Assembly: GCA_029243025.1 (NCBI GenBank)
Contig: JAQWSU010000022.1
Location: forward strand, 124,001 to 188,000
Source of the DNA: Pirellulaceae bacterium
GTDB lineage: Bacteria; Planctomycetota; Planctomycetia; Pirellulales; Pirellulaceae
Length of the DNA: 64,000 bases
Direction: 5' to 3'
The first letter of the stretch is position 1, and each line of letters begins with the position of its first letter. The notes beneath the pieces are model-generated. The model searched no databases. It was not told the origin of the DNA and worked only from the letters and a program-made list of their open reading frames with translations. Position numbers and translations under genes: made by a program. Below, one piece after another: positions 1 through 64,000 of the stretch.

Positions 1-137
1 CTCGACTTCAAGCACCGATCGCATTGACCGTGCTCCGATGCTCCGCCTTGCGGCAAGCTCTCAACGTGGGCGAAATAACCGCTTCCGTCGTGGCACTGCC
101 AGTCAATTGACAATCGATGGTCCGAAGGAGTTGATTG

Positions 138-1178
138 GTGCGCGCGATCGTCTTCGAACAATTTCAACAACCATTGCAAGTTTGTGACGTGCTGGATCCA
201 ACACCGCCCGCCGACGGTGTTGTGATTTCTGTTGCTGCCAGCGGTCTTTGCCGGAGTGATTGGCATGGTTGGATGGGACACGATCCGGATATTCAGCTGC
301 CGCATGTGCCGGGACATGAATTTGCCGGCCGGGTTGCAGAGGTTGGGCCTGAGGTGACACGATGGCGGGTCGGTGATCGTGTCACGGTGCCGTTTTGCGT
401 CGGATGTGGTGCCTGTGAGACCTGTCTACAAGGTGACCTGCAGATTTGTGATCACTATTTTCAACCGGGTTTCACAGCCTGGGGGGCGTTCGCAGAATAT
501 GTTGCGATTCCTCACGCTGATCTAAATCTTGTTCAACTCCCAGAGGAATTGGCCTTTGACGCGGCGGCCAGTTTGGGCTGCCGAATGGTGACGGCCTTCC
601 GTGCCGTCGTTGATCAAGGACGGCTTCAACCTGACCAATGGATTGCTATATTCGGCTGTGGTGGGGTTGGACTCTCGGCGGTGATGATCGCGAAGAGCTT
701 GGGAGCGAAGGTCATTGGGATCGATGTCCAACCGTCTGCTTTGCAAATGGCTGCCCAATTCGGGGCGGATTACATGATTGACCCCGCCAACGAGGATCCT
801 GTCGATGCGATTCGCGACCTGGTGCCGGCTGGTGTTTCCGTGACAATCGATGCCTTGGGCCGTGCGGATATTTGCTGCCAAGCGATTGCCGCTCTGCGCA
901 AACGTGGCCGGCATGTCCAGGTGGGTTTGTTGGCTGGAGCGGAAGTGTCATTGTCTTTGGATCAAGTGATCGCGAAAGAGCTTGAGCTGTTAGGAAGTCA
1001 CGGAATGTCTGCCCAAGCATACGGACCATTGCTCGAGATGATTGCGTGCGGGAAACTTCACCCCGAGCGATTGATTGCGGAAAAAGCCCGCCTCGATGAT
1101 CTTCCCCGACTGCTGCCCCGCATGGGACGAAATCAGCACCACGGGATCACCGTCATTGAATTGACGCAGTCGGATTGA
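138..1178 (+). CDS. Zinc-dependent alcohol dehydrogenase (MDR family)
   Basis: A medium-chain, zinc-dependent alcohol/polyol dehydrogenase oxidising an alcohol to an aldehyde or ketone with NAD(P). The N-terminal GroES-like half carries the catalytic zinc site (Cys38 in GLCRSDWHG, then GHE at 59-61). It also has a structural-zinc loop with cysteines near 90, 93, 96 and 104. The cofactor half has the Rossmann motif GCGGVGLSAV near residue 174. The length of 346 aa is normal for the family. I chose the GTG at 138 because AAGGAG at 125-130 lies 7 bases upstream and MRAIVFEQF is a typical beginning; a TTG at 135 would add one residue. It converges on the FabI-like gene, so it is not part of that minus-strand cluster. 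The substrate cannot be read from sequence. Confidence 0.88.
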   Translation: MRAIVFEQFQQPLQVCDVLDPTPPADGVVISVAASGLCRSDWHGWMGHDPDIQLPHVPGHEFAGRVAEVGPEVTRWRVGDRVTVPFCVGCGACETCLQGDLQICDHYFQPGFTAWGAFAEYVAIPHADLNLVQLPEELAFDAAASLGCRMVTAFRAVVDQGRLQPDQWIAIFGCGGVGLSAVMIAKSLGAKVIGIDVQPSALQMAAQFGADYMIDPANEDPVDAIRDLVPAGVSVTIDALGRADICCQAIAALRKRGRHVQVGLLAGAEVSLSLDQVIAKELELLGSHGMSAQAYGPLLEMIACGKLHPERLIAEKARLDDLPRLLPRMGRNQHHGITVIELTQSD

Positions 1179-1237
1179 CGTTGTTTTGTGTCGGACCGCA
1201 GCTTCGTTTTACGACCGGAACAAGGTTGTTCGAAAAC

Positions 1238-2044
1238 CTACTTATTGGCATCCATCACCCGCTGAACAATCGACGCGTCAAAGTAGTTGATCGACATGCC
1301 GGCGTCCACCACGATTTGTTGGGCATTGATGCCACTCGATCGGGGGCTGAGTAGGAATGCGGCCGTGTTTGCCGCCTCGCCGGTTTGCACGGCCTTGCCA
1401 CGTGGGATTACTTGTTCGGCAAACAGGTAGGCGTCTACGTATCCCGGGATCCCTGCTGAGGCACTGGTCTTGAGCAGTCCGGGGGCGACTGCGTTAAAAC
1501 GCACTTGCGAAAACTGACTAAATGACTTCGCCAAGAATGCGAGCGATGAATCCAGAGCTGCTTTGACGGGTGCCATGAAACCGTAGTTTTCGCTCGCCAT
1601 CCGAGTTGTTGAAATCGAGACGGTGACGACCGAAGCATCCTGGCTGAATAGGTCCTTAAATGCATTGGCAATTGCAATCAGTGAGTAGCAGGAAACGTCA
1701 ATCGTACGAAGGAACTGTGCTTTTCCCGTTTCGTGGAATGGTTTCATGCCGCCGGAGTAGTCGGCGAATGCGATGGAATGCAGGAGACCGTCAACCTGTG
1801 GATGCTGCTGTTCAATCTGAGTTTTTACCGCGGCAATTTGCTGCTCGGACTCGACATCGCAGACATAGATATCGGATTCCGGGAAGAGCTTTGAAACCGC
1901 TTCGCGCCGTTGCTCGGAACGAACCACGTAAACGACATTCGCGCCAGCCGCTGCGACGCACTTGCCGACATGATAAGCGACGCTTTTTCGATTCGCGACA
2001 CCAAAGATAACGATCGTTTTGTCTTCAAGCTGTAGGAAATCCAT
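1238..2044 (-). CDS. fabI: FabI-like enoyl-[acyl-carrier-protein] reductase
   Basis: An SDR-fold enoyl-ACP reductase that would reduce trans-2-enoyl-ACP with NAD(P)H. The N-terminus has the FabI-style nucleotide-binding segment [15 protein letters not shown] (residues 14-28). The catalytic Tyr154-x6-Lys161 spacing (YGFMAPVK) is the FabI pattern rather than the Y-x3-K of ordinary SDRs. The C-terminal [15 protein letters not shown] fits the family end, and 268 aa is close to the usual 260. It is the last gene of the minus-strand fatty-acid-like cluster, about 115 bp after the dehydratase gene with a tandem repeat between them. It could be the housekeeping enzyme or a pathway-dedicated paralogue; the neighbours favour the latter. 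Confidence 0.85.
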
Positions 2045-2066
2045 GAGGTGCCCTTGAGGTTGTGCC

Positions 2067-2122
2067 CTTGAGTTCAGACCCTTGAGTTCAGACCTTTGAG
2101 TTCAGACCCTTGAGTTCAGACC
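2067..2122. repeat. Four 14-bp tandem repeats
   Basis: Four head-to-tail copies of CTTGAGTTCAGACC. Copy 3 begins with T instead of C, and a partial fifth copy (TTTG) follows. They lie in the intergenic gap between the dehydratase and FabI-like genes and encode nothing obvious. Confidence 0.9.
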
Positions 2123-2158
2123 TTTGCCCGCAAAACCCTCGGGCTGAGCGGTTGGGGT

Positions 2159-2611
2159 TCAAGAGACATCTTGTGGAGCTGCCAGAGCGCAGGCAAATTC
2201 GAATCTCAGTACCGTTTCCTTGCCTCGCATCATCTTGGCTTTCATGAAGAAGGCATTTGAGACCTTTTCGATAAGCTCTACCTCGATTTGAACTTGGTCG
2301 CCTGGTCGAACCATTTTTCGAAAGCGAACATCGTTCATGCGAGTGGCGACGGGGACGCCTTCCCCTGGGGCTTGCGCGAGGAGGATTGCCCCGGCTTGCA
2401 TGCTTGCTTCACAAAGAATGATCCCCGGCACGAGAGGATAGTTGGGGTAATGTCCTTGGAAAAAAAACTCTTCGGCTCGGAACGTCTTTTGGCAAACGAT
2501 TCGGTTGTCGGATTGTTGTACGACTTCATCGATTAACAGCATCGGCGGCCGGTGAGGGATCATCGCCTCGATCTGTTGCTGATTCATGGCGCGGGGGCTG
2601 TCTGGAGACAT
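2159..2611 (-). CDS. FabZ-like 3-hydroxyacyl-ACP dehydratase
   Basis: A hotdog-fold dehydratase that would convert 3-hydroxyacyl-ACP to trans-2-enoyl-ACP. The start [13 protein letters not shown] and the active-site block [15 protein letters not shown] with CEASMQAG are those of FabZ. Counting from the longest start, the catalytic residues are His54 and Glu68, the 14-residue spacing known for FabZ. The length (150 aa, or 142 from the alternative start) fits. The alternative ATG at 2587 forms a 4-base ATGA overlap with the stop of the upstream FAD oxidoreductase, which suggests translational coupling; neither start has a good ribosome site. The gene sits between a desaturase-like gene and the enoyl reductase, so it most likely serves the same acyl-ACP pathway. 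Confidence 0.85.
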
Positions 2612-4044
2612 GAGCCTGATTTCGTTGAGGTTTTCATGAGCAGAGCGTCAACATCGTTGGCGACGATGACTCCATAATTTATCGCGCCTAACCAGCCCGA
2701 CATGATGATTCCTACGCTGCCAGCGTGAAAAAGGCCGCCCACTTGTTCGGGGAGTGATCTGCTGACAGCCAAGCCTTCGAATTTCGTGCCGAAGCTGGAG
2801 CCCTGCAGGTGTTTCGTGTAGTGCTGAAACGTTTTGGGCGTTGCGACTTCAACGTGGTCCACCCGCTCACGAATGTTCGGTACGTAGCGATCAAGATCAT
2901 CAAGGGTTGATTCGGCCAGATCGGTCTTGCTTGCCTGGTAGTCTTCCTTATTCAACGCGTTCCAATCTTCAAAGTTGGCGTTCGTGCTGGAAACGATCAA
3001 GCAACGCGGTCGACCCTCGGGACGAGTACGAGGATAGTAAAACGAATAAGTGCGACTGGTGATGTCGCGGCTCAGTAACAGATCCGTGCGGAACAGGGGT
3101 GCTTTGGAACTGAACAACAGATCGCCAGTTGACTCCTCCACTCGTTCGTCTTCCTTCAACGCCATGTAGACTTGCGTACTGCTGTTGTTGAGTCTGACTT
3201 CTTGAGCGTCTTCGACGAATTTCTTGTCCAGATGGTCTTTTCCGACTAGTTGAAAGATCGTTGATTTTAGGTTTGCATTGGAGACGACAGCGGACGTTTT
3301 GATTGTTTTTCCATTCACCTGAACGCCGGTTACTTTGCCCCGGTCGACGACGATTTTTCCCACATCACTACGGATGCGAATGTCGACGCCGTTGTTCAAC
3401 ATCTCGGCCTGCATGTGTTTGACTAGCTTGTCCGTCCCACCCTCGAAGGTGAAAACACCTTTGGACATGAAGTTTGAGAAAACAATTCCATAAGTGATGG
3501 CAGGATCTTCCAGAGTCGAACCGTTGGCGTAAGTAATCGGTTCCATCAACAGCCGAATTACATCTTCTCGACCGGGGAAAAAACGATCGAACAGTTGCCG
3601 GGTTGTTGTGCCCTGGTCGTCGTAGAAGTTCATGCCGCGAGCCGTATCGAAGAAACCATTTACGTTCGCCGCTTCGATCTTGAAATGCTCAGTCAGTAGC
3701 CGAGTGAAATCCTCTCGGTTGAAAGAAGTCGTCAGCGAGAACATCGGATTGTCGAATCGAATGTTCTTCAGTTGGACAATTGAATCTGCGATTTCCCTGG
3801 TCCAATAACGACGGCAGCTCTTGATCATGCCGTAGGGAAATCCATGCAACGAAATGTCAAAGATGTGTCCACTCGGTCGCTTGAACCAAGTGGCCATTCC
3901 GCCCAATTTGTAATGTTGCTCGAGTAGCAGAACAGATCGTCCGGCGCGCGCCAAAACATTGGCCGCAGTCAGTCCGGCTAAACCGCTGCCGATGACCACG
4001 ACATCGTACGAATCTTTCGTGCCTTTCAGAAAATCCCTTGCCAT
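2584..4044 (-). CDS. CrtI/phytoene-desaturase-like FAD oxidoreductase (copy 2)
   Basis: A 486-aa flavoprotein of the phytoene desaturase / retinol saturase superfamily. The FAD-binding Rossmann motif [21 protein letters not shown] (residues 15-35) is followed by the [16 protein letters not shown] segment typical of CrtI-like enzymes. The C-terminal FAD-contact region is around [21 protein letters not shown]. Such enzymes desaturate, saturate or isomerise polyenes. It follows the first FAD oxidoreductase after about 33 bp and overlaps the FabZ-like gene. The position inside an ACP/ketosynthase/dehydratase/enoyl-reductase cluster suggests it acts on a polyunsaturated acyl chain rather than a carotenoid, but that is inference. 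Confidence 0.8.
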
Positions 4045-4077
4045 ACTCGTTTTGGTCCCGAAGCTTGGAAATGAAAA

Positions 4078-5472
4078 TTAACTTCGCAAGCAGTGCTGAT
4101 TCGCGATTGAGATTCCACTGATGATCGACCCTATGATACCGACAAAGCCCTGATCTGTCCCGCACACATACAAGTTTTCGATGTCAGTTGTGCCGTCTAG
4201 CTGCTTGGTAGGAGCGCCGTAAACGGCGCCGTTGTCGTGCCAAGTGAAACGGCGGATCGTGGCGGGCGTAAAAGTGTCGGTGTCAATGACGTGCCCGCGA
4301 AAATCCGGCACGAAGCGAACAGCGGATGCGATCGCCCGGTCGTACCACCTGAGCTTTTCTAGCCGGTATTGTTCCTCTGACAAGGCTGCCCATCGATCGA
4401 AATTCGCGATCGTCGTGATGCGGATGACTCCGTCCGGCAAACGTTTTTCTTCATCGTCGGAGTCGTAAAGGAAATTGTTGGGGGAGCAGATGACCCCCGT
4501 GCGGACGTCGCACAGTTCGTCAATCGGTTTCTGCCAATGGAACTTTTCTGAGTCGTTGTAAAACACGATGGTGCGGTTATATCCCACTTCGACGGGCTTC
4601 CTGTCCAGGACCGAAATGGATTCGACAAAAGAAAGTTGGCCGGCGTCCGCTGTGCTTACGCGGTCGACATCGTCGCACATGCGCATCGTCTCGACCCAGC
4701 CGGCTGATGAGAGGATTCGTTTTCCCTCGATTTCGGTGCCATCATCGAGCACCACGCCGGTGGTTCGACCGTCCTCGATGTGAATGTGGTCCACGCCGGC
4801 GCGTAACCGGAGTTCGCCCCCCAGTTCGCGGTAGCGTTTGACCAAGTTTTTGAGAATCAGACGGACGCCTGCCAGTGGCCTCGCAAAACCTTCCATGAAA
4901 ATGCTACGGAACATAATGCAAAATTGCCCGAAGTCCATGTCGTTTTCACGCGCATTGCCGTACCACATCAGCGGGCAGAGCAGCATTTCGATGAGTAGAG
5001 GTTCGCTGATCTCTTCCGCCAAGATCTCTCTTGCCGATAACTCGTATTCGTTGGCTGAGAGATCGTCGTAGTCGACAATTCTGCCCACAACTCGCTCAAA
5101 ACCATCGATTTGATCAGGGAATCGCGACGAAATCTCCGATTTAAGTAACTCGAGGTCGTTGCCGAAGTCGAGTTTCGCGTCCGGAAATGCGATCGTTGAA
5201 CCAATCTGTGGAGACAACGCAAAATCTTCCCAGCGAAATCGCAACTGCCTTAATAGTCGCGCAAAAGGACCCTTCTTGGTTCCTTTCGGCGTGAAGTTGG
5301 TAATCGCGTGCAAGCCGACGTCGTAGTCACGGCCGCGCAATCGATAGAAGGAATTCAGTCCGCCAATCGTGTAATGGCGTTCCAGAATCAAAACCTTCTG
5401 GTCGAAGTAGGCAAGGCGAATGCCGGCCGCGAGACCGGACATTCCTGCACCGATGATGATCGTATCGTACAT
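4078..5472 (-). CDS. CrtI/phytoene-desaturase-like FAD oxidoreductase (copy 1)
   Basis: A 464-aa flavoprotein related to, but well diverged from, the next gene. It begins directly with the dinucleotide fold TIIIGAGMSGLAAGIRLA and ILERHYTIGGLNSFYR, and ends with the FAD-contact block NLYVCGTDQGFVGIIGSIISG. I see no signal peptide or membrane helix, so it is probably cytosolic or peripheral. The pairing of two diverged copies in tandem is notable because anammox ladderane-candidate clusters are also described as carrying CrtI-like genes beside FabF, FabZ and ACP. The start ATG has no strong ribosome site and lies 109 bp after the ACP stop. The exact reaction is unknown. Confidence 0.8.
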   Translation of the reverse strand: MYDTIIIGAGMSGLAAGIRLAYFDQKVLILERHYTIGGLNSFYRLRGRDYDVGLHAITNFTPKGTKKGPFARLLRQLRFRWEDFALSPQIGSTIAFPDAKLDFGNDLELLKSEISSRFPDQIDGFERVVGRIVDYDDLSANEYELSAREILAEEISEPLLIEMLLCPLMWYGNARENDMDFGQFCIMFRSIFMEGFARPLAGVRLILKNLVKRYRELGGELRLRAGVDHIHIEDGRTTGVVLDDGTEIEGKRILSSAGWVETMRMCDDVDRVSTADAGQLSFVESISVLDRKPVEVGYNRTIVFYNDSEKFHWQKPIDELCDVRTGVICSPNNFLYDSDDEEKRLPDGVIRITTIANFDRWAALSEEQYRLEKLRWYDRAIASAVRFVPDFRGHVIDTDTFTPATIRRFTWHDNGAVYGAPTKQLDGTTDIENLYVCGTDQGFVGIIGSIISGISIANQHCLRS

Positions 5473-5581
5473 CTCAAGAGGATCTGGCGAGCGCTAACGG
5501 TTGAGGGGGCACCGAGTGTAGTCGTGGCAAAACTTTGAGCAGGCGCGCTCGCGAGATTGCAGCTGAAGGCAAGGTGGATAG

Positions 5582-5839
5582 CTAGACGGCGACATCCTTC
5601 ATTAATGGTTCCAAGTAAGTGCAAGTGCTCTGCATGCTGGCCAGTTCCGGATAGTCCTCTTCCGGAATCTGAATCCGATAACGCTTGCGCAATTCCATCA
5701 CGATATCGAGGAAGTCCATGCTGTCTAATTCCAGCTGATCGCGAAAGGCAACATCGTCTTTCAAATCACTTAAGTCTTCATCCGGTGCGATATTCTCGAG
5801 GATGTCGAGGATCACGCCGCGGATTTCGTTGGGTGTCAT
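5582..5839 (-). CDS. Acyl carrier protein
   Basis: An 85-aa acyl carrier protein that tethers the growing acyl chain on a phosphopantetheine arm. The attachment serine is Ser40 in QLELDSMDFLDIVMELRKRY, a variant of the usual DSLD motif (DSMD). The protein is acidic with the expected helical pattern. The start at 5839 is chosen because GGGAG lies about 10 bases upstream and homology starts at MTPNEIRGVILDILENIAP; the longer ORF would run back into the ketosynthase gene. It follows the ketosynthase by 29 bp. The non-canonical serine motif suggests a pathway-dedicated carrier rather than the housekeeping AcpP. Confidence 0.9.
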   Translation of the reverse strand: MTPNEIRGVILDILENIAPDEDLSDLKDDVAFRDQLELDSMDFLDIVMELRKRYRIQIPEEDYPELASMQSTCTYLEPLMKDVAV

Positions 5840-5868
5840 TCGTTCACTTACTCCCGTTGATGAACTGA

Positions 5869-7128
5869 TTAAAACCTTTTGATGATGACAACCGAATTGA
5901 TGCCCAGCATGCCAAACGAATTGTTGAGGATATATTCGACCTTTTTCAATTCGCGCGGTTGATTTGCAACCAAACCGGGCAGCTCGCATTCTGGATCAAG
6001 TTCTTCGACATTGATCGTTGCGTGACAGACTCCGTCGTCAAACGACACTAAATTACCCGCCAGTTCTAAGGCGCCCGCGGCGCCCATGCAGTGGCCGATG
6101 AAACTTTTTGTATTATTGAATTGAACTGAATCGCAGCCTCCGAAGGCACGTCGCAAGGCTGCGCACTCTTGGGAATCGCCGCTGGAAGTACCTGTTGCGT
6201 GCGTGCTGACGATGTCGATCTGATTTGCCGACAAGCCCGCTCGCTTCAAGGCCAACTCCACACACTCCGCTTGGCGGTCACTGTTCGGCAGCACGAAATC
6301 GGTCGCGTCTGTGTTGATTGCGTAGCCCGCCAATTCACCATAGATTTTTGCTCGCCTTCGCTTCGCATCACTCAAACGCTCCAAGACATACATGCAGCCG
6401 CCTTCCGCGACCACGATGCCCGTGCGATTGGTGTCAAAGGGGCGGGAAGCTTTCGTGGGATCGTCGTGCTCTGCCAACGCGCCTTGACTCTTGAAGCTGG
6501 CAAAGATCCCGAAGGTGTGAATGCTTTCGGAAACGCCTCCGGCCAAAGCGACATCGCATTCGCCAAGCCGTAACATTTGCGCACCTTGAATTAGTCCTGC
6601 GTTGCCCGCCGCACATGCCGCTCCGATCGTGTAGTGCGGGCCGTTTACACCTGTGTTTAACGCCACTTCCCCGGCCGGATTGTTGGCAACCGTCCGTGGA
6701 TTATGGTGATGCGACCAAAAGGCCGTATCGTAATCGTATCCCTTGAGTTCGAAAATCTCGTTTTCCGTTTCCACGCTACCGTGCTCGGTCACACCGACGT
6801 AGATGCCTACGCCTGCCTTATCGACGTTTTCCCAGTCGAGACCGCTGTCAGCAATCGCTTCACGCGTGCTGTAAATACCCACGGAGCCGGCACGCGTCCC
6901 TCGACGGGAGTCCTTGCGGCTCTGGTATCGTCGAGTGTCGAAATCGCAGACGCCCGCCAGCGTCTTGCCGACATAACGAATCTCATAAGGGCTCACGCCA
7001 CTACGCCCCTCCAGCAGGTTCTCCCGAAAAGTTTTCAGGTCGTTCCCGTTGGGGGAGGTCAAGCCGATGCCTGTGATCACGATGCGTTGATCCTCAGGCA
7101 GGTCAACCGTCGACGTCGAAGCAATCAT
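5869..7128 (-). CDS. FabF-type beta-ketoacyl-ACP synthase
   Basis: A thiolase-fold condensing enzyme that extends acyl-ACP with malonyl-ACP. The catalytic triad is visible: Cys172 in TIGAACAAGNAG, His310 in STHATGTSSGD and His346 in SFIGHCMGAAGALE. The N-terminus RIVITGIGLTSPNGND and the C-terminal NNSFGMLGINSVVIIKRF fit FabF/KAS II, and 419 aa is the normal size. The start has AAGGA about 6 bases upstream. The nucleophile context ACAAGNAG differs from the classic ACATG of FabF, which supports a specialised substrate. It lies between the reductase gene (33-bp gap) and the ACP gene, evidently in one transcription unit. Confidence 0.9.
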   Translation of the reverse strand: MIASTSTVDLPEDQRIVITGIGLTSPNGNDLKTFRENLLEGRSGVSPYEIRYVGKTLAGVCDFDTRRYQSRKDSRRGTRAGSVGIYSTREAIADSGLDWENVDKAGVGIYVGVTEHGSVETENEIFELKGYDYDTAFWSHHHNPRTVANNPAGEVALNTGVNGPHYTIGAACAAGNAGLIQGAQMLRLGECDVALAGGVSESIHTFGIFASFKSQGALAEHDDPTKASRPFDTNRTGIVVAEGGCMYVLERLSDAKRRRAKIYGELAGYAINTDATDFVLPNSDRQAECVELALKRAGLSANQIDIVSTHATGTSSGDSQECAALRRAFGGCDSVQFNNTKSFIGHCMGAAGALELAGNLVSFDDGVCHATINVEELDPECELPGLVANQPRELKKVEYILNNSFGMLGINSVVIIKRF

Positions 7129-7161
7129 CTGCGATCCTTGCGTTTCTGTAAACTCTTGAGG

Positions 7162-8151
7162 CTACCCATTCACCCACGAGTTGGCAAGACGCCGCATTCC
7201 CTCCGCGGTTGAAATACGGGGCGAATATCCAAAGTCGTCGCGCGCGCGCTGAATGTTAAAGTGGTGGGAACACGCTAACTGGGATGCCAGGAAGCGGGTC
7301 ATGCGGGGTTCCTGCTCGAGCCGCAGCCCTCGGTGGATTGCTTCCAATATCGTCCCCAGTTGCCAAGCGGTGGTGAATGAAATCTTTCGCTTGATGTGCG
7401 ATTGTCCCGCGAGCTTGAGGAGATCGTTGATCCAGTCCCAGCAATTGACAGGCTCTCCCTGGCTGATGAAGTAGGCGCGTCCGTTCACCGGCGAGCCTTT
7501 GCCCAGCGCATCGCAAGCCTGGAGGTGGGCCTCGGCCGCATTTTCGACGTAGACCATGTCAATTAAATTTTGGCCATCGCCGACCTGTCGAAGTTTTCCC
7601 GATTTCGCCCGCTCGATCAGTCGCGGCACTAAGTGGCTGTCACGTGGCCCCCAAATGAGGTGTGGACGCAAAGCACAGCTGTAGAGTTGATCGCTACAGG
7701 CAGCCAAGACGGCTTTTTCTGCCAACGCTTTGGCGTGTGGATAATGGCAGAGCCAGCTATCGGGATAGGCGGCCGTCTCATCCTGGTTGATTTGGTCGCT
7801 GCCGTCAAAAGTGACGCTCGGACTACTGGTGTAGATTAACTTTGGAACGTTTTGGGAATGACAAGCGGCGATCACATGTTGGGTGCCCAGCGTGTTAATT
7901 TCATAATAGTCGTTCCACTTGCCCCAGATTCCTGCGATGGCCGCCGTATGAAAAACGGCGTCGATGCCCTCGCACGCTTGCTCGACCGCATCCGGATCTC
8001 GAATGTCCGCCGAGATGCAATCCATGCCGGCGGCGGCCAGTTCGGGGTAGTTCCCTCGAGCGAGCACACGGACTTGGTCGCCCCGCTGCTGTAATTGCTC
8101 CGCGATGTAGCGGCCCAAGAATCCCCCGGCACCGGTGACTAACGCCCGCAT
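7162..8151 (-). CDS. NAD(P)-dependent 3beta-HSD/OleD-like reductase
   Basis: A 329-aa extended SDR. It has the nucleotide motif [16 protein letters not shown] at the N-terminus, a catalytic Tyr-x3-Lys in [12 protein letters not shown], and the block [17 protein letters not shown] typical of the 3beta-hydroxysteroid dehydrogenase family. That family includes OleD, which reduces the beta-keto acid in long-chain olefin synthesis. The start was placed at 8151, where [10 protein letters not shown] begins; the longer ORF adds 49 low-quality residues that overlap the GNAT gene. Heading a ketosynthase/ACP cluster, it is a candidate for the beta-ketoacyl reduction step, since no FabG is present. That role is inferred. 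Confidence 0.8.
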
Positions 8152-8184
8152 CGTTTTGTGGTTCCCGTCGTTCCCGCTCTCTGT

Positions 8185-8224
8185 AACCTTCAGTCGCTCG
8201 AGAAAACCTTCAGTCGCTCGAGAA
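8185..8224. repeat. Perfect 20-bp tandem duplication
   Basis: Two exact head-to-tail copies of AACCTTCAGTCGCTCGAGAA fill the gap between the GNAT gene and the OleD-like reductase gene. They look like a recent slippage duplication. Confidence 0.92.
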
Positions 8225-8234
8225 ACGCAAGTCC

Positions 8235-8765
8235 TCAATCGCCGTCTGACGTCGGGGCAAAGCCCATGGCAGCGTAGAAGCCCATCGCCGCTCGCCAAGC
8301 ACGTAACGTTTCAATCTCCATTTGGCCAACCGCCCGTTGTCCGCATTCTCGCTCGCAGGCCAGCACAAGCAACCGCCCGATGCCGCGTCGTTGGTGCGTC
8401 GGGGCGACCGCCAGCCAGTGAAGTCGGCCAGCATGGGTGTCAATCCGCGGCAACTCCAGCGTGATCGCCCCGACAAGCGTCGGGCCGTCAGTGGCAAAAA
8501 ACGAGCAGGAATTGGCGAACCAGGGGCGCGTTTGTAGCTCGCGACGAAAATCAGCCAGCTGCCAACCCCGGCTTGCTGCCCGCTCAAATGCCCGATTTTG
8601 GAGTTGGAGCCAGGCCGGCAAGTCCGGTTCGATCGGCCTTCGCACGAGTTGCAGCGGTTCCAGCGGCTTGGCCAACTTTTCGCTTGATGCGGCGGTCGTG
8701 TGGACTTTTTTCAACAGCCGGACGACCGGCGAGCGGTTGTCTGGTTCGGATTTGGGCCATTTCAT
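8235..8765 (-). CDS. GNAT-family N-acetyltransferase
   Basis: A 176-aa acyl-CoA-dependent N-acetyltransferase. Motif A is clear as [22 protein letters not shown] (the Q/R-x-x-G-x-G pyrophosphate loop), and [11 protein letters not shown] near the C-terminus matches motif B. The first 50 or so residues are not conserved-looking and rich in Lys/Ser. I took the ATG at 8765, with AGGA about 9 bases upstream; a TTG at 8825 would add 20 residues. The acceptor substrate is unknown. It lies upstream of the fatty-acid-like cluster on the same strand and divergent from the microcompartment regulator, so it may simply be a neighbour. Confidence 0.75.
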
Positions 8766-8839
8766 GGCCTTTGATCCTACCCGGCAATCGGTGCGAACGT
8801 CAGTCGGCCGCCCCGGTCTGATCAATTGATGGCTGGATG

Positions 8840-8855
8840 AATGAAAACTTTCATT
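8840..8855. promoter_or_regulatory. Inverted repeat, candidate DeoR-type operator
   Basis: AATGAAA-AC-TTTCATT is a perfect 7-bp inverted repeat with a 2-base spacer. It lies in the divergent region between the GNAT gene and the DeoR-type regulator. DeoR-family repressors often bind TTTC-rich repeats, and this site is about 140 bp upstream of the regulator start. An AT-rich CATAAT at 8874-8879 downstream could be a -10 box. The assignment is inferred. Confidence 0.4.
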
Positions 8856-8993
8856 TCCGGGCTTGTTTTATGACATAATTAAGCACTAGAATGCCGGATC
8901 TGGTCTTTTGTGATTGAAAGTAGTCTCGTTATCGGCCATAATCGCCGTTTATCGCTAAGTTGTTTGAATGAAACCAGTCAATGGATCGATTTT

Positions 8994-9767
8994 ATGCTGA
9001 CGGAAGAGCGTCGAAGCCGGCTTCTTGATTTGGTGCGGCAGCGTGGATTTGCCTCACTGCCCGAGTTGACCAGTGAAATGCAGGTCTCGTCCTCCACGAT
9101 TCGACGAGATTTGGACTATTTGGAGGAAACCGGTTCGGCCAAGCGGACGCACGGCGGCGTGTTTTATACGGGGCCGACCCCCAAGTTGCCGCACTTTGAT
9201 CAGCGGCAGCAGATGGAATGGGATCGCAAGAAGCAGATCGCTCAGCGGGCGGCCGAGTTGGTCGAAGACGGGGACACCATACTCCTTGATGGTGGCAGTA
9301 CGACCTACGAGTTTGCCCAACGATTGATTGGCCGCAATTTGCAAATTGTGACCAATTCGTTGCCGGTTGCCACTTTGTTCAGTTCGGGGGGCGCCAACGA
9401 TTTGATTTTGATCGGTGGCTACGTGCATCAGCGGACGGGTGTTTGTTTGGGCCCCTATGCGAATCGGATGGTGAAGGAATTAAGTGTTCGTCGAGCGTTT
9501 CTCAGTGTGGCGGGAATCAACGAGCGAGGTTGCTTCAATAGCAACTTGTTATTGGTCGAGACTGAGCAGGCGATGATGAGTGTTGCAGATGAAGTGATTG
9601 TGTTGGCGGACAGTACAAAATTTGGACATCAGAGCTTGGCGTTGATGTGTCAGCTTTCAGATATCGACACGCTGATTGCAGATGCGGATCTCGTTCAAGA
9701 TTGGCGTAGCAGAATTTGCGCCGCTGGTGTGAATCTGTCGGTCGCGGGTACGACGGACAACGGCTAG
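8994..9767 (+). CDS. DeoR-family regulator of the microcompartment operon
   Basis: A 257-aa transcriptional repressor. The DeoR N-terminal winged helix-turn-helix is clear: ERRSRLLDLVRQRGFASLPEL followed by VSSSTIRRDLDYLEETG and the KRTHGGV turn. The C-terminal DeoR sensor domain (ISOCOT fold) runs through DGDTILLDGGSTTYEFAQRL and EVIVLADSTKFG; it normally senses a sugar phosphate. The ATG at 8994 is chosen because family homology begins there, although the ribosome site is weak. It starts the plus-strand operon, 12 bp before pduL. In PVM-type loci a DeoR-like gene usually sits at this place and is thought to respond to an intermediate of fucose or rhamnose breakdown. Confidence 0.88.
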   Translation: MLTEERRSRLLDLVRQRGFASLPELTSEMQVSSSTIRRDLDYLEETGSAKRTHGGVFYTGPTPKLPHFDQRQQMEWDRKKQIAQRAAELVEDGDTILLDGGSTTYEFAQRLIGRNLQIVTNSLPVATLFSSGGANDLILIGGYVHQRTGVCLGPYANRMVKELSVRRAFLSVAGINERGCFNSNLLLVETEQAMMSVADEVIVLADSTKFGHQSLALMCQLSDIDTLIADADLVQDWRSRICAAGVNLSVAGTTDNG

Positions 9768-9779
9768 GAGTATACAGGT

Positions 9780-10490
9780 ATGTCAGCAGCGAATGGAACA
9801 ATGGATCGAGATGCGATTGAACGCATTGTACGGCAGATCGTATTCGCCGGTGACACGGCCACATCGGCCCCTGTTGCTGGCCCTGTTGCCGACGAATTGG
9901 TAGTCAGTATTTCTGCGCGGCACTGCCACCTCACCGATGCACATGTCGAAGCTCTTTTTGGTCCGGGTGCGACATTGACGCCGAGTAAGTCTTTATATCA
10001 AGACGGGTTTTTTGCAGCCGAAGAGACGGTCATGTTGGTCGGTCCTCGACGTCGCATGCTGCCAAATGTGCGCGTGCTTGGACCAACCCGTCCCGACAGT
10101 CAAGTGGAGCTGGCGTTTACCGATGCCATTTCACTTGGGATTGCTGCACCCGTTCGTATCAGTGGTGACGTGCAGGGGACGCCCGGTTGTGTGCTGGTCG
10201 GTCCGCAGGGCGTGGTGGAATTGGAGCAAGGCGTAATTCGAGCTGCTCGGCACGTTCATATGAATTTTCAGCATCTCGCTCAATACAACGTTGAAAACGG
10301 CGAGGCGATGAAACTGCGAGTTGAGTCCAATGGATGCTCGCTAGTGATGGAAGATGTGATTGTTCGTGCCGGAGAGAATATCAAGCTGGAGGTGCACCTT
10401 GATACGGATGAGGGGAATGCTTGCTTCCTCGATTCGGCCAGCAAAGTTGAGTTACTCAAGCAGGAACCGTGTGATTGTCATAAACCTTGA
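9780..10490 (+). CDS. pduL: PduL-type phosphate acyltransferase, encapsulated
   Basis: Phosphotransacylase of the PduL family, which swaps CoA for phosphate on an acyl group (propionyl/lactyl/acetyl-CoA to acyl phosphate) and regenerates CoA inside the shell. Two conserved His-x-His zinc motifs are visible: ISARHCHL (His48, His50) and AARHVHMN (His158, His160). The first ~22 residues form an amphipathic helix ([16 protein letters not shown]) followed by an Ala/Pro-rich linker, the form of an encapsulation peptide. The stop of the regulator gene overlaps its ribosome site (TAGGAG). Two domain halves and 236 aa agree with microcompartment PduL. Confidence 0.93.
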
Positions 10491-10564
10491 GTCGATCTTT
10501 ATGTTCGACTTTTATCTTTCGGCGGGCTTCGCTCGCTCAAAAACTGTTGGGAGAAAATGAAACG

Positions 10565-10861
10565 ATGGCCAAAACACTTGAAGCCTTAGGCATGATCGAA
10601 ACGAAGGGCTTCGTCACCTTGATCGAAGCCACTGACGCGATGATGAAAGCGGCGAATGTCAACTTTGTTGGCTGGGATAAGGTTGGCAGCGGGCTGGTAA
10701 CCGCTTTTGTGACCGGCGATGTGGCAGCAGTGAAGGCAGCGACGGACGCGGGCGCCAATGCGGCTGGCCGCATTGGTGAAGTTGTCAGCGTCCAGGTCAT
10801 TCCAAGGCCCCACGAAGATCTGAACATTGTTTTGCCGCCGCCGGTCAAGACGGGCAAGTAA
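10565..10861 (+). CDS. BMC-H hexameric shell protein 1
   Basis: A 98-aa single-domain microcompartment shell protein (Pfam BMC, PF00936 type) that forms hexagonal tiles. The start [20 protein letters not shown] and middle [22 protein letters not shown] are classic. The C-terminal tail [18 protein letters not shown] matches the usual end. The start at 10565 is supported by GGGAGAA about 9 bases upstream and by homology beginning at MAKTLEALG; the longer ORF overlaps pduL. It is followed after 38 bp by a second BMC-H. Confidence 0.95.
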
Positions 10862-10899
10862 ATAAGTTTTCATTGAGACGCAAACGAGGAATTGTAGTT

Positions 10900-11169
10900 A
10901 TGCAAAATGCAATTGGATTAATTGAGACAAAAGGTTTGGTCGGTCTGGTTGAGGCTACTGATGCGATGGCCAAGGCAGCCAACGTGCAGATTGTCAAACG
11001 CGTATCGATTGGCGGTGGTCTGGTAACGACGGTCGTCAGTGGTGATGTGGGCAGTGTTCGTGCTGCAGTGGAAGCCGGTGCTCAGGCGGCCTCGCAAGTG
11101 GGTGAGCTGGCGGGCAGCCACGTACTTCCTCGTCCTGCGGAAGGCCTGATGGAAGCGTACCTGGGTTAG
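10900..11169 (+). CDS. BMC-H hexameric shell protein 2
   Basis: An 89-aa single-domain shell hexamer, paralogous to the preceding gene: IGLIETKGLVGLVEATDAMAKAANV, then GLVTTVVSGDVGSVRAAVEAG, then SHVLPRPAEGL. The conserved Lys-Gly after IET and the pore region IGGG are seen. GAGGA at 10886-10890 sets the start at 10900. Two BMC-H genes and three BMC-P genes with no BMC-T gene form the simple shell set described for planctomycete microcompartments. Confidence 0.95.
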   Translation: MQNAIGLIETKGLVGLVEATDAMAKAANVQIVKRVSIGGGLVTTVVSGDVGSVRAAVEAGAQAASQVGELAGSHVLPRPAEGLMEAYLG

Positions 11170-11235
11170 TCAACCGGTTGCAGAGACTCGTCTGGTGAGG
11201 GCTCTGCAGAACGCGTTGTTGGTGATGGAGCGATC

Positions 11236-12423
11236 ATGAAGATCTTGGTAGCGAATCTCGGATCCACGAGCTTTAAATACCGTTTGTTCGACATGTCGGA
11301 TGAGCGGCAACTGGCACGTGGCGGGGTTGAGCGAATTGGCTCAGCCGAGAGCCACTGCTTTGTGCAGATTGGTGAGCATACGGAGGAGCTGACGGCTTCG
11401 ATTCCTGATCATGCGTTGGCGGTTAGGCAATGCTTATCGCAGTTGACCGACGCGGAGCACGGTTGCTTGGGGGATGCGTCCGAAGTCGCCGCCATCGGAT
11501 TCAAGGCGGTTCACGGCGGGCGAGTTAGCGGCGTGCAGCGGGTTAACGACGATGTCTTAGCAGCGATGGCGGAAATGAATCAAGTGGCGCCGGCTCACAA
11601 CCCGCCCTACATCGCAGCAATGCGACTATTGGGAGAGCGGTTGCCTGAGATTCCCCTGGTTGCTGCCTTCGAAACAGGTTTCCATCAAACCGTTTCACCA
11701 AGCCATCGTTACTATGCGATTCCCAAGCAATGGTCAGAGAATCTTCAGATTAAGCGCTTTGGTTTTCACGGGGCCAGTCATTGTTACATCGCGACGCGTG
11801 CCGCGGAAATCACAGGACAAACCGATCAACGTGTGATCTCTTGCCATTTGGGAGGCTCTAGCAGTTTGTGTGCCATTCGCAATGGGAAGAGTGTCGCCAC
11901 GACGATGGGCTTGAGTCCTCAGACGGGATTGCCACAAAACAATCGCGTGGGTGACTTTGATCCCTTTGCGTTGCCTTTAATTATGCAACATACGGGCAAG
12001 TCTCTGGATGAAACCTTGCATGCGTTGGCTTGCGAGAGTGGCTTACTTGGCCTCAGTGATGGCGTCAGCGGCGACATTCGCGACCTGGAGCAAGCCGCGG
12101 CCGACGGTGATGAAAACTCGCAGTTGGCACTGGATGTCTATATCGCCGAAATACGACGACATCTGGGCGGTTTACTGGTTGAACTGGGGGGAGTGGACCT
12201 GTTGGTGTTTACCGGAGGCATCGGTGAAAACGGAACACAGGTTCGTCGCCAGGTGTGTCGCGATTTGGCGAGTTTAGGACTTGAGTTGGATGAGTCGAAA
12301 AACAAGCTGGTCGACGGTGAAACGTCGCTGCAGACCCCGGCGAGTTCCGCTCAGATTTGGGTGCTTCCTACGAACGAAGAATTGATTGTTGCCCGTCAGA
12401 CGCAGCAACTGATACGAGGTTAG
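11236..12423 (+). CDS. ackA: Acetate kinase-family acyl kinase
   Basis: A 395-aa ASKHA-fold kinase that turns the acyl phosphate made by PduL into the free acid with ATP formation. The N-terminal phosphate loop ([13 protein letters not shown]) and the motifs [24 protein letters not shown] and [10 protein letters not shown] match AckA. Where standard enzymes read GTRxGDIDP, this one reads [13 protein letters not shown], a planctomycete-style variation near the active site that may fit lactyl phosphate. GGAG lies 5 bases before the ATG. It ends 4 bp before the next shell gene. Its location inside the operon implies a dedicated catabolic role; whether it is packaged is not clear, as no end peptide is evident. 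Confidence 0.9.
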
Positions 12424-12427
12424 TTTC

Positions 12428-12742
12428 ATGTTTGTTGCCAAAGTGACCGGATCGTTAGTTGCGACTCAAAAAGTCGATTCCATGGTGGGTTTCAAGTTGT
12501 TGATTGTCGAACCCTATCGTTTGGAATCCAAGCAAAGGAAGGCGTTGACGACAACTGGTAGAACCTTTGTTGCGGTCGACACGCTGGGAGCAGGCGAGGG
12601 GGAGTTTGTGTTAATTACGCAGGGCTCAAGTGCGCGCTTGACTCCGGAAACAAAAAATATGCCGATCGATACGGTCGTCGTTGGAATTGTCGATCAAGTG
12701 CATGTTGATCAACTCAGTGTTTATTCTCGCGAGGACGACTAG
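12428..12742 (+). CDS. BMC-P pentameric vertex protein 1 (EutN/CcmL)
   Basis: A 104-aa EutN/CcmL-family protein that caps the vertices of the shell. It begins MFVAKVTGSLVATQKVDSMVGFKLLIVEP and has the conserved VAVDTLGAGEGEFVLITQGSSAR turn and the terminal DTVVVGIVDQV strand. The gene is 4 bp after the kinase stop, with GAGG about 8 bases before the ATG. It is the first of three different BMC-P genes in the operon. Confidence 0.93.
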   Translation: MFVAKVTGSLVATQKVDSMVGFKLLIVEPYRLESKQRKALTTTGRTFVAVDTLGAGEGEFVLITQGSSARLTPETKNMPIDTVVVGIVDQVHVDQLSVYSREDD

Positions 12743-12754
12743 TCGAAGTCATTA

Positions 12755-12778
12755 ACCAACACCAACACCAACACCAAC
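12755..12778. repeat. Hexanucleotide repeat (ACCAAC)x4
   Basis: Four perfect copies of ACCAAC in the 80-bp gap between the first vertex-protein gene and the aldehyde dehydrogenase gene. This simple repeat could vary in length and change spacing inside the operon. Confidence 0.9.
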
Positions 12779-12822
12779 CCAATCCCGATTCGGTGTTCAA
12801 TTCGGATATATGAGAAACCGTT

Positions 12823-14262
12823 ATGCAAGTGAACGAGCAATTGATTCGCAACGTTGTCAGTCAAGTCTTAGCCGAAGTCGGTGGTGGAGGACTGCCTCCA
12901 ACGCAGACAAGTTTCAGCGGGCGGCATGGAGTGTTTACCTGCGTGGATGAGGCCGTCACCGCAGCTCGTGCGGCCTTCGAGCAACTGTCAGAGCGTACGC
13001 GTGAGGATCGAAAGACGATCATTGACCACATCCGTCGCATCTCAATCGATCAGTCTGTCGAGTTGGGCACGATGGAAATGAATGAAACAAAGATTGGTCG
13101 ACTCGATCATAAGATCGCTAAGTTGCAGACGTTGGGGACACGCACGCCAGGCGTCGAGTTTATGCGTAGCGAAGTGTTTAGTGGTGATCATGGACTGGCA
13201 GTCATCGAACACGCTCCCTTCGGAGTCATCGGTGCGATTACTCCGGTGACTCACTCACTGCCGACGATTACAGGAAACGCGATCAGTATGATCGCGGGTG
13301 GGAACACGCTTGTCGTTAACCCTCATCCAAGCGGGCGAAAGGTTGCGGCGGAAGGCGTGCGACGATTCAACGAAGCAATTTATAAAGACTTGGGAATCGA
13401 TAACCTAATTTGTGTGATTGCCGAACCCACGCTCGAATCTGCTGACCAGATCTTTCACCACCGCGATATTGCCATGATTTGTGTTACGGGCGGCCCGGCC
13501 GTTGCCCGGGCCGCTTTGAATTCTGGTAAGCGGGCTGTGGTTGCCGGGCCCGGTAATCCTCCGGTCGTGGTCGATGAGACGGCTGATCTGGATCGAGCGG
13601 CCCGCTCCATCATTGCAGGTGCCGCCTATGACAATAACCTGCTCTGCATTGCGGAGAAAGAAGTTTTTGTGGTCGCTTCTGTGTTCGATCAATTGATGGT
13701 CGCGATGGAGCGAGCGGGAGCCGTTCGACTGACGGGTCAGGAAATTGATCGTCTGACTTCGGTTGCCATCACTCAAGTTGGTGAGGGCGAGAAACGGCAT
13801 GATGTGGCAGCCAAGGAATTTCTCGGACAGGATCCGCGTGTCCTGGCCGAAGGGGCGGGGCGTAAGGTTCCGACTGAGACGGAGTTGCTATTTGGCGAAA
13901 CGGATGAAACGAACCCCTTTGTCCCTGTCGAGCAGATGATGCCTTTTGTTCCCTTTGTTCGTTGTCGTGATGCCCATGAGGCGATTGACAAGGCGAAGCA
14001 GTATGAACATGGCTTCGGTCACACGGCAATTATTCATTCGACCAACGTACGCAATATGACGCGGATGGGTCGAGTCATGGATACCACCTTGTATGTCAAG
14101 AACGGTCCGTCTTTTTCCGCGCTGGGAATTGGCGGCGAAGGCTACATCTCTTTTTCGATTGCAACTCCGACCGGAGAAGGTGTGACGACGCCCCTGACCT
14201 TTACTCGTGAACGACGCTGCTCAATGATTGACGAGCTGTGTGTTCTAGGCCAACCGGAATAG
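12823..14262 (+). CDS. CoA-acylating aldehyde dehydrogenase, encapsulated (PduP-like)
   Basis: A 479-aa aldehyde dehydrogenase that would oxidise lactaldehyde (or propionaldehyde) with NAD+ and CoA to the acyl-CoA. The catalytic cysteine is Cys275 in [14 protein letters not shown], the context used by CoA-acylating PduP/EutE-type enzymes. The cofactor region [16 protein letters not shown] and the [19 protein letters not shown] block agree. The N-terminal [20 protein letters not shown] helix followed by a Gly/Pro-rich linker is a clear encapsulation peptide, placing the enzyme in the lumen. In this operon it is the signature enzyme that produces the aldehyde-derived thioester for PduL. Confidence 0.94.
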
Positions 14263-14267
14263 ATTTG

Positions 14268-14537
14268 ATGTTGTACGGACGAGTGATTGGAACTGCCGTG
14301 TCAACGGTCAAGCACGCATCGATGAATGGTCAGAAGCTGTTGGTCGTACAACCCTGTATGGCCGATGGGAAATCGCCGGATGGCGATCCCCAAGTTGCAA
14401 TTGATGGAGTGGGTGCTGGGATCGGTGAATTGGTCATGATTACCAGTGATGGTGCGAATGCTCGCGAATCGTTGCAAGCTGATCGCACGCCCGTCCGCTG
14501 GACCGTAGTGGGAATTGACGACGGTTTAGCAAGGTAG
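14268..14537 (+). CDS. BMC-P pentameric vertex protein 2 (EutN/CcmL)
   Basis: An 89-aa EutN/CcmL-family vertex protein. It begins MLYGRVIGTAVSTVKHASMNGQKLLVVQP, with the GVGAGIGELVMITSDGANAR turn and the terminal WTVVGIDD strand. The ATG at 14268 was chosen because the longer reading frame would overlap the aldehyde dehydrogenase; the gap is then 5 bp, which suggests translational coupling. Confidence 0.92.
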   Translation: MLYGRVIGTAVSTVKHASMNGQKLLVVQPCMADGKSPDGDPQVAIDGVGAGIGELVMITSDGANARESLQADRTPVRWTVVGIDDGLAR

Positions 14538-14548
14538 ATAGGGAAACT

Positions 14549-15172
14549 ATGGAATTGAATTCGGCCAAACTCGATCAGATCGTAAGCGAGGTTGTGCGTC
14601 GGTTGCAAAATGCCGATTCGCCGGTCGCTCAGGCTGAAGATCAGTCCGTGCTGGTTGTTGACGATCGTGTGGTCACTTCCGCGCTGTTGCAAGGGCGTTT
14701 GCAAGGAGTAGCTCGTCTGCGTGTGCGGGCCGATGCGATTGTAACACCGCTGGTACGTGATTTATTGAAAGATGAATCGGTCCAGTTGCTGAGAAACCCG
14801 TTGCCGAGTAAGCAGTCGCCGCAAGTCGGTTATCTGCTCGTTGACGGAGCTCATGAAAAAACGGTGGCTCTGGGTGCACAGCTCCGCAGAGAACAACGCC
14901 CATGGCAGGTTGCATCCGATTGGGAATCCCTGCTGCGTTCGTTGAAACAGTCACCGCAAGCAATCGCTTTTGTGAGTTCGCCACGTTGGGCCGAGCGTTT
15001 GTGCTGTGCCAGTCAACAAGGTGTAAAGGCGGTCATTGCCGCCGATTTGATCTCTATTGATGAAGCTTGCGGGCAAACACCGATTCGCCTGATGATCGTC
15101 AATTCAAGAAGACATGCAGAAGCAGAGATTGTGGAGTTTGCCCGTCGTTTTGCGCTCCTGGCAAATTCCTAA
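14549..15172 (+). CDS. Microcompartment-associated protein with RpiB-like C-terminus
   Basis: A 207-aa protein of unknown function. The first ~22 residues (KLDQIVSEVVRRLQ) make an amphipathic helix followed by a Pro/Gln-rich stretch, as in an encapsulation peptide, so it is probably lumenal cargo. The C-terminal 60-70 residues (RLCCASQQGVKAVIAADLIS to RHAEAEIVEFARRF) loosely resemble the C-terminal part of ribose-5-phosphate isomerase B/LacA. The active-site Cys and His of RpiB are not clearly kept. It sits between two vertex-protein genes, 11 bp after the first. I take it as the conserved hypothetical or RpiB-related member of PVM loci; its catalytic role is open. Confidence 0.6.
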   Translation: MELNSAKLDQIVSEVVRRLQNADSPVAQAEDQSVLVVDDRVVTSALLQGRLQGVARLRVRADAIVTPLVRDLLKDESVQLLRNPLPSKQSPQVGYLLVDGAHEKTVALGAQLRREQRPWQVASDWESLLRSLKQSPQAIAFVSSPRWAERLCCASQQGVKAVIAADLISIDEACGQTPIRLMIVNSRRHAEAEIVEFARRFALLANS

Positions 15173-15186
15173 AGCGAGATTGAATC

Positions 15187-15471
15187 ATGCGAATTGCTCA
15201 AGTCATCGGAACGGTCACATTGAATCAGACCTTGCCAACGTTGCGGGGGTATCGATTTAAGCTGGCAGTTCCCTTGTCGCAGGCGGACTTGAGCTCGAGT
15301 GACCCACCGAATGCAGAACCGCTTGTTGTCTTCGATGATTTGGGAGCCGGGATTGGAGACCGGATTATGTTGAGCGAAGGTGGCGAAGCCGCCCAGCCAT
15401 TCCACCCAGAAATGATGCCCATCGACGCTTATAACGCTGGCATCCTCGACGAAATAAACCTTGAATTATAA
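15187..15471 (+). CDS. BMC-P pentameric vertex protein 3 (EutN/CcmL)
   Basis: A 94-aa EutN/CcmL-family vertex protein: MRIAQVIGTVTLNQTLPTLRGYRFKLAVP, then VVFDDLGAGIGDRIMLSEGGEAAQPF, then DAYNAGILDEI. It is the most divergent of the three vertex proteins, with a longer loop around LSQADLSSSDPPN. It is translated 14 bp after the RpiB-like gene. Three distinct vertex proteins in one operon agree with planctomycete-type shells. Confidence 0.92.
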   Translation: MRIAQVIGTVTLNQTLPTLRGYRFKLAVPLSQADLSSSDPPNAEPLVVFDDLGAGIGDRIMLSEGGEAAQPFHPEMMPIDAYNAGILDEINLEL

Positions 15472-15522
15472 CGATCGCCTTCGCGCGATCCGCCATCGAA
15501 ATCCAGATAGGAATCAAGCAAC

Positions 15523-16386
15523 ATGGTTAACGCCCACAAAATAAAACAAGACATCTGTGAGATCGGTCGCCGAATCTATGACAAAGGCTTCGCCGCTGCG
15601 AACGACGGCAATATCACCGTCCGCATTGGCGAGAACGAAGTGCTTTGTACACCGACGATGCACTCCAAAGGATTTCTTAAGCCAGATGACATTGCGACGG
15701 TAGACATGCAAGGCAAGCAAATCGCTGGTCGAAAAAAACGTTCCAGCGAAGCTCTCCTGCATCTCGAGATTTATCGTCAGCGGGAAGACGTCAAAAGTGT
15801 TGTCCATTGTCACCCACCCCATGCAACTGCTTTTGCCGTTGCTCGAGAGCCCATTCCTCAATGCGTATTACCTGAGGTCGAGGTGTTTTTGGGCGATGTT
15901 CCCATTACCAAGTATGAGACGCCCGGCGGGCAGGCGTTTGCCGACACGATCCTGCCCTTCGTTGACAAGACCAATGTGATCATTCTTGCTAACCATGGCA
16001 CGGTGAGCTTCGGTGAAAATGTAGAGCGTGCTTACTGGTGGACAGAGATTCTGGATGCTTACTGCCGCATTTTGATGCTCTCCAAAAACTTGGGCCGCGT
16101 GAGTTATTTTTCTCAGGATCAAGAAAAAGAATTGTTGGACCTTAAACAAAAATGGGGCTTCAGTGATCCACGGAATACGTCGAAATACGAAGACTGCGAT
16201 ATTTGTGCAAATGATATTTTTCGTGAAAGCTGGTCAGAAGCTGGCGTAAGACGATCCGCTTTCGAGGCCCCACCTGCGATGCCCGCCAACGCGACGCCCG
16301 CCAACGCGACGCCCGCGACGGCGGATCAAGAGGCGCTCGTGCAAGCGATTACTGAACGTGTGATGGCCGAACTGTCCCGAAGGTAG
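15523..16386 (+). CDS. Class II aldolase (fuculose/rhamnulose-phosphate type), encapsulated
   Basis: A 287-aa zinc aldolase that would split L-fuculose-1-P or L-rhamnulose-1-P into DHAP and L-lactaldehyde, the aldehyde used by the neighbouring dehydrogenase. Zinc ligands and active residues are visible: His95 and His97 (VHCHPPH), His158 (LANHGTVSFGEN) and Glu76 after SSEALLH. The core of about 215 aa is normal. A C-terminal extension holds an Ala/Pro-rich linker with a repeated PANAT unit, then an amphipathic helix (EALVQAITERVMAELSRR) of encapsulation-peptide type. Cargo targeting at the C-terminus of the aldolase is known for PVM loci. Ribosome site ATAGGAA precedes the ATG. Confidence 0.92.
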   Translation: MVNAHKIKQDICEIGRRIYDKGFAAANDGNITVRIGENEVLCTPTMHSKGFLKPDDIATVDMQGKQIAGRKKRSSEALLHLEIYRQREDVKSVVHCHPPHATAFAVAREPIPQCVLPEVEVFLGDVPITKYETPGGQAFADTILPFVDKTNVIILANHGTVSFGENVERAYWWTEILDAYCRILMLSKNLGRVSYFSQDQEKELLDLKQKWGFSDPRNTSKYEDCDICANDIFRESWSEAGVRRSAFEAPPAMPANATPANATPATADQEALVQAITERVMAELSRR

Positions 16387-16397
16387 GAATTGACGCA

Positions 16398-17333
16398 ATG
16401 AAAGTTAGTATTATCGGAGCTGGCGGTCTGGTTGGATCTTGTGCCGCGTACGCTCTTCAATGTGGCGGTGTCGTGCGTGAAATCGCCTTGTTAGACGTGA
16501 ACACTGAATTAGCAGCCGGTCAAGCTCTCGATCTGTTGCATGGTGCACCCAGTACGGCCGATCAAATTATCGCATCGGGGGGCTATGAGCATATCCCCGA
16601 CTCCGATGTGATTTGCATTACCGCTGGATTGCGACGGAAGCCGGATGAAAGTCGACTCGACTTGATCAATCGAAACGTCGACCTTTTTGTGAAGATTTTG
16701 GATGAGATCAAACGCGTCGGCACGAAACAGGGCGTGATTGTGCACGTGGTATCGAACCCAGTTGATATCTTGACTTATCTTGCGGCTCATCGCTTAGGCT
16801 TGCCGGCTGAGCAAGTCATCGGACTTGGTACCCAGCTCGATACTATTCGTTTTCGTAGCCTGATTTCGCAGCAACTCCAATTGCCACCGACTCAGATGTC
16901 CGCCCTTATTCTCGGCGAGCATGGTGACAGTATGGTACCGATTTGGTCAAGTGCGACCGTGGCCGGTTTGCCTTTGGATAAGATGCCGGGTTGGACCCCA
17001 AATTTGGCGAATGAATTATTTAAACGCACCAAGGGATCCGGTGCCGAAGTGATTAAACGCAAAGGAGGTGCCGGTTTTGCGGTTGGCATCGCCATCCGTG
17101 ACGTGATCGAATCAATCGCTCTCGACAGTCAGCAAATGCTACCGGTGTCCACGGTTCAAGCCGGTTGCTACGGAATACGTGATGTGGCGTTATCTGTTCC
17201 CACTGTGGTTGGACGTTCCGGTGCCATCGCGCGTCACGAAATTGAACTGTGGCCAAAGGAGATGCAAGGACTTCGCAACAGCGGTAACGTACTTCGGCAG
17301 ACGCTTGGTACCGTGCTGCAACGAGTTGGCTGA
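16398..17333 (+). CDS. Lactate/malate dehydrogenase-family oxidoreductase
   Basis: A 311-aa NAD-dependent 2-hydroxyacid dehydrogenase. The N-terminal Rossmann motif VSIIGAGGLVGSCAAYAL, the VVSNPVDILTYLA block and the active-site His175 in LGEHGDSMVP are all present. The residue at the substrate-specificity position (Arg80 in AGLRRKPDESR) is arginine, as in malate dehydrogenases, not the glutamine of true lactate dehydrogenases; the next arginine (Arg86) is kept. In the operon it probably recycles NADH inside or beside the shell. No end peptide is seen. It starts 11 bp after the aldolase and ends the operon. The true substrate is unproven. Confidence 0.85.
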   Translation: MKVSIIGAGGLVGSCAAYALQCGGVVREIALLDVNTELAAGQALDLLHGAPSTADQIIASGGYEHIPDSDVICITAGLRRKPDESRLDLINRNVDLFVKILDEIKRVGTKQGVIVHVVSNPVDILTYLAAHRLGLPAEQVIGLGTQLDTIRFRSLISQQLQLPPTQMSALILGEHGDSMVPIWSSATVAGLPLDKMPGWTPNLANELFKRTKGSGAEVIKRKGGAGFAVGIAIRDVIESIALDSQQMLPVSTVQAGCYGIRDVALSVPTVVGRSGAIARHEIELWPKEMQGLRNSGNVLRQTLGTVLQRVG

Positions 17334-17497
17334 TCGCCCTTTTCTGGTCCTGTCGTGACCGGCTGAATGAGCCCCGTCGGCAAGCATCCATAACAACAAA
17401 GGTTGAGGAGCTTGTCGACTGTTGACCGATCGAGAGTGGATAGACTCTCGCTTCTTGCCTTGAATCCTTCGGAATGAATCTGACTCGGGATGACGCT

Positions 17498-17535
17498 CCG
17501 TGGTTTAAGATGGAACCCGTGGTTTAAGATGGAAC
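17498..17535. repeat. Perfect 19-bp tandem duplication
   Basis: Two exact copies of CCGTGGTTTAAGATGGAAC placed head to tail in the intergenic region. Confidence 0.92.
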
Positions 17536-17769
17536 AAGGTGCGTCGAGGACGATATCGCCACATTTCTTAACTGCGCTCTGAAAAACGATCATTTGTGGC
17601 GCTAAAAATGGAAAACATTTTGGCAGCTTTTCCATTTTGGGTTACTGTAAAGAAATTATGATCCGCTTTATTTTGTTGGGTCTTATTTGGCGAGGCGAAC
17701 CGCTTTGCGGTCGCTTGCGCGGGAACGTCCTTTGATATTTGTCTTTACTTGCTTTTAGTCGCGGGTTGT

Positions 17770-17799
17770 TCGGTGTGTCAGTTCGGTGTGTCAGTTCGG
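17770..17799. repeat. 13-bp tandem duplication
   Basis: Two copies of TCGGTGTGTCAGT plus a partial third (TCGG), in the leader region about 80 bp before the start of the giant surface protein. Confidence 0.88.
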
Positions 17800-17875
17800 A
17801 TGCGGGATTCACGCTGATGCGGTGGATTTCGATTGTCAGCTGACAGCGCGAAACGTGGATATTCGAGGAGTTGTT

Positions 17876-20800
17876 ATGCGGTATGCTAGGCGTCGACAGC
17901 GGTGGGCAAATCGGAAACGATCATTTCACCAGGTGTCTTTGGAGGCACTCGAGAGCCGAGTTTTGCTGCATGCCGATCCGATCAAGATCAATTTTCAAAC
18001 CGATACCAACATCGATCCAGGGAGCTATCCTGAGCTGACTGGCTATTGGGCTGATGCGGGCAGTTCCTACGGCAACCGAGGTGGCGGACAAGTTTATGGT
18101 TGGTTAAACAGTTCTTTGAGACCGGATCGCCAATCACAGACGCGTAATCGTGGTAATCGCGATGCGACGGACGAGCGATACGACACGTTGAATCACTTTA
18201 TCAAAGGTGACAACCACAGTTGGCAAATCGCGCTTGAAGATGGTTTTTACGACATTCTGATCATGGCAGGTGATCCAAGTCACACGGATCAGGTAAACGA
18301 TCTTTATGTGGTCAGTGGCGACAATCAAGTGCGCTTAGATGATCCGGATGGACCGGATAATTGGGACGAATATCAAGTCGAAGCCTTTCAAGTCACGAAC
18401 GGACTCTTGCGCTTAACGCCGGATACCTCACGCGGAGGGTCGAACCACAAAATTGCGTTTCTTGAAATCACCCACCGTGATGATTTGACTGCCACGTTGC
18501 CAGCAGTAACCAACACGGCCGCCAGTTCGGTGACAGCCCATGAGGCGTCGATGGGCGGATTGGTGACCGATACTGGAAATGACGAACCGCAAATCAACCT
18601 TTATTATGGGCGGTCGGACGGTGGTGTATCGGCAGCCTCTTGGGAAAATGTTGTCGATCTTGGCGAGCAGGGCGCGGGCTATTCGTTTGTCGCGTCTGGC
18701 TTGAGCTCTGATACAACTTATCACTATCGCAGTGCGGCGACCAATGGTGCTGGAACCGTCTGGACGACCGCCAGTGAGTCGTTTCGGACATTGACGGTCA
18801 ACGCGCCTGCCGTCAAAAATTTGCCGGCTCAAGATGTGCTCGCTTCCGCTGCGACGTTGCGAGGGCAACTGATTGATTCCGGCAATGAGACTCCTACGGT
18901 GACAGTGTATTGGGGGCCGACTGACGGTGGTCAAGATGCTGGGCAGTGGGCCAATCGTGTCTCGCTCGGGGCTCAGGCGGGCGAGTTCGATCTTTCGATT
19001 ACGGATCTTGCATCCGGAACGAACTACTTTTATCGAGCACAGGCCACGAATTCGGGTGGAAGTGGTTGGGCGACGGACTCTGCTTCCTTGCGAACACTTG
19101 ATGTACTGGCTCCAAGTTTGGGGCCGATCGTGGCATTGGATGTCGATTCATTCGAAACGGTAATCTCAGGTCAGGTGCTCGAAACAGGGAATGAAATTCC
19201 TCAGATTACGCTTTTCTGGGGCAAATCGGATCAGGGTACACAGGCGGATGGTTGGGAGCAGGCAGCGGATCAGGGGTTTGTGAACGGTGGTTTTTCTTCC
19301 ACACTGACGGGGCTTGATGACGACACCACCTATTTTTATCGCGCTCGGGCAACAAATTCTGGCGGCACAGTTTGGACAAATGCGGGGCGATCGTTCAGGA
19401 CGCTCAAAGTTACCCTGCCGATTGTTGAGCATGGGCCTGTCAACGCGGTCTCTTCCGCTTCCGTGGAACTTGTCGGGCAAGTTGCGGATCGCGGGAACGA
19501 CGCGCCATTCGTCGAGTTTTTCTATGGAACTACCGACGGTGGTGCGAATGAAGAAGCGTGGGATCAAGTCGCAGAGGTAGGAATTGAGTTCTCGGCCTTT
19601 TCCACCAAGCTTCGCAATCTACAAGCCGAAACACAATATTTCTTCCGAGCTCGTGCGACGAATGCCGCCGGCATAAGTTGGGCCGCGGAGAGCCAGGTTG
19701 TCACGACGACCGCAGCCCCAAAGTTGCTGATCAGCGAGTTTCTTGCGATGAATGATCGTTCGCTCAATACGCGCGTGCGTTCAGCCGCGGGAGGGGCGTT
19801 TGGTGAAAGAATCTATCCCGACTGGATTGAATTGAGTAATCCTCAGGATACGCCGGTACCGTTGGACGGTTTGTATTTAACCGACGATACTCAACAGTTG
19901 CAGAAATGGCAATTCCCCGATGGCGTGTCGATTCCCGCCGGGGGATATCTAGTCGTTTTTGCCTCGGGCGAAAATGTTCGTGACACGTCTCGTGATGAGC
20001 GCGGTTATCTGCACACAAATTTTCGTTTGTCGAGCGGCGGTGAATTTCTGGCGGTGACGTCGTCGGACGGCGTTGTGCATTCTTATTCACCAACCTATCC
20101 GCAGCAGGCAACGGATGTTTCTTACGGCATCGATCAGGATGGGCAGCCTCATTATTTTGCAGCGTCATCACCGGGCAGCGCGAATACAGCGGATTCGATC
20201 AACTTCGTCGATGACACCCGCTTTAGCCACGACCGTGGGTTTTATGATGAACCCTTCGAAGTTGAGATTCGCTCAGACACCCCGGGTGTCACATTGGTGT
20301 ACACCTTGGACGGTACTTCGCCAACGAAAACACATGGTACGCGTGTGGCTGCTGCCAACGCTGAGACACTTGCCGTCGCAAGAGTTTCGATTTCAACCAC
20401 CACCACATTACGGGCGTTCGCTTACAAGACAGGATTTGAATCAACGAATGTTGATACTCACACCTACATCTTCCCTGAAGATGTGCTGGAACAGGCGACC
20501 GACCCGAATAACGGTCAACAAACCACGCCGGAAGGTTTTCCGTTGAGATGGGGTTCCGTGAAGGGTGACTATCAAGTCGACCCCGACATTGTGAATCATG
20601 CCAAGGAATCGGATCGACTACATGCCGAGGACTTGAAGTCGGTTGCGACGTTGTCGGTGGTAATGGATACGAAAGACTTGTTCGGCTCCAATCAAATCTA
20701 TCTATCTGGCTCAGGCAGTCCCCGTGCGGCTTCGTTCGAACTAATTACCGCTGATGGTAGTGAGGAATTCCAGATTGATGGATCGGTGCAGATGCAGGGC

Positions 20801-23800
20801 GGTTCGAGTACGAATCGGTGGAAGGACTATAAATTGTCGATGCGGGTCAAGTTTCAACAGCCGTTTGGTCCAACCAAACTCAACCATTCGCTGTACCAGG
20901 ATTCGCCGATCGATCGGTACGACAACATTACCTTAGATGGAGTCTTGAATCACTCCTGGTTGCACAGTGGTCAACACAATAAGCCTCAATACATTCAAGA
21001 TCAGTACGTTGCTGACCTTCATAATGAGATGGGTGGGTACTCACCGTATGGACGCTACATGCACGTTTATCTGAATGGTTTGTATTGGGGCATGTATTAC
21101 GTGCATGACCGCCCCGATCACGCTTGGTCCTCGCAATTGTTTGGTGGTGAAAAAGAGGAATACCACGCGGTTAAGCACAGCGGAAACAATGTTATCAGCA
21201 ATGGAAATGGACAAAGTGCGCGCAGTTCGTACAACGCCATGGAGTCTGCTGCCAGAAGTGTGCAGAACGATTCTGATGATCTCGGTAAATGGGAGACCTT
21301 GCAGGAACGGCTCGATGTCGACAACTTTATTACCTATTTGCTTGCCAACTGGTTCACGGGCAATCATGACTGGCCGCACAAGAATTGGTACGCGACGGCC
21401 CACGCCGACGGTCCCTGGATGTTTCACAGTTGGGATGCCGAGCACGTAACGGATTCTCATAATGACGTGGGTGAAAGTCCCGACGGCTTGCACGGCATGC
21501 TGGACGGCAATTACGAGTATCGAATGCGCATGGCCGATGCGATTCACCAGCACTTCTTCAATGACGGAGTTCTTACCAGAGACAGCAGTTCGCAGCTTTG
21601 GCGGGATCGAATGGATGAGATTGATCGCGCGATTGTGGGCGAGTCGGCTCGTTGGGGTGACAACCGAAGTCTTCGGGCCCATACGCGAACCGATTGGTTG
21701 AGATACAACGGCGACGGCGGTGGCTTGTTGCAGACTTATTTTCCGACGCGATCTACAACGGTGCTGAACCAGTTGCGTTCAGCGAATATCTACCCGTCCT
21801 TGGACGCTCCGGAATTCAATCAGCATGGCGGTGCCATTCAGGCTGGGTTCGAGGCAACGCTGCGGAATCCCGATCGTAAAGGCACGGTCTACTTTACAGT
21901 CGATGGAACCGATCCTCGCGAGGTTGGCGGTGGGCTTGCAGCGACTGCCCAGGTTTATTCGGGCGCGATCGAATTGCAACAGACAACTCAGCTGATGGCT
22001 CGGATCCTGGACGGAGACAGTTGGAGTGCGTTGACGTCGGCAACTTTCCGAGTGGGAGCACCGACTGCCGGAGATCTCGTGATCTCTGAAATTAATTACA
22101 ATCCATATTCTGCCATGTTGGATCAGGGCGAAGCGAATGTTGACCCCGACCAGTTTGAGTTCGTTGAAATCACCAATGTTTCCACTCGTACTCTTGATCT
22201 TGGTGGAACAAGTTTTGTCGATACTGTGATCGGTGGCGGACGTGAAGGGATTCGCTATGAGTTCGATTCACAATTGGTCGCTCCCGGCGAACGTGTGGTG
22301 GTCGTTAACAATGTCGATGCGTTTCGTTCTCGATTCGGAGCCGGGCCACGGATTGCCACGGGACGATCGGGCGTCGATAGCCGTTCCGGCGAATACGGAG
22401 GGCAACTAAACGACGGGGGTGAATTGTTGACGCTGCTCGATTACAACGGCATTCCACTGCAACACCTGGAATACAACGATTCAGGGCCTTGGCCCGGCCG
22501 CGCCGACGGCGGTGGCAGTAGTCTGGAATTGATCTCTGCCTTTGCAGATCTGCAGGATCCTGACAATTGGCGCGCAAGTAGTGAGTGGGGAGGATCTCCT
22601 GCGACAGGTTCGGCAGGGCCGGCCGATGAGCTTGTCATTAATGAACTGTTGACTCACACCGATTTGCCGCAAGTCGACCAGATCGAATTGCATAACGCAT
22701 CGAACGCACCCATTGACGTTAGCCATTGGTATGTCAGTGACACGGGGCAAAACTATTTTCGTCATTCCATCGACAGCGGTGTTTTAATTCCGCCGCAAGG
22801 TTATCTCGTGCTCAATGAAGAGACTTTGGGCTTTGGCTTCAAAGGGGAGCAGAATGATGACGCCTGGCTGATTGCGGCAGATGCGAATGGAAGACCATTA
22901 CGATTTATGGATCACGTCAAATTTGGTGCGACGCAAAACGGCGTATCGATCGGCCGTTGGCCGAATGGAAGCGGGGCGCTGTTTCCGATGGACAGTCTGA
23001 CCATGGGCCAAGAAAACAGCAGTCCCCGACTGCCAGAGATCATGATTTCGGAATTGAATTATCATCCGCCAGCCGGAGAGCAGGGCGGGCTGGATGCAAC
23101 GGATCGTGAATTTGTCGAGCTTTGGAATCCCTCGATGACGCCAATGGATGTTAGCCATTGGCGAGTGAATGGTGCGGTTGAATTTGAACTTCCGCAAGGC
23201 ACCGTGTTGCCGGCAGGATCCGGACTCGTGGTGGTACCCTTCGATCCGGCTGCGGACGTAGCGAAGGCAACCGCCTTCCAGCAAGTGTTCAGTGTGCCCA
23301 ATGGGACGCGATTGGTCGGGCCGTACGATGGCGTACAAGACAACGGTGGCGAACGATTGCGATTGGAACGGCCCGAAGATCCAGCCCAGTTAGGGCTTGG
23401 ATATGTGCTTGTGGATCAAGTTAAGTACGACGATCAATCGCCATGGCCGATCTCAGCCGATGGGCTGGGCGCTTCGTTGCAACGAATCAATCCGGCCGCT
23501 TACGGAGATTTTCGTGCCAGTTGGATCGCGGCGGCACCGGACCCAGGTCGTATCATGCTGACGGACTTAACCGGTGATCTAAATGGGGATGGACGTTTGT
23601 CGGCGGACGACATCGATGCACTTTGTCCGTTATTGCAGGCCAACGACACGACCGCCGATTTAAATGGGGATGGTGCCACGAATAATGCAGATCTGACTTT
23701 CTTAGTCCGAGATTTGCTGGGCAGTGATTTCGGTGACGCTAACTTGGATGGACGCTTTAACTCAAGTGATCTGGTGGCGATTTTTAGTGCGGGTGAATAC

Positions 23801-24160
23801 GAAGATGCCGTTGTTGGAAATTCTGGCTGGGCCGAGGGTGACTGGAATTGTGATGGTGATTTCACCAGCACCGATCTGATTGTTGCTTTCCAGGCTGGCA
23901 GTTATAGCGCAGCCGCCACACCTGCAGCAGTTGACGGTGCGGTCAGGCTACCAACTCCCGAGTCTTTGCTGTCCGAACCCTCCCTGCAGCAAGCTGATGA
24001 ACTCGCCGGTGACGGAACGATTCGGATGGCCGATCCATGGGCTCCGACCGCCTTGGAAGAGCTCGCGGTTGTGGATCAGTTATTCGATCAGAGCGAAGAT
24101 GATCCGGCACCCTGGCTGACCGAATCCGTCGATGAGCTCGAACTGGATTGGAACGTGTAG
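17876..24160 (+). CDS. Giant LExR-xLL surface protein: FN3-like repeats, CotH, lamin-tail, dockerin
   Basis: A 2094-aa secreted protein. The basic N-terminus with LEALESRVLLHAD (about residues 22-34) is the planctomycete LEPR-xLL signature. Then come a beta-rich carbohydrate-binding-like domain (30-200) and four ~100-residue FN3-like repeats with a YWGxxDGG unit (from about 218, 322, 425 and 526). A lamin-tail domain follows (about 616), with a chitobiase-C-like domain (781) and a CotH kinase-like domain (940-1290, with WDAEHVTD). Next are another chitobiase-C-like domain (1328), three more lamin-tail domains (1400, 1585, 1721) and two dockerin-like EF-hand pairs (1900-2010). The 79-residue acidic end is nearly shared with the next gene. 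GAGGAG 5 bases before the ATG fixes the start. CotH domains phosphorylate secreted proteins elsewhere; activity here is unproven. Confidence 0.85.
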   Translation: MRYARRRQRWANRKRSFHQVSLEALESRVLLHADPIKINFQTDTNIDPGSYPELTGYWADAGSSYGNRGGGQVYGWLNSSLRPDRQSQTRNRGNRDATDERYDTLNHFIKGDNHSWQIALEDGFYDILIMAGDPSHTDQVNDLYVVSGDNQVRLDDPDGPDNWDEYQVEAFQVTNGLLRLTPDTSRGGSNHKIAFLEITHRDDLTATLPAVTNTAASSVTAHEASMGGLVTDTGNDEPQINLYYGRSDGGVSAASWENVVDLGEQGAGYSFVASGLSSDTTYHYRSAATNGAGTVWTTASESFRTLTVNAPAVKNLPAQDVLASAATLRGQLIDSGNETPTVTVYWGPTDGGQDAGQWANRVSLGAQAGEFDLSITDLASGTNYFYRAQATNSGGSGWATDSASLRTLDVLAPSLGPIVALDVDSFETVISGQVLETGNEIPQITLFWGKSDQGTQADGWEQAADQGFVNGGFSSTLTGLDDDTTYFYRARATNSGGTVWTNAGRSFRTLKVTLPIVEHGPVNAVSSASVELVGQVADRGNDAPFVEFFYGTTDGGANEEAWDQVAEVGIEFSAFSTKLRNLQAETQYFFRARATNAAGISWAAESQVVTTTAAPKLLISEFLAMNDRSLNTRVRSAAGGAFGERIYPDWIELSNPQDTPVPLDGLYLTDDTQQLQKWQFPDGVSIPAGGYLVVFASGENVRDTSRDERGYLHTNFRLSSGGEFLAVTSSDGVVHSYSPTYPQQATDVSYGIDQDGQPHYFAASSPGSANTADSINFVDDTRFSHDRGFYDEPFEVEIRSDTPGVTLVYTLDGTSPTKTHGTRVAAANAETLAVARVSISTTTTLRAFAYKTGFESTNVDTHTYIFPEDVLEQATDPNNGQQTTPEGFPLRWGSVKGDYQVDPDIVNHAKESDRLHAEDLKSVATLSVVMDTKDLFGSNQIYLSGSGSPRAASFELITADGSEEFQIDGSVQMQGGSSTNRWKDYKLSMRVKFQQPFGPTKLNHSLYQDSPIDRYDNITLDGVLNHSWLHSGQHNKPQYIQDQYVADLHNEMGGYSPYGRYMHVYLNGLYWGMYYVHDRPDHAWSSQLFGGEKEEYHAVKHSGNNVISNGNGQSARSSYNAMESAARSVQNDSDDLGKWETLQERLDVDNFITYLLANWFTGNHDWPHKNWYATAHADGPWMFHSWDAEHVTDSHNDVGESPDGLHGMLDGNYEYRMRMADAIHQHFFNDGVLTRDSSSQLWRDRMDEIDRAIVGESARWGDNRSLRAHTRTDWLRYNGDGGGLLQTYFPTRSTTVLNQLRSANIYPSLDAPEFNQHGGAIQAGFEATLRNPDRKGTVYFTVDGTDPREVGGGLAATAQVYSGAIELQQTTQLMARILDGDSWSALTSATFRVGAPTAGDLVISEINYNPYSAMLDQGEANVDPDQFEFVEITNVSTRTLDLGGTSFVDTVIGGGREGIRYEFDSQLVAPGERVVVVNNVDAFRSRFGAGPRIATGRSGVDSRSGEYGGQLNDGGELLTLLDYNGIPLQHLEYNDSGPWPGRADGGGSSLELISAFADLQDPDNWRASSEWGGSPATGSAGPADELVINELLTHTDLPQVDQIELHNASNAPIDVSHWYVSDTGQNYFRHSIDSGVLIPPQGYLVLNEETLGFGFKGEQNDDAWLIAADANGRPLRFMDHVKFGATQNGVSIGRWPNGSGALFPMDSLTMGQENSSPRLPEIMISELNYHPPAGEQGGLDATDREFVELWNPSMTPMDVSHWRVNGAVEFELPQGTVLPAGSGLVVVPFDPAADVAKATAFQQVFSVPNGTRLVGPYDGVQDNGGERLRLERPEDPAQLGLGYVLVDQVKYDDQSPWPISADGLGASLQRINPAAYGDFRASWIAAAPDPGRIMLTDLTGDLNGDGRLSADDIDALCPLLQANDTTADLNGDGATNNADLTFLVRDLLGSDFGDANLDGRFNSSDLVAIFSAGEYEDAVVGNSGWAEGDWNCDGDFTSTDLIVAFQAGSYSAAATPAAVDGAVRLPTPESLLSEPSLQQADELAGDGTIRMADPWAPTALEELAVVDQLFDQSEDDPAPWLTESVDELELDWNV
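23921..24160 (+). repeat. 3' end duplicate, copy 1 (pairs with 27769-28008)
   Basis: The last 240 bp, stop codon included, are almost identical to the last 240 bp of the following giant gene, with one unbroken identical run of about 49 bp. Sequence upstream of this block is much more diverged. This points to recent segment duplication or gene conversion. Confidence 0.9.
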
Positions 24161-24438
24161 TTCTAGCTATTCCGGATTTTTGTCGGCTGTTTTGCGCAAT
24201 CTAGTGGCAAAAAAGTTTGTGAAATGCGTGGCTCTTGATAAATCCCCCCCAATCCGCGTGACAAAATTCTGTCGATCGGAATAATCAAGGCTGTGCAATC
24301 GCACGAACAGGGGATGAATCTAGTTGCTTGTCAAGTGTCGCTCCAGTATCAAAGGGGTTTGCATGCGCTGACTACGTCTATGCACCTTGGCGAGTTGACT
24401 TTTGGGAGCTTTCTGGAAGATAGGAGCGGTCGGGGAAG

Positions 24439-27400
24439 ATGTCGCGTAATTCAAGAAAACGTTTCTCTTGTTGTCGAAAAAATAGACCGTATCCTCCTCG
24501 AAGGAATCCTCGTTTAAGGAACGAGGTTTTGGAAGAGCGGCGGATGTTGGCTGCGACCGATCCGACGCTTGATCCCATCAGCGATTTTGCCGTTGACCAA
24601 GACGTGCGCGAGTGGCACGAGCCGGCGTTGGGAGAAGCAATTGTTTTATACGATCCGCAAACAGGGGAAATCTCGGTAAATACTTCCCAGCCGCTCACAA
24701 CATTTGAGATGAGGTCTGGAAATCGAATCTTTACCGGCAGTCCAGCACTCAATCGTGACTCTCCCTTTGATGTGGATCGCGACGATAAAATCTTCAAACT
24801 CTCCACGGAGGGCTTTGGAGACCTAAGCTTCGGAGAAGTGGCTCAGGTCAACTACGGACAAACGGCTCTTGAGCAAGACTTGGATTTTGATGGTACTTTC
24901 GTCGATGGGGCACATCCGAACTTTGTCTTGATCAGCGCTGGTAACAACGATGAAGCAGTTATCGTTAATCTGTCTGGGATCACGGCGGGTGATGATGGAC
25001 CACAGCCTTTGAGCATTACAGCAATAAGTGATAATACGAGCCTGATTTCTGATCCGTTCATAACCTATCTTTCCAATGATCAGACGGGTCGTCTTGCGTT
25101 TTCGCCTCTGGCTGGGCAACACGGCGTGGCTACGATTACGGTGATGGTGGAAGACGGTGGTCCTGATCTGGAATTGAATACCTCAGCTGATAATGCCAGG
25201 TTCAGTCGTAGCTTTGATGTGACTATCAATCCACCTTTAGTGGTCAATGCTCCGCCAACCCTGGATGCTATCGACACCTTGAATATCGACGAAGGGACGG
25301 TCGATCAGATTGTGGATCTTTCTGGTATCACTGCTGGCGGAGATGATGCACAGCCGCTACGAGTTACTGCGACGAGTAATGATCTCAATTTGGTTAATCA
25401 TCCAACGATTAGTTATCGATCAGGGGACTCGACCGGCAGTTTGTCCATAACAACTGTTCCAGACAAAAACGGTACGGCGACGATTCAAGTGGTTGTCGAG
25501 GACGGTGGACTGGATGGAGATCTAAGTACGACCGATGACAATGCAGCGGTGAGTCGTAGTTTCAATGTCACCGTCATTCCAGGGAATGATCCGCCAACCC
25601 TGACGGTGGCCGGTTTGACCATGGAGACTCCGGTTTCCGAGGACTCATGTTCGATTTCGCTGGATCCAACCGCCTTCGATGTGGATGCTGTTGGTTTGTT
25701 AGAAGATCCTGGATTTGCCATCGCAGCTCCTCGGATGGATGAGAGTCCCATTGCCGACGGTTTGATTGCCGATGGCGAATATGCCAATCAGTGTTTCTTT
25801 ACCTACGCAGAGAATGAAAATCCTGGTCATTCGTGGCCTGGACTCGATAACCTAAATGATGGAGATGCTGATCTGACGAGTAGGGTTCATTTTGCGCACA
25901 CGAATGAATCTCTTTTTATTGCCTTTGACGTGACGGACGACTTTTTAGATTTGGACCCGGGTTCCTCCGTCAAAAACGATGGTGTCGAGTTGTTTATTAA
26001 CGCTGATCTTGATTCTGGCGATGCTTGGGGGCCAGGCAAGATGCAGTTGTATGTTGATGCTTTTGAAGGTGGGACGGATTTGGGGCTCAACAATCGTGGT
26101 TCATCAGCGGGGATTTCAGCCGTTTCAACGATCGGTCCAGAAGCGGGTGAGTTTTACAGTGCCGGTTTGGTGCGTGAAGATGGATCCGGCTATGTGATTG
26201 AGTTTGAGATTCCGCTGGCTTCGTTGGACACTGCGGGCGGAGACGGTGATCGGGTTCCCGTCACAACCGGTGACTTCGTGCTGATCAACGCAGCTGTTGA
26301 TGACAACGATGCCGGTGATAATCTGAATGCACAATCGGGCCACCATCTTCTTTGGCACACTGCCGGGGCGAGTTCGCCGTGGGGTGGTGGCGAAAAAGTT
26401 TGGAATGTCCCATTAGCGTTTACTGAATCTGGCAAGTTGGTTATCGACGAAGATACCCCTGAACGAACTGTTGAATTGGTCGGTATTACCGCAGGAGGCG
26501 ATGAATCACAACCACTGCGAGTTACCGCAACGAGTAGCGACATTTCGTTGATTGATCATCCGAATGTCAACTACACTTCCGACGACTCGACCGGCAGTCT
26601 CATTTTGAATCCGGTTGGTAACCAGGGCGGCATGGCGACGATTACCGTTACGGTTGAGGACGGCGGGCTGGATGGGGATTTGGATACGATCAACGATAAC
26701 GACAGCTCCAGTATCGAATTAGAAGTGACTGTTAAGGTGAGAAACAAGCAGCCGACACTTGATGCAATTGATAACTTGGCGATTGCAGAGGATGCGATTG
26801 AACAGATGATCAACTTCTCTGGCGTCACCGCGGGTGCTGGCGAATCGCAGTCGATCAAAGTGACGGCTGCGAGTGACAATGAAGGATTGATTTCCGATCC
26901 GTTCGTGAGTTACACATCAGGTAATTCCACGGGTCGTTTGATTTTCTCACCGGTTGCTGATCAGAGCGGTACCGCAATTATTACCGTGTCGGTGGAAGAT
27001 AGTGGACTTGATGGAGATCTGGATACTTCGGCTGACAACGCCGTCTTCAGTCGTAGTTTTGAGGTTTTCGTTAATCCAATCAATGATGCTCCGACGCTCG
27101 ATGTACTGGCGGACTTGGGGTTGAATGTGGGGAGCGGACCACAGGTTATGGACTTGGCAGGTATCACTGCAGGACCCGGCGAGTCTCAACCGCTTAGAGT
27201 TACTGCGCTTAGTAACGCTGTAAACCTAGTTGCCCATCCAACCGTTGGTTATACGTCCGACAACACGACAGGCACTTTTTTAATAACGCCGATTGGCGCA
27301 GAAAGTGGCACGGCCACGATTACGGTCACGGTGGAAGATGGTGGACTTGATGGCGATCTCAGCACGTCGGCTGATAATGCTCGATTTAGTCGAACGATGC

Positions 27401-28008
27401 AGGTGGCAATCTATCCCACGGGTGATCTTACCCGAGATGGAAAGCTGGATGCGGATGACATCGATGCGATCTGTCCGCTGATCAACGCTAACGCGAACGT
27501 TGCCGATCTGAATAACGATGATTCCATCGACAATAAAGACTTTGTCTACTTGGTTCGCGATCTGATCGGGAGCGACTTTGGTGACGCCAATTTGGATGGA
27601 CAGTTTGATTCGAGTGATCTGGTTCAGATCTTTGTCGCCGGTGAATACGACGATGGTGTGAGTGGGAATTCAGGTTGGGCCGAAGGTGACTGGACCTGCG
27701 ATGGCGAGTTCGATAGCTCAGATTTAGTTGCCGCCTTCTTGAGTGGCAGCTATGTTTCGCCAGCTACTCCTGCAGCAGTTGACGGTGCGCTCAGCCTGCC
27801 GACGCCCGAGTCTTTGCTGTCCGAACCCTCCCTGCAGCAAGCTGATGAACTCGCCGATGACGGAACGATTCGGTTGGCCGATCCATGGGCTCCGACCGCC
27901 TTGGAAGAGCTCGCGGTTGTGGATCAGTTATTCGATCAGAGCGAGGATGATCCGGCGCCCTGGCTGGCCGACTCTGCCGATGAGCTCGAGCTGGATTGGA
28001 CCGTGTAG
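24439..28008 (+). CDS. LExR-xLL surface protein: tandem Ig/cadherin-like repeats, CBM9-like, dockerin
   Basis: An 1189-aa secreted protein. A basic N-terminus leads to VLEERRMLAATD (about 30-41), a divergent form of the LEPR-xLL signature. Five ~100-residue Ig/cadherin-like repeats share the pattern LSGITAGxxxxQPLRVTA ... ATITVxVEDGGLDGDL (two before and three after residue 430-660). In that gap lies a CBM9/DOMON-like domain (SLFIAFDVTDDFLD, VELFINADLDSGD). Two dockerin-like EF-hand pairs (about 995-1105) and the acidic 79-residue tail close the protein. The repeats contain calcium-friendly Asp runs. It likely works as a cell-surface adhesin or glycan-binding protein. The gene starts 278 bp after the previous giant gene; that gap shows no gene. 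Confidence 0.82.
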   Translation: MSRNSRKRFSCCRKNRPYPPRRNPRLRNEVLEERRMLAATDPTLDPISDFAVDQDVREWHEPALGEAIVLYDPQTGEISVNTSQPLTTFEMRSGNRIFTGSPALNRDSPFDVDRDDKIFKLSTEGFGDLSFGEVAQVNYGQTALEQDLDFDGTFVDGAHPNFVLISAGNNDEAVIVNLSGITAGDDGPQPLSITAISDNTSLISDPFITYLSNDQTGRLAFSPLAGQHGVATITVMVEDGGPDLELNTSADNARFSRSFDVTINPPLVVNAPPTLDAIDTLNIDEGTVDQIVDLSGITAGGDDAQPLRVTATSNDLNLVNHPTISYRSGDSTGSLSITTVPDKNGTATIQVVVEDGGLDGDLSTTDDNAAVSRSFNVTVIPGNDPPTLTVAGLTMETPVSEDSCSISLDPTAFDVDAVGLLEDPGFAIAAPRMDESPIADGLIADGEYANQCFFTYAENENPGHSWPGLDNLNDGDADLTSRVHFAHTNESLFIAFDVTDDFLDLDPGSSVKNDGVELFINADLDSGDAWGPGKMQLYVDAFEGGTDLGLNNRGSSAGISAVSTIGPEAGEFYSAGLVREDGSGYVIEFEIPLASLDTAGGDGDRVPVTTGDFVLINAAVDDNDAGDNLNAQSGHHLLWHTAGASSPWGGGEKVWNVPLAFTESGKLVIDEDTPERTVELVGITAGGDESQPLRVTATSSDISLIDHPNVNYTSDDSTGSLILNPVGNQGGMATITVTVEDGGLDGDLDTINDNDSSSIELEVTVKVRNKQPTLDAIDNLAIAEDAIEQMINFSGVTAGAGESQSIKVTAASDNEGLISDPFVSYTSGNSTGRLIFSPVADQSGTAIITVSVEDSGLDGDLDTSADNAVFSRSFEVFVNPINDAPTLDVLADLGLNVGSGPQVMDLAGITAGPGESQPLRVTALSNAVNLVAHPTVGYTSDNTTGTFLITPIGAESGTATITVTVEDGGLDGDLSTSADNARFSRTMQVAIYPTGDLTRDGKLDADDIDAICPLINANANVADLNNDDSIDNKDFVYLVRDLIGSDFGDANLDGQFDSSDLVQIFVAGEYDDGVSGNSGWAEGDWTCDGEFDSSDLVAAFLSGSYVSPATPAAVDGALSLPTPESLLSEPSLQQADELADDGTIRLADPWAPTALEELAVVDQLFDQSEDDPAPWLADSADELELDWTV
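27769..28008 (+). repeat. 3' end duplicate, copy 2 (pairs with 23921-24160)
   Basis: Near-identical partner of the 240-bp end of the preceding giant gene. Both encode an 80-codon block running from AAVDGA through PTPESLLSEPSLQQADELA to a tail ending in DELELDW. Confidence 0.9.
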
Positions 28009-28174
28009 ACTCAAGTCACGCGAGACTGTTGGGTAGCAGATGCCCAAGTCGGACGGTCATGGAGGCTGTTACGGACGTGAATCCCGTCATGACGCTTGAA
28101 GTCTGTAGCATTCATGTCGGGGCTGATTTCTCTGTCGATGTCGCATGGAAGGCGATTGATATCGGCACCAAACG

Positions 28175-28730
28175 TTGATCCTTTTCTACGCCGGGCTTTT
28201 TGATGCACCTGTGGAAGTACAGACTGGTGTTTGCCTTGATGATCGTAGAAACGGTGGAGATCTGAATCTTACAGCGGCCGAGCTAAGAGCATTGTTTCAG
28301 GAACGAGTGAAGCTGGCCTCTCCTGATCTGAACGAAGTTGCTGACTCGTTTTCGGACTTGTATCGCGACCACCAAGATGATGTTGTCCAAGAAGTAACTG
28401 TCGAGTCGGTCAATGAGACTCCTTGACACCTGGGTTGATCCACCGACGGGACGCAGTGGCGGAGTGCTACTGTTTTTTCATGGCGGCGGCTACACCATGG
28501 GCTCGACGGAAGATCATCTTCACCTTGTCGCAAGCCTCGTCCGACAGTCGGGGATTTCTCTCTTGGGCGTCGACTATCGTCTTTGTCCGGAAGACCGATT
28601 TCCAGCTGCTCTTGATGATGGGGAAGCGGCCTATCGCTGGTTGCTGACGAACCACCCATCGCCAGCAGGTATCGGTGTTTCCGGGATCTCTGCTGGCGCG
28701 CTGCTCGCAACCCAGTTGATCTACTGATGT
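28175..28730 (+). pseudogene. Decayed HSL-type alpha/beta hydrolase (esterase)
   Basis: Remains of a hormone-sensitive-lipase-type carboxylesterase. One reading frame (about 28175-28426) holds the N-terminal part ending VVQEVTVESVNETP. A second frame (28413-28727) continues with WVDPPTGRSGG, the oxyanion motif FFHGGGYTMGS and DYRLCPEDRFPAALDDGEAAYRWLL. The nucleophile elbow is degraded to GVSGISAGALLATQ. The frame then stops, and the acid and histidine of the triad are missing. Family members normally run about 300 residues. One frameshift, a premature stop and a lost C-terminus make it a clear relic. It lies between two giant surface-protein genes, suggesting past rearrangement here. Confidence 0.75.
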
Positions 28731-28873
28731 CAGGAAACAAAGCTGCTATCGATCAAACCGTAATGTTTCGTCAGGATGGTTTTGCAGCTCTGCGTTCCCA
28801 GTAATCGGCCGGGTTCGCTGTTGTGCACGAAAGGAATGCCGCGACTGTTACTCGAGCACGTGACAGGCACGAC

Positions 28874-31800
28874 TCAATCAACTTCGAATAAGCGACGTTT
28901 CTTATTGAACTTATCAACCGGATCGTCTTGACTGGTTTTTGCCGACATGGCACTGGCGATGTCGAGCAATAATTGATGGTCGAAGACTAGCGGGGTGGCG
29001 TCGCGAGAATAGCTGCCTGCCTGGAAGGCGAATACCAAATCAGTGGTATTGAAATCTCCGTCATTGTTCCAGTCGCCGTCTTCCCAACTCGAATTGTTGG
29101 GGGTTTCGTCTTCGTACTCACCTGCTTGAAAAACGATCACGAGATCTTGGGAATCGAATCGGCCGTCGCGATTTGAATCGCCCGGGACGAGTTGGGCTGT
29201 CGATTGGCCCGGCGATCCACCCGTTGAACTGGCTTGCCATCTACTGGCATCATTCCATGCGTCGAACTCTTCGCTGTAGGGGTTGATGACTTCTAGCGAT
29301 GATCCGTTCCCGTCTGTTTCAGGGTACCAGTCATCGTGATAGCTGAACTGTTGCAGGGTTTGATTGTTGACCGATAGAGTGATCTGTTCTGAACGGTTAC
29401 TCAGTCCGCCTGTCCACTGCCCTGCGACCGGCAGTTGATTGCCATAACGCGATTGGAAGGCGCTGCTGTTTTCGACGACCAACACGTGAGCATTCGGCTC
29501 GAGTGTTTTCACCAATCCTGATCCGAACGCGAACTCAATACCTTGGCGTTGGCCTCCGACGTTGGATTGCCTTAGATCAGCGCCGGTTAAGTCGATTGTG
29601 TCTGCTGAGATGTTGACGAGTTCGATGAATTCGAACTCATCTGCATCGGTGAATCCAGCAGCGATCTCCTCGGCCGTGGGATCGGCTGGGTGATACATGA
29701 CTTCCGAGATTCTTAGTGGGGATGGATTAGGGGTTGAGGTGGCCGTTCGCAGCGTGCTCCATTGATCAGTCCAGAGAGTTCGGGCGCTGATAACTGCGTT
29801 TTTAGGAACTTGAATGGGACCCGTGTATTTTTGGGCACTTGGGGAGAGGCCCCGTGCCGAGATCGTACCTGCCTCAAGCTTGGGGATCATCAGTAAGTCG
29901 ACATTGGTGGCATTGAAATTCAAGGCTTGGATTGCGAGGACGTTGCTTCCTGTTTGAAGCAGCTCGATTTCACGATTGAGGTTGAATGTTTCGAATTCGA
30001 TCGCTTCGATGTTTTCTCGCACATGAGTCGAACGTGAATTCCAGATCGGGTTGGTTGGCGCGTTCCTTCGAGCAATTTCTGTTCCGTTCAAATAGGCAAC
30101 GAAGCCATCGTCATATTTGAGTGATAAGGTGAGTGTTTCGAACGCTGCGGGGTTTTCGATCTGAAACGGGATTCGCAGGTACGCGGTGGCGTTGATCCCT
30201 TTCATGGGTTCTGCGATATCAAGGTCGATGAGCGGTGTTAATTCTCCGGTCGTGTCAAATCCGACTCCCGTTTTTCCAGGGATCCAATCCGAATCGTTAA
30301 AATCATTGGTGATCCAATTAAGATTCAAAGCATCGTTGGCTGGTATGTGGGCTCGTACCTCAGTCGCTACGGGGAACAAAGCAACTCGTTCGACGGTTGC
30401 TGCTTTCTTCTGCGGGTCACTCCCATCGAGTGTGAAATAGATGTCGCCATTTTCAGCAGCCATCTTGAGTTGGCTGTCGGCCGCGATAAAATCCTGAGCC
30501 ATCAGCTGACCATCCACGCGGAAGGCCGGACGATCTGAGAGCGGAAACAAATCAGCATGTCGCAGCTGCTCAATGACAGTGTCAGCTCGGCTGGGGCCGT
30601 CTGCTGGTACGTAGGTGTCTCTCATCCAAGCGACGGCGGCTTCCCAAGTATCCGGTGTATATCGGCCCGATCCCCAACGGGCTGTTTCAGCAACGATCGC
30701 AGGACGCATGGTTGCCGCTAGTTCATCGATACTGGCTCGGACATTTTTATCTGTCAGGATTCCATCTCCCAACAAATGCAGCTGAGCTCTTTCGGCCAAC
30801 AATTCGAGGAATTCGGGATACTGAAGTACGCCTCCAGCTCGTGTGGCGAGTAAACCGGGGCCGCCAAAGTTCACGATGTCGATTTCGGCGCCGATGCGCA
30901 TGAAAAGGTCGCTGTCCCAACCGAAGAACTGAAAGCCGGCTCCGGATTCACGCTTGCGGCTGGCCATCCAATTGGCTTGCTCCCGCCAGTCAATATTGTT
31001 ACCTCCGTAGAACTCAAGCAAGATATAGTCGGCATAGTTTTCGACGTCGAGGTATTTCTTGACTTCTTCGTAGCCTTTATCCAGCGAATTCAGCAGCGTG
31101 TTCCAGGCTGCCTCATCTCCATCGATTGCCCTGCCTGCATTGATCGCGTCGTAATCTTCGGGTTGACCCCCAAAGTGAGCAGCCATGAACGCCGCATTCG
31201 GACGTTCCAGCAGTTGGTATTGCCCCCAATAGACTCCGTTTAAATACAAGTGTACGAATTGGCCTCGGGGCGCCGGTTGTCCCATTTCTATTTGCCGATC
31301 GTTGACCCAACGATTGCGTAGATAATTGCCGGTACCCGTTGTCCCATCCCAGAAAGGCGTGTCGTGCGAACCGGGACGCAACAACAGTTGGTTAAATTCG
31401 CTGACTCCCTGATCAGCGAAAACATCGAAATTGAGTTTGGTCGGTCCATAGATGTTTTTGAAGCTGAGACGCATCGATCGTTTGGGAAAGCTGACGGCTG
31501 TTCCACCGAACACTTCGACACCCGCATCAATCTGAAATCCTGTTGATCCATCAGGGTGGATTAACTCGGCAGATGTGAAAATTTCGCCTTTGACGGAGAT
31601 GGGCTTTGCCGTCATCAGTGACATTGTTGGAAGCGATGTCAGCGAGTCGACCACTTGCGATCCCCAAACGGGATCGTCAATCACTCTCGCGTGCATTTCT
31701 GCTTGAGCTTTGACATCTTCGGGGAATATAAATGAATGGGACTTCGTGTTCGAATTAATCCAGTCGTCGTGATAACTCGCTGTACGCAATACGGTGGTTG

Positions 31801-33592
31801 TCGCAACCTCGAACGCTTGTTCGTATCTTTTGGCGGTCGGGTTATCGGGGGTGGGTGCGGTTCCGTCTGTTGTGTAATAAATCGTCGCGTCCGGAAAACC
31901 TTCCGAGCTCAACGTGAGTTCGACCGTTTGGTCGTAAATGCCACGTGAATGGCTGAGGGCGGGGTCCGTGACGAAGCCTTGATAGAATTCTGATTGATTG
32001 GCTTGGCCAGGAGTGACTTCGGACGTGTATTCAAAGTCTGCGCTTAAATTGACATCCAGTCCCAACAGTTTGGCATCGATCAAAAAGTCAGAGCCCACTT
32101 GCCGATCGTCGAAAGCATGGATTGCCAGGACGTTGTCTCCGTCAGTAAGGTGACTGACGGCCTGGGAGACATTGATCGATTCAAATCTGTTGGCCTCGGC
32201 TAACGGTCTGTTGGATGATGCGATGGAATCGAAATTCGCTGGGTCAGAAATATTGCTGCGAGCAATTTCAACCCCATTCAAGTAAGCGACAAAGCCGTCC
32301 TCGTAACGAACTTGAAGCACGAGCGACTTGAGGGTGTCTTTGTTTTCAACAGCAAATGGATATCGGACATAGAGCGATGATGCGGAGGCCATCGCTGTGT
32401 CCAGTTCTGTGAGAATTGGCCCTTCCAGTCGTGTGATCGCTGTGACTTGAGTCGAAAACTCACGCCCAAAAGATCGCCCACCCGTGAATTCTTCTCCCAG
32501 GGTTATTTTTCCTGACAGGGGCCCGTTGAATCGTCGAACCGATTCCGTGTCGCTATTGGCCCAGACGATAGAGCCTGCAACATCGGTTCCGTTGTCACCG
32601 TCTTTGATCCCGAAAAAATACTCTGCCGATTCCACCAAATCACTTCCATCGATTCGTTCGAATGGAAATGTTTGTACACCGGACCCGTCACTGTTCCGCG
32701 TTGTTCCAATGCCAGTGATTTCAAATCCCTCGTCGGTCGACCGGAAGACCAACGGGGTGACGGAATTTGTTTTTTCAGAATAAAACGACCATTCTGCAAC
32801 TCGACCGGATTCCTGGAAGGGGCGGCTTTCAAAGATCACCATGGAACCACGGGAAAAATCAAGACGTGACCGATCAATCAGTTCAGCTCCGATCGTTTGA
32901 CCTGTCTCGGGTTCACCATCGCCGCGGTCGAATCCGAGTGCGCCCATTTCACCTTTCGAAAAACTTGCATGCTCGAAGCCAACCTGTTTCCAGGCTGGAT
33001 CGAGTGCATCATCGACCGGAATGGAATACTCAAGCGATCCCGCATGCAGCAGCGTACGCTCGGTCATCGGAAGACCGTACGAAATATCGGTGCGCTGTAA
33101 TGGGAACTCATCCCATGTGTGCAAGGGTTGACCAGTTTGGTCGGTTAAAGCGAGATATTCGCCCGCTTCGGAGAGTCGGAAATTGGTGTGCAGAAATCCA
33201 TTTTCATCCATGGTTGGGTCAGTGATGTTGTTTCCGGAGGCAAACACGACCAAATAATTGCCTGGTTCAACCCAGGTTGCAGCAGGAAATTGCCATTTGG
33301 TGCCCTCCGTAAGCTCATCTGTTAAATGCATTCCCCCCAGATCGAGTCGTTGAGCGGAGCTATTGAAAAGCTCGATCCAATCGGGGGATGTTGCTTCTCC
33401 AGCGAATTCGGATCCGTCAGATGAACGAGTTCGCGTTGCGAGCGTCGAAGTGCTATCGGCCACGAATTCGCTGATGATCACCGGCTGGGTTCCCTGATCT
33501 AGATCGCCAGCGAGTAGCAGCCGTGACTCGAGAGACTCGAATTTAGCTCGACGGATGCTATTTCGCTGAAGTCGGCGTCCGAATGGGTTCAT
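28874..33592 (-). CDS. Giant LExR-xLL surface protein: lamin-tail, CotH, dockerin
   Basis: A 1572-aa secreted protein. The N-terminus (FGRRLQRNSIRRAKFESLESRLLLAGD) carries the LEPR-xLL signature at about 18-28. A lamin-tail domain follows (36-130), then a galactose-binding-like jelly roll with DGFVAYLNGVEIAR (about 430-520) and a chitobiase-C-like domain (545). A CotH kinase-like domain (650-960, RGQFVHLYLNGVYWGQYQLLERP, FFGWDSDLF) is next. Then come another chitobiase-C-like segment (1050), a second jelly roll (1120-1230), a second lamin-tail domain (1292) and one dockerin-like EF-hand pair (1470-1530). It resembles the giant gene at 17876 in domain choice but not in order, and its C-terminus lacks the shared acidic tail. 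Confidence 0.83.
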   Translation of the reverse strand: MNPFGRRLQRNSIRRAKFESLESRLLLAGDLDQGTQPVIISEFVADSTSTLATRTRSSDGSEFAGEATSPDWIELFNSSAQRLDLGGMHLTDELTEGTKWQFPAATWVEPGNYLVVFASGNNITDPTMDENGFLHTNFRLSEAGEYLALTDQTGQPLHTWDEFPLQRTDISYGLPMTERTLLHAGSLEYSIPVDDALDPAWKQVGFEHASFSKGEMGALGFDRGDGEPETGQTIGAELIDRSRLDFSRGSMVIFESRPFQESGRVAEWSFYSEKTNSVTPLVFRSTDEGFEITGIGTTRNSDGSGVQTFPFERIDGSDLVESAEYFFGIKDGDNGTDVAGSIVWANSDTESVRRFNGPLSGKITLGEEFTGGRSFGREFSTQVTAITRLEGPILTELDTAMASASSLYVRYPFAVENKDTLKSLVLQVRYEDGFVAYLNGVEIARSNISDPANFDSIASSNRPLAEANRFESINVSQAVSHLTDGDNVLAIHAFDDRQVGSDFLIDAKLLGLDVNLSADFEYTSEVTPGQANQSEFYQGFVTDPALSHSRGIYDQTVELTLSSEGFPDATIYYTTDGTAPTPDNPTAKRYEQAFEVATTTVLRTASYHDDWINSNTKSHSFIFPEDVKAQAEMHARVIDDPVWGSQVVDSLTSLPTMSLMTAKPISVKGEIFTSAELIHPDGSTGFQIDAGVEVFGGTAVSFPKRSMRLSFKNIYGPTKLNFDVFADQGVSEFNQLLLRPGSHDTPFWDGTTGTGNYLRNRWVNDRQIEMGQPAPRGQFVHLYLNGVYWGQYQLLERPNAAFMAAHFGGQPEDYDAINAGRAIDGDEAAWNTLLNSLDKGYEEVKKYLDVENYADYILLEFYGGNNIDWREQANWMASRKRESGAGFQFFGWDSDLFMRIGAEIDIVNFGGPGLLATRAGGVLQYPEFLELLAERAQLHLLGDGILTDKNVRASIDELAATMRPAIVAETARWGSGRYTPDTWEAAVAWMRDTYVPADGPSRADTVIEQLRHADLFPLSDRPAFRVDGQLMAQDFIAADSQLKMAAENGDIYFTLDGSDPQKKAATVERVALFPVATEVRAHIPANDALNLNWITNDFNDSDWIPGKTGVGFDTTGELTPLIDLDIAEPMKGINATAYLRIPFQIENPAAFETLTLSLKYDDGFVAYLNGTEIARRNAPTNPIWNSRSTHVRENIEAIEFETFNLNREIELLQTGSNVLAIQALNFNATNVDLLMIPKLEAGTISARGLSPSAQKYTGPIQVPKNAVISARTLWTDQWSTLRTATSTPNPSPLRISEVMYHPADPTAEEIAAGFTDADEFEFIELVNISADTIDLTGADLRQSNVGGQRQGIEFAFGSGLVKTLEPNAHVLVVENSSAFQSRYGNQLPVAGQWTGGLSNRSEQITLSVNNQTLQQFSYHDDWYPETDGNGSSLEVINPYSEEFDAWNDASRWQASSTGGSPGQSTAQLVPGDSNRDGRFDSQDLVIVFQAGEYEDETPNNSSWEDGDWNNDGDFNTTDLVFAFQAGSYSRDATPLVFDHQLLLDIASAMSAKTSQDDPVDKFNKKRRLFEVD

Positions 33593-33749
33593 CAGAATTC
33601 CTTGTCGAATTGAGTAACCAATGTCACCGACTCGGTAAAGCGAAATGACTCAACCTCCCCGTTCGAGTCCCGTAGTATGTCATCTGAATTCCAGGAATGC
33701 ACATTCAAATTATTTTTCCGGACAATATTGATGGGTGATAGGCACAGTT

Positions 33750-33767
33750 AACAAATGATCATTTGTT
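33750..33767. promoter_or_regulatory. Perfect 18-bp palindrome in divergent promoter region
   Basis: AACAAATGATCATTTGTT is its own reverse complement. It lies between the minus-strand giant gene and the plus-strand PEP-CTERM gene, about 107 bp before the latter. Its symmetry fits a dimeric repressor or activator site; the regulator is unknown. Confidence 0.45.
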
Positions 33768-33873
33768 CGAACGTGATAATTCTTGACTTGCGCGAGTTCC
33801 TTCAATAGATTGCGAGGATAGGTCTTTTCATCTTTTCGTATCAAATGTGCGCGGTCTGTGCTCGGAGGAGACA

Positions 33874-35253
33874 ATGGTGATTCAGTCTTTTAAGCGATTT
33901 TTCTTTTTGTTATTTGCCCTGTGTTGTTGTGTGCAAGCAGCCGAAGCCGTCGTGACACAGCAATCGACGAATAATGTGCTTGATGATGGTACCGCTTGGC
34001 TATGGGTTGAAGGCGAGGCCGTTGCAGACTTAACGAGAATTAATCTCGACGGCGACGTTCTCGAGATAGGGAATCCAAATGCGCGTTTCATCGTCGTGGA
34101 CCAGGAAACGCCGATGAAAACTATTGAATTGGATGTGAACGGATTTGATGTGATCGGTGGCGGCTTGGATGTGCTGCCGGCTGCTTCGAATGCATCGGGT
34201 GGCGGCGCACTTTTTGATAACTGGACGCCCGAGGGACCCAATGATGGGGCAAATACTGCCACTTGGCAGATGCAATTTGAGATTCCCGCCACCTACTTCA
34301 TGTACATGCATTACACGATGTTCAACCGTGATGCAGTGCCAAACTATTTGAATGAAGATTCCATCTATGTTCCGCCGGCATTCAACATGAATAGTCGGAT
34401 GGATTGGGTGGGTTTCGAAGGTGAGAGATTCGACACCGAAGAAGAAGAACTTGGAAATAGCAGTCGAGATGGATGGATGCCCCTGTCAAAAAATGTTGTC
34501 AGCAAAGGCGAAGTTGAGACCAATGACGACCCGTTCAGTGAATTTTGGAACGGAAACTTTCACTGGAGCATCAACAATCAGGCCGTCAATATGGATGAAA
34601 ATGATTTTTGGGTGAATGATGTTGGTTTGGCAGTCAAGTATGAAGTCACTGAGGAAATGGTTGGTCAGGTACTCGATTTCCAAATCTCGGCCCGAGAGCC
34701 CTACGGTGCGATTGATGGCTTTTTGTTTGCCTCGAGTGACCTTTTGCTTGAAGACTACACACAGGGCGAAATAGACGACTTCTTCTTGAATTCCAACGTT
34801 GATCCGGGAGTTGTTGGCGACTTTGATGGCAGCGGTGCTTTGGACCTGCCGGATGTCAACTTGTTGAACGCAGAAATCAACGCTCAAACCAACAATGCCG
34901 AATTTGACCTCACCGAGGATGGAAAGGTCGATAACGCTGATCTAGGCAATTGGGTCTCTGTCCAACGTAAAACTTGGTTTGGTGATGCGAATTTGGATGG
35001 TGAATTCAATTCATCGGACTTAGTGCGCGTTTTTCAGGCCGGAACTTATGAGCTGGAACAACCCGCCACCTGGGATCAAGGCGATTGGAATGGTGACCTG
35101 AGGTTCAACTCGGGCGACCTTGTGGCTGCATTTCAAGACGGCGGTTATGAGGTAGGCCCGAAGGCTGCTGTCGTGGTTCCAGAGCCCGCAACGGTGTCCA
35201 TGATTTTGATTGGTTTGGTCTCGCTGATGATCAAACGAAAAAAAATCGGGTGA
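33874..35253 (+). CDS. PEP-CTERM protein with dockerin-like EF-hand pair
   Basis: A 459-aa exported protein. It has a signal peptide (SFKRFFFLLFALCCCVQAAEA) and a ~260-residue beta-rich domain I do not recognise. Two dockerin-like calcium-binding pairs follow (DFDGSGALDLPDVN about 318; GDANLDGEFNSSDL about 370, then GDWNGDLRFNSGDL). The C-terminal sorting signal is PEP-CTERM: VPEPATVSMILIGLVSLMIKRKKIG. Such proteins are processed by an exosortase and usually end up in the extracellular matrix. GGAGGAG directly before the ATG at 33874 gives a strong ribosome site, so the longer ORF start is rejected. Confidence 0.85.
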   Translation: MVIQSFKRFFFLLFALCCCVQAAEAVVTQQSTNNVLDDGTAWLWVEGEAVADLTRINLDGDVLEIGNPNARFIVVDQETPMKTIELDVNGFDVIGGGLDVLPAASNASGGGALFDNWTPEGPNDGANTATWQMQFEIPATYFMYMHYTMFNRDAVPNYLNEDSIYVPPAFNMNSRMDWVGFEGERFDTEEEELGNSSRDGWMPLSKNVVSKGEVETNDDPFSEFWNGNFHWSINNQAVNMDENDFWVNDVGLAVKYEVTEEMVGQVLDFQISAREPYGAIDGFLFASSDLLLEDYTQGEIDDFFLNSNVDPGVVGDFDGSGALDLPDVNLLNAEINAQTNNAEFDLTEDGKVDNADLGNWVSVQRKTWFGDANLDGEFNSSDLVRVFQAGTYELEQPATWDQGDWNGDLRFNSGDLVAAFQDGGYEVGPKAAVVVPEPATVSMILIGLVSLMIKRKKIG

Positions 35254-35399
35254 TTTTGTAAAAATAGATTATCAAGCACCGGAAATTGTTTGCAATTTAT
35301 TTCGTTATTGATAGTTTCCATATTCCGTGCCGAGGATTGCATTCGGTACCGCAGTCAAAAAAAATTAATTAGTTGCGAGTAACGCTAATTATCGATTTA

Positions 35400-35448
35400 A
35401 AAAAAGGTGCGAGTTAACTGCCAAAAGCAGTCGGCTTGTGCCTTTTTT
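35400..35448. terminator. Long hairpin with A- and U-tracts (probable terminator)
   Basis: AAAAAAGG at 35400-35407 pairs with CCTTTTTT at 35441-35448. The interior continues as a wobble-rich stem closed by an ACTGC-CAAAA-GCAGT hairpin. The U-tract on the plus strand makes it a likely intrinsic terminator for the PEP-CTERM gene upstream, and the A-tract could allow action in both directions. It is only about 55 bp before the next start, so attenuation is also possible. Confidence 0.6.
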
Positions 35449-35503
35449 CTTTTGAGTCATTCATTGCTCCCTAGGTTTTTCCGTTATTTGTGAGGTAATC
35501 GTG

Positions 35504-37048
35504 ATGCGCACTTTGATTGTTCCTTTATCCCTTTTGTTGACTTTGGGTCTGACTTTGCAGACATCGGCTGATTTAGTTGGGCATTGGCCCTTGAACGATG
35601 GTTCAGGAGCCGTTGCAAATAACTTGGTCGATGGTGGTGCAGATGGCCAAATCTATAACGCGGAAACAGGCGGTCCTGCGGACGGTTCTGTTTGGGTTTC
35701 TGACGCGACTCGTGGAATGGTGATTGGCTTTGGTGGACAGGCTGCCGCCGATACCGGATTTGTTCGAGCTGGCGACATTCCTCAGATGACCCTTGAAAAT
35801 GACTTCACATGGTCTTTCTGGTCGAATACGGATCCGGAAATTGCAGCGAACCCCGGGAAATTTTCCGGTATCGTTGGTAATCGATATCAGCCCGGTGGAG
35901 GTGATTACAATCCTCGTCAATTCATCAAGTTCACGCCGACGGCTTTCGAATGGCACATGAACGCCAATGGCAATGACAACGTTGGCTTTGGTGACGACGC
36001 TCTCGTCCCGGGCGAATGGGTGCATCAGGCAGTTGTCAAAGATGGTGAGTCATTGACTTACTATCGTGATGGTGCTGAAACCTTGACCGGAGCCGTAACT
36101 CAAGCTTTAGACGCCCCAATGCCTCTATGGTTTGGTGGTGACGATGCGGGTGACGCGACCGAGCAATGGCAGGGCTTGCTGTCTGACGTGCGAACCTATG
36201 ATCACGCTCTTTCGGGTGCCGAAGTCGCTGCCCTTTTGGGTGGAAGCTACTGTGCAACTTCGACAGCAGATGTTTGCTACGACTTTGATAGCGACGAAGG
36301 CGTTGCTGTATACGGTGACGGCGAAGTTCGTGCCGAAGGTGGTTATGCAGGTGGTTACTTGAAAGTGACCGATGCAGCTAATGGCCAACGTGGTAAAGTC
36401 ATCGTTCCTGATTCCGGACTCGGTGGACAATTTGTCTTCGGTGGTCGTACGGGTGGAGCCAACGCTGCTCATCACATCGACAACCTTGAAGCAAGTGTTG
36501 CTGACGGTCGAGTTGACATCAGCGCTCTCTTGCGAGTTGGTGGTGGTACGGATCGTCCCGCTGACGGTTTCTCCTTTAACTTCGTCAAGCCTGGCGATCC
36601 CACTCTCGCCGAAGACACCAACGGTTGGGCTGGCATCGGTGGCGAACCTAACAACCTTCCTGAAGAAGGTACCACGACTGGTATCTCGATCGGTTTTGAC
36701 GAGTGGCAGAGCGGTCCTAACGCTCAAGACACTGGCAAGTTCACCGAAGATGATGTTGTCGGTCTTAGCCTTCGCGTTGACGGTCAGCTGATTGGACAAG
36801 CTCCGCTCACTACCTTGAACGGTGCTTTGGAAGACGTTTCTTCGCTCCAAACTGGTCCGAACGACGATGGCATCAACAACCTCGGTTGGGCTGCCTTGAC
36901 GATCAGTGCTCCTCTTGATGGTGCAAATCTCGAGAACACGATCGTGACTTGGAAGGGCGAACGAGTTGAGTTCGTTCCAGAACCAGCATCGGGTCTTCTC
37001 GCTCTGATGGCGATCGGTAGTCTCTTGATGTTCCGTCGCAAGAAGTAA
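35504..37048 (+). CDS. PEP-CTERM protein with LamG-like domain
   Basis: A 514-aa exported protein. The signal peptide is MRTLIVPLSLLLTLGLTLQTSA. A LamG/concanavalin-like jelly roll (about 25-245) has VGHWPLNDGSG at the start and LWFGGDDAGDATEQWQGLLSDVRTYDHAL at the end. A second beta-rich domain (about 250-480; CYDFDSDEGVAVYGDGEVR, FSFNFVKPGDPT) looks like a second lectin-like fold. The end is a PEP-CTERM signal, FVPEPASGLLALMAIGSLLMFRRKK. The ATG at 35504 follows GAGG by 8 bases; a GTG one codon earlier is less likely. It is probably an exosortase-sorted surface lectin. It has its own strong terminator. Confidence 0.88.
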   Translation: MRTLIVPLSLLLTLGLTLQTSADLVGHWPLNDGSGAVANNLVDGGADGQIYNAETGGPADGSVWVSDATRGMVIGFGGQAAADTGFVRAGDIPQMTLENDFTWSFWSNTDPEIAANPGKFSGIVGNRYQPGGGDYNPRQFIKFTPTAFEWHMNANGNDNVGFGDDALVPGEWVHQAVVKDGESLTYYRDGAETLTGAVTQALDAPMPLWFGGDDAGDATEQWQGLLSDVRTYDHALSGAEVAALLGGSYCATSTADVCYDFDSDEGVAVYGDGEVRAEGGYAGGYLKVTDAANGQRGKVIVPDSGLGGQFVFGGRTGGANAAHHIDNLEASVADGRVDISALLRVGGGTDRPADGFSFNFVKPGDPTLAEDTNGWAGIGGEPNNLPEEGTTTGISIGFDEWQSGPNAQDTGKFTEDDVVGLSLRVDGQLIGQAPLTTLNGALEDVSSLQTGPNDDGINNLGWAALTISAPLDGANLENTIVTWKGERVEFVPEPASGLLALMAIGSLLMFRRKK

Positions 37049-37078
37049 AACGTTGCACGGAAATTAGAACGAAATTTC

Positions 37079-37112
37079 AAAAGGCTTAAGGGAAACCTTA
37101 AGCCTTTTTTTT
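37079..37112 (+). terminator. Strong intrinsic terminator
   Basis: AAAAGGCTTAAGG, a GAAA tetraloop and CCTTAAGCCTTTT form a perfect 13-bp stem followed by more T residues. It sits 30 bp after the stop of the LamG PEP-CTERM gene. Confidence 0.95.
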
Positions 37113-37552
37113 ATTCCGGCCACAGATGTGCAATGCTTACTCGATTCGCTTGATCGGCGGCCCGATGATGCGGTTGATGGTCGCGTGCCGATCTGGGGGA
37201 GCTGTTGAGACCGGCAAAAAACGACTCGCGACGTCTGGCAACGATAAAACAGACGATAGATTTCTTGATCTTTCGGTGTAGGTCGCAAGCCCGGCCGAGT
37301 CACTCGCGATTTTTGCGAAATTCTGCCCCGCAGGAAGATCTGCCATATAATTGAGAGCTGTGCCCAAGTCGGAGAGAAGGCCCTGTTGGGAAAAGGCCCT
37401 AGCTGGGAAGAAGCCTAAGGGGTCTTTTTTGGCAATGTGTGGATTCCGCAGGTCATTCCGGCCGTTTCTTCTCCCAACTCGGCTTTCAAGCGAAAATCGC
37501 AACTATATTGAGCAGTAAGGCTCGATTCATTATTTTCGGTGAAACAGATAGC
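37113..37552. other. Intergenic region before FG-GAP gene
   Basis: About 440 bp with no convincing gene. It holds an imperfect direct repeat around 37380-37415 (GGCCCTGTTGGGAAAAGGCCCTAGCTGGGAAG region). The promoter of the FG-GAP gene is expected here but cannot be pinned down. Confidence 0.4.
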
Positions 37553-39508
37553 ATGCGTTCGAAGCTCTCACCCCGATCGTATCAATTATTATTGGTATGC
37601 GGATTGATCCTTGTTGGAGTGATTGTCGTTCCCCTCGCTGTTGGGCGATGGAAGCGTGACGAACCGCTTGGAAATCCGGGGATTGGCAAGACCGATTCTG
37701 GGGTGGGGGATTCGATCTCCAAAGCGGAGCCGCCAACTCAATCCCTTGCAGCGAAGGCCGACCAACTACCTCTTCAAACGGAAGTGTCCTGGACAGAAAT
37801 CGACGATCCTTCGAAGGATGGTTGGTCGAGTGAGGTTTTGGCCGACGAAGCGAAAAAGGCTCTCTACGCTCTCGTGACACGGATTTTTTCTGGAGAGATT
37901 TCAGCCGATGCCGCCGAGGGGATTTGTCACAAGTCGTTTCTTGGAACTTCTCTCATTCCAGAAAACTCAGAGACAACTTTTGAGGATCAGGTTGTCGAAG
38001 TGTTGCATTGGAATTCCGAAAGCGATCCGGCTAGCCAGTCAAGTAACTACACTGGTACAGCCGGTTTCGAGTCGATGATTCGAGATGCCGGTCGCGTCTG
38101 GGGGCCGATGACGGACAAGCGATTTGAGATCAAGATTGTGCGCTCGCTGAAGCGAGATAATGAGTTGACAACACGACAGCTTGTCGGATTCAGCGGAAGA
38201 ACCGACGAGAAGCCGATCGAGCAACATGCGATTTGGGAAACGCGTTGGCAATTACAGCCCAACTCAGATGCATTGAAACTACTCGAGATTCGTGTTCTGG
38301 ATGTTGAAACATCGAAAGGTCGATCATCGTCGCCAATGTTTGTTGATTGTGCTGCTTCGATCTTAAAGGGTGATGAATCTCTTGAGTCGCAATTGCGTTT
38401 CGGCCTCAACCATTGGTTAGAACGAATTCAGGATATGCGTTACTTTGCTCCATTAGGGACCCCTGGTGTGGCCGTGGGTGATGTAAACAACGATGGACGA
38501 GACGATCTGTACCTGTGTCAGGAAGCAAATCTTCCCAATCGACTGTTCTTGCAACAGCCGGATGGATCAGCAATCGAGGTCGCTGCAGCGTGGGATGTTG
38601 ATTTCTTGCAGGGATCTCGTGGGGTCTTGTTGGTTGATCTCGACAATGATCGTGATCAGGATTTAGTCGTTGGCGTCATGGGAGGAGTGGTGATTGCGGC
38701 CAACGAAGGCAACAAGTTTGTCGTTCGCAATGTTCTCCCAACGGATGATGATACGACGTCGTTGTCCGCAGCTGACTACGATCTGGATGGCGATCTCGAT
38801 CTGTACGTCTGTGTTGACTATCCGAATGATGATGCATTGTTTGCCGGCGGGGAGCAAAATGGAATCACCGTGCAAGGCGGCGCTGCGAATCGAGTTTATC
38901 ACGATGCGAACAACGCCGGCCGCAACAGCCTGTTCCGAAATGACATTGCCAACGATGACTGGCGCTTCGAGAACGTTACCGAAATCTCGGGAATTGGAGA
39001 GGCCAATGAGCGGTTCAGTTGGGCCGCTTGCTGGGAAGACTATGACAACGATGGCGATCAAGATCTTTATGTTTCCAATGATTTTGGTCGTAACAATCTG
39101 TATGTCAATCAAGATGGGAAATTCGTGAATGTGGCCGACGAGTTCGAGATCGAAGACCGCGCTGCAAGCATGTCGGTGTCCTGGGGCGATGTTAACCAGG
39201 ATGGGCAGATGGATTTGTATGTGGCGAATATGTTCTCTTCGGCTGGCAGTCGAGTGACGGAACAGCCGATTTTCATGAGCGAATTGGCAAACTCGGACAA
39301 GGATCGGTGGCGGCGATTTGCAATGGGGAATTCGCTCTTTGCAAATCAAGGGTTGGATGGTTTTGAGAATGTGAGTCAGCGATCTGGAGCGACGATGGGA
39401 CGTTGGTCCTGGAGCTCCATTTTCATCGACGTCAATAACGACAGCTGGCAGGATATCTTTGTCGCAAATGGTTACATCACCTCGGAAACCGACAAGAGCG
39501 ACTTGTGA
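37553..39508 (+). CDS. CRTAC1-like FG-GAP/VCBS protein, N-terminal part (ends at recoded TGA?)
   Basis: A membrane-anchored FG-GAP/VCBS repeat protein of 651 aa up to the TGA. One helix at about 10-32 (YQLLLVCGLILVGVIVVPLAV) anchors it. A ~250-residue N-terminal domain precedes calcium-type repeats such as VAVGDVNNDGRDDLYLCQ, LVDLDNDRDQDLVVGV, DYDNDGDQDLYVSNDFG and SWGDVNQDGQMDLYVANMFS, which form a beta-propeller. It ends NGYITSETDKSDL-TGA. The following ORF continues in the same frame, and the paralogue at 60882-62795 is interrupted at the same place, so I believe translation normally reads through into 39530-41455. The start at 37553 excludes 38 unlikely residues; its ribosome site is weak. 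Confidence 0.85.
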   Translation: MRSKLSPRSYQLLLVCGLILVGVIVVPLAVGRWKRDEPLGNPGIGKTDSGVGDSISKAEPPTQSLAAKADQLPLQTEVSWTEIDDPSKDGWSSEVLADEAKKALYALVTRIFSGEISADAAEGICHKSFLGTSLIPENSETTFEDQVVEVLHWNSESDPASQSSNYTGTAGFESMIRDAGRVWGPMTDKRFEIKIVRSLKRDNELTTRQLVGFSGRTDEKPIEQHAIWETRWQLQPNSDALKLLEIRVLDVETSKGRSSSPMFVDCAASILKGDESLESQLRFGLNHWLERIQDMRYFAPLGTPGVAVGDVNNDGRDDLYLCQEANLPNRLFLQQPDGSAIEVAAAWDVDFLQGSRGVLLVDLDNDRDQDLVVGVMGGVVIAANEGNKFVVRNVLPTDDDTTSLSAADYDLDGDLDLYVCVDYPNDDALFAGGEQNGITVQGGAANRVYHDANNAGRNSLFRNDIANDDWRFENVTEISGIGEANERFSWAACWEDYDNDGDQDLYVSNDFGRNNLYVNQDGKFVNVADEFEIEDRAASMSVSWGDVNQDGQMDLYVANMFSSAGSRVTEQPIFMSELANSDKDRWRRFAMGNSLFANQGLDGFENVSQRSGATMGRWSWSSIFIDVNNDSWQDIFVANGYITSETDKSDL

Positions 39509-39536
39509 AGTTTCTTTTGGCGGCAGGTCGTGTCGC
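39506..39536 (+). other. In-frame TGA with SECIS-like hairpin (candidate selenocysteine site 1)
   Basis: TGA at 39506-39508 is the only stop between two ORFs in the same frame. Codons 39509-39538 read SFFWRQVVSR, the same peptide as in the paralogue. A 6-bp stem pairs GCGGCA (39520-39525) with TGTCGC (39531-39536) around the loop GGTCG, with one G-U pair. The GGU begins 18 bases after the TGA, close to its distance in the known E. coli fdhF SECIS, whose loop is also GGU-containing. Confidence 0.7.
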
Positions 39537-41455
39537 GCTCAGCAAATGATACAGAATCCCATGCTGATCCCGACTGGGGGCAGGCTCGTAATGAATTGTT
39601 TCACATGATTATGGAAGGTCGTTCCTTTAGCGGAAGAGAACGAAATTGCTGTTATCTCAATGTGGGTGACGAGACATTCGGAGCCATCTCGGCTGTGTCG
39701 GGGTTGGATTTTCCTGACGACGCCCGTTGTGTCGCTGTGACTGATTGGGATCAGGATGGTGACCAGGATATGTGGGTCTCTAACCGAAATGCTCCTCGGC
39801 TCCGATTCATGCGCAACAACCTGGAGTCAGAGAATAATTACCTGGCCATCCAGCTGGTTGGCGATGGTGCTACCACAAATGCTGACGCAATCGGCGCCCG
39901 TGTGATCGTTGAACTGGATGATGAGAACGCAGCCGAACAGAAGTCCAAACGGCGATACAAAACACTCAGAGCTGGCGAAGGGTTTATGTCCCAGTCGAGT
40001 AAGTGGCTGCATTTCGGTCTCGGAAAAACTGAATCGATTAAACGCGTCTCGGTACGCTGGCCCGCTGGGAAAGTGCAGGAATTTCACGGTCTCGACGTGA
40101 ATCGTCGTTATCGACTCATTCAAGGGCAGGGTGAGGCTGAATTGGTTGACCGAATTGCCGATGGAAGTGGGATCCAACCAGAGCCCTCGAAACCCCTGCC
40201 TGCTTCAGGTATCGCGCGGGTCGTTATGGAAACCCGTGTGCCCATGCCATCGGTTTCCTATACGGCACCAGGCGGGGAGATTAAGCGAGAGCAGTTCGAT
40301 GCGGCTGTTCCTACTCTCGTGAATCTTTGGGCGACGTGGTGCGGACCGTGCCAAAAAGAGCTTGATGAATTTAGTCAGCGGTCCGCCGATCTGGCGAAAG
40401 CGAATGTGCGAGTGCTTTCACTGTCGGTTGACTTGATTGGCGAAGATCCAACCACGCGAACGGCTGTGGCGGAACACCTTCAACGCTTCCATTATCCACA
40501 CGAATGGGGAGTTATCGACGAAGCTCAAATGGAGCGTTTTCAACAGATGCAGAATCTGTTTTTCTTCCTGCGGAAACCGCTGCCGTTGCCGTCGAGTTTT
40601 CTGATTGATGGGGATGGCAGGTTGGCAGCGATCTACAAGGGGCCTGTCACGGTAGAGCAGATCTTAGAAGATGTCGGCCGACCAGCGAAGGATTATCATC
40701 AAGCGAGCCAGCAGGCTGCTCAGTTGCCTGGCACGGTCTTAGATCATCCTCGAATTCAAGAGGTTGCCAAACGCTCGGATCTCTTGACTCGGTATCGAGT
40801 CGCAGATTGGCTGAGAGAATCAGGAGATGTTCCCAACGCGATCGAACATTATGCTGATATCGCCCGAACGGATCCGCAGTGGTATTTGCCCTATCAGGCA
40901 TTGGCCCAGATGTTGTTCGACCAAAATCAAATCGCAAACGCTGAAAAGTATGCGCAGTATGTGCTAAAGCTGAAACCAGAAAGTGCCGTCGCTTACAATC
41001 TCTTGGGCTTGATTCACTCCCGGCAAGCAGATCAAAAAACGGCTGAAAGTCATTTTCGCAAGTCGATCAGTCTGAATGAGGAATTGGCAGGTCCGCACAA
41101 TAATCTGGGTATTGTTTTGGCGATGCAAGGGGAAATTGCGGAGGCAGGAGACTGTTTCGCGCAAGCGGTCGAAATCGATCCGGAATTTGCCCAAGCACAC
41201 ATTAATCTGGGGAATGTGTGTGCCGGTCGACAAGATGCAGTAGGGGCGATAAAACACTATCAGCGAGCGATTGAGCTCGAACCAGACAATGTTGAGCCTT
41301 ACAATAATTTGGGAACCATGTTTGGGCGGCTGGGGGAAATTCGAAAAGCGATCGATTGTTATCGTCAAGCATTGAAAATCGATCCAAATAACCAGAACAC
41401 TCGCAATTATTTGGAACGAGCTTTGAAGCTCTTAAATGCTGGTCCACGTGGCTAG
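39530..41455 (+). CDS. ASPIC/UnbV-TlpA-like thioredoxin-TPR protein (C-terminal part of readthrough product?)
   Basis: As a separate ORF it would start at GTG 39530 and give 641 aa, but the coding signal begins right after the TGA at 39508. Domains in order: the last FG-GAP-like repeat (GRERNCCYLNVGD, DWDQDGDQDMWVSN), an ASPIC/UnbV domain (about 100-200, ending VSVRWPAGKVQEFHGLDVNRRY) and a TlpA/ResA-like thioredoxin domain with active-site WATWCGPC (about 263). Then come TPR repeats (about 420-640; AVAYNLLGLIHSRQADQKTAESHF and similar). If fused with the upstream part, the product is about 1300 aa, exported and membrane-anchored. A redox role is suggested by the CxxC and the possible selenocysteine. 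Confidence 0.85.
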   Translation: MSRSANDTESHADPDWGQARNELFHMIMEGRSFSGRERNCCYLNVGDETFGAISAVSGLDFPDDARCVAVTDWDQDGDQDMWVSNRNAPRLRFMRNNLESENNYLAIQLVGDGATTNADAIGARVIVELDDENAAEQKSKRRYKTLRAGEGFMSQSSKWLHFGLGKTESIKRVSVRWPAGKVQEFHGLDVNRRYRLIQGQGEAELVDRIADGSGIQPEPSKPLPASGIARVVMETRVPMPSVSYTAPGGEIKREQFDAAVPTLVNLWATWCGPCQKELDEFSQRSADLAKANVRVLSLSVDLIGEDPTTRTAVAEHLQRFHYPHEWGVIDEAQMERFQQMQNLFFFLRKPLPLPSSFLIDGDGRLAAIYKGPVTVEQILEDVGRPAKDYHQASQQAAQLPGTVLDHPRIQEVAKRSDLLTRYRVADWLRESGDVPNAIEHYADIARTDPQWYLPYQALAQMLFDQNQIANAEKYAQYVLKLKPESAVAYNLLGLIHSRQADQKTAESHFRKSISLNEELAGPHNNLGIVLAMQGEIAEAGDCFAQAVEIDPEFAQAHINLGNVCAGRQDAVGAIKHYQRAIELEPDNVEPYNNLGTMFGRLGEIRKAIDCYRQALKIDPNNQNTRNYLERALKLLNAGPRG

Positions 41456-41471
41456 GTCGGATAATCTTGAA

Positions 41472-43922
41472 ATGAAACGTGGCCAACGTAAATCAAAACG
41501 AAAAACGGTTGGGCCCAAACCGATTCGACCACAGGTCAGTCAGCTTTCCACGGCGAAGAAGATCCTGTTCTCTCTTTTGATGCTAGTCTTCGTCCTCGGT
41601 TTCGTCGAAGTTGGCTTGTGGGCCATTGGTCTTGAACCAGTCGCAACAAAACAAGATCCGTTCGTTGGTTTTTCATCGCAATCGCCACTGATGGTGGAAA
41701 AACAGCTTGATGGCGTCACGGTAATGGAAACGGCGCCAAACAAGTTGCGATGGTTCAATCAACAGCGTTTTTCGAAAACGAAATCCGGAAAAACGTTTCG
41801 TGTTTTTTGCTTGGGCGGATCGACCACCTTTGGTCGACCCTACGATGATGCAACTTCGTTTCCCGGTTGGTTACGAGAATTTGCGATGGCTGCGAATTCG
41901 CAATACGAATTTGAAGTGATCAACGCAGGGGGCATTAGTTATGCAAGCTATCGGATCGTGCGAGTGATGGAAGAACTTGCTGCCTATCAGCCTGACTTGT
42001 TCGTTGTTTATACGGGGCACAATGAATTTCTGGAAGAACGAACTTATCGGAGCGTGAAGCGCGTTCCTGGAGTTGTTCGTGATCTGGGAGTCTTTCTGAG
42101 TCATTTCCGCACCTACGCCTTGGCCGATCGTATGCTACGCGGCAATGATCAAAAAACCTCGTCCAATCAACAGCCAGAAGTCGTTGAGTTGGAAGAAGAA
42201 GTTGCCACGAGATTGGACAACGGCGTTGGTCTGGATGCCTACCAGCGAGATGATCAGTTAGCGGGCGATGTGCTGGAGCATTTTCGTTATAACCTCCAGC
42301 GGATGAATGAAATTGCGGAGCAGGTTGGGGCTGAAGTTGTGTTGGTGACTCCCGCTGCCAACCTCGCCAATTGTTCGCCCTTTAAAAGTCAGCACACGGC
42401 AGAGGTTGCGGCACAGGAACCTGAGTGGCAAAAACAATTCGACAAGGCGCAGGACGAGTATGGGCAGGGACGTCTGCAAGACTCGCTGCTTGCCGCTGAA
42501 AAAGCGGTTGCAATTTCACCCCGGCATGCCCGCACGCGTTTTTTGTATGGGCAGATCTTGTTGGAAATGGGGCAGTATGCCGAAGCGAAACGACAATTTG
42601 AAATCGCGAGAAATGAAGATGTGTGCCCGTTGAGAGCGCAAACAGAAACGGTACAAGTTGTGCGCGAAGTTGCTGCTGGAAATCAGTTGGAGCTGATTGA
42701 CTTTGAGCAATTCGTGCAGGACAACAGCGAGTATCAAATAGCGGGAGAGTCTCTCTTCCTTGATCATGTGCATCCCACCATCGAAGGAAATCGCTTGTTG
42801 GCTTTGCAGCTAGTCGATTGTTTGCAAGCCAAACAGGTTTTGCAAGAACCGGCTGACTGGTCGAACGTCGTCGGGCAAGTGACCGCGCAGGTCGAGTCGC
42901 AGGTTGACAGCCAAATGCAGGGACGAGCTTTGAGAAATCTAGCCAAGGTTTTGGGCTGGGCCGGGAAAAAAGAAGAAGCCGACCAACTTGCCTTGAAAGC
43001 ATCACAGCTTATCGGGGGCGATGCGGAAACCGCCTATTTGGCCGGTAACGCTTGGTTGACGAAGGGCGAGGTCAACAAAGCGATTCGAAAATTCCGTGAG
43101 GCGATCCGCATCGATTCGAAACACGTCCATGCTCACAATAGCTTGGCCACCGCCTTGCTGCAAATGGGGAAGATCGATGACGCCGAAACAGCTTATCTTC
43201 GTGTGATTTCCTTGCAACCGGATTTCGCGCCCGCTCATAATAATCTGGCCTCGCTCTATCAAAGAAAACGAGAATCTGATCGCGCTCTGCATCATTTCAA
43301 CGAAGCCATTCGATTGAATCCGCGATACTCCAAAGCCCACAACAATTTGGGTGTGTTGTATCGTAGCAACGAGGATTTTGAAAAAGCCGAATTGCACTTT
43401 CTCGCTGCACTCGATATCAATCCGGACTTTGCCGAAGCCCATTACAATCTGGGAACGGTTCTCGACCGGCGAGATGAAAGAGCTTTGGCACGCGATGAGT
43501 TCCAGGATGCAATTCGCATCAATCCAAGCTTTGCAGCGGCCCATTACAGGCTTGGTGCTTATTTCGAAGACCAGCGGCAATGGGAGGCGGCTGTCAAAGC
43601 TTATCAAACAGCCGTTCGTCTTCCGAAGATGCCGCTGCAAGCATTGCGTCGGACCGCATGGCTATTGGCCACCTGTCCAGACAAAAAAATTCGGAACGGT
43701 AAAGAATCATTGGAAATGGCAAAAGTTTGTGCGAAGAGCACTCAATTCAAAGACGCTGAGAGTCTCTGTACACTTGCTGCTGCGTATGCCGAAGTAGGGC
43801 AAGTCAAGAATGCCTGTAAGTGGCAAGAGCAGGCCGTGCAAACTGCGACTACAAAAGCAGAACAAAAGAAGTATGTTCGTCTGCTGGAAATCTTTCGCCA
43901 GGGGAAACCTTTCAGGCAGTAA
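41472..43922 (+). CDS. SGNH/GDSL hydrolase-like protein with TPR repeats
   Basis: An 816-aa protein. The basic N-terminus is followed by one membrane helix (about 33-52, ILFSLLMLVFVLGFVEVGLWAIG). An SGNH-type hydrolase domain shows block I as FCLGGSTTFG (GGST instead of GDS), the block II Gly in INAGGISYASYR, block III as YTGHNEFLEE and block V as LDHVHPT. It is split by a TPR-like insertion (about 330-390). A C-terminal TPR array (about 510-800) has typical AHNNLGVLYRSNEDFEKAELHF units. The ATG at 41472 is 16 bp after the previous stop, so the genes are co-transcribed. SGNH proteins of this kind act on acyl or glycan esters at the envelope; the substrate is unknown. Confidence 0.82.
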   Translation: MKRGQRKSKRKTVGPKPIRPQVSQLSTAKKILFSLLMLVFVLGFVEVGLWAIGLEPVATKQDPFVGFSSQSPLMVEKQLDGVTVMETAPNKLRWFNQQRFSKTKSGKTFRVFCLGGSTTFGRPYDDATSFPGWLREFAMAANSQYEFEVINAGGISYASYRIVRVMEELAAYQPDLFVVYTGHNEFLEERTYRSVKRVPGVVRDLGVFLSHFRTYALADRMLRGNDQKTSSNQQPEVVELEEEVATRLDNGVGLDAYQRDDQLAGDVLEHFRYNLQRMNEIAEQVGAEVVLVTPAANLANCSPFKSQHTAEVAAQEPEWQKQFDKAQDEYGQGRLQDSLLAAEKAVAISPRHARTRFLYGQILLEMGQYAEAKRQFEIARNEDVCPLRAQTETVQVVREVAAGNQLELIDFEQFVQDNSEYQIAGESLFLDHVHPTIEGNRLLALQLVDCLQAKQVLQEPADWSNVVGQVTAQVESQVDSQMQGRALRNLAKVLGWAGKKEEADQLALKASQLIGGDAETAYLAGNAWLTKGEVNKAIRKFREAIRIDSKHVHAHNSLATALLQMGKIDDAETAYLRVISLQPDFAPAHNNLASLYQRKRESDRALHHFNEAIRLNPRYSKAHNNLGVLYRSNEDFEKAELHFLAALDINPDFAEAHYNLGTVLDRRDERALARDEFQDAIRINPSFAAAHYRLGAYFEDQRQWEAAVKAYQTAVRLPKMPLQALRRTAWLLATCPDKKIRNGKESLEMAKVCAKSTQFKDAESLCTLAAAYAEVGQVKNACKWQEQAVQTATTKAEQKKYVRLLEIFRQGKPFRQ

Positions 43923-44327
43923 GTCGCTAGACCAATGTGAGGAGGTGTGCGATTGCTTGTGCCGGATCGGATATGACCGAGAACACGAAGCGAGGTTGTT
44001 GACCGCTCTTCTCGCCGATTGACTCGAATAACTCGTGGTATACCGCCCAACGACCGCGACCCTGAAAACGGGCCAGTGGTCGAAAACTTTTGGCTTCCGA
44101 GCGGCGATCGGTGGCTTGGAAGTAAGCGACAAAGCAAAAAGTCGCTTGAGTTGGCCTCTCATCGATTCAAGCAGATGAAAAGCAGACGCAGTTGGGGTAC
44201 ACTCTGGCATCGTTAGATCAGCAATCTGACGCCTTCATTGTTCGGGGTCGGCACTCGGTATGGGGCTGCCGAATGCTCTGTCCACAAAACTGATTTGCGC
44301 TGCCTGCACGCGATACTGGAGTTAGCT
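43923..44327. other. Intergenic region, no gene seen
   Basis: About 405 bp. A 7-bp stem (AAGCGAC/GTCGCTT, 44124-44147) with a 10-base loop is present but lacks a T-tract. No RNA gene or coding region is supported. Confidence 0.4.
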
Positions 44328-45179
44328 ATGACTCGTTTGGGGTTATTGGGAATGGTTTTGTTGTTGTGTGTTGGTGAAATCCGAGCTGACGATGAGTTGG
44401 CAGGGGCGCTTACCTTTCACGCAGCTTTTGATTCCTCATCTGACGCTACTTTTAGCAAGGGTGATCGGAAGATTTATACGATTGATCAGTTTGGTGGCGA
44501 CGATGTCGTAGCCGGGATCGCGGTTGATGAAGTCAAGCTTGAACCGACGGGTGGACGTTGGGGCGGCGCGCTGAACTTTCAAGACGTGACGAAGCAGATC
44601 GTGATGTTCCAAGGGAAAGACAACGTGGCGTACGATCCGGAGGGATTCGACATCACTATTTCGTTTTGGATGTCGTTGACTCCGGATCAAGATCTGAAGC
44701 CTGGTTACGTCGATCCATTCCAAATCACCGACAAGAAGTGGAACGATGCTTCTGTGTTCATTGATTTCACGAAAGATAACCCTCGTGAAGTTCGTTTGGG
44801 GTGTTTTTCGGACTTCAAACATTGGAATCCAGAGGAGACGAAGTGGGACGAAGTTGCTGAAATGGATCGACCGCTAGTGACTGTGAAACAACCACCTTTT
44901 GATCGTAAGCGATGGACTCATGTCGTGATTGTCTTAGAACGAATGAATTCAGACGAATTGCCGAGTGTTGCCCGTCTCTACTTTGATGGGCGTCTGCAGG
45001 GTCAGCACTTGGGGCCCCATCAGCTTAGTTGGAATCCCGAACGTTTAAGAATGATGCTCGGTATCCAGTATGTCGGGCGCCTGGATGATTTTTCCATTTT
45101 TGATCGAGCATTGACGCTTGACCAAATCCGCTCACTCGCCAAACTCGAAAATGGCGTTAGCGATCTTTACCGACGCTAA
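44328..45179 (+). CDS. Exported LamG-like protein
   Basis: A 283-aa secreted protein. The signal peptide is MTRLGLLGMVLLLCVGEIRA. A single concanavalin/LamG-like jelly roll follows: LTFHAAFDSSSDATF at the start, GRWGGALNFQD, the strand DITISFWMSLTPDQDL, and the end LMLGIQYVGRLDDFSIFDRALT-like block, which is typical of LamG_3 domains. No PEP-CTERM or other anchor is seen. GGAG about 7 bases before the ATG at 44328 supports this start over the longer ORF. It probably binds glycan, perhaps in the periplasm. Confidence 0.8.
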   Translation: MTRLGLLGMVLLLCVGEIRADDELAGALTFHAAFDSSSDATFSKGDRKIYTIDQFGGDDVVAGIAVDEVKLEPTGGRWGGALNFQDVTKQIVMFQGKDNVAYDPEGFDITISFWMSLTPDQDLKPGYVDPFQITDKKWNDASVFIDFTKDNPREVRLGCFSDFKHWNPEETKWDEVAEMDRPLVTVKQPPFDRKRWTHVVIVLERMNSDELPSVARLYFDGRLQGQHLGPHQLSWNPERLRMMLGIQYVGRLDDFSIFDRALTLDQIRSLAKLENGVSDLYRR

Positions 45180-45189
45180 CAGGTGGGCC

Positions 45190-45228
45190 GAGTCAGAAAA
45201 TTAAAGATCTCTGTTTCTCGACTGACTC
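45190..45228. terminator. Inverted repeat after LamG-like gene
   Basis: GAGTCAG at 45190-45196 and CTGACTC at 45222-45228 are perfect inverted repeats 25 bp apart, just after the gene stop and about 50 bp before the DUF485 gene. It may be a weak terminator or a regulatory site for the transporter; no T-tract follows. Confidence 0.35.
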
Positions 45229-45276
45229 TCCGCCTGCTACATTGTTCAGCTTCCAGAAGCTGATAGGGAGCTCACT

Positions 45277-45516
45277 ATGCAGTCCAAAAATGCCGTAATC
45301 GGATTTGTGCTTTTCATCGTCTATTTGGTGTTGTACGGCGGTTTTGTGCTGTTGAATGCCTTCACACCGCAAGTGATGGAGATCGAACCTTTTGCCGGTA
45401 TCAACTTGGCCATTGTTTATGGATTTGGGCTGATTTTTGCTGCCTTCGCGCTTGCAATCCTGTATGGGATTCTATGTGGCAGTGGCCAGGTAAAGTCCCA
45501 GGGAAAGGACAACTGA
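45277..45516 (+). CDS. DUF485-type small membrane protein
   Basis: A 79-aa protein with two membrane helices (about 8-28, VIGFVLFIVYLVLYGGFVLLN; about 43-67, NLAIVYGFGLIFAAFALAILYG). It matches the DUF485 family, which is encoded next to acetate-permease-like sodium:solute symporters (as yjcH before actP). Its stop is one base before the symporter ATG, so the two are translated together. It probably helps assemble or regulate the transporter. Confidence 0.85.
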   Translation: MQSKNAVIGFVLFIVYLVLYGGFVLLNAFTPQVMEIEPFAGINLAIVYGFGLIFAAFALAILYGILCGSGQVKSQGKDN

Positions 45517-45517
45517 G

Positions 45518-47461
45518 ATGATTTATGAAGCTTCGGTTGTGGCGGTTGTCATTTTCTTTGTGTTTGTTGGGATTACGCTCGCAATTAGTTTCTACCTTGG
45601 AGGTCGCGCGAAATCGGCTCAGGGCTATTTCGCCGCCCACGGTCAAATTCCTTGGTTTGTCAATGGCGTCTCTTTTGCTGGAGACTACCTTTCTGCCGCA
45701 TCATTCTTGGGAATCTGCGGAATGATTGCCTTTCATGGCTATGACGGATTCTTATACTCAATCGGCTATTTGGCGGGTTGGATCGTTGCCTTGTTCGTGG
45801 TTGCCGAACCTATTAAACGACTTGGCAAATACACGTTCGCCGATGCATTGGATGCAAAATTTGGGTCGCGAGGGATTAAGCTCGTCGCAGGGATCAGCAC
45901 ACTTGCCGTCAGTATCTTCTACTTGATTCCACAGATGGTGGGTGCGGGGGTCTTGATTCAACCCTTACTGGGATTTCCCCACTGGGTGGGTGTGGTTCTG
46001 GTTGGCACAACCGTGATTATCATCGTGGTGACGGCAGGAATGGTGTCGACGACCTACGTGCAATTCCTGAAGGGCTCATTGCTTGTCGTCTTTTCAGCCG
46101 TGCTGACTCTCATGATTTTGGCGCGCGGTTTCGAGACGCGACAGGGGGGCGATGATGGTCACATCTTTCAAACACTTGGACCCTTTGCGGCTGATATGAA
46201 TTGGGCACAGGTACCCGAGTTCAAAGATGTTTCCGTGATGCCTGCCGAACAAGAGTGGAGCGATTTACCTTACGTACGCACCATCAACAAAACCGACGAA
46301 GTCATCTCTGTTTGGCGAATCACTCCGGCCGATTCAGGTAAAGTCATGTTGACTGAAACCCAAACCGTGACGCGTTTCACAGACGGTGCTGTACTGGTAA
46401 ACGGACGGCCGAAAGGTACGAAACCCGGCGAGGCACAATTGCATCCTGTCGGCTACATTAGCAAGCTTCCCGGTGAAGAACAGAAGACGGGGCCGTTGGG
46501 GCCACTGTCGTTTTTTCGTACGTTGCAAAAAAGTGAAGTCGTGCTGTGGGGATCGCAAGTTGTCAAGCAGCCAGTAGATGGTTCCACCACGACCGTCTAT
46601 TTTCAAAAGCCGACGGCGGGCAGTCGCGTTTTAAGACCCGGTGAGCATCCTCGTTTCGAGGGAATACGTAGTGATAACTTATTGGCTAAGCTGAATTTCT
46701 TGTCACTGATGCTCGCGTTGTTCTGCGGTACTGCGTCTTTGCCTCATATCCTGATTCGATATTACACCGTCAAGGATGAAGTCAGTGCTCGGCGGAGCAC
46801 GATTGTAGGCATCGGTAGCATTGGCTTCTTCTATATTCTGACGCTGTATCTCGGCCTCGGAGCGATGACAAGCGGGGCACTTGATGTGACAAACAGCAAT
46901 ATGGCGGCTCCGTTACTTGCCAAAAGTATCAACGAATGGCTGTTTGCGATTATTTCCGCAATTGCATTTACGACCGTGTTGGGGACCGTCAGTGGTTTGA
47001 TTCTGGCCTCCAGTGGTGCGGTTGCACATGACTTGATGTCCAATTGGTTGCAGATCAAGATGACCGACCAAGAGATGGTACGCGTTGCCAAAATCGCGTC
47101 GGTCGTTGTCGGAGTCATCGCGATTGGGTTGGGAATTCTATTCCAGGAACTGAATGTGAGTTACCTCGTCGGTTGGGCGTTTAGTGTCGCTGCTTCGGCT
47201 AATCTGCCGGCACTGGTCATGCTTCTCTTCTGGAAGGGGACCACTCGCCAAGGCATTATTTCCGCCATTGTGGTCGGCATGGTGAGTTCTCTCGCCTGGA
47301 TCCTCTTGAGCGCGGATACTTTCACCAAGGTTTACGGACTTTCCGCTGATTTGGCGGTGGTTCCATTCAGTCAGCCCGGAATCGTTACCATTCCGCTGGG
47401 ATTCTTAACCTTGATCGTGGTGTCGCTGATGACACGAAAGTTCGAGCCCTCGCTTAACTGA
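45518..47461 (+). CDS. Sodium:solute symporter (ActP-like) with large hydrophilic insert
   Basis: A 647-aa sodium:solute symporter family transporter. The first helices contain YLGGRAKSAQGYFAAHGQIPWFVNGVSFAGDYLSAASFLG, typical of the SSS family, and the later segment LFCGTASLPHILIRYYTVKD closely follows ActP acetate permease. Between these, residues about 204-378 form a long hydrophilic segment (for example PAEQEWSDLPYVRTINKTDE) not present at this length in E. coli ActP, whose total length is 549. The partner DUF485 gene is directly upstream. The likely substrate is a short monocarboxylate such as acetate or lactate, which would suit a microcompartment host, but this is inference. Confidence 0.87.
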   Translation: MIYEASVVAVVIFFVFVGITLAISFYLGGRAKSAQGYFAAHGQIPWFVNGVSFAGDYLSAASFLGICGMIAFHGYDGFLYSIGYLAGWIVALFVVAEPIKRLGKYTFADALDAKFGSRGIKLVAGISTLAVSIFYLIPQMVGAGVLIQPLLGFPHWVGVVLVGTTVIIIVVTAGMVSTTYVQFLKGSLLVVFSAVLTLMILARGFETRQGGDDGHIFQTLGPFAADMNWAQVPEFKDVSVMPAEQEWSDLPYVRTINKTDEVISVWRITPADSGKVMLTETQTVTRFTDGAVLVNGRPKGTKPGEAQLHPVGYISKLPGEEQKTGPLGPLSFFRTLQKSEVVLWGSQVVKQPVDGSTTTVYFQKPTAGSRVLRPGEHPRFEGIRSDNLLAKLNFLSLMLALFCGTASLPHILIRYYTVKDEVSARRSTIVGIGSIGFFYILTLYLGLGAMTSGALDVTNSNMAAPLLAKSINEWLFAIISAIAFTTVLGTVSGLILASSGAVAHDLMSNWLQIKMTDQEMVRVAKIASVVVGVIAIGLGILFQELNVSYLVGWAFSVAASANLPALVMLLFWKGTTRQGIISAIVVGMVSSLAWILLSADTFTKVYGLSADLAVVPFSQPGIVTIPLGFLTLIVVSLMTRKFEPSLN

Positions 47462-47692
47462 TAGCGGTGCTATTGGTGGCGGTTCTGTCGGTCGCGATTC
47501 GACGATTTTGATCACTAAGTGGAACCTGTTTGTCAGTTTCTGCTGGGTTCTGGACTCTTTTCTTGCAGTGATCTCACTGAAATGGTCGACGGAATACGGC
47601 AACTAGATAAAGTTTGCGGATTACAGTGGGGTTAACGGTCGCGTCGGCTTTTCCGATCTCTCGCGACTGTCATCGCTAAGGATATTGTTGCC

Positions 47693-49135
47693 ATGAATCG
47701 AAACCATCGTTGCCAACTGTTCGTGGTGCTGCTGATCGGCGTTTGTGTAGGAGCTGTATCCGCTCAGGATCACGGCGGCGCCTTGGGCAGCCCCGGAGGT
47801 CACTTCAAGGGTCGATATATTGGTTATGCTCCGAAACATGAAAAGGTCGCTTGTGAGGCGGGCTGCGCCGTCTGTGCAGAGGCGGCCATTCCTCGGTTGG
47901 AATCCGAGCATAGTCCCGTGTTTGGGGTGAACCAAGCGAATTATCAACAGCCAATCTCTTCGTCGCAGGACATACACGACGACGGTGGAGATATTTATGA
48001 AGGTGAGTTGATCAATGAGAGTGGAGAATTCATCGAAGCATATCCTGACTCTTATGGTCCGCGTCATCCGAAGATGGAAACTTCTATCACTCCTTTGGTT
48101 TACGGGCGAATCGACTATTTGCATTGGTGGACGAGTGGCATGGACATTCCGGCGTTGGCGACGACCAGTCCACCGGCGGACAATGGAATTTTGGGTGCTC
48201 CAGGAACGACCGTACTTTTTGGCAATGAAGGTTTGAATCAGGACGGTCGTTCTGGCGGTCGACTCACGCTTGGCAGGATGCTCAATCCCGACTGTGGTCA
48301 AGGGTTGGAGGTTACGTTTCTACGACTCGTCGAAGAGTCCGAGCAATTTTCCGCTTCGGGTGCGGATTACTCGGTGCTTGCCAGACCGTTTTTTAATACG
48401 GTGAGTGGGCAGCAGGACTCGCAACGAATTGTCTTTCCAGGGTTAGTGGAGGGTAGCCTCAACGTGATCAGCTCGACTGAATTCGAAACGTTTGAAGCGG
48501 TCTTCCGACAGGTTTATGTGGATATTCCTGGTGTGCGTGCAGATTATTTCGTTGGCTATCGCTACGCGGATCTCAAGGATTTCATCCGTGTGAATGAATC
48601 GAAGGTGTCGTTGTCCGGTCCAACGATCGGGTCGACCTTTTCCTTGTATGACGAATTCGAGAGCGAAAACAAATTCCACGGCGGTGAATTTGGGATTCGC
48701 ATCATCAAACAGAAGAATTTTTGTTGGTCTTTTGAGTGCTCAGCCCAAATCGCATTAGGCAATACCCAATCGCTTGTTCAGATTGATGGGCAGACGATCA
48801 GCACCGCTCGTGATGGTAGTTCCACGACGACAGATATTGGCTTGCTAACTCAGGAATCGAACATTGGAGAATATCAGGTCGACAAATTCAGCGGCATCGC
48901 GGAATTTGGAATTAACGCCCGGCGGCACTTTGTCTGCGGGCTTGACGCAAGAATCGGTTACACGGCATTTTTCTGGAGTGACGTGATTCGCGCCGGAGAT
49001 CAAATCGACCTGGACATCAACACAACACAGATTCCTCCAGGCCAATTGCAAGGCGCCCCGGCACCGATCTTTACGGCTGAGACAAGCAGTTTTTGGGCAC
49101 ACGGCTTGAATGTCGGCTTGGAATACAGTTATTAA
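47693..49135 (+). CDS. BBP7-family outer-membrane beta-barrel protein
   Basis: A 480-aa exported protein. The signal peptide is NRNHRCQLFVVLLIGVCVGAVSA. After a ~120-residue low-complexity region come the features of the planctomycete BBP7 barrel family: YGRIDYLHWWTSGMDIPALATTSP, GILGAPGTTVLFGN and GGRLTLGRMLN. Alternating beta strands follow, and the last strand, HGLNVGLEYSY, ends in an aromatic residue as outer-membrane barrels do. A Cys-rich patch (CEAGCAVC) lies in the N-terminal region. It is probably an outer-membrane channel or structural protein; it converges on the giant minus-strand gene. Confidence 0.83.
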   Translation: MNRNHRCQLFVVLLIGVCVGAVSAQDHGGALGSPGGHFKGRYIGYAPKHEKVACEAGCAVCAEAAIPRLESEHSPVFGVNQANYQQPISSSQDIHDDGGDIYEGELINESGEFIEAYPDSYGPRHPKMETSITPLVYGRIDYLHWWTSGMDIPALATTSPPADNGILGAPGTTVLFGNEGLNQDGRSGGRLTLGRMLNPDCGQGLEVTFLRLVEESEQFSASGADYSVLARPFFNTVSGQQDSQRIVFPGLVEGSLNVISSTEFETFEAVFRQVYVDIPGVRADYFVGYRYADLKDFIRVNESKVSLSGPTIGSTFSLYDEFESENKFHGGEFGIRIIKQKNFCWSFECSAQIALGNTQSLVQIDGQTISTARDGSSTTTDIGLLTQESNIGEYQVDKFSGIAEFGINARRHFVCGLDARIGYTAFFWSDVIRAGDQIDLDINTTQIPPGQLQGAPAPIFTAETSSFWAHGLNVGLEYSY

Positions 49136-49175
49136 GATCTGATGGGAGCGTTCAATTCGTCCCGACTCGCGTGAG

Positions 49176-52100
49176 TTAGATCAGCCAACTGTCTTCATCC
49201 TCGAAAGCTAAATCGACCAAATTATCATTGGTCAGTGGTGGCAATAAACTGTCCGTGGCTGGCTCGCCTTCTCCCGTTTCATTGACGTTGATGATCACGG
49301 TAGCCTCGTTGGATGAAAGTTCTCCGTCGTTAGCAAGATAGCTGAACGAGTCGGAGCCGAGGAAGCCGACGTTCGGGGTGTAGAAAAACGCTCCGTTATC
49401 TTGGAGCGTCAAGACTCCATTGGTGACATCGGAGCTGAGCGAAGCTGCCAGAGTGTCTTCATCTACGTCTAAGTCATTGGCCAACACACCGCCATCAATA
49501 TCAATCGCAAGCAGCTGATCTTGGTTTGTGTTGTACGTATCCGCAAATGCTAATGGGGATTCATTCAAATCGTTCACGTTCACTGTTACGTCGACAACTT
49601 GAACGGTTTCCGCATCATCCGTAATTCGGATTTTTAGATCCCGTTGGGGGCGTGACTCGAAGTTAGGTGGATTACTTCCAGTCAAACTCAATTCACCTGT
49701 GAGGCGACCGAGCAAAAAAGTGTCATCAAAGTCATCCAGTTCTTCCTGGATCAGCACTTCAAATTCGTTTGCGTCACGGGGGGTATCTTCCAGGAACTCA
49801 CTATTTAAATAGAAGGTGGGCGTTCCCGTCGCACCCAATGCGATGGCTGCATCGAGATCTCGATTGACGCGTTCGGCGAGCGCGGGGTCGCTAAAGTCTG
49901 CGTTGAATTGTGTAAGATCAAGTCCCAACGCGACGGCATAGCCTTCAAAGAGCGAGATTGGATCGACGAGGTTTGACCATTCGCCTTGGTTTTCGTAGAG
50001 CAGGTCGCTCATTTCGTCAAACGATCCTTGTCGCGCGGCAGCTTCGGCGGCCAACGCTGCTTGGAATGCATTTTGATGGGTTCCGCTGAGCGGAAGGTGT
50101 CGGGTGACCACTAACAACTCACTGCCAAATTCATCTTTCAAACCGTTGACAATGGTATGGTAGGTGCGACAGGCGGTGCATTGGAAATCAGCGTATTCGA
50201 TTAAAACCATGGGGGCATTTTCGCCACCAGCCAGATGGTCATCGGCGGCCAGGTTTAATTCTTGGGGGCGAGCCACATCTTCAAATTCGAAGATCGCCGC
50301 GTCATTGAGTTCGCCTTCGGCTTGGACGGTGCCGACAATTGAACCGGCGCGGCTATTCTCATCGATATTGAATTCGTTCAATTGTTCTTGGACATCGATC
50401 AAGACGACTACCGGTGTCGAGTCGGCCGTTCCGTCGGTGACGCTGTAAAGGAACGAATCGTTGTCATTGAAATCAAGGTTAGGTGTGTAGGTGAACGATC
50501 CGTCTTGATTGAGGTTCAATGCGCCATTTTCGGGCTCTCTGACAAGGTTGGCGGTGAGTGAGTCGCCGTCAGGATCGACGTCGTTGCTTAGTAACCCATC
50601 TGCGGGGCTGACAGAAAGCGTTTCATTGACCGCCGTCTCGTATTGATCGGCAAGGCCAATTGGCGCTCGGTTACTGCCTGCGGGCAGCTCGGAAGATGCA
50701 TCGCGAATGGCATCGGCAAGCGTCTGGTTGCCTGCTTGTTCTTCGGCGTCAGCAACGACTTCACGGAATAGGCTGGCTTCGTCTGCAGAAGCGAAGAACC
50801 AGTGAATCGAGAGATGTTCTGATTTGATTGACGTTTCGCCAAAATTGGGACCGTCAATGTCTTGAGCACCTGAGATGACGATGTTGGTAATTTGATCATC
50901 TGCAACGAGAGCACCTTCAAAATCGAAACGGTCTTGACCGTCGCTTAATGCGGCCGGCTGGCTTTCCGTGATCTGGTAGGTGCCCGCTGGAAGTTCGCTG
51001 AATTGATAATTGCCTGTCGCGTCGGTGATGGCTGAATGGTCTACCTGATCACCGGATAAGGTTTCACCGACAAGTGTAATCAGGACACCTGGGACTCCAG
51101 CTTCTAAGGTGTCTCGGATGCCATCATCATTGATGTCGATGTAGACGGATCCTGTTAGCTGAGTTCCGCCCGAATCACCCACTTCGACCGTCACCGTAGC
51201 GACAGATGTCAAGCCGTCACTGTCTTCGATCGTGTAGCTGAAAGTGTCGATGCCGACAAATCCAATTGGTGCCAAATACTCGATTGCATTATTCACAATG
51301 GTTGCCTGCCCACCCTGCGTTCCAGGTGACACCGATGCGATGGTCAACGTTTGAACGCCGTCTGGCTCGTACGAATCATTTGCCAGTACATCGATTGTGA
51401 CTGCATTGCCGTCGTTCGCAGCGCTGAAGTTGTCATCGTTAGCCGTTGGTGAATCTGCGACAGACGTGACTTGGATCGTGACGGTTTCGCTGATACCGCT
51501 GGTGCCGTCAGAGGCTCGATAGGAAAACGAGTCTAAACCGAAGAAGTTTGCATCCGGTGTGTAGGTGAAAGCTCCGTCTGGCTCCATTGTGACGGTTCCG
51601 TGAGACGCTTGTATTTCGATGGTCGCTGACAGTTGGTCGTTGTCGGCATCCGCATCATTCGAGAGAACGCCGTTGGCTGCGTCGATTTGAATTGAATTGT
51701 CTTCGGCCACTAAGTAAGAGTCGGGCGCCGTGATTGGCGAGTCGTCGATTGGACTCGTTGTCAACGTGACGACCGTGGGTGGGCTTTCGCTGATCCCATC
51801 ACTGGTCGTGTAAGTAAATGTGTCGATGCCAAAATAGTCCTGATCCGGTCGGTAGGTGAATGACCCATCGGAATTCAGTGACAGGGTCCCATGGCTCACG
51901 TCGCTTGACAATGTGACGTTTATGCTGTCACCGTCAGGATCCATGTCATTTGCCAATACGCCCTCACTCGCTGTCCGCGTCAGCGTCTCATCTTCATTGA
52001 GTTGGTAATTATCAGATTCACCGTTGGGCGGATCGTTCTGGCCGGTGACCTCGATTTGAACGCGAGCGATATTGGCTTGTGATTCGCCATTGGTTGCGGA

Positions 52101-55100
52101 GTAGGTGAATCGATCCGTCCCGAATACGTCAGGATTTGGGACGTATTCGAAGCTTCCGTCCGCGTTCAAGGTGACGACACCATGGGTCGCCTGATCGACC
52201 AACTGAGCATTCCATTCAGATGTTCCCGAGCCATCGCCGTCGTTGGCAAAGAGGCCGTTTTCAGCGGTGACCATTAACGGGGTATCTTCTTCCGTTAGAT
52301 AGGAATCTGGCAAGGCGGGTAGGCCGCCCAAGACCGTCAGCTCAACCCGTTGGGATGTGCGATTTCCAGCTGCATCGGACAATTGAATTTCAAAATCGTG
52401 AGGACGGGCCTGATCACTCGTTGGGGTCCAGTTAATCATGCCTTCGTTGGTAATCGTCATGCCGGTCGGGCTGTCGACTAACGAATATGTCATACCAGCT
52501 TGATTCTCGTCAGGACTGTTGACGTCGAACATGAACGCTTCGTCCACGTTGGCAAATTCGGGAGGATCCGAATCAATGTCTTGTGGAGGCAGGCTATCAA
52601 TAGTGATCGCCACCGGGCTGCTCATGTCGCTTTCGAGGCCGTTGAAGACCTGTGTTGCAGTGAAACTCTGCGTGCCATTGGGAAAGGTCGTCATGCCATC
52701 GGTCGTTACCACGGCCTGATCGCCAACCGCCACGCCGCTACCCACCAGGATTCCAGATGCGTAGATGCGAACCTCGGCTTCGTTGGCAACGCCAACGACC
52801 TGGAACTGAAGGCTGTTTTCAGGGGAGCCGTTGTCCAGTTGTGTGATATTGTCATTGTCAGATGATCCTGTGTCGCTCGCTGGGCTGAGGGAAATCATAC
52901 TGGGTGCTGGTAGATCGGCCTCGCCGAAATTCAGTTGCGTCAGTTGCTGCCCTATTTCCAAGTCAATCGAATGCCCATCCAAGAGACTGGGGGACGTCTG
53001 AATTCGATTGCTCGTTACCATGGATCGTACCGCGTAAGTTCCAGTAGCGGCTTGCAGGCGGTAGTCGCCGTTGCTATCCGTTGTGGTGAAATCTTCGCCG
53101 TCGTTCCAAACGCCATCGTTGTTAGCATCCAGGAAAATGGTGAAGTCTTCGAGTCCCGGCTCATTTGGGTCCTTGACACCATTGGTGTTGAGGTCTTCAT
53201 ACTTGGTTCCCGACACCAGGCCAATTCCATCGACGCCCTCGATGATGACCAGTTGGTCGGAAGCTGTGAGTGGAAGTTCGCCAAAGGGCGGACTGTTGTC
53301 GAAATTGATCGGGAGGTTGGCGATCGTATCAGCAACGGTCATATCGAGCAGTTGACCGAAGGCGGTGAAGCTGTTGTTTTCTGGTAGATCGAGGGATGAG
53401 TTGTCATTCAGGTTGATGAAGAATTGACTTGTTGCACTGTTGGGATCACCGCCCAGCTTTGCCATGGCAATCGTTGCTCGTAGATTCGAAATACCTGGCT
53501 CATTTTGAATCTGCCCCTTGCTCGGAATACTTTCAAACTGATCGGTGCTCGTGAATTGCGAAGACTGACTCGTGAATCCACCACCTTGAATCACAAAGTT
53601 GGGGACCGAGCGGTGAATGAACGAATTGTCGTAGCTGCCGTCATTGGCGTAGGATAAGAAATTGGCGACGGTTCCCATGACTGGAGCGGAAGATTGTTTG
53701 TCAAAGAGTTCAAGGTAGAGATCGCCAAGGTTTGTTTGCAGAGCCACCACCGTGTTCTGACCAAAGGTCAACAGAATTTCATCACCATGTTGGATGTCAT
53801 AGTCCTCATAGCCATTTGAAATCTCACCATTTACAAACATCCGAATCGAGTGGTCTGCATCGGTCATATTTCCAAGCAGATTGTCAGATTCGAAGGTCGC
53901 GTCGGGGTTGTTTCCGACTTCGCCTGCCATCGTTCGCCAAGTGTCAAAGAAGGCGTTGAGCCTGTTGCTAACGAGGGGTTCGTCCGCAATGGGAGAGATG
54001 ATCAGGTTGCCGTTCGCATCGGTTCGGGTTTGTGAAAGGAGACTGCCGTCAGCCGCCACACCAAGGTTAGCTGGGATTTCTACCTGCTGCCCGTCTACAA
54101 AGATCGTGAGACTCGCTGACTGAGAGGTTTGCTCGGACAACGTCCAGAGTTGAAAACCTGTGCCTCCATCATCTGCATTGAACAGCACGATATCCTGATA
54201 GCCGAAGAATGAGTTAGGGGAGGAATCTTGGTCGCCGACAAAGAGATCCGCGACCTGAGTTGTGCCATTCAAAGTGCCGTCGGTCGTATATAGTTCTCGC
54301 CCCTGTTCCGTGCTGGCCGCCGAGAAGTAAACCTTGCCATCGATGTCGGTCAGATAACGTGGATCGGATCCTACCGATCCGCTGTTCAGGTCGCGAATCT
54401 GTACGGTGCCTGCTTCCGACCCGTCACTTTTCCAGATTTCTACTCCGTCGTCGCCGTTGTCAGCAGTGAAAATCAGCGTTCCGTTTGAGCTAATCAGTTC
54501 AGGTTGAAACAGACCACTTTCAGCTCCAGGAACAATATCTCGGACGAGTTCAACCGTCTCGAGAGTACGGTTGTAACGAAACAGCTCTTCTCCCGTATTC
54601 GGATTGACTCCTGTGAAAAACAGGGTGCCGTTGACGTCGGTCAGATTTCTCGGGTAGGAGGAATAGGGGTAGGTACCGTATTCATCCGTGAAGGAGCCCG
54701 TGAATAGGTCTTCTACCATCACGGTACCCGCGTCCGTACCATCACTCATCCACAGTTCTTCACCGTTCTCATCGACGGCGGTGAAGAAAAGAGTGCCATC
54801 GACATTCGTCAGCTGGGTTGGAAGTGATCGTAAGGCTCCATCACCGTAGGGATATTGGTAGCCCTCCCCCGTGTGAATATCGCGGACTAAGACGGTACCA
54901 TCCGCGCTGCCATCGCTTTTCCAAAGCTCGACTCCGTTGCTTGCATTATCTGCGGCAAAGAATAGTGTTCCGTCGACTTCGACGAAACCATTCGGGGAGG
55001 AGGCATAAGGATAGGAACCGTAGTAATAGTTTTCGTATTGACCTGGGGCAATATCCTTCAGCATCATCGTGCCCCCGGACGTGCCATCACTCATCCACAA

Positions 55101-55625
55101 TTCGCTGCCATTTATGCCGTCGTCGGCAGAGAAGTAGAGCTTGCCATCAAAACTGATCAAATGGGTGGGTGATGACGAATACGGCTGATTGTCGTAGTCA
55201 AAGCCTGTCTGGATGTCCTTCAGCATCAGGGTGCCGGATTCGGTTCCATCACTGGCCCATAGCTCACGACCATTTGCCCCATTGTCTGCCGTGAAGTACA
55301 GCTTTCCGTCCAACTCCGTTAAATCGGCCGGATTCGAGTTTTCAAAGCCCGGGGAAATGTCTCGCACGATGTTGCTTCCCACTGCCGTGCCATCGGTGAC
55401 CCAAAGTTCACGCCCGCGTTCTTCGTCTTGGGCCGTGAAAAACACAACCTCACCGACTTGGACAAAGTCCGTCGGAAATGAGTCACCTTCGGTATCCAAA
55501 AGGATCATCTCCGGGATACCGGCTAGCAGACAGCGTGCTTCTAACTTGTCAATCGACATGCGTGAGCTCTGGCGCTGAGCATTCGTGCGGGAACGTCGTC
55601 GTCGTTTTCTCTGAAAAAAACTCAT
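49176..55625 (-). CDS. Giant LExR-xLL surface protein with cyclophilin and DsbA-like domains
   Basis: A 2149-aa secreted protein. The basic N-terminus carries KLEARCLLAG, the LEPR-xLL form. Residues 40-510 hold about nine ELWxSDGT repeats that probably form propellers. A cyclophilin-type prolyl isomerase domain follows (about 625-775; TNLGDLYLELFD, FIHRSVPNFVIQGGGF, SQFFINLNDN), then a SdrD-B-like calcium domain (803-888) and several cadherin/Ig-like repeats (920-1480). A second SdrD-B-like domain comes at about 1488. A DsbA-like thioredoxin domain with CTAC (about 1795-1960, EYADFQCTACRTYH) precedes a last Ig-like repeat and a tail ending DEDSWLI. AGAGG before the ATG at 55625 supports the start. 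The enzyme domains inside a surface protein are unusual. Confidence 0.85.
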   Translation of the reverse strand: MSFFQRKRRRRSRTNAQRQSSRMSIDKLEARCLLAGIPEMILLDTEGDSFPTDFVQVGEVVFFTAQDEERGRELWVTDGTAVGSNIVRDISPGFENSNPADLTELDGKLYFTADNGANGRELWASDGTESGTLMLKDIQTGFDYDNQPYSSSPTHLISFDGKLYFSADDGINGSELWMSDGTSGGTMMLKDIAPGQYENYYYGSYPYASSPNGFVEVDGTLFFAADNASNGVELWKSDGSADGTVLVRDIHTGEGYQYPYGDGALRSLPTQLTNVDGTLFFTAVDENGEELWMSDGTDAGTVMVEDLFTGSFTDEYGTYPYSSYPRNLTDVNGTLFFTGVNPNTGEELFRYNRTLETVELVRDIVPGAESGLFQPELISSNGTLIFTADNGDDGVEIWKSDGSEAGTVQIRDLNSGSVGSDPRYLTDIDGKVYFSAASTEQGRELYTTDGTLNGTTQVADLFVGDQDSSPNSFFGYQDIVLFNADDGGTGFQLWTLSEQTSQSASLTIFVDGQQVEIPANLGVAADGSLLSQTRTDANGNLIISPIADEPLVSNRLNAFFDTWRTMAGEVGNNPDATFESDNLLGNMTDADHSIRMFVNGEISNGYEDYDIQHGDEILLTFGQNTVVALQTNLGDLYLELFDKQSSAPVMGTVANFLSYANDGSYDNSFIHRSVPNFVIQGGGFTSQSSQFTSTDQFESIPSKGQIQNEPGISNLRATIAMAKLGGDPNSATSQFFINLNDNSSLDLPENNSFTAFGQLLDMTVADTIANLPINFDNSPPFGELPLTASDQLVIIEGVDGIGLVSGTKYEDLNTNGVKDPNEPGLEDFTIFLDANNDGVWNDGEDFTTTDSNGDYRLQAATGTYAVRSMVTSNRIQTSPSLLDGHSIDLEIGQQLTQLNFGEADLPAPSMISLSPASDTGSSDNDNITQLDNGSPENSLQFQVVGVANEAEVRIYASGILVGSGVAVGDQAVVTTDGMTTFPNGTQSFTATQVFNGLESDMSSPVAITIDSLPPQDIDSDPPEFANVDEAFMFDVNSPDENQAGMTYSLVDSPTGMTITNEGMINWTPTSDQARPHDFEIQLSDAAGNRTSQRVELTVLGGLPALPDSYLTEEDTPLMVTAENGLFANDGDGSGTSEWNAQLVDQATHGVVTLNADGSFEYVPNPDVFGTDRFTYSATNGESQANIARVQIEVTGQNDPPNGESDNYQLNEDETLTRTASEGVLANDMDPDGDSINVTLSSDVSHGTLSLNSDGSFTYRPDQDYFGIDTFTYTTSDGISESPPTVVTLTTSPIDDSPITAPDSYLVAEDNSIQIDAANGVLSNDADADNDQLSATIEIQASHGTVTMEPDGAFTYTPDANFFGLDSFSYRASDGTSGISETVTIQVTSVADSPTANDDNFSAANDGNAVTIDVLANDSYEPDGVQTLTIASVSPGTQGGQATIVNNAIEYLAPIGFVGIDTFSYTIEDSDGLTSVATVTVEVGDSGGTQLTGSVYIDINDDGIRDTLEAGVPGVLITLVGETLSGDQVDHSAITDATGNYQFSELPAGTYQITESQPAALSDGQDRFDFEGALVADDQITNIVISGAQDIDGPNFGETSIKSEHLSIHWFFASADEASLFREVVADAEEQAGNQTLADAIRDASSELPAGSNRAPIGLADQYETAVNETLSVSPADGLLSNDVDPDGDSLTANLVREPENGALNLNQDGSFTYTPNLDFNDNDSFLYSVTDGTADSTPVVVLIDVQEQLNEFNIDENSRAGSIVGTVQAEGELNDAAIFEFEDVARPQELNLAADDHLAGGENAPMVLIEYADFQCTACRTYHTIVNGLKDEFGSELLVVTRHLPLSGTHQNAFQAALAAEAAARQGSFDEMSDLLYENQGEWSNLVDPISLFEGYAVALGLDLTQFNADFSDPALAERVNRDLDAAIALGATGTPTFYLNSEFLEDTPRDANEFEVLIQEELDDFDDTFLLGRLTGELSLTGSNPPNFESRPQRDLKIRITDDAETVQVVDVTVNVNDLNESPLAFADTYNTNQDQLLAIDIDGGVLANDLDVDEDTLAASLSSDVTNGVLTLQDNGAFFYTPNVGFLGSDSFSYLANDGELSSNEATVIINVNETGEGEPATDSLLPPLTNDNLVDLAFEDEDSWLI

Positions 55626-55698
55626 TCGATTGGCCTCTGAGATAATTCTGCAAACTTTGTTTGGGTTGCCTGGATCGAGTGGGATTCCTTGCCGGGTT

Positions 55699-56811
55699 TT
55701 AGATTTTGAGTGCTGGAGTCGTTTCCCCGGTCTGTCCGCTTGGTACCGTCCAGATGGCACTCTTGCCGTCTTCTTGTGAAAAAGGGCCACGCATGGTTGT
55801 GAGTGGTTTGTCGGGAATGAGTGAAACATCAAAGACTTCTTCGACACCCGTTTTGAATTCAAATTGGCCCAGCAATTCGCTTCGCTCCAGGTCGACTACG
55901 GCGACACCACACTTCAATCGATCGCGATCTTCCGCAATCGGCATTCCGCCGAATGTCGACGTTTCACGGATGCGCGATAGCCCAATAAAACCGTATCGAC
56001 CGTGAATCGCGAGGCCTCGTGTATAGCCGGGAAAGCGAGCCACAATTTCTGCCTTGCCGTTGTTCGGGTCGATTCGAACTAATCCGCCGCGTCCCGAATC
56101 AAGTAACCAAATCTGTTGATTGTGTACGCGCGGAGAATGTGGCATCGCGAAGCCTCTCGCCACGACCTCAGATGAGCCAATATCAATCAGACTTCCTGTT
56201 TTGACTTTGTCTTCTCGCCAAGCGCCGGCTCGATCAGTTTCCCCCATGACGGTCACATACTTGGGACGGCCCGCTTCCATGGCCAATCCATTCAAGTGGC
56301 AACGGTCTTCCGGAGCCAACGCCGAAATAAAGCTCGGTTGCCATCGAGGCACGAAACTGTAGTTGGGGTCCAGCGTGCAGAGACAGGAAAAAAGCGTGTT
56401 TACGATCCAGAGTTCGTCATCGACCCAGCCCATCTCGTGAGCTTGTATTTCACCGGTGACATGCGCGGTTCGGGTTAGAAAGCAGGCGTCGACCGGTGGG
56501 GCCATTCGATTCGCGATGTCCGCTGCATTCCGCAAAAACCAAATTTTGTTCTTAGCGGCAACCGCGAGCGTTGATCGCCCGTGATTCAAGGCGATTCCCA
56601 TCGGTCGATCAAAGTTGTGAAAGGAGAGTGCCAATTGCTGCTGTTGAGCACCTAGCAGAACAATCTTGCCGGCTTGATAGGTGGTGATCAAGACCGTCAG
56701 CCCGAGTTCTGTTAGTAGCTCGGGAAAGTTGGTCGAATGCTCGAAACGCACTTCGCGTTGATTTGCATTTTCCGCCAATTCACGTCCGTTTGATCGTATC
56801 GGTTCGTCCAT
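55699..56811 (-). CDS. TIGR03032-family (DUF4915-like) protein
   Basis: A 370-aa protein of the TIGR03032 family, common in planctomycetes and of unknown function. Typical blocks are seen: LGLTVLITTYQAGKIVLLG, FDRPMGIAL, EIQAHEMGWVDDELWIVNTLFSCLCTL, and SGRGGLVRIDPNNGKAEIVARFPGYTRGLA near the middle. The repeated short strands suggest a six-bladed propeller. No signal peptide is seen. The ATG at 56811 (MDEPIRSNGRE) is preferred over a TTG at 56961, but neither has a good ribosome site. It lies upstream of the giant protein gene on the same strand with a 73-bp gap, so co-transcription is possible. Confidence 0.82.
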   Translation of the reverse strand: MDEPIRSNGRELAENANQREVRFEHSTNFPELLTELGLTVLITTYQAGKIVLLGAQQQQLALSFHNFDRPMGIALNHGRSTLAVAAKNKIWFLRNAADIANRMAPPVDACFLTRTAHVTGEIQAHEMGWVDDELWIVNTLFSCLCTLDPNYSFVPRWQPSFISALAPEDRCHLNGLAMEAGRPKYVTVMGETDRAGAWREDKVKTGSLIDIGSSEVVARGFAMPHSPRVHNQQIWLLDSGRGGLVRIDPNNGKAEIVARFPGYTRGLAIHGRYGFIGLSRIRETSTFGGMPIAEDRDRLKCGVAVVDLERSELLGQFEFKTGVEEVFDVSLIPDKPLTTMRGPFSQEDGKSAIWTVPSGQTGETTPALKI

Positions 56812-57381
56812 TTTGAATTGGATCGGCAGAGTATCGATTGGCACATGAGTATCGTGCTTCAACACGGTCAATCGTTCTCCGATGTAGCAAACGTTGGATG
56901 GAAAAAACCGGTGGCACCTGTCGTATCGAATTGAAGGTTGATTGCCGTTCTTTGTGAGCAAGGAGGCAGATCAGGGAGAGCCCAAGACTTGCAGAGAAAG
57001 GCTGATTCACAACCAGTCAGGTCGTGCCGAATGGCGTAAGTTGTGTTGGCATGGATGTTTGAAACTTTTAACGTCGACCTACCCCAGTTGTTCTGTTACC
57101 TGATTTTAACCTTGTCGCCTAATCCCGTCACGAATTCTATTCCCTTCTTGACCGTTTCTATGAAAATGTTGCCCTCACCATTGTTACGCGACGTCGAGAA
57201 AGAAAGTCCACCTATATTTTTTTGATGAAAAGAGCAACTTCTCCAGCGACTTCTTGAGTCGTTGGGCAAGATACCCTTTGCGAATCCTGTGGGGCGGCGA
57301 GCCGATCGATGTAAAATTTTCCACAGTCGTTGGTTGAGGATACTGCTGCCGGTTGAGATGAGTTAAAGTTCGGGCACAAAA
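56812..57381. other. Intergenic region, no gene seen
   Basis: About 570 bp between the TIGR03032 gene and the terminator of the PEP-CTERM gene. It is partly AT-rich and contains only short, unlikely frames. The promoter of the TIGR03032 gene should lie at its left end. Confidence 0.4.
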
Positions 57382-57413
57382 AAAAGATCGACGGACGAAT
57401 CCGTCGATCTTTT
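57382..57413 (-). terminator. Strong intrinsic terminator
   Basis: On the minus strand, AAAAGATCGACGGA, a TTCG loop and TCCGTCGATCTTTT form a perfect 14-bp stem, followed by further T residues (eight Ts in all). It ends the transcript of the PEP-CTERM gene that stops at 57441. Confidence 0.95.
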
Positions 57414-57440
57414 CGATTACTTTCGATGTTGTTGAGAACC

Positions 57441-58799
57441 TTAACGCTTGCGGCGAGTCGATAGAGCCAAAAGTCCAAGCATCAAGAGGGCCAAGCTTGA
57501 AGGTTCTGGAACGACTGCCACGCCACGGGCACCTTGCTCGTAACCGGCGTCACTGAAGGCTACGACGAGGTCGCCGCTATTGAAGAGGCTGTCACCACTG
57601 AAATCGCCTTCACCCCAGCCTGCTGCGTCTCCGCTCTCGTATTTGGCAGCGGAAAACACTTGGACGAGGTCCGAGCTATTGAATTCGCCATCAAGATTGG
57701 CGTCGCCTATCCATGTACCTAACACATCGTGTACATAGTTGGCACGCTCGGTGGAATCGGTCAGCGAACCGTCGTCGAGGCGATCAGCTGGATCTCCCCC
57801 TTCTAATAGGCGAATAACTGCGACTTCATCAAAATTCTGAGCGTGATCTGGATGTTCGATTCCACTCGGGTGGGTTTGGCCACCGAAGGCAAAGTCGTCT
57901 GCTCCGTCAACCAACAGCGGGTCGAGGCGAAACTCGTAACCGGGTTTTACGTCTTCAAGCAGGTGACCTTCAAGTCCAGGTAAGAGATCCTCGATTCGAT
58001 CTTGAACTTCTTCACGCTCGTCGTTACCCGAGTAACGAATTTGATCCCAACGCATGAAAAATTCTGTGAACCGTCGACCACGTCCGCCATTTGAGTCATC
58101 TTTCACGATGCCGTGAGCAGATTGAGGGTCTGTCAATGCCGGTAAGTCCGGAATCATTGTGAACGCTTTTTCGTTCTCAACGCTTCGTGGTCCGATCAGC
58201 ATGGAGGTGTTACCCTCACTACCACCTTCATTGATCGCCCGCGTGATATGGAAATGCTGGGTCTCACCGTCAATTACCATGTCTTCTTCTGTCGCGAGTC
58301 CAACCCAGAATTGGGTATATGGACCCACTTCGAGAATGGAATCGAGCGTCGGATCGTCGTCACCAATTCCGGGCCAATGAATTCCTTTGTCGTAGAAGCC
58401 AACGCTGTCGCTATTCCACGGCGCGACGTTGTTCACGTGATCTGGATTTGCGAAATCATCGTCAATGCATTCACCGCACCAGTCGACATCGTTGTAGGTA
58501 CCGGTGGGATCATCGTCAGAGATTTCTTCGACGAGTGCGTAAAAATTGTCAGTGTCCCAGGCGTACTGGATATTGATCACTAAGGGTTCACCTATCGGGT
58601 CGGCTCGCCCGTTGTGAGTGAATGACATTTCTTGCACAATTCCGTCAGGTCCGCGCAAAGCAAGCCAATCGGCGATGTCCCCATCCATTTTCATCGTCGC
58701 ATGCGGTGCGTCAGTGATCTCATAAGGCTCTACTGCGCACAAGCTGGCCTGCATTGTCACAACAGCCACAAAAGCTGTCATTAAAAAACGTAATTGCAT
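57441..58799 (-). CDS. PEP-CTERM protein with CBM9-like domain and dockerin-like pair
   Basis: A 452-aa exported protein. The signal peptide is QLRFLMTAFVAVVTMQASLCA. A CBM9/DOMON-like domain (about 25-330; MKMDGDIADWLALRG, YAWDTDNFYALVEEISDDDP) is followed by a dockerin-like EF-hand pair (GDANLDGEFNSSDLVQVF about 369 and GDFSGDSLFNSGDL about 397). The end is a PEP-CTERM signal, VPEPSSLALLMLGLLALSTRRKR. AGGAG about 7 bases before the ATG is a strong ribosome site. It is likely a glycan-binding matrix protein sorted by an exosortase. Its terminator is listed separately. Confidence 0.87.
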   Translation of the reverse strand: MQLRFLMTAFVAVVTMQASLCAVEPYEITDAPHATMKMDGDIADWLALRGPDGIVQEMSFTHNGRADPIGEPLVINIQYAWDTDNFYALVEEISDDDPTGTYNDVDWCGECIDDDFANPDHVNNVAPWNSDSVGFYDKGIHWPGIGDDDPTLDSILEVGPYTQFWVGLATEEDMVIDGETQHFHITRAINEGGSEGNTSMLIGPRSVENEKAFTMIPDLPALTDPQSAHGIVKDDSNGGRGRRFTEFFMRWDQIRYSGNDEREEVQDRIEDLLPGLEGHLLEDVKPGYEFRLDPLLVDGADDFAFGGQTHPSGIEHPDHAQNFDEVAVIRLLEGGDPADRLDDGSLTDSTERANYVHDVLGTWIGDANLDGEFNSSDLVQVFSAAKYESGDAAGWGEGDFSGDSLFNSGDLVVAFSDAGYEQGARGVAVVPEPSSLALLMLGLLALSTRRKR

Positions 58800-58961
58800 G
58801 GTCTACTCCTTCATCTTACGGAACTTCTTGTGATGAAACTCCTGTGTGATTAATTCCAGTCTTTCGCGTGCCGATTTTCGTCGGTAAATCGGTTTGACGC
58901 AAGTAAAAAATGATTTCCCTTTGCCTGGGCGACGAAAAGTGTAAAGCGTTGCCGGTCGATG

Positions 58962-60860
58962 TTATCGGCTGTTAATTGGGTTAATCAGCTTTTTCATGCT
59001 GTTTTTGAGTTGCGAGACGCGCTCAGTTTGCCCGTCCGCCTCTGCATCTTGTATCGCAAGTCTTAACGCAGCTATGAGTTGCATCCGGTACCGGTCATTC
59101 AAATCGGAATTCGCGGAGTGAAGTATTGCCGTTTGGTACAGCTTTTCGGTCTGAATCACGTTACCCACAAGCGCGAAAATGATGGCCGCTTCAAATTGTT
59201 GAGCCGGATTAAGCGATTGCCACCCATCGATTTTCGAAAGTTCACTGGCTGCTTGGGCCACATCGCCTGTGCGGGCTAAGGTTGTGCCAAGATAAAATCT
59301 TGCCAATTGATCTTGCGGCCTCAGGTGCACGACACGTCGAAAGCTTTTAATCGCCTTGGCGTAGGAATTTTTTTGTGCGTACAAGACGCCCAGGTTGAAG
59401 TGTGCTGGGGCAAGTTCGGGTTGGCGATCAATGGTCGCAAGATACAGTTTTTCAGCCCGATCGTGATCTGATTGGGCCGAGAATTGTTGTGCCAGATTGA
59501 ACAACAGAATATGGAATTCGGAGTCTGTTTGGAGTGCTGTTTGATGTTTTTGCACATAAGCGATGAGGGTGTTCATATCGGCGATCTCGAGCAAGCTCAG
59601 AGCTGTCGTTAGCAGGCGACGCGGTTTTGGATCGGCCGACCAACGACCAGCGAAGGGGACGCTTGCATCGCGGCGTGATTTTCCATTTTGCGCGAGCTGA
59701 GTCGAATGTTTGATTAGTTCCGACGCACCCACGGGGCCGCGATAGAATCCAACCAGATTGCTTTGGGCATCGACCAAAAAGCTGCATGGCAGAGGTAGTG
59801 TGGTGTGCAGGTCAAATACGTTGTCGTGGAACAGCTGCAATTGGTTCAGCAACTGATTGGTTGACCAGCCAAATCGTAGGTTTGGATTTTCTGATGGGAT
59901 TGGCAATGAGGAATGATCGGCATCTTTTTCGTCGACGCAGATCGCAACGATGTTGATTCCCGCGTTTTGAATTTTATTAGCTTGCGTCGAAAAATCTTTT
60001 AGTTCGGTGAGGCACGGGCCGCACCATGGCGCCCAAAGATTGATCAATGTAAGTTGCGCGGGTGATTCGCTCTGTACGATATTCGTTGTTTCACCAGTGT
60101 CCCAATCCAAATATGCGAGATTGGTGGGCAAGGGTAAGGGAGCTGAAAGTAGAGTCGCGTTGTTTTGCAGATCTTCGATGACGCTTGATGGTTGGTGGGG
60201 ATCATCGTGGCTGAAAACTTCAGTGGTTGAAGCCTCGGGAGGGGATTGCTGGATTTCGGCCTTCGGATTGTCTTGTTGAATCAAGTAACAGCAATTCGCC
60301 TGCAAATCTTTAAATGATTGAACGGTTCCGTCTGGCCAAGTGACTTTGAGTTCTTTGATGCCATCTGCATTGTTCAAGCCAAAGTGTAATTGTTTGCTCG
60401 ATTGGGAAAGATATCCGCTCCCAGCCTTCACGGATCGAGTGATTTGCTGGGGTTCGCAACGAAGGAAAAGCGTGGCGCGAGCTCCCACGGCGTCACGATT
60501 ACAGCGGGTTCCTTGCAGCTTGATCGAAAGGAAAGTTCGAAGTTCTGCCGGTAGGGTATTGGTCAGATATCGAAGTTGAGGTCCGCTGCGATTTGCAACC
60601 CACAGATCCAAGTCACCGTCATGATCCCAATCGCTGACGGCGATAGCGCGAGCGTCATCGGGCAGGTCCAAGCCGCTGGCCGCAGAAAGATTTGCAAAGC
60701 GACGCTGTTCTTGATTTGCTTGGCCTGTGTTTAAGAAGAAACAGTTTTTTTCGCGGCCGCTGAAAGAATGTCCGCTACGGATCAATTGCTGTAATTGACG
60801 GCCTTGTTGACCTCCAACACCTACTGCTTGATCGTCAATCGCCGAAGCGCCACGCGACAC
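58962..60860 (-). CDS. ASPIC/UnbV-TlpA-like thioredoxin-TPR protein, second copy
   Basis: As a separate ORF it would start at GTG 60860 and give 632 aa, but conserved coding sequence begins right after the TGA of the upstream ORF. Domains in order match the gene at 39530: SGREKNCFFLNTG and DWDHDGDLDLWVAN, an ASPIC/UnbV domain ending LKVTWPDGTVQSFKDLQANCCY, a TlpA-like thioredoxin with WAPWCGPC at about 276, and TPR units (about 450-590, APAHFNLGVLYAQKNSYAKAIKSF). Overall identity to the first copy is moderate, so the duplication is old. Cys pairs after the ASPIC domain are kept in part. Likely envelope redox or complex-assembly role; unproven. Confidence 0.85.
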   Translation of the reverse strand: MSRGASAIDDQAVGVGGQQGRQLQQLIRSGHSFSGREKNCFFLNTGQANQEQRRFANLSAASGLDLPDDARAIAVSDWDHDGDLDLWVANRSGPQLRYLTNTLPAELRTFLSIKLQGTRCNRDAVGARATLFLRCEPQQITRSVKAGSGYLSQSSKQLHFGLNNADGIKELKVTWPDGTVQSFKDLQANCCYLIQQDNPKAEIQQSPPEASTTEVFSHDDPHQPSSVIEDLQNNATLLSAPLPLPTNLAYLDWDTGETTNIVQSESPAQLTLINLWAPWCGPCLTELKDFSTQANKIQNAGINIVAICVDEKDADHSSLPIPSENPNLRFGWSTNQLLNQLQLFHDNVFDLHTTLPLPCSFLVDAQSNLVGFYRGPVGASELIKHSTQLAQNGKSRRDASVPFAGRWSADPKPRRLLTTALSLLEIADMNTLIAYVQKHQTALQTDSEFHILLFNLAQQFSAQSDHDRAEKLYLATIDRQPELAPAHFNLGVLYAQKNSYAKAIKSFRRVVHLRPQDQLARFYLGTTLARTGDVAQAASELSKIDGWQSLNPAQQFEAAIIFALVGNVIQTEKLYQTAILHSANSDLNDRYRMQLIAALRLAIQDAEADGQTERVSQLKNSMKKLINPINSR

Positions 60861-60884
60861 AACTTGTCGCCAGAAAAAACTTCA
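60854..60884 (-). other. In-frame TGA with SECIS-like hairpin (candidate selenocysteine site 2)
   Basis: On the minus strand, TGA (60884-60882) separates two ORFs in the same frame and is followed by SFFWRQVVSR. The stem GCGACA (60870-60865) pairs perfectly with TGTCGC (60859-60854) around the loop AGTTG. Relative to copy 1, one G-U pair has become A-U, so pairing is kept while codons change. The loop lacks the second G of the GGU motif. Confidence 0.65.
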
Positions 60885-62795
60885 GAGATCCTGGTTGTCA
60901 TCGGTGGTGATGTAGCCGTTGGCCACAACAATGTCATCACGACCGTCATTGGTCAGATCGCACAGGACCGAACTCCACGCCCAGCGACCGAGTTCCGCTC
61001 CGCCGGCCATCTCGACGTCGGAAAAGAGCCCGTTTCCGAGGTTTTTAAAAAGTGTGTTTCCTTTGGCAAATCGAGAAAGGATTTTTCGAGTTTCGGGAGT
61101 TGCTTTGGGTTGGAACTCCGGCTGGCGACTAATTCGATTTCCAGCGGCGGAAAACATATTTCCCACATAGAGATCGACGTTGCCGTCGTTGTCGTAATCG
61201 GACCAACTGACGGACATGCCAGAACCGAAGTCAATTACACCGGCTTGTTCTGCGATTTCTACGAAGCTGCCGTTGTCGTTTCGATAGAGGCAATTCTGGC
61301 CATAGTCGTTTGCGACGTATAAATCTTGATCACCATCATTGTCGTAATCTTCCCACGACGCGGCCAAACTATGCCGATGATTGTTTACATCGAGTCCGAC
61401 GCGTGTCGTCACATCTTCAAAAGACCAATCGTCACCACGTATCATGTTGCGGAAGAGCAGATTGCGACCTCCGTCATTGGCATCATGATAGATAAATGGC
61501 TGGGGGCGATCGCGATCGGGAGCGTTGGCAAATCCAAGAGTAATGTAAAGATCGAGCTTTCCATCATTGTCAAAGTCGACAGCCGAGAGGTTTTGGACAT
61601 GACGATCTCTTAACTCAAGTTGTGCAGCTGTCTCGAAAAGACCGGTTCCATCGTTCTGCATCACGATGATTTGGCGGGACTCCAAGGCAACCGCCAAATC
61701 TTGATCGCCGTCATTATCGAGGTCGACAAATAACGAACTTGAACATTGCTCAAGCCAACCCGTGTTTGATACATGAGTAATGTCTTTCATCCGACCGTTG
61801 GTTTGGCGAACGAGCAAGCGGTTGGGAAGTCCCCCGGGTTGGCAGACGTAGAGGTCATCATGTCCGTCGCCATTGACATCTCCTAGTGAGAGTCCATATT
61901 CGGCAAATACGTACATGCCATGGTGAGTTTCGATGCGCTGAAGCCAATGATTGAGTCCAAACTTAAGTTGTTTGTTAAAGACCGACGTGTGTCCCAAAAC
62001 GTTTTCAGTATCGTCCGACATTAGGGTTGCGTTTGCCAACTTGCAGTGCGATTCGACGTAGTCGCTGGATGCAAGTGAATGCAGGCGGGGGGGCGTGTCT
62101 GCAGTCCATTCACAATTCCACTTTGCGTGTTGTTCAAGACGACCTGTGGCTGTTGTGCCACTTGCTTCCAGGATGTGCGTCGTTTGACGGAGTGGTCCGT
62201 CCGTGTCGACGTGGATTGTCTTTACCGCTACTCGACGGTCCGTGGCCTGCGAGAATGGATCTTCAAATTGACGGATTGCCCGATCGATCGGAGTTTGTTG
62301 ATAGAGCGGCGAATGCGTCTCTTTCGCTTGCCTGACGACGAAAATTTTATCTTCGAAAGTGATTTTGAGTGGCTGCGGCCGCAGCGAGTTACTTTGAAAA
62401 GAAGTTGCACCAATGGCAGCACGTGTTTGCAGTGGTTTTGTGAAGTCGACCAATTCTTCGATACGATCCTGAGCTAAGGCAGCAAATGATTCAGTAGTCC
62501 AGCCATCATGGTCAGGGTTCAAGAGCTCTTGCTGCACTTCGGCAAGCGTCGACTGTCGCGGAATCGGAGCCGTGTCGAGGAGAGGCGTCGGCAAGCTGGC
62601 TTCGGTGTTTAAATCGCTGCTTATTGCCGTTTCGGGAGGGGCGATCGATTCGTCGTGCCAGCCACGCCGCCAAATGGTTGCCACGAGAAACACGAGAATT
62701 CCCACGGTCATCACAGTCAGCAGCCCAAGCGATCGTCGCCCGAACGATCGGCGGGTGGTTGGAGATTGAGATGGTGGAAGGTTCGTTCGGGTCAT
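60882..62795 (-). CDS. CRTAC1-like FG-GAP/VCBS protein, second copy (ends at recoded TGA?)
   Basis: A 637-aa FG-GAP/VCBS protein with one membrane helix (about 22-43, LGLLTVMTVGILVFLVATIW) and a ~250-residue N-terminal domain. The propeller repeats include LSLGDVNGDGHDDLYVCQ, FVDLDNDGDQDLAVAL, DFDNDGKLDLYITLGF, DYDNDGDQDLYVANDYG and SDYDNDGNVDLYVGN. It ends NGYITTDDNQDL-TGA, the same place as in the gene at 37553, and the next ORF continues in frame. I regard the pair 62795-58962 as one recoded gene of about 1277 codons. It is divergent from a third paralogue, with a 180-bp shared upstream region. Confidence 0.85.
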   Translation of the reverse strand: MTRTNLPPSQSPTTRRSFGRRSLGLLTVMTVGILVFLVATIWRRGWHDESIAPPETAISSDLNTEASLPTPLLDTAPIPRQSTLAEVQQELLNPDHDGWTTESFAALAQDRIEELVDFTKPLQTRAAIGATSFQSNSLRPQPLKITFEDKIFVVRQAKETHSPLYQQTPIDRAIRQFEDPFSQATDRRVAVKTIHVDTDGPLRQTTHILEASGTTATGRLEQHAKWNCEWTADTPPRLHSLASSDYVESHCKLANATLMSDDTENVLGHTSVFNKQLKFGLNHWLQRIETHHGMYVFAEYGLSLGDVNGDGHDDLYVCQPGGLPNRLLVRQTNGRMKDITHVSNTGWLEQCSSSLFVDLDNDGDQDLAVALESRQIIVMQNDGTGLFETAAQLELRDRHVQNLSAVDFDNDGKLDLYITLGFANAPDRDRPQPFIYHDANDGGRNLLFRNMIRGDDWSFEDVTTRVGLDVNNHRHSLAASWEDYDNDGDQDLYVANDYGQNCLYRNDNGSFVEIAEQAGVIDFGSGMSVSWSDYDNDGNVDLYVGNMFSAAGNRISRQPEFQPKATPETRKILSRFAKGNTLFKNLGNGLFSDVEMAGGAELGRWAWSSVLCDLTNDGRDDIVVANGYITTDDNQDL

Positions 62796-62975
62796 GAAAT
62801 CTTTGCCAAAATGAGACCAATGCCATTTTAAAACACCCTAATCCATCTAGGGGTGACTTACTAGTTTTTCCCGAGGCAACTCTTTTTTACGGTTCCTACA
62901 TTATGTTTTTGAGGTGTCGAATTGCTTGGGCTGGTAGCATAAAATAGATCTAGGGATTTTGCCCCGGAATAGGCG

Positions 62976-64000
62976 ATGATGAAATACCTAATTACTCAGC
63001 ATAACAAGTTGCCGAATTCTACTGGAATTCGCTGTTTGCACTTCAGTCTGTGGTTAGGGCTGCTATCGCCCCTGTTGATCGGTTGTCAACCCGCCTCCAC
63101 GAAACCGGCAGCCTCCCCCCAAGTGTCGTCTCCCCAAGTGTCGTCTCCCCAAGTGTCGCTGCCGTCGAACCGCGGTCTCATTCAAGAGGCTACGGCAGAT
63201 CGATCGGTGGTACCGCTACGAACGATGTCGAAAACCTCGACGGAAATCGATCTTGCAGTCGACAGGGAGACGCCATCCCAGGACAGTTGGGACACCGAAA
63301 TTGTGTCCGAGCAGATCAGCTCACAACTCTCTCGTCTGACGGCGCTGCTGGCCTCACCAAAACAGCAAGACGAGGCGATGGATCTGCTTGCTGATGACCT
63401 AGCGGCAACGCAGCTTTACCCGGAGCAGATGTCGGAGACGTACCGAGATAAGAAGATCGTGCTGCGAGCTGCTGAAAATCTTTCCCCGGCGTTGGTCATT
63501 TCAAACCGGGACGAGTTCCTAAAAGCGTTTGAAGGGTTGGCTCGCGAACTGAATGCCGAGGGCCTTCCTGCCATCAAGTTTAAATTGATTAAAATTGATG
63601 CTCAGGGTGAGGAGATCGTCACAGAACTGCTTTACGAAGCTTCCTCTCGGGGAACAGATCACAGTCGGCAGCAGCGAGCCCGTTGGCAATGTCGGTGGCG
63701 TGCTGCCCCAGATTCCCGGCTGCCGTTGCTGAGTGCTGTTCGCTTGTCATCCTTTGAAGAGGCGGAATATAAGTCCCCATCGGGAACGCTGTTCCAGGAT
63801 GTGACAGCATCGGTGATGTCAGCAAATGATGCTTATGCTCGTCAGGTGTTGCCGGGGATTAATGATTGGGCGAAACGGTTGGGACGCGAATTTATGGGCC
63901 AATTTGGTCACCATGGTTTGGCGATCGCCGACGTTAACAACGACGGATTGGATGATCTTTATGTATGTGATGCGGGAGGATTGCCGAACCGATTGTATCT
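62976..64000 (+). CDS. Third CRTAC1-like FG-GAP lipoprotein, partial (runs off the window)
   Basis: An open frame with no stop from 62976 to the window end. The N-terminus is a lipoprotein signal, CLHFSLWLGLLSPLLIGC, with the lipid-attachment Cys at 37 from the first ATG (a second ATG follows immediately). A Ser/Pro/Val tandem repeat (SPQVS three times) comes next, then a ~230-residue domain, then the first FG-GAP repeat GLAIADVNNDGLDDLYVCDAGGLPNRLYL. That repeat aligns with GVAVGDVNNDGRDDLYLCQ and GLSLGDVNGDGHDDLYVCQ of the two other paralogues. It differs by being lipid-anchored rather than held by a membrane helix. The recoding site, if present, lies beyond the window. Confidence 0.8.
   Translation, partial: MMKYLITQHNKLPNSTGIRCLHFSLWLGLLSPLLIGCQPASTKPAASPQVSSPQVSSPQVSLPSNRGLIQEATADRSVVPLRTMSKTSTEIDLAVDRETPSQDSWDTEIVSEQISSQLSRLTALLASPKQQDEAMDLLADDLAATQLYPEQMSETYRDKKIVLRAAENLSPALVISNRDEFLKAFEGLARELNAEGLPAIKFKLIKIDAQGEEIVTELLYEASSRGTDHSRQQRARWQCRWRAAPDSRLPLLSAVRLSSFEEAEYKSPSGTLFQDVTASVMSANDAYARQVLPGINDWAKRLGREFMGQFGHHGLAIADVNNDGLDDLYVCDAGGLPNRLY
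63117..63160. repeat. 15-bp coding tandem repeat (three units)
   Basis: Three in-frame copies of CCCCAAGTGTCGTCT (the last one base short) encode SPQVS repeats directly after the lipoprotein signal; a flexible tether likely to vary in length. Confidence 0.9.

Follow-up and report, generated by a model that had tools for sequence, protein, structure and literature searches.

The reading frame around the TGA at 39506

Two long open reading frames of a Pirellulaceae bacterium (assembly GCA_029243025.1, contig JAQWSU010000022.1) lie in one frame and are separated only by a TGA, which raises the question of whether this codon ends a protein or is read as selenocysteine (Sec) within a longer one. 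The whole stretch of DNA analysed, of 64,000 nucleotides, is called the window here. The frames were located as the preliminary description had placed them: the ORF 37439-39508 ends at the TGA, the ORF 39530-41455 follows in the same frame with the GTG at 39530 as its first possible start, and the codons after the TGA read SFFWRQVVSR. Read through the TGA from the ATG at 37553, the gene yields a product of 1300 residues and roughly 145 kDa with Sec as residue 652 (Table 1). The N-terminal segment after this ATG is hydrophobic, which suggests that the product is exported. The TGA almost certainly encodes selenocysteine, as the comparisons below indicate.

Table 1. Features of the selenoprotein gene and of a second family member in the window
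Feature	Position	Strand	Basis or remark
Whole selenoprotein gene	37553..41455	+	Single frame holding one TGA; predicted start ATG 37553; stop TAG
CRTAC1-like FG-GAP beta-propeller, TGA within	38426..39886	+	Pfam FG-GAP_3, AlphaFold; outer limits approximate
TTG codon preceding TGA	39503..39505	+	Nucleotide-level constraint: 87/93 Leu codons TTG, 1.84 bits above expectation
TGA, almost certainly read as Sec	39506..39508	+	TGA in 135/151 homologues, TAA/TAG in 0, Cys in 6
SECIS stem, 5' arm	39520..39525	+	Folding and family comparison
SECIS apical loop GGUCG	39526..39530	+	GGTCG in 68/98 unique class-A sequences
SECIS stem, 3' arm	39531..39536	+	Folding and family comparison
UnbV_ASPIC domain	39887..40111	+	Pfam PF07593, E 5e-20
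TlpA/ResA-like thioredoxin domain	40268..40630	+	AhpC-TSA 6e-10; ResA/TlpA matches (hmmsearch, Foldseek)
CGPC motif, proposed redox partner of Sec	40340..40351	+	Sec-CxxC co-occurrence 62/62 versus 0/6
TPR repeats	40817..41401	+	Limits approximate
Second family member (L039)	58962..62837	-	Stop-to-stop frame
TGA of L039	60882..60884	-	TTDDNQDL-U-SFFWRQVVSR

The domain content agrees with one continuous protein of the CRTAC1/ASPIC-UnbV type, the FG-GAP repeats (112 bits) and UnbV_ASPIC (71.5 bits) both scoring above their cut-offs, to which a TlpA/ResA-like domain with thioredoxin fold and CxxC motif (CGPC) is fused (Foldseek E 1e-10). In the AlphaFold model (pLDDT 89, pTM 0.90), the nearest fold of the propeller, and best PDB match, is murine CRTAC1 (9etn; TM 0.73 on target), the C-terminal part has ResA and TlpA as its nearest folds, and a predicted helix begins with Sec. 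Reactive Cys and Sec residues usually occupy such a position.

The downstream neighbour (41436-43922, +), encoding an SGNH/GDSL-like hydrolase with TPR repeats, nearly overlaps the gene and is a possible operon partner; comparison of neighbouring genes found no operon common to family members.

A family with TGA at a single site

A search with the fused protein, followed by inspection of the codons, gave 24 paralogues in the same genome with TGA at exactly the same site, and two Cys versions, L046 (TGC) and L049 (TGT). Besides the second member within the window, a third begins at its edge. One paralogue, L044 (G000:C11:80557-83470), is frameshifted roughly 130-190 codons after the TGA and is either a pseudogene or an assembly error, so that 23 apparently intact copies remain. 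Among 60 relatives dozens more members were found, each with one TGA at the site, and a TGA-anchored motif pattern matched in 52 of 392 genomes of the phylum, with 21 matches in the own genome, while the reversed control pattern gave no match in those 392. Named carriers belong to the Planctomycetota, the Verrucomicrobiota (Roseibacillus, Akkermansiaceae) and the Acidobacteriota; no relative was found on viral contigs. That the TGA arose from decay of the gene or from a sequencing error, as the frameshift in L044 might invite one to think, is refuted by this distribution, an identical codon, always TGA, in 24 paralogues and three phyla, and we regard its probability as negligible.

The codon at the Sec site was then compared in 151 homologues, taking sequences with the conserved Trp at +4. 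TGA is present in 135, Cys in 6 and Ser, Ala, Gln or Asn in 10, and neither TAA nor TAG occurs in any of the 151. The site is thus held by TGA or a sense codon and never by an ordinary stop, and homologues that lack the TGA are one uninterrupted ORF; ordinary stops at the site, or two truly separate proteins in homologues, were among the findings that the preliminary description had named as evidence against its proposal. The Ser, Ala, Gln or Asn at this site in a few homologues shows that the protein folds without Sec and that loss of the Sec function is possible, a point against the reading.

A true stop at 39506 with the GTG at 39530 as a second start, giving two proteins or a programmed truncation, would explain why a long ORF lies on either side. 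Such a stop would cut the propeller, however, the seven codons ahead of the GTG are conserved, and the single ORFs of the homologues without TGA, together with the complete lack of TAA and TAG, also speak for one polypeptide; we consider termination at this codon extremely unlikely.

The machinery for Sec insertion

The preliminary description had proposed to look for selA, selB, selC and selD, and all four were found in the genome (8.35 Mb, 60 contigs), with scores of 570 bits for selA, 365 for selB, 65 for tRNA-Sec and 352 for selD, all above the curated cut-offs. The tRNA was also called by ARAGORN as tRNA-SeC with anticodon tca; it lies on contig C2, where selA adjoins selB. By sequence inspection, selD (L020, G000:C60:108592-109518) is itself a predicted Sec gene. 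Its in-frame TGA (DYASCAG-U-AGKLP) precedes a perfect 7-bp stem, UUGCACA-GGU-UGUGCAA, that much resembles the element of the CRTAC1 family and lies further downstream of its TGA than the latter does.

Across the 60 relatives, selA exceeded its cut-off in 20 of 21 genomes with a TGA member versus 18 of 39 without (Fisher p = 1.6e-4), and three further members (L142, L175 and L184) come from genomes that contain selB. One relative, G003, has a TGA member and neither selA nor selB was found in it; it was rejected as an exception because tRNA-Sec is present, and the missing genes are likely a gap in the draft genome. Separately, the genome of Edaphobacter lichenicola still contains selB, its family member (L166) having Gln at the Sec site and no CxxC. 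In the own genome, a sequence at G000:C9:26503-26943 (-) that is weakly ResA-like (E 4e-5) and contains a single in-frame TGA is a possible further selenoprotein.

A stem-loop under selection follows the TGA

The stem-loop reported in the preliminary description exists and is the centroid fold of the region. Taken as a single sequence it folds no better than expected at random: z is +0.50, and 132 of the 200 shuffled versions do equally well. No Rfam match was found at the site. We judge the stem to be real from comparison of the family, which shows compensatory changes and more pairing than synonymous shuffles give. Among 98 unique class-A sequences the six pairs are formed to 90.8%, versus 55.9 ± 1.6% under synonymous shuffling with codons drawn from the same genes (1000 draws, maximum 62.2%). 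In 35 spread sequences, 97.1% of pairs are formed, 15 cells are changed on both sides, and the covariation of 0.302 compares with 0.117 ± 0.019 in shuffles, none of 500 being as high; shifting the stem partners destroys the covariation.

The loop is conserved as well, with GU at its positions 2-3 in 97 of the 98 class-A sequences, and most paralogues of the own genome carry a GACA-GGUCG-UGUC element. By inspection, the class B subfamily has the stem GCGCAC-GGUC-GUGCGY and the class C subfamily GGCUGU-CGUGUC-ACAGCC, both with GU in the loop. Eight TGA members in which the stem had appeared to be absent all proved, on inspection, to carry GCGCAC-GGUC-GUGCGY, shifted by one base. Homologues with a sense codon at the site form only 1-4 of the six pairs, even where SFFWRQVV is kept. 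A stem selected for just downstream of the TGA and lost without it, and a conserved in-frame TGA aligned with Cys in six homologues, are both features of a selenoprotein family. As had been remarked earlier, the arrangement is like that of the E. coli formate dehydrogenase SECIS, in which a coding-region stem-loop with a small GGU loop directly follows the TGA; the selA/B/C/D route is common to both and the protein families are unrelated.

The codons flanking the TGA (39503-39511) are fixed as TTG before and AGT or AGC after it beyond what the amino acids need, the AGY codon being constrained by 1.63 bits. This context perhaps favours Sec over termination.

Readthrough with another residue, by near-cognate suppression or by TGA meaning Trp or Cys, would give the same fused protein. 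The presence of tRNA-Sec, SelA, SelB and SelD, the covarying stem with its GU loop, the Cys found in relatives and the association with selA all stand against it, as does the use of TGA as a normal terminal stop in genes of the family, and we hold it to be very unlikely.

Sec co-occurs with a proposed resolving cysteine

The preliminary description had considered a redox use of Sec plausible from the CGPC motif, and family comparison points the same way. Where a Sec protein has the TlpA-like domain, CxxC is present in it (62 of 62 cases), whereas the six non-Sec homologues that possess this domain all lack the motif (p = 9e-9 without correction for kinship). These six cases are not independent, as the non-Sec Acidobacteriota may go back to one or a few losses. 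An Edaphobacter homologue that seemed to have no TlpA domain by its Pfam reading was rejected as such, since the family profile finds the domain, minus the CxxC. Sec proteins that have no TlpA-like domain and whose ends are intact carry Cys at Sec+2 in 25 of 25 cases (PDG-U-x-C; DL-U-S-C), the sole other domain-less Sec protein being the frameshifted L044. According to the tree, U-x-C has replaced the TlpA domain twice independently.

Propellers of the CRTAC1 family bind calcium through DxDxDG loops, and Sec might accordingly be inserted in a metal-binding or structural role, with the TlpA domain acting elsewhere. The Ser, Ala, Gln or Asn of some homologues would fit such a role, but the loss of CxxC together with Sec and the two replacements of the domain by U-x-C do not, and we think a non-redox Sec improbable.

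Very probably, then, as far as sequence comparison can tell, the gene encodes an exported selenoprotein with SelB/SECIS-dependent Sec insertion and a redox Sec that is resolved by CxxC or by the +2 Cys. Comparison shows that the Sec codon and the SECIS are conserved, that the machinery is present, that a single polypeptide is encoded and that Sec is coupled to CxxC. We infer actual Sec insertion, a catalytic role, export and a direction of electron flow as follows. The whole gene would encode one exported protein. SelB, binding the GGU stem-loop just past the TGA, would bring Sec-tRNA so that translation goes on. Sec, which begins a short helix set into the CRTAC1-like propeller, would be the reactive redox residue and attack the substrate; once oxidised, it would be resolved by the CxxC cysteines of the TlpA-like domain fused to the propeller, and in members without this domain by the Cys two residues on. 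This assignment of attacking and resolving residues is proposed because of the Sec-CxxC coupling, the U-x-C swap and the position of Sec at the start of a helix.

Discussion

The family shares the FG-GAP propeller and UnbV_ASPIC domain with murine CRTAC1 and ASPIC-UnbV proteins, and differs from them by a Sec in a propeller-inserted helix and a fused thioredoxin-like domain. With the TlpA/ResA thiol-disulfide oxidoreductases it shares the thioredoxin fold with CxxC; unlike in these, the domain lies within a larger protein and has CxxC only where Sec is present. NHLRC2, in which a Trx-like domain is fused to an NHL propeller of a different family, and the MsrA/MsrB-TlpA fusions, in which a thioredoxin-like domain is fused to the reductase it serves, offer analogies of working; neither has Sec in this position. 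The NCBIfam model WAxxUGC_long (NF041054) is annotated as ResA-like and, to judge by its name, has its Sec within the thioredoxin motif, whereas Sec lies here in the propeller; it matches weakly and in the TlpA-like domain only (30 bits against a cut-off of 300). No NCBIfam selenoprotein model exceeded its cut-off in the five members scanned, and none did so for the family in Pfam scans.

A literature search combining selenocysteine or selenoprotein with UnbV, FG-GAP, CRTAC1 or ASPIC returned nothing relevant. Sec machinery is described in the text of a study on planctomycetes, whose supplementary table S9 lists candidate selenoproteins for two of them (PMC4807772). The largest survey, which covered more than 5200 organisms with some 90 selenoprotein families, known or predicted, put the highest count for a single bacterium at 39 selenoprotein genes or more, found more than three quarters of selenoprotein-rich species to be anaerobic, and named three selenoprotein-rich clades, Planctomycetota being neither among them nor in its text (PMC5029168). 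The preliminary description knew of no such selenoprotein, and none was found in the searched papers or family libraries; a selenoprotein family of the CRTAC1/UnbV_ASPIC type is therefore probably undescribed so far. The selenoprotein reading that had been proposed is supported, by evidence that includes the 24 paralogues, the second member in the window and the co-variation of Sec with CxxC, which the earlier account did not have. It seems likely that the family represents an undescribed superfamily of exported selenoenzymes in three phyla, with Sec in the propeller and an exchangeable resolving unit (TlpA or U-x-C).

Under standard annotation, genes of this kind would be truncated at the TGA, and many records probably conceal members as two broken genes. 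Because the TlpA domain is exchanged for a neighbouring Cys in some members, the resolving step of the proposed selenoenzyme is open to direct testing. The CRTAC1-type family by itself amounts to 24 genes in one planctomycete; if the reading is true, some PVC bacteria would be among the most selenoprotein-rich bacteria, and the family would point to an extracytoplasmic reaction that is not yet known.
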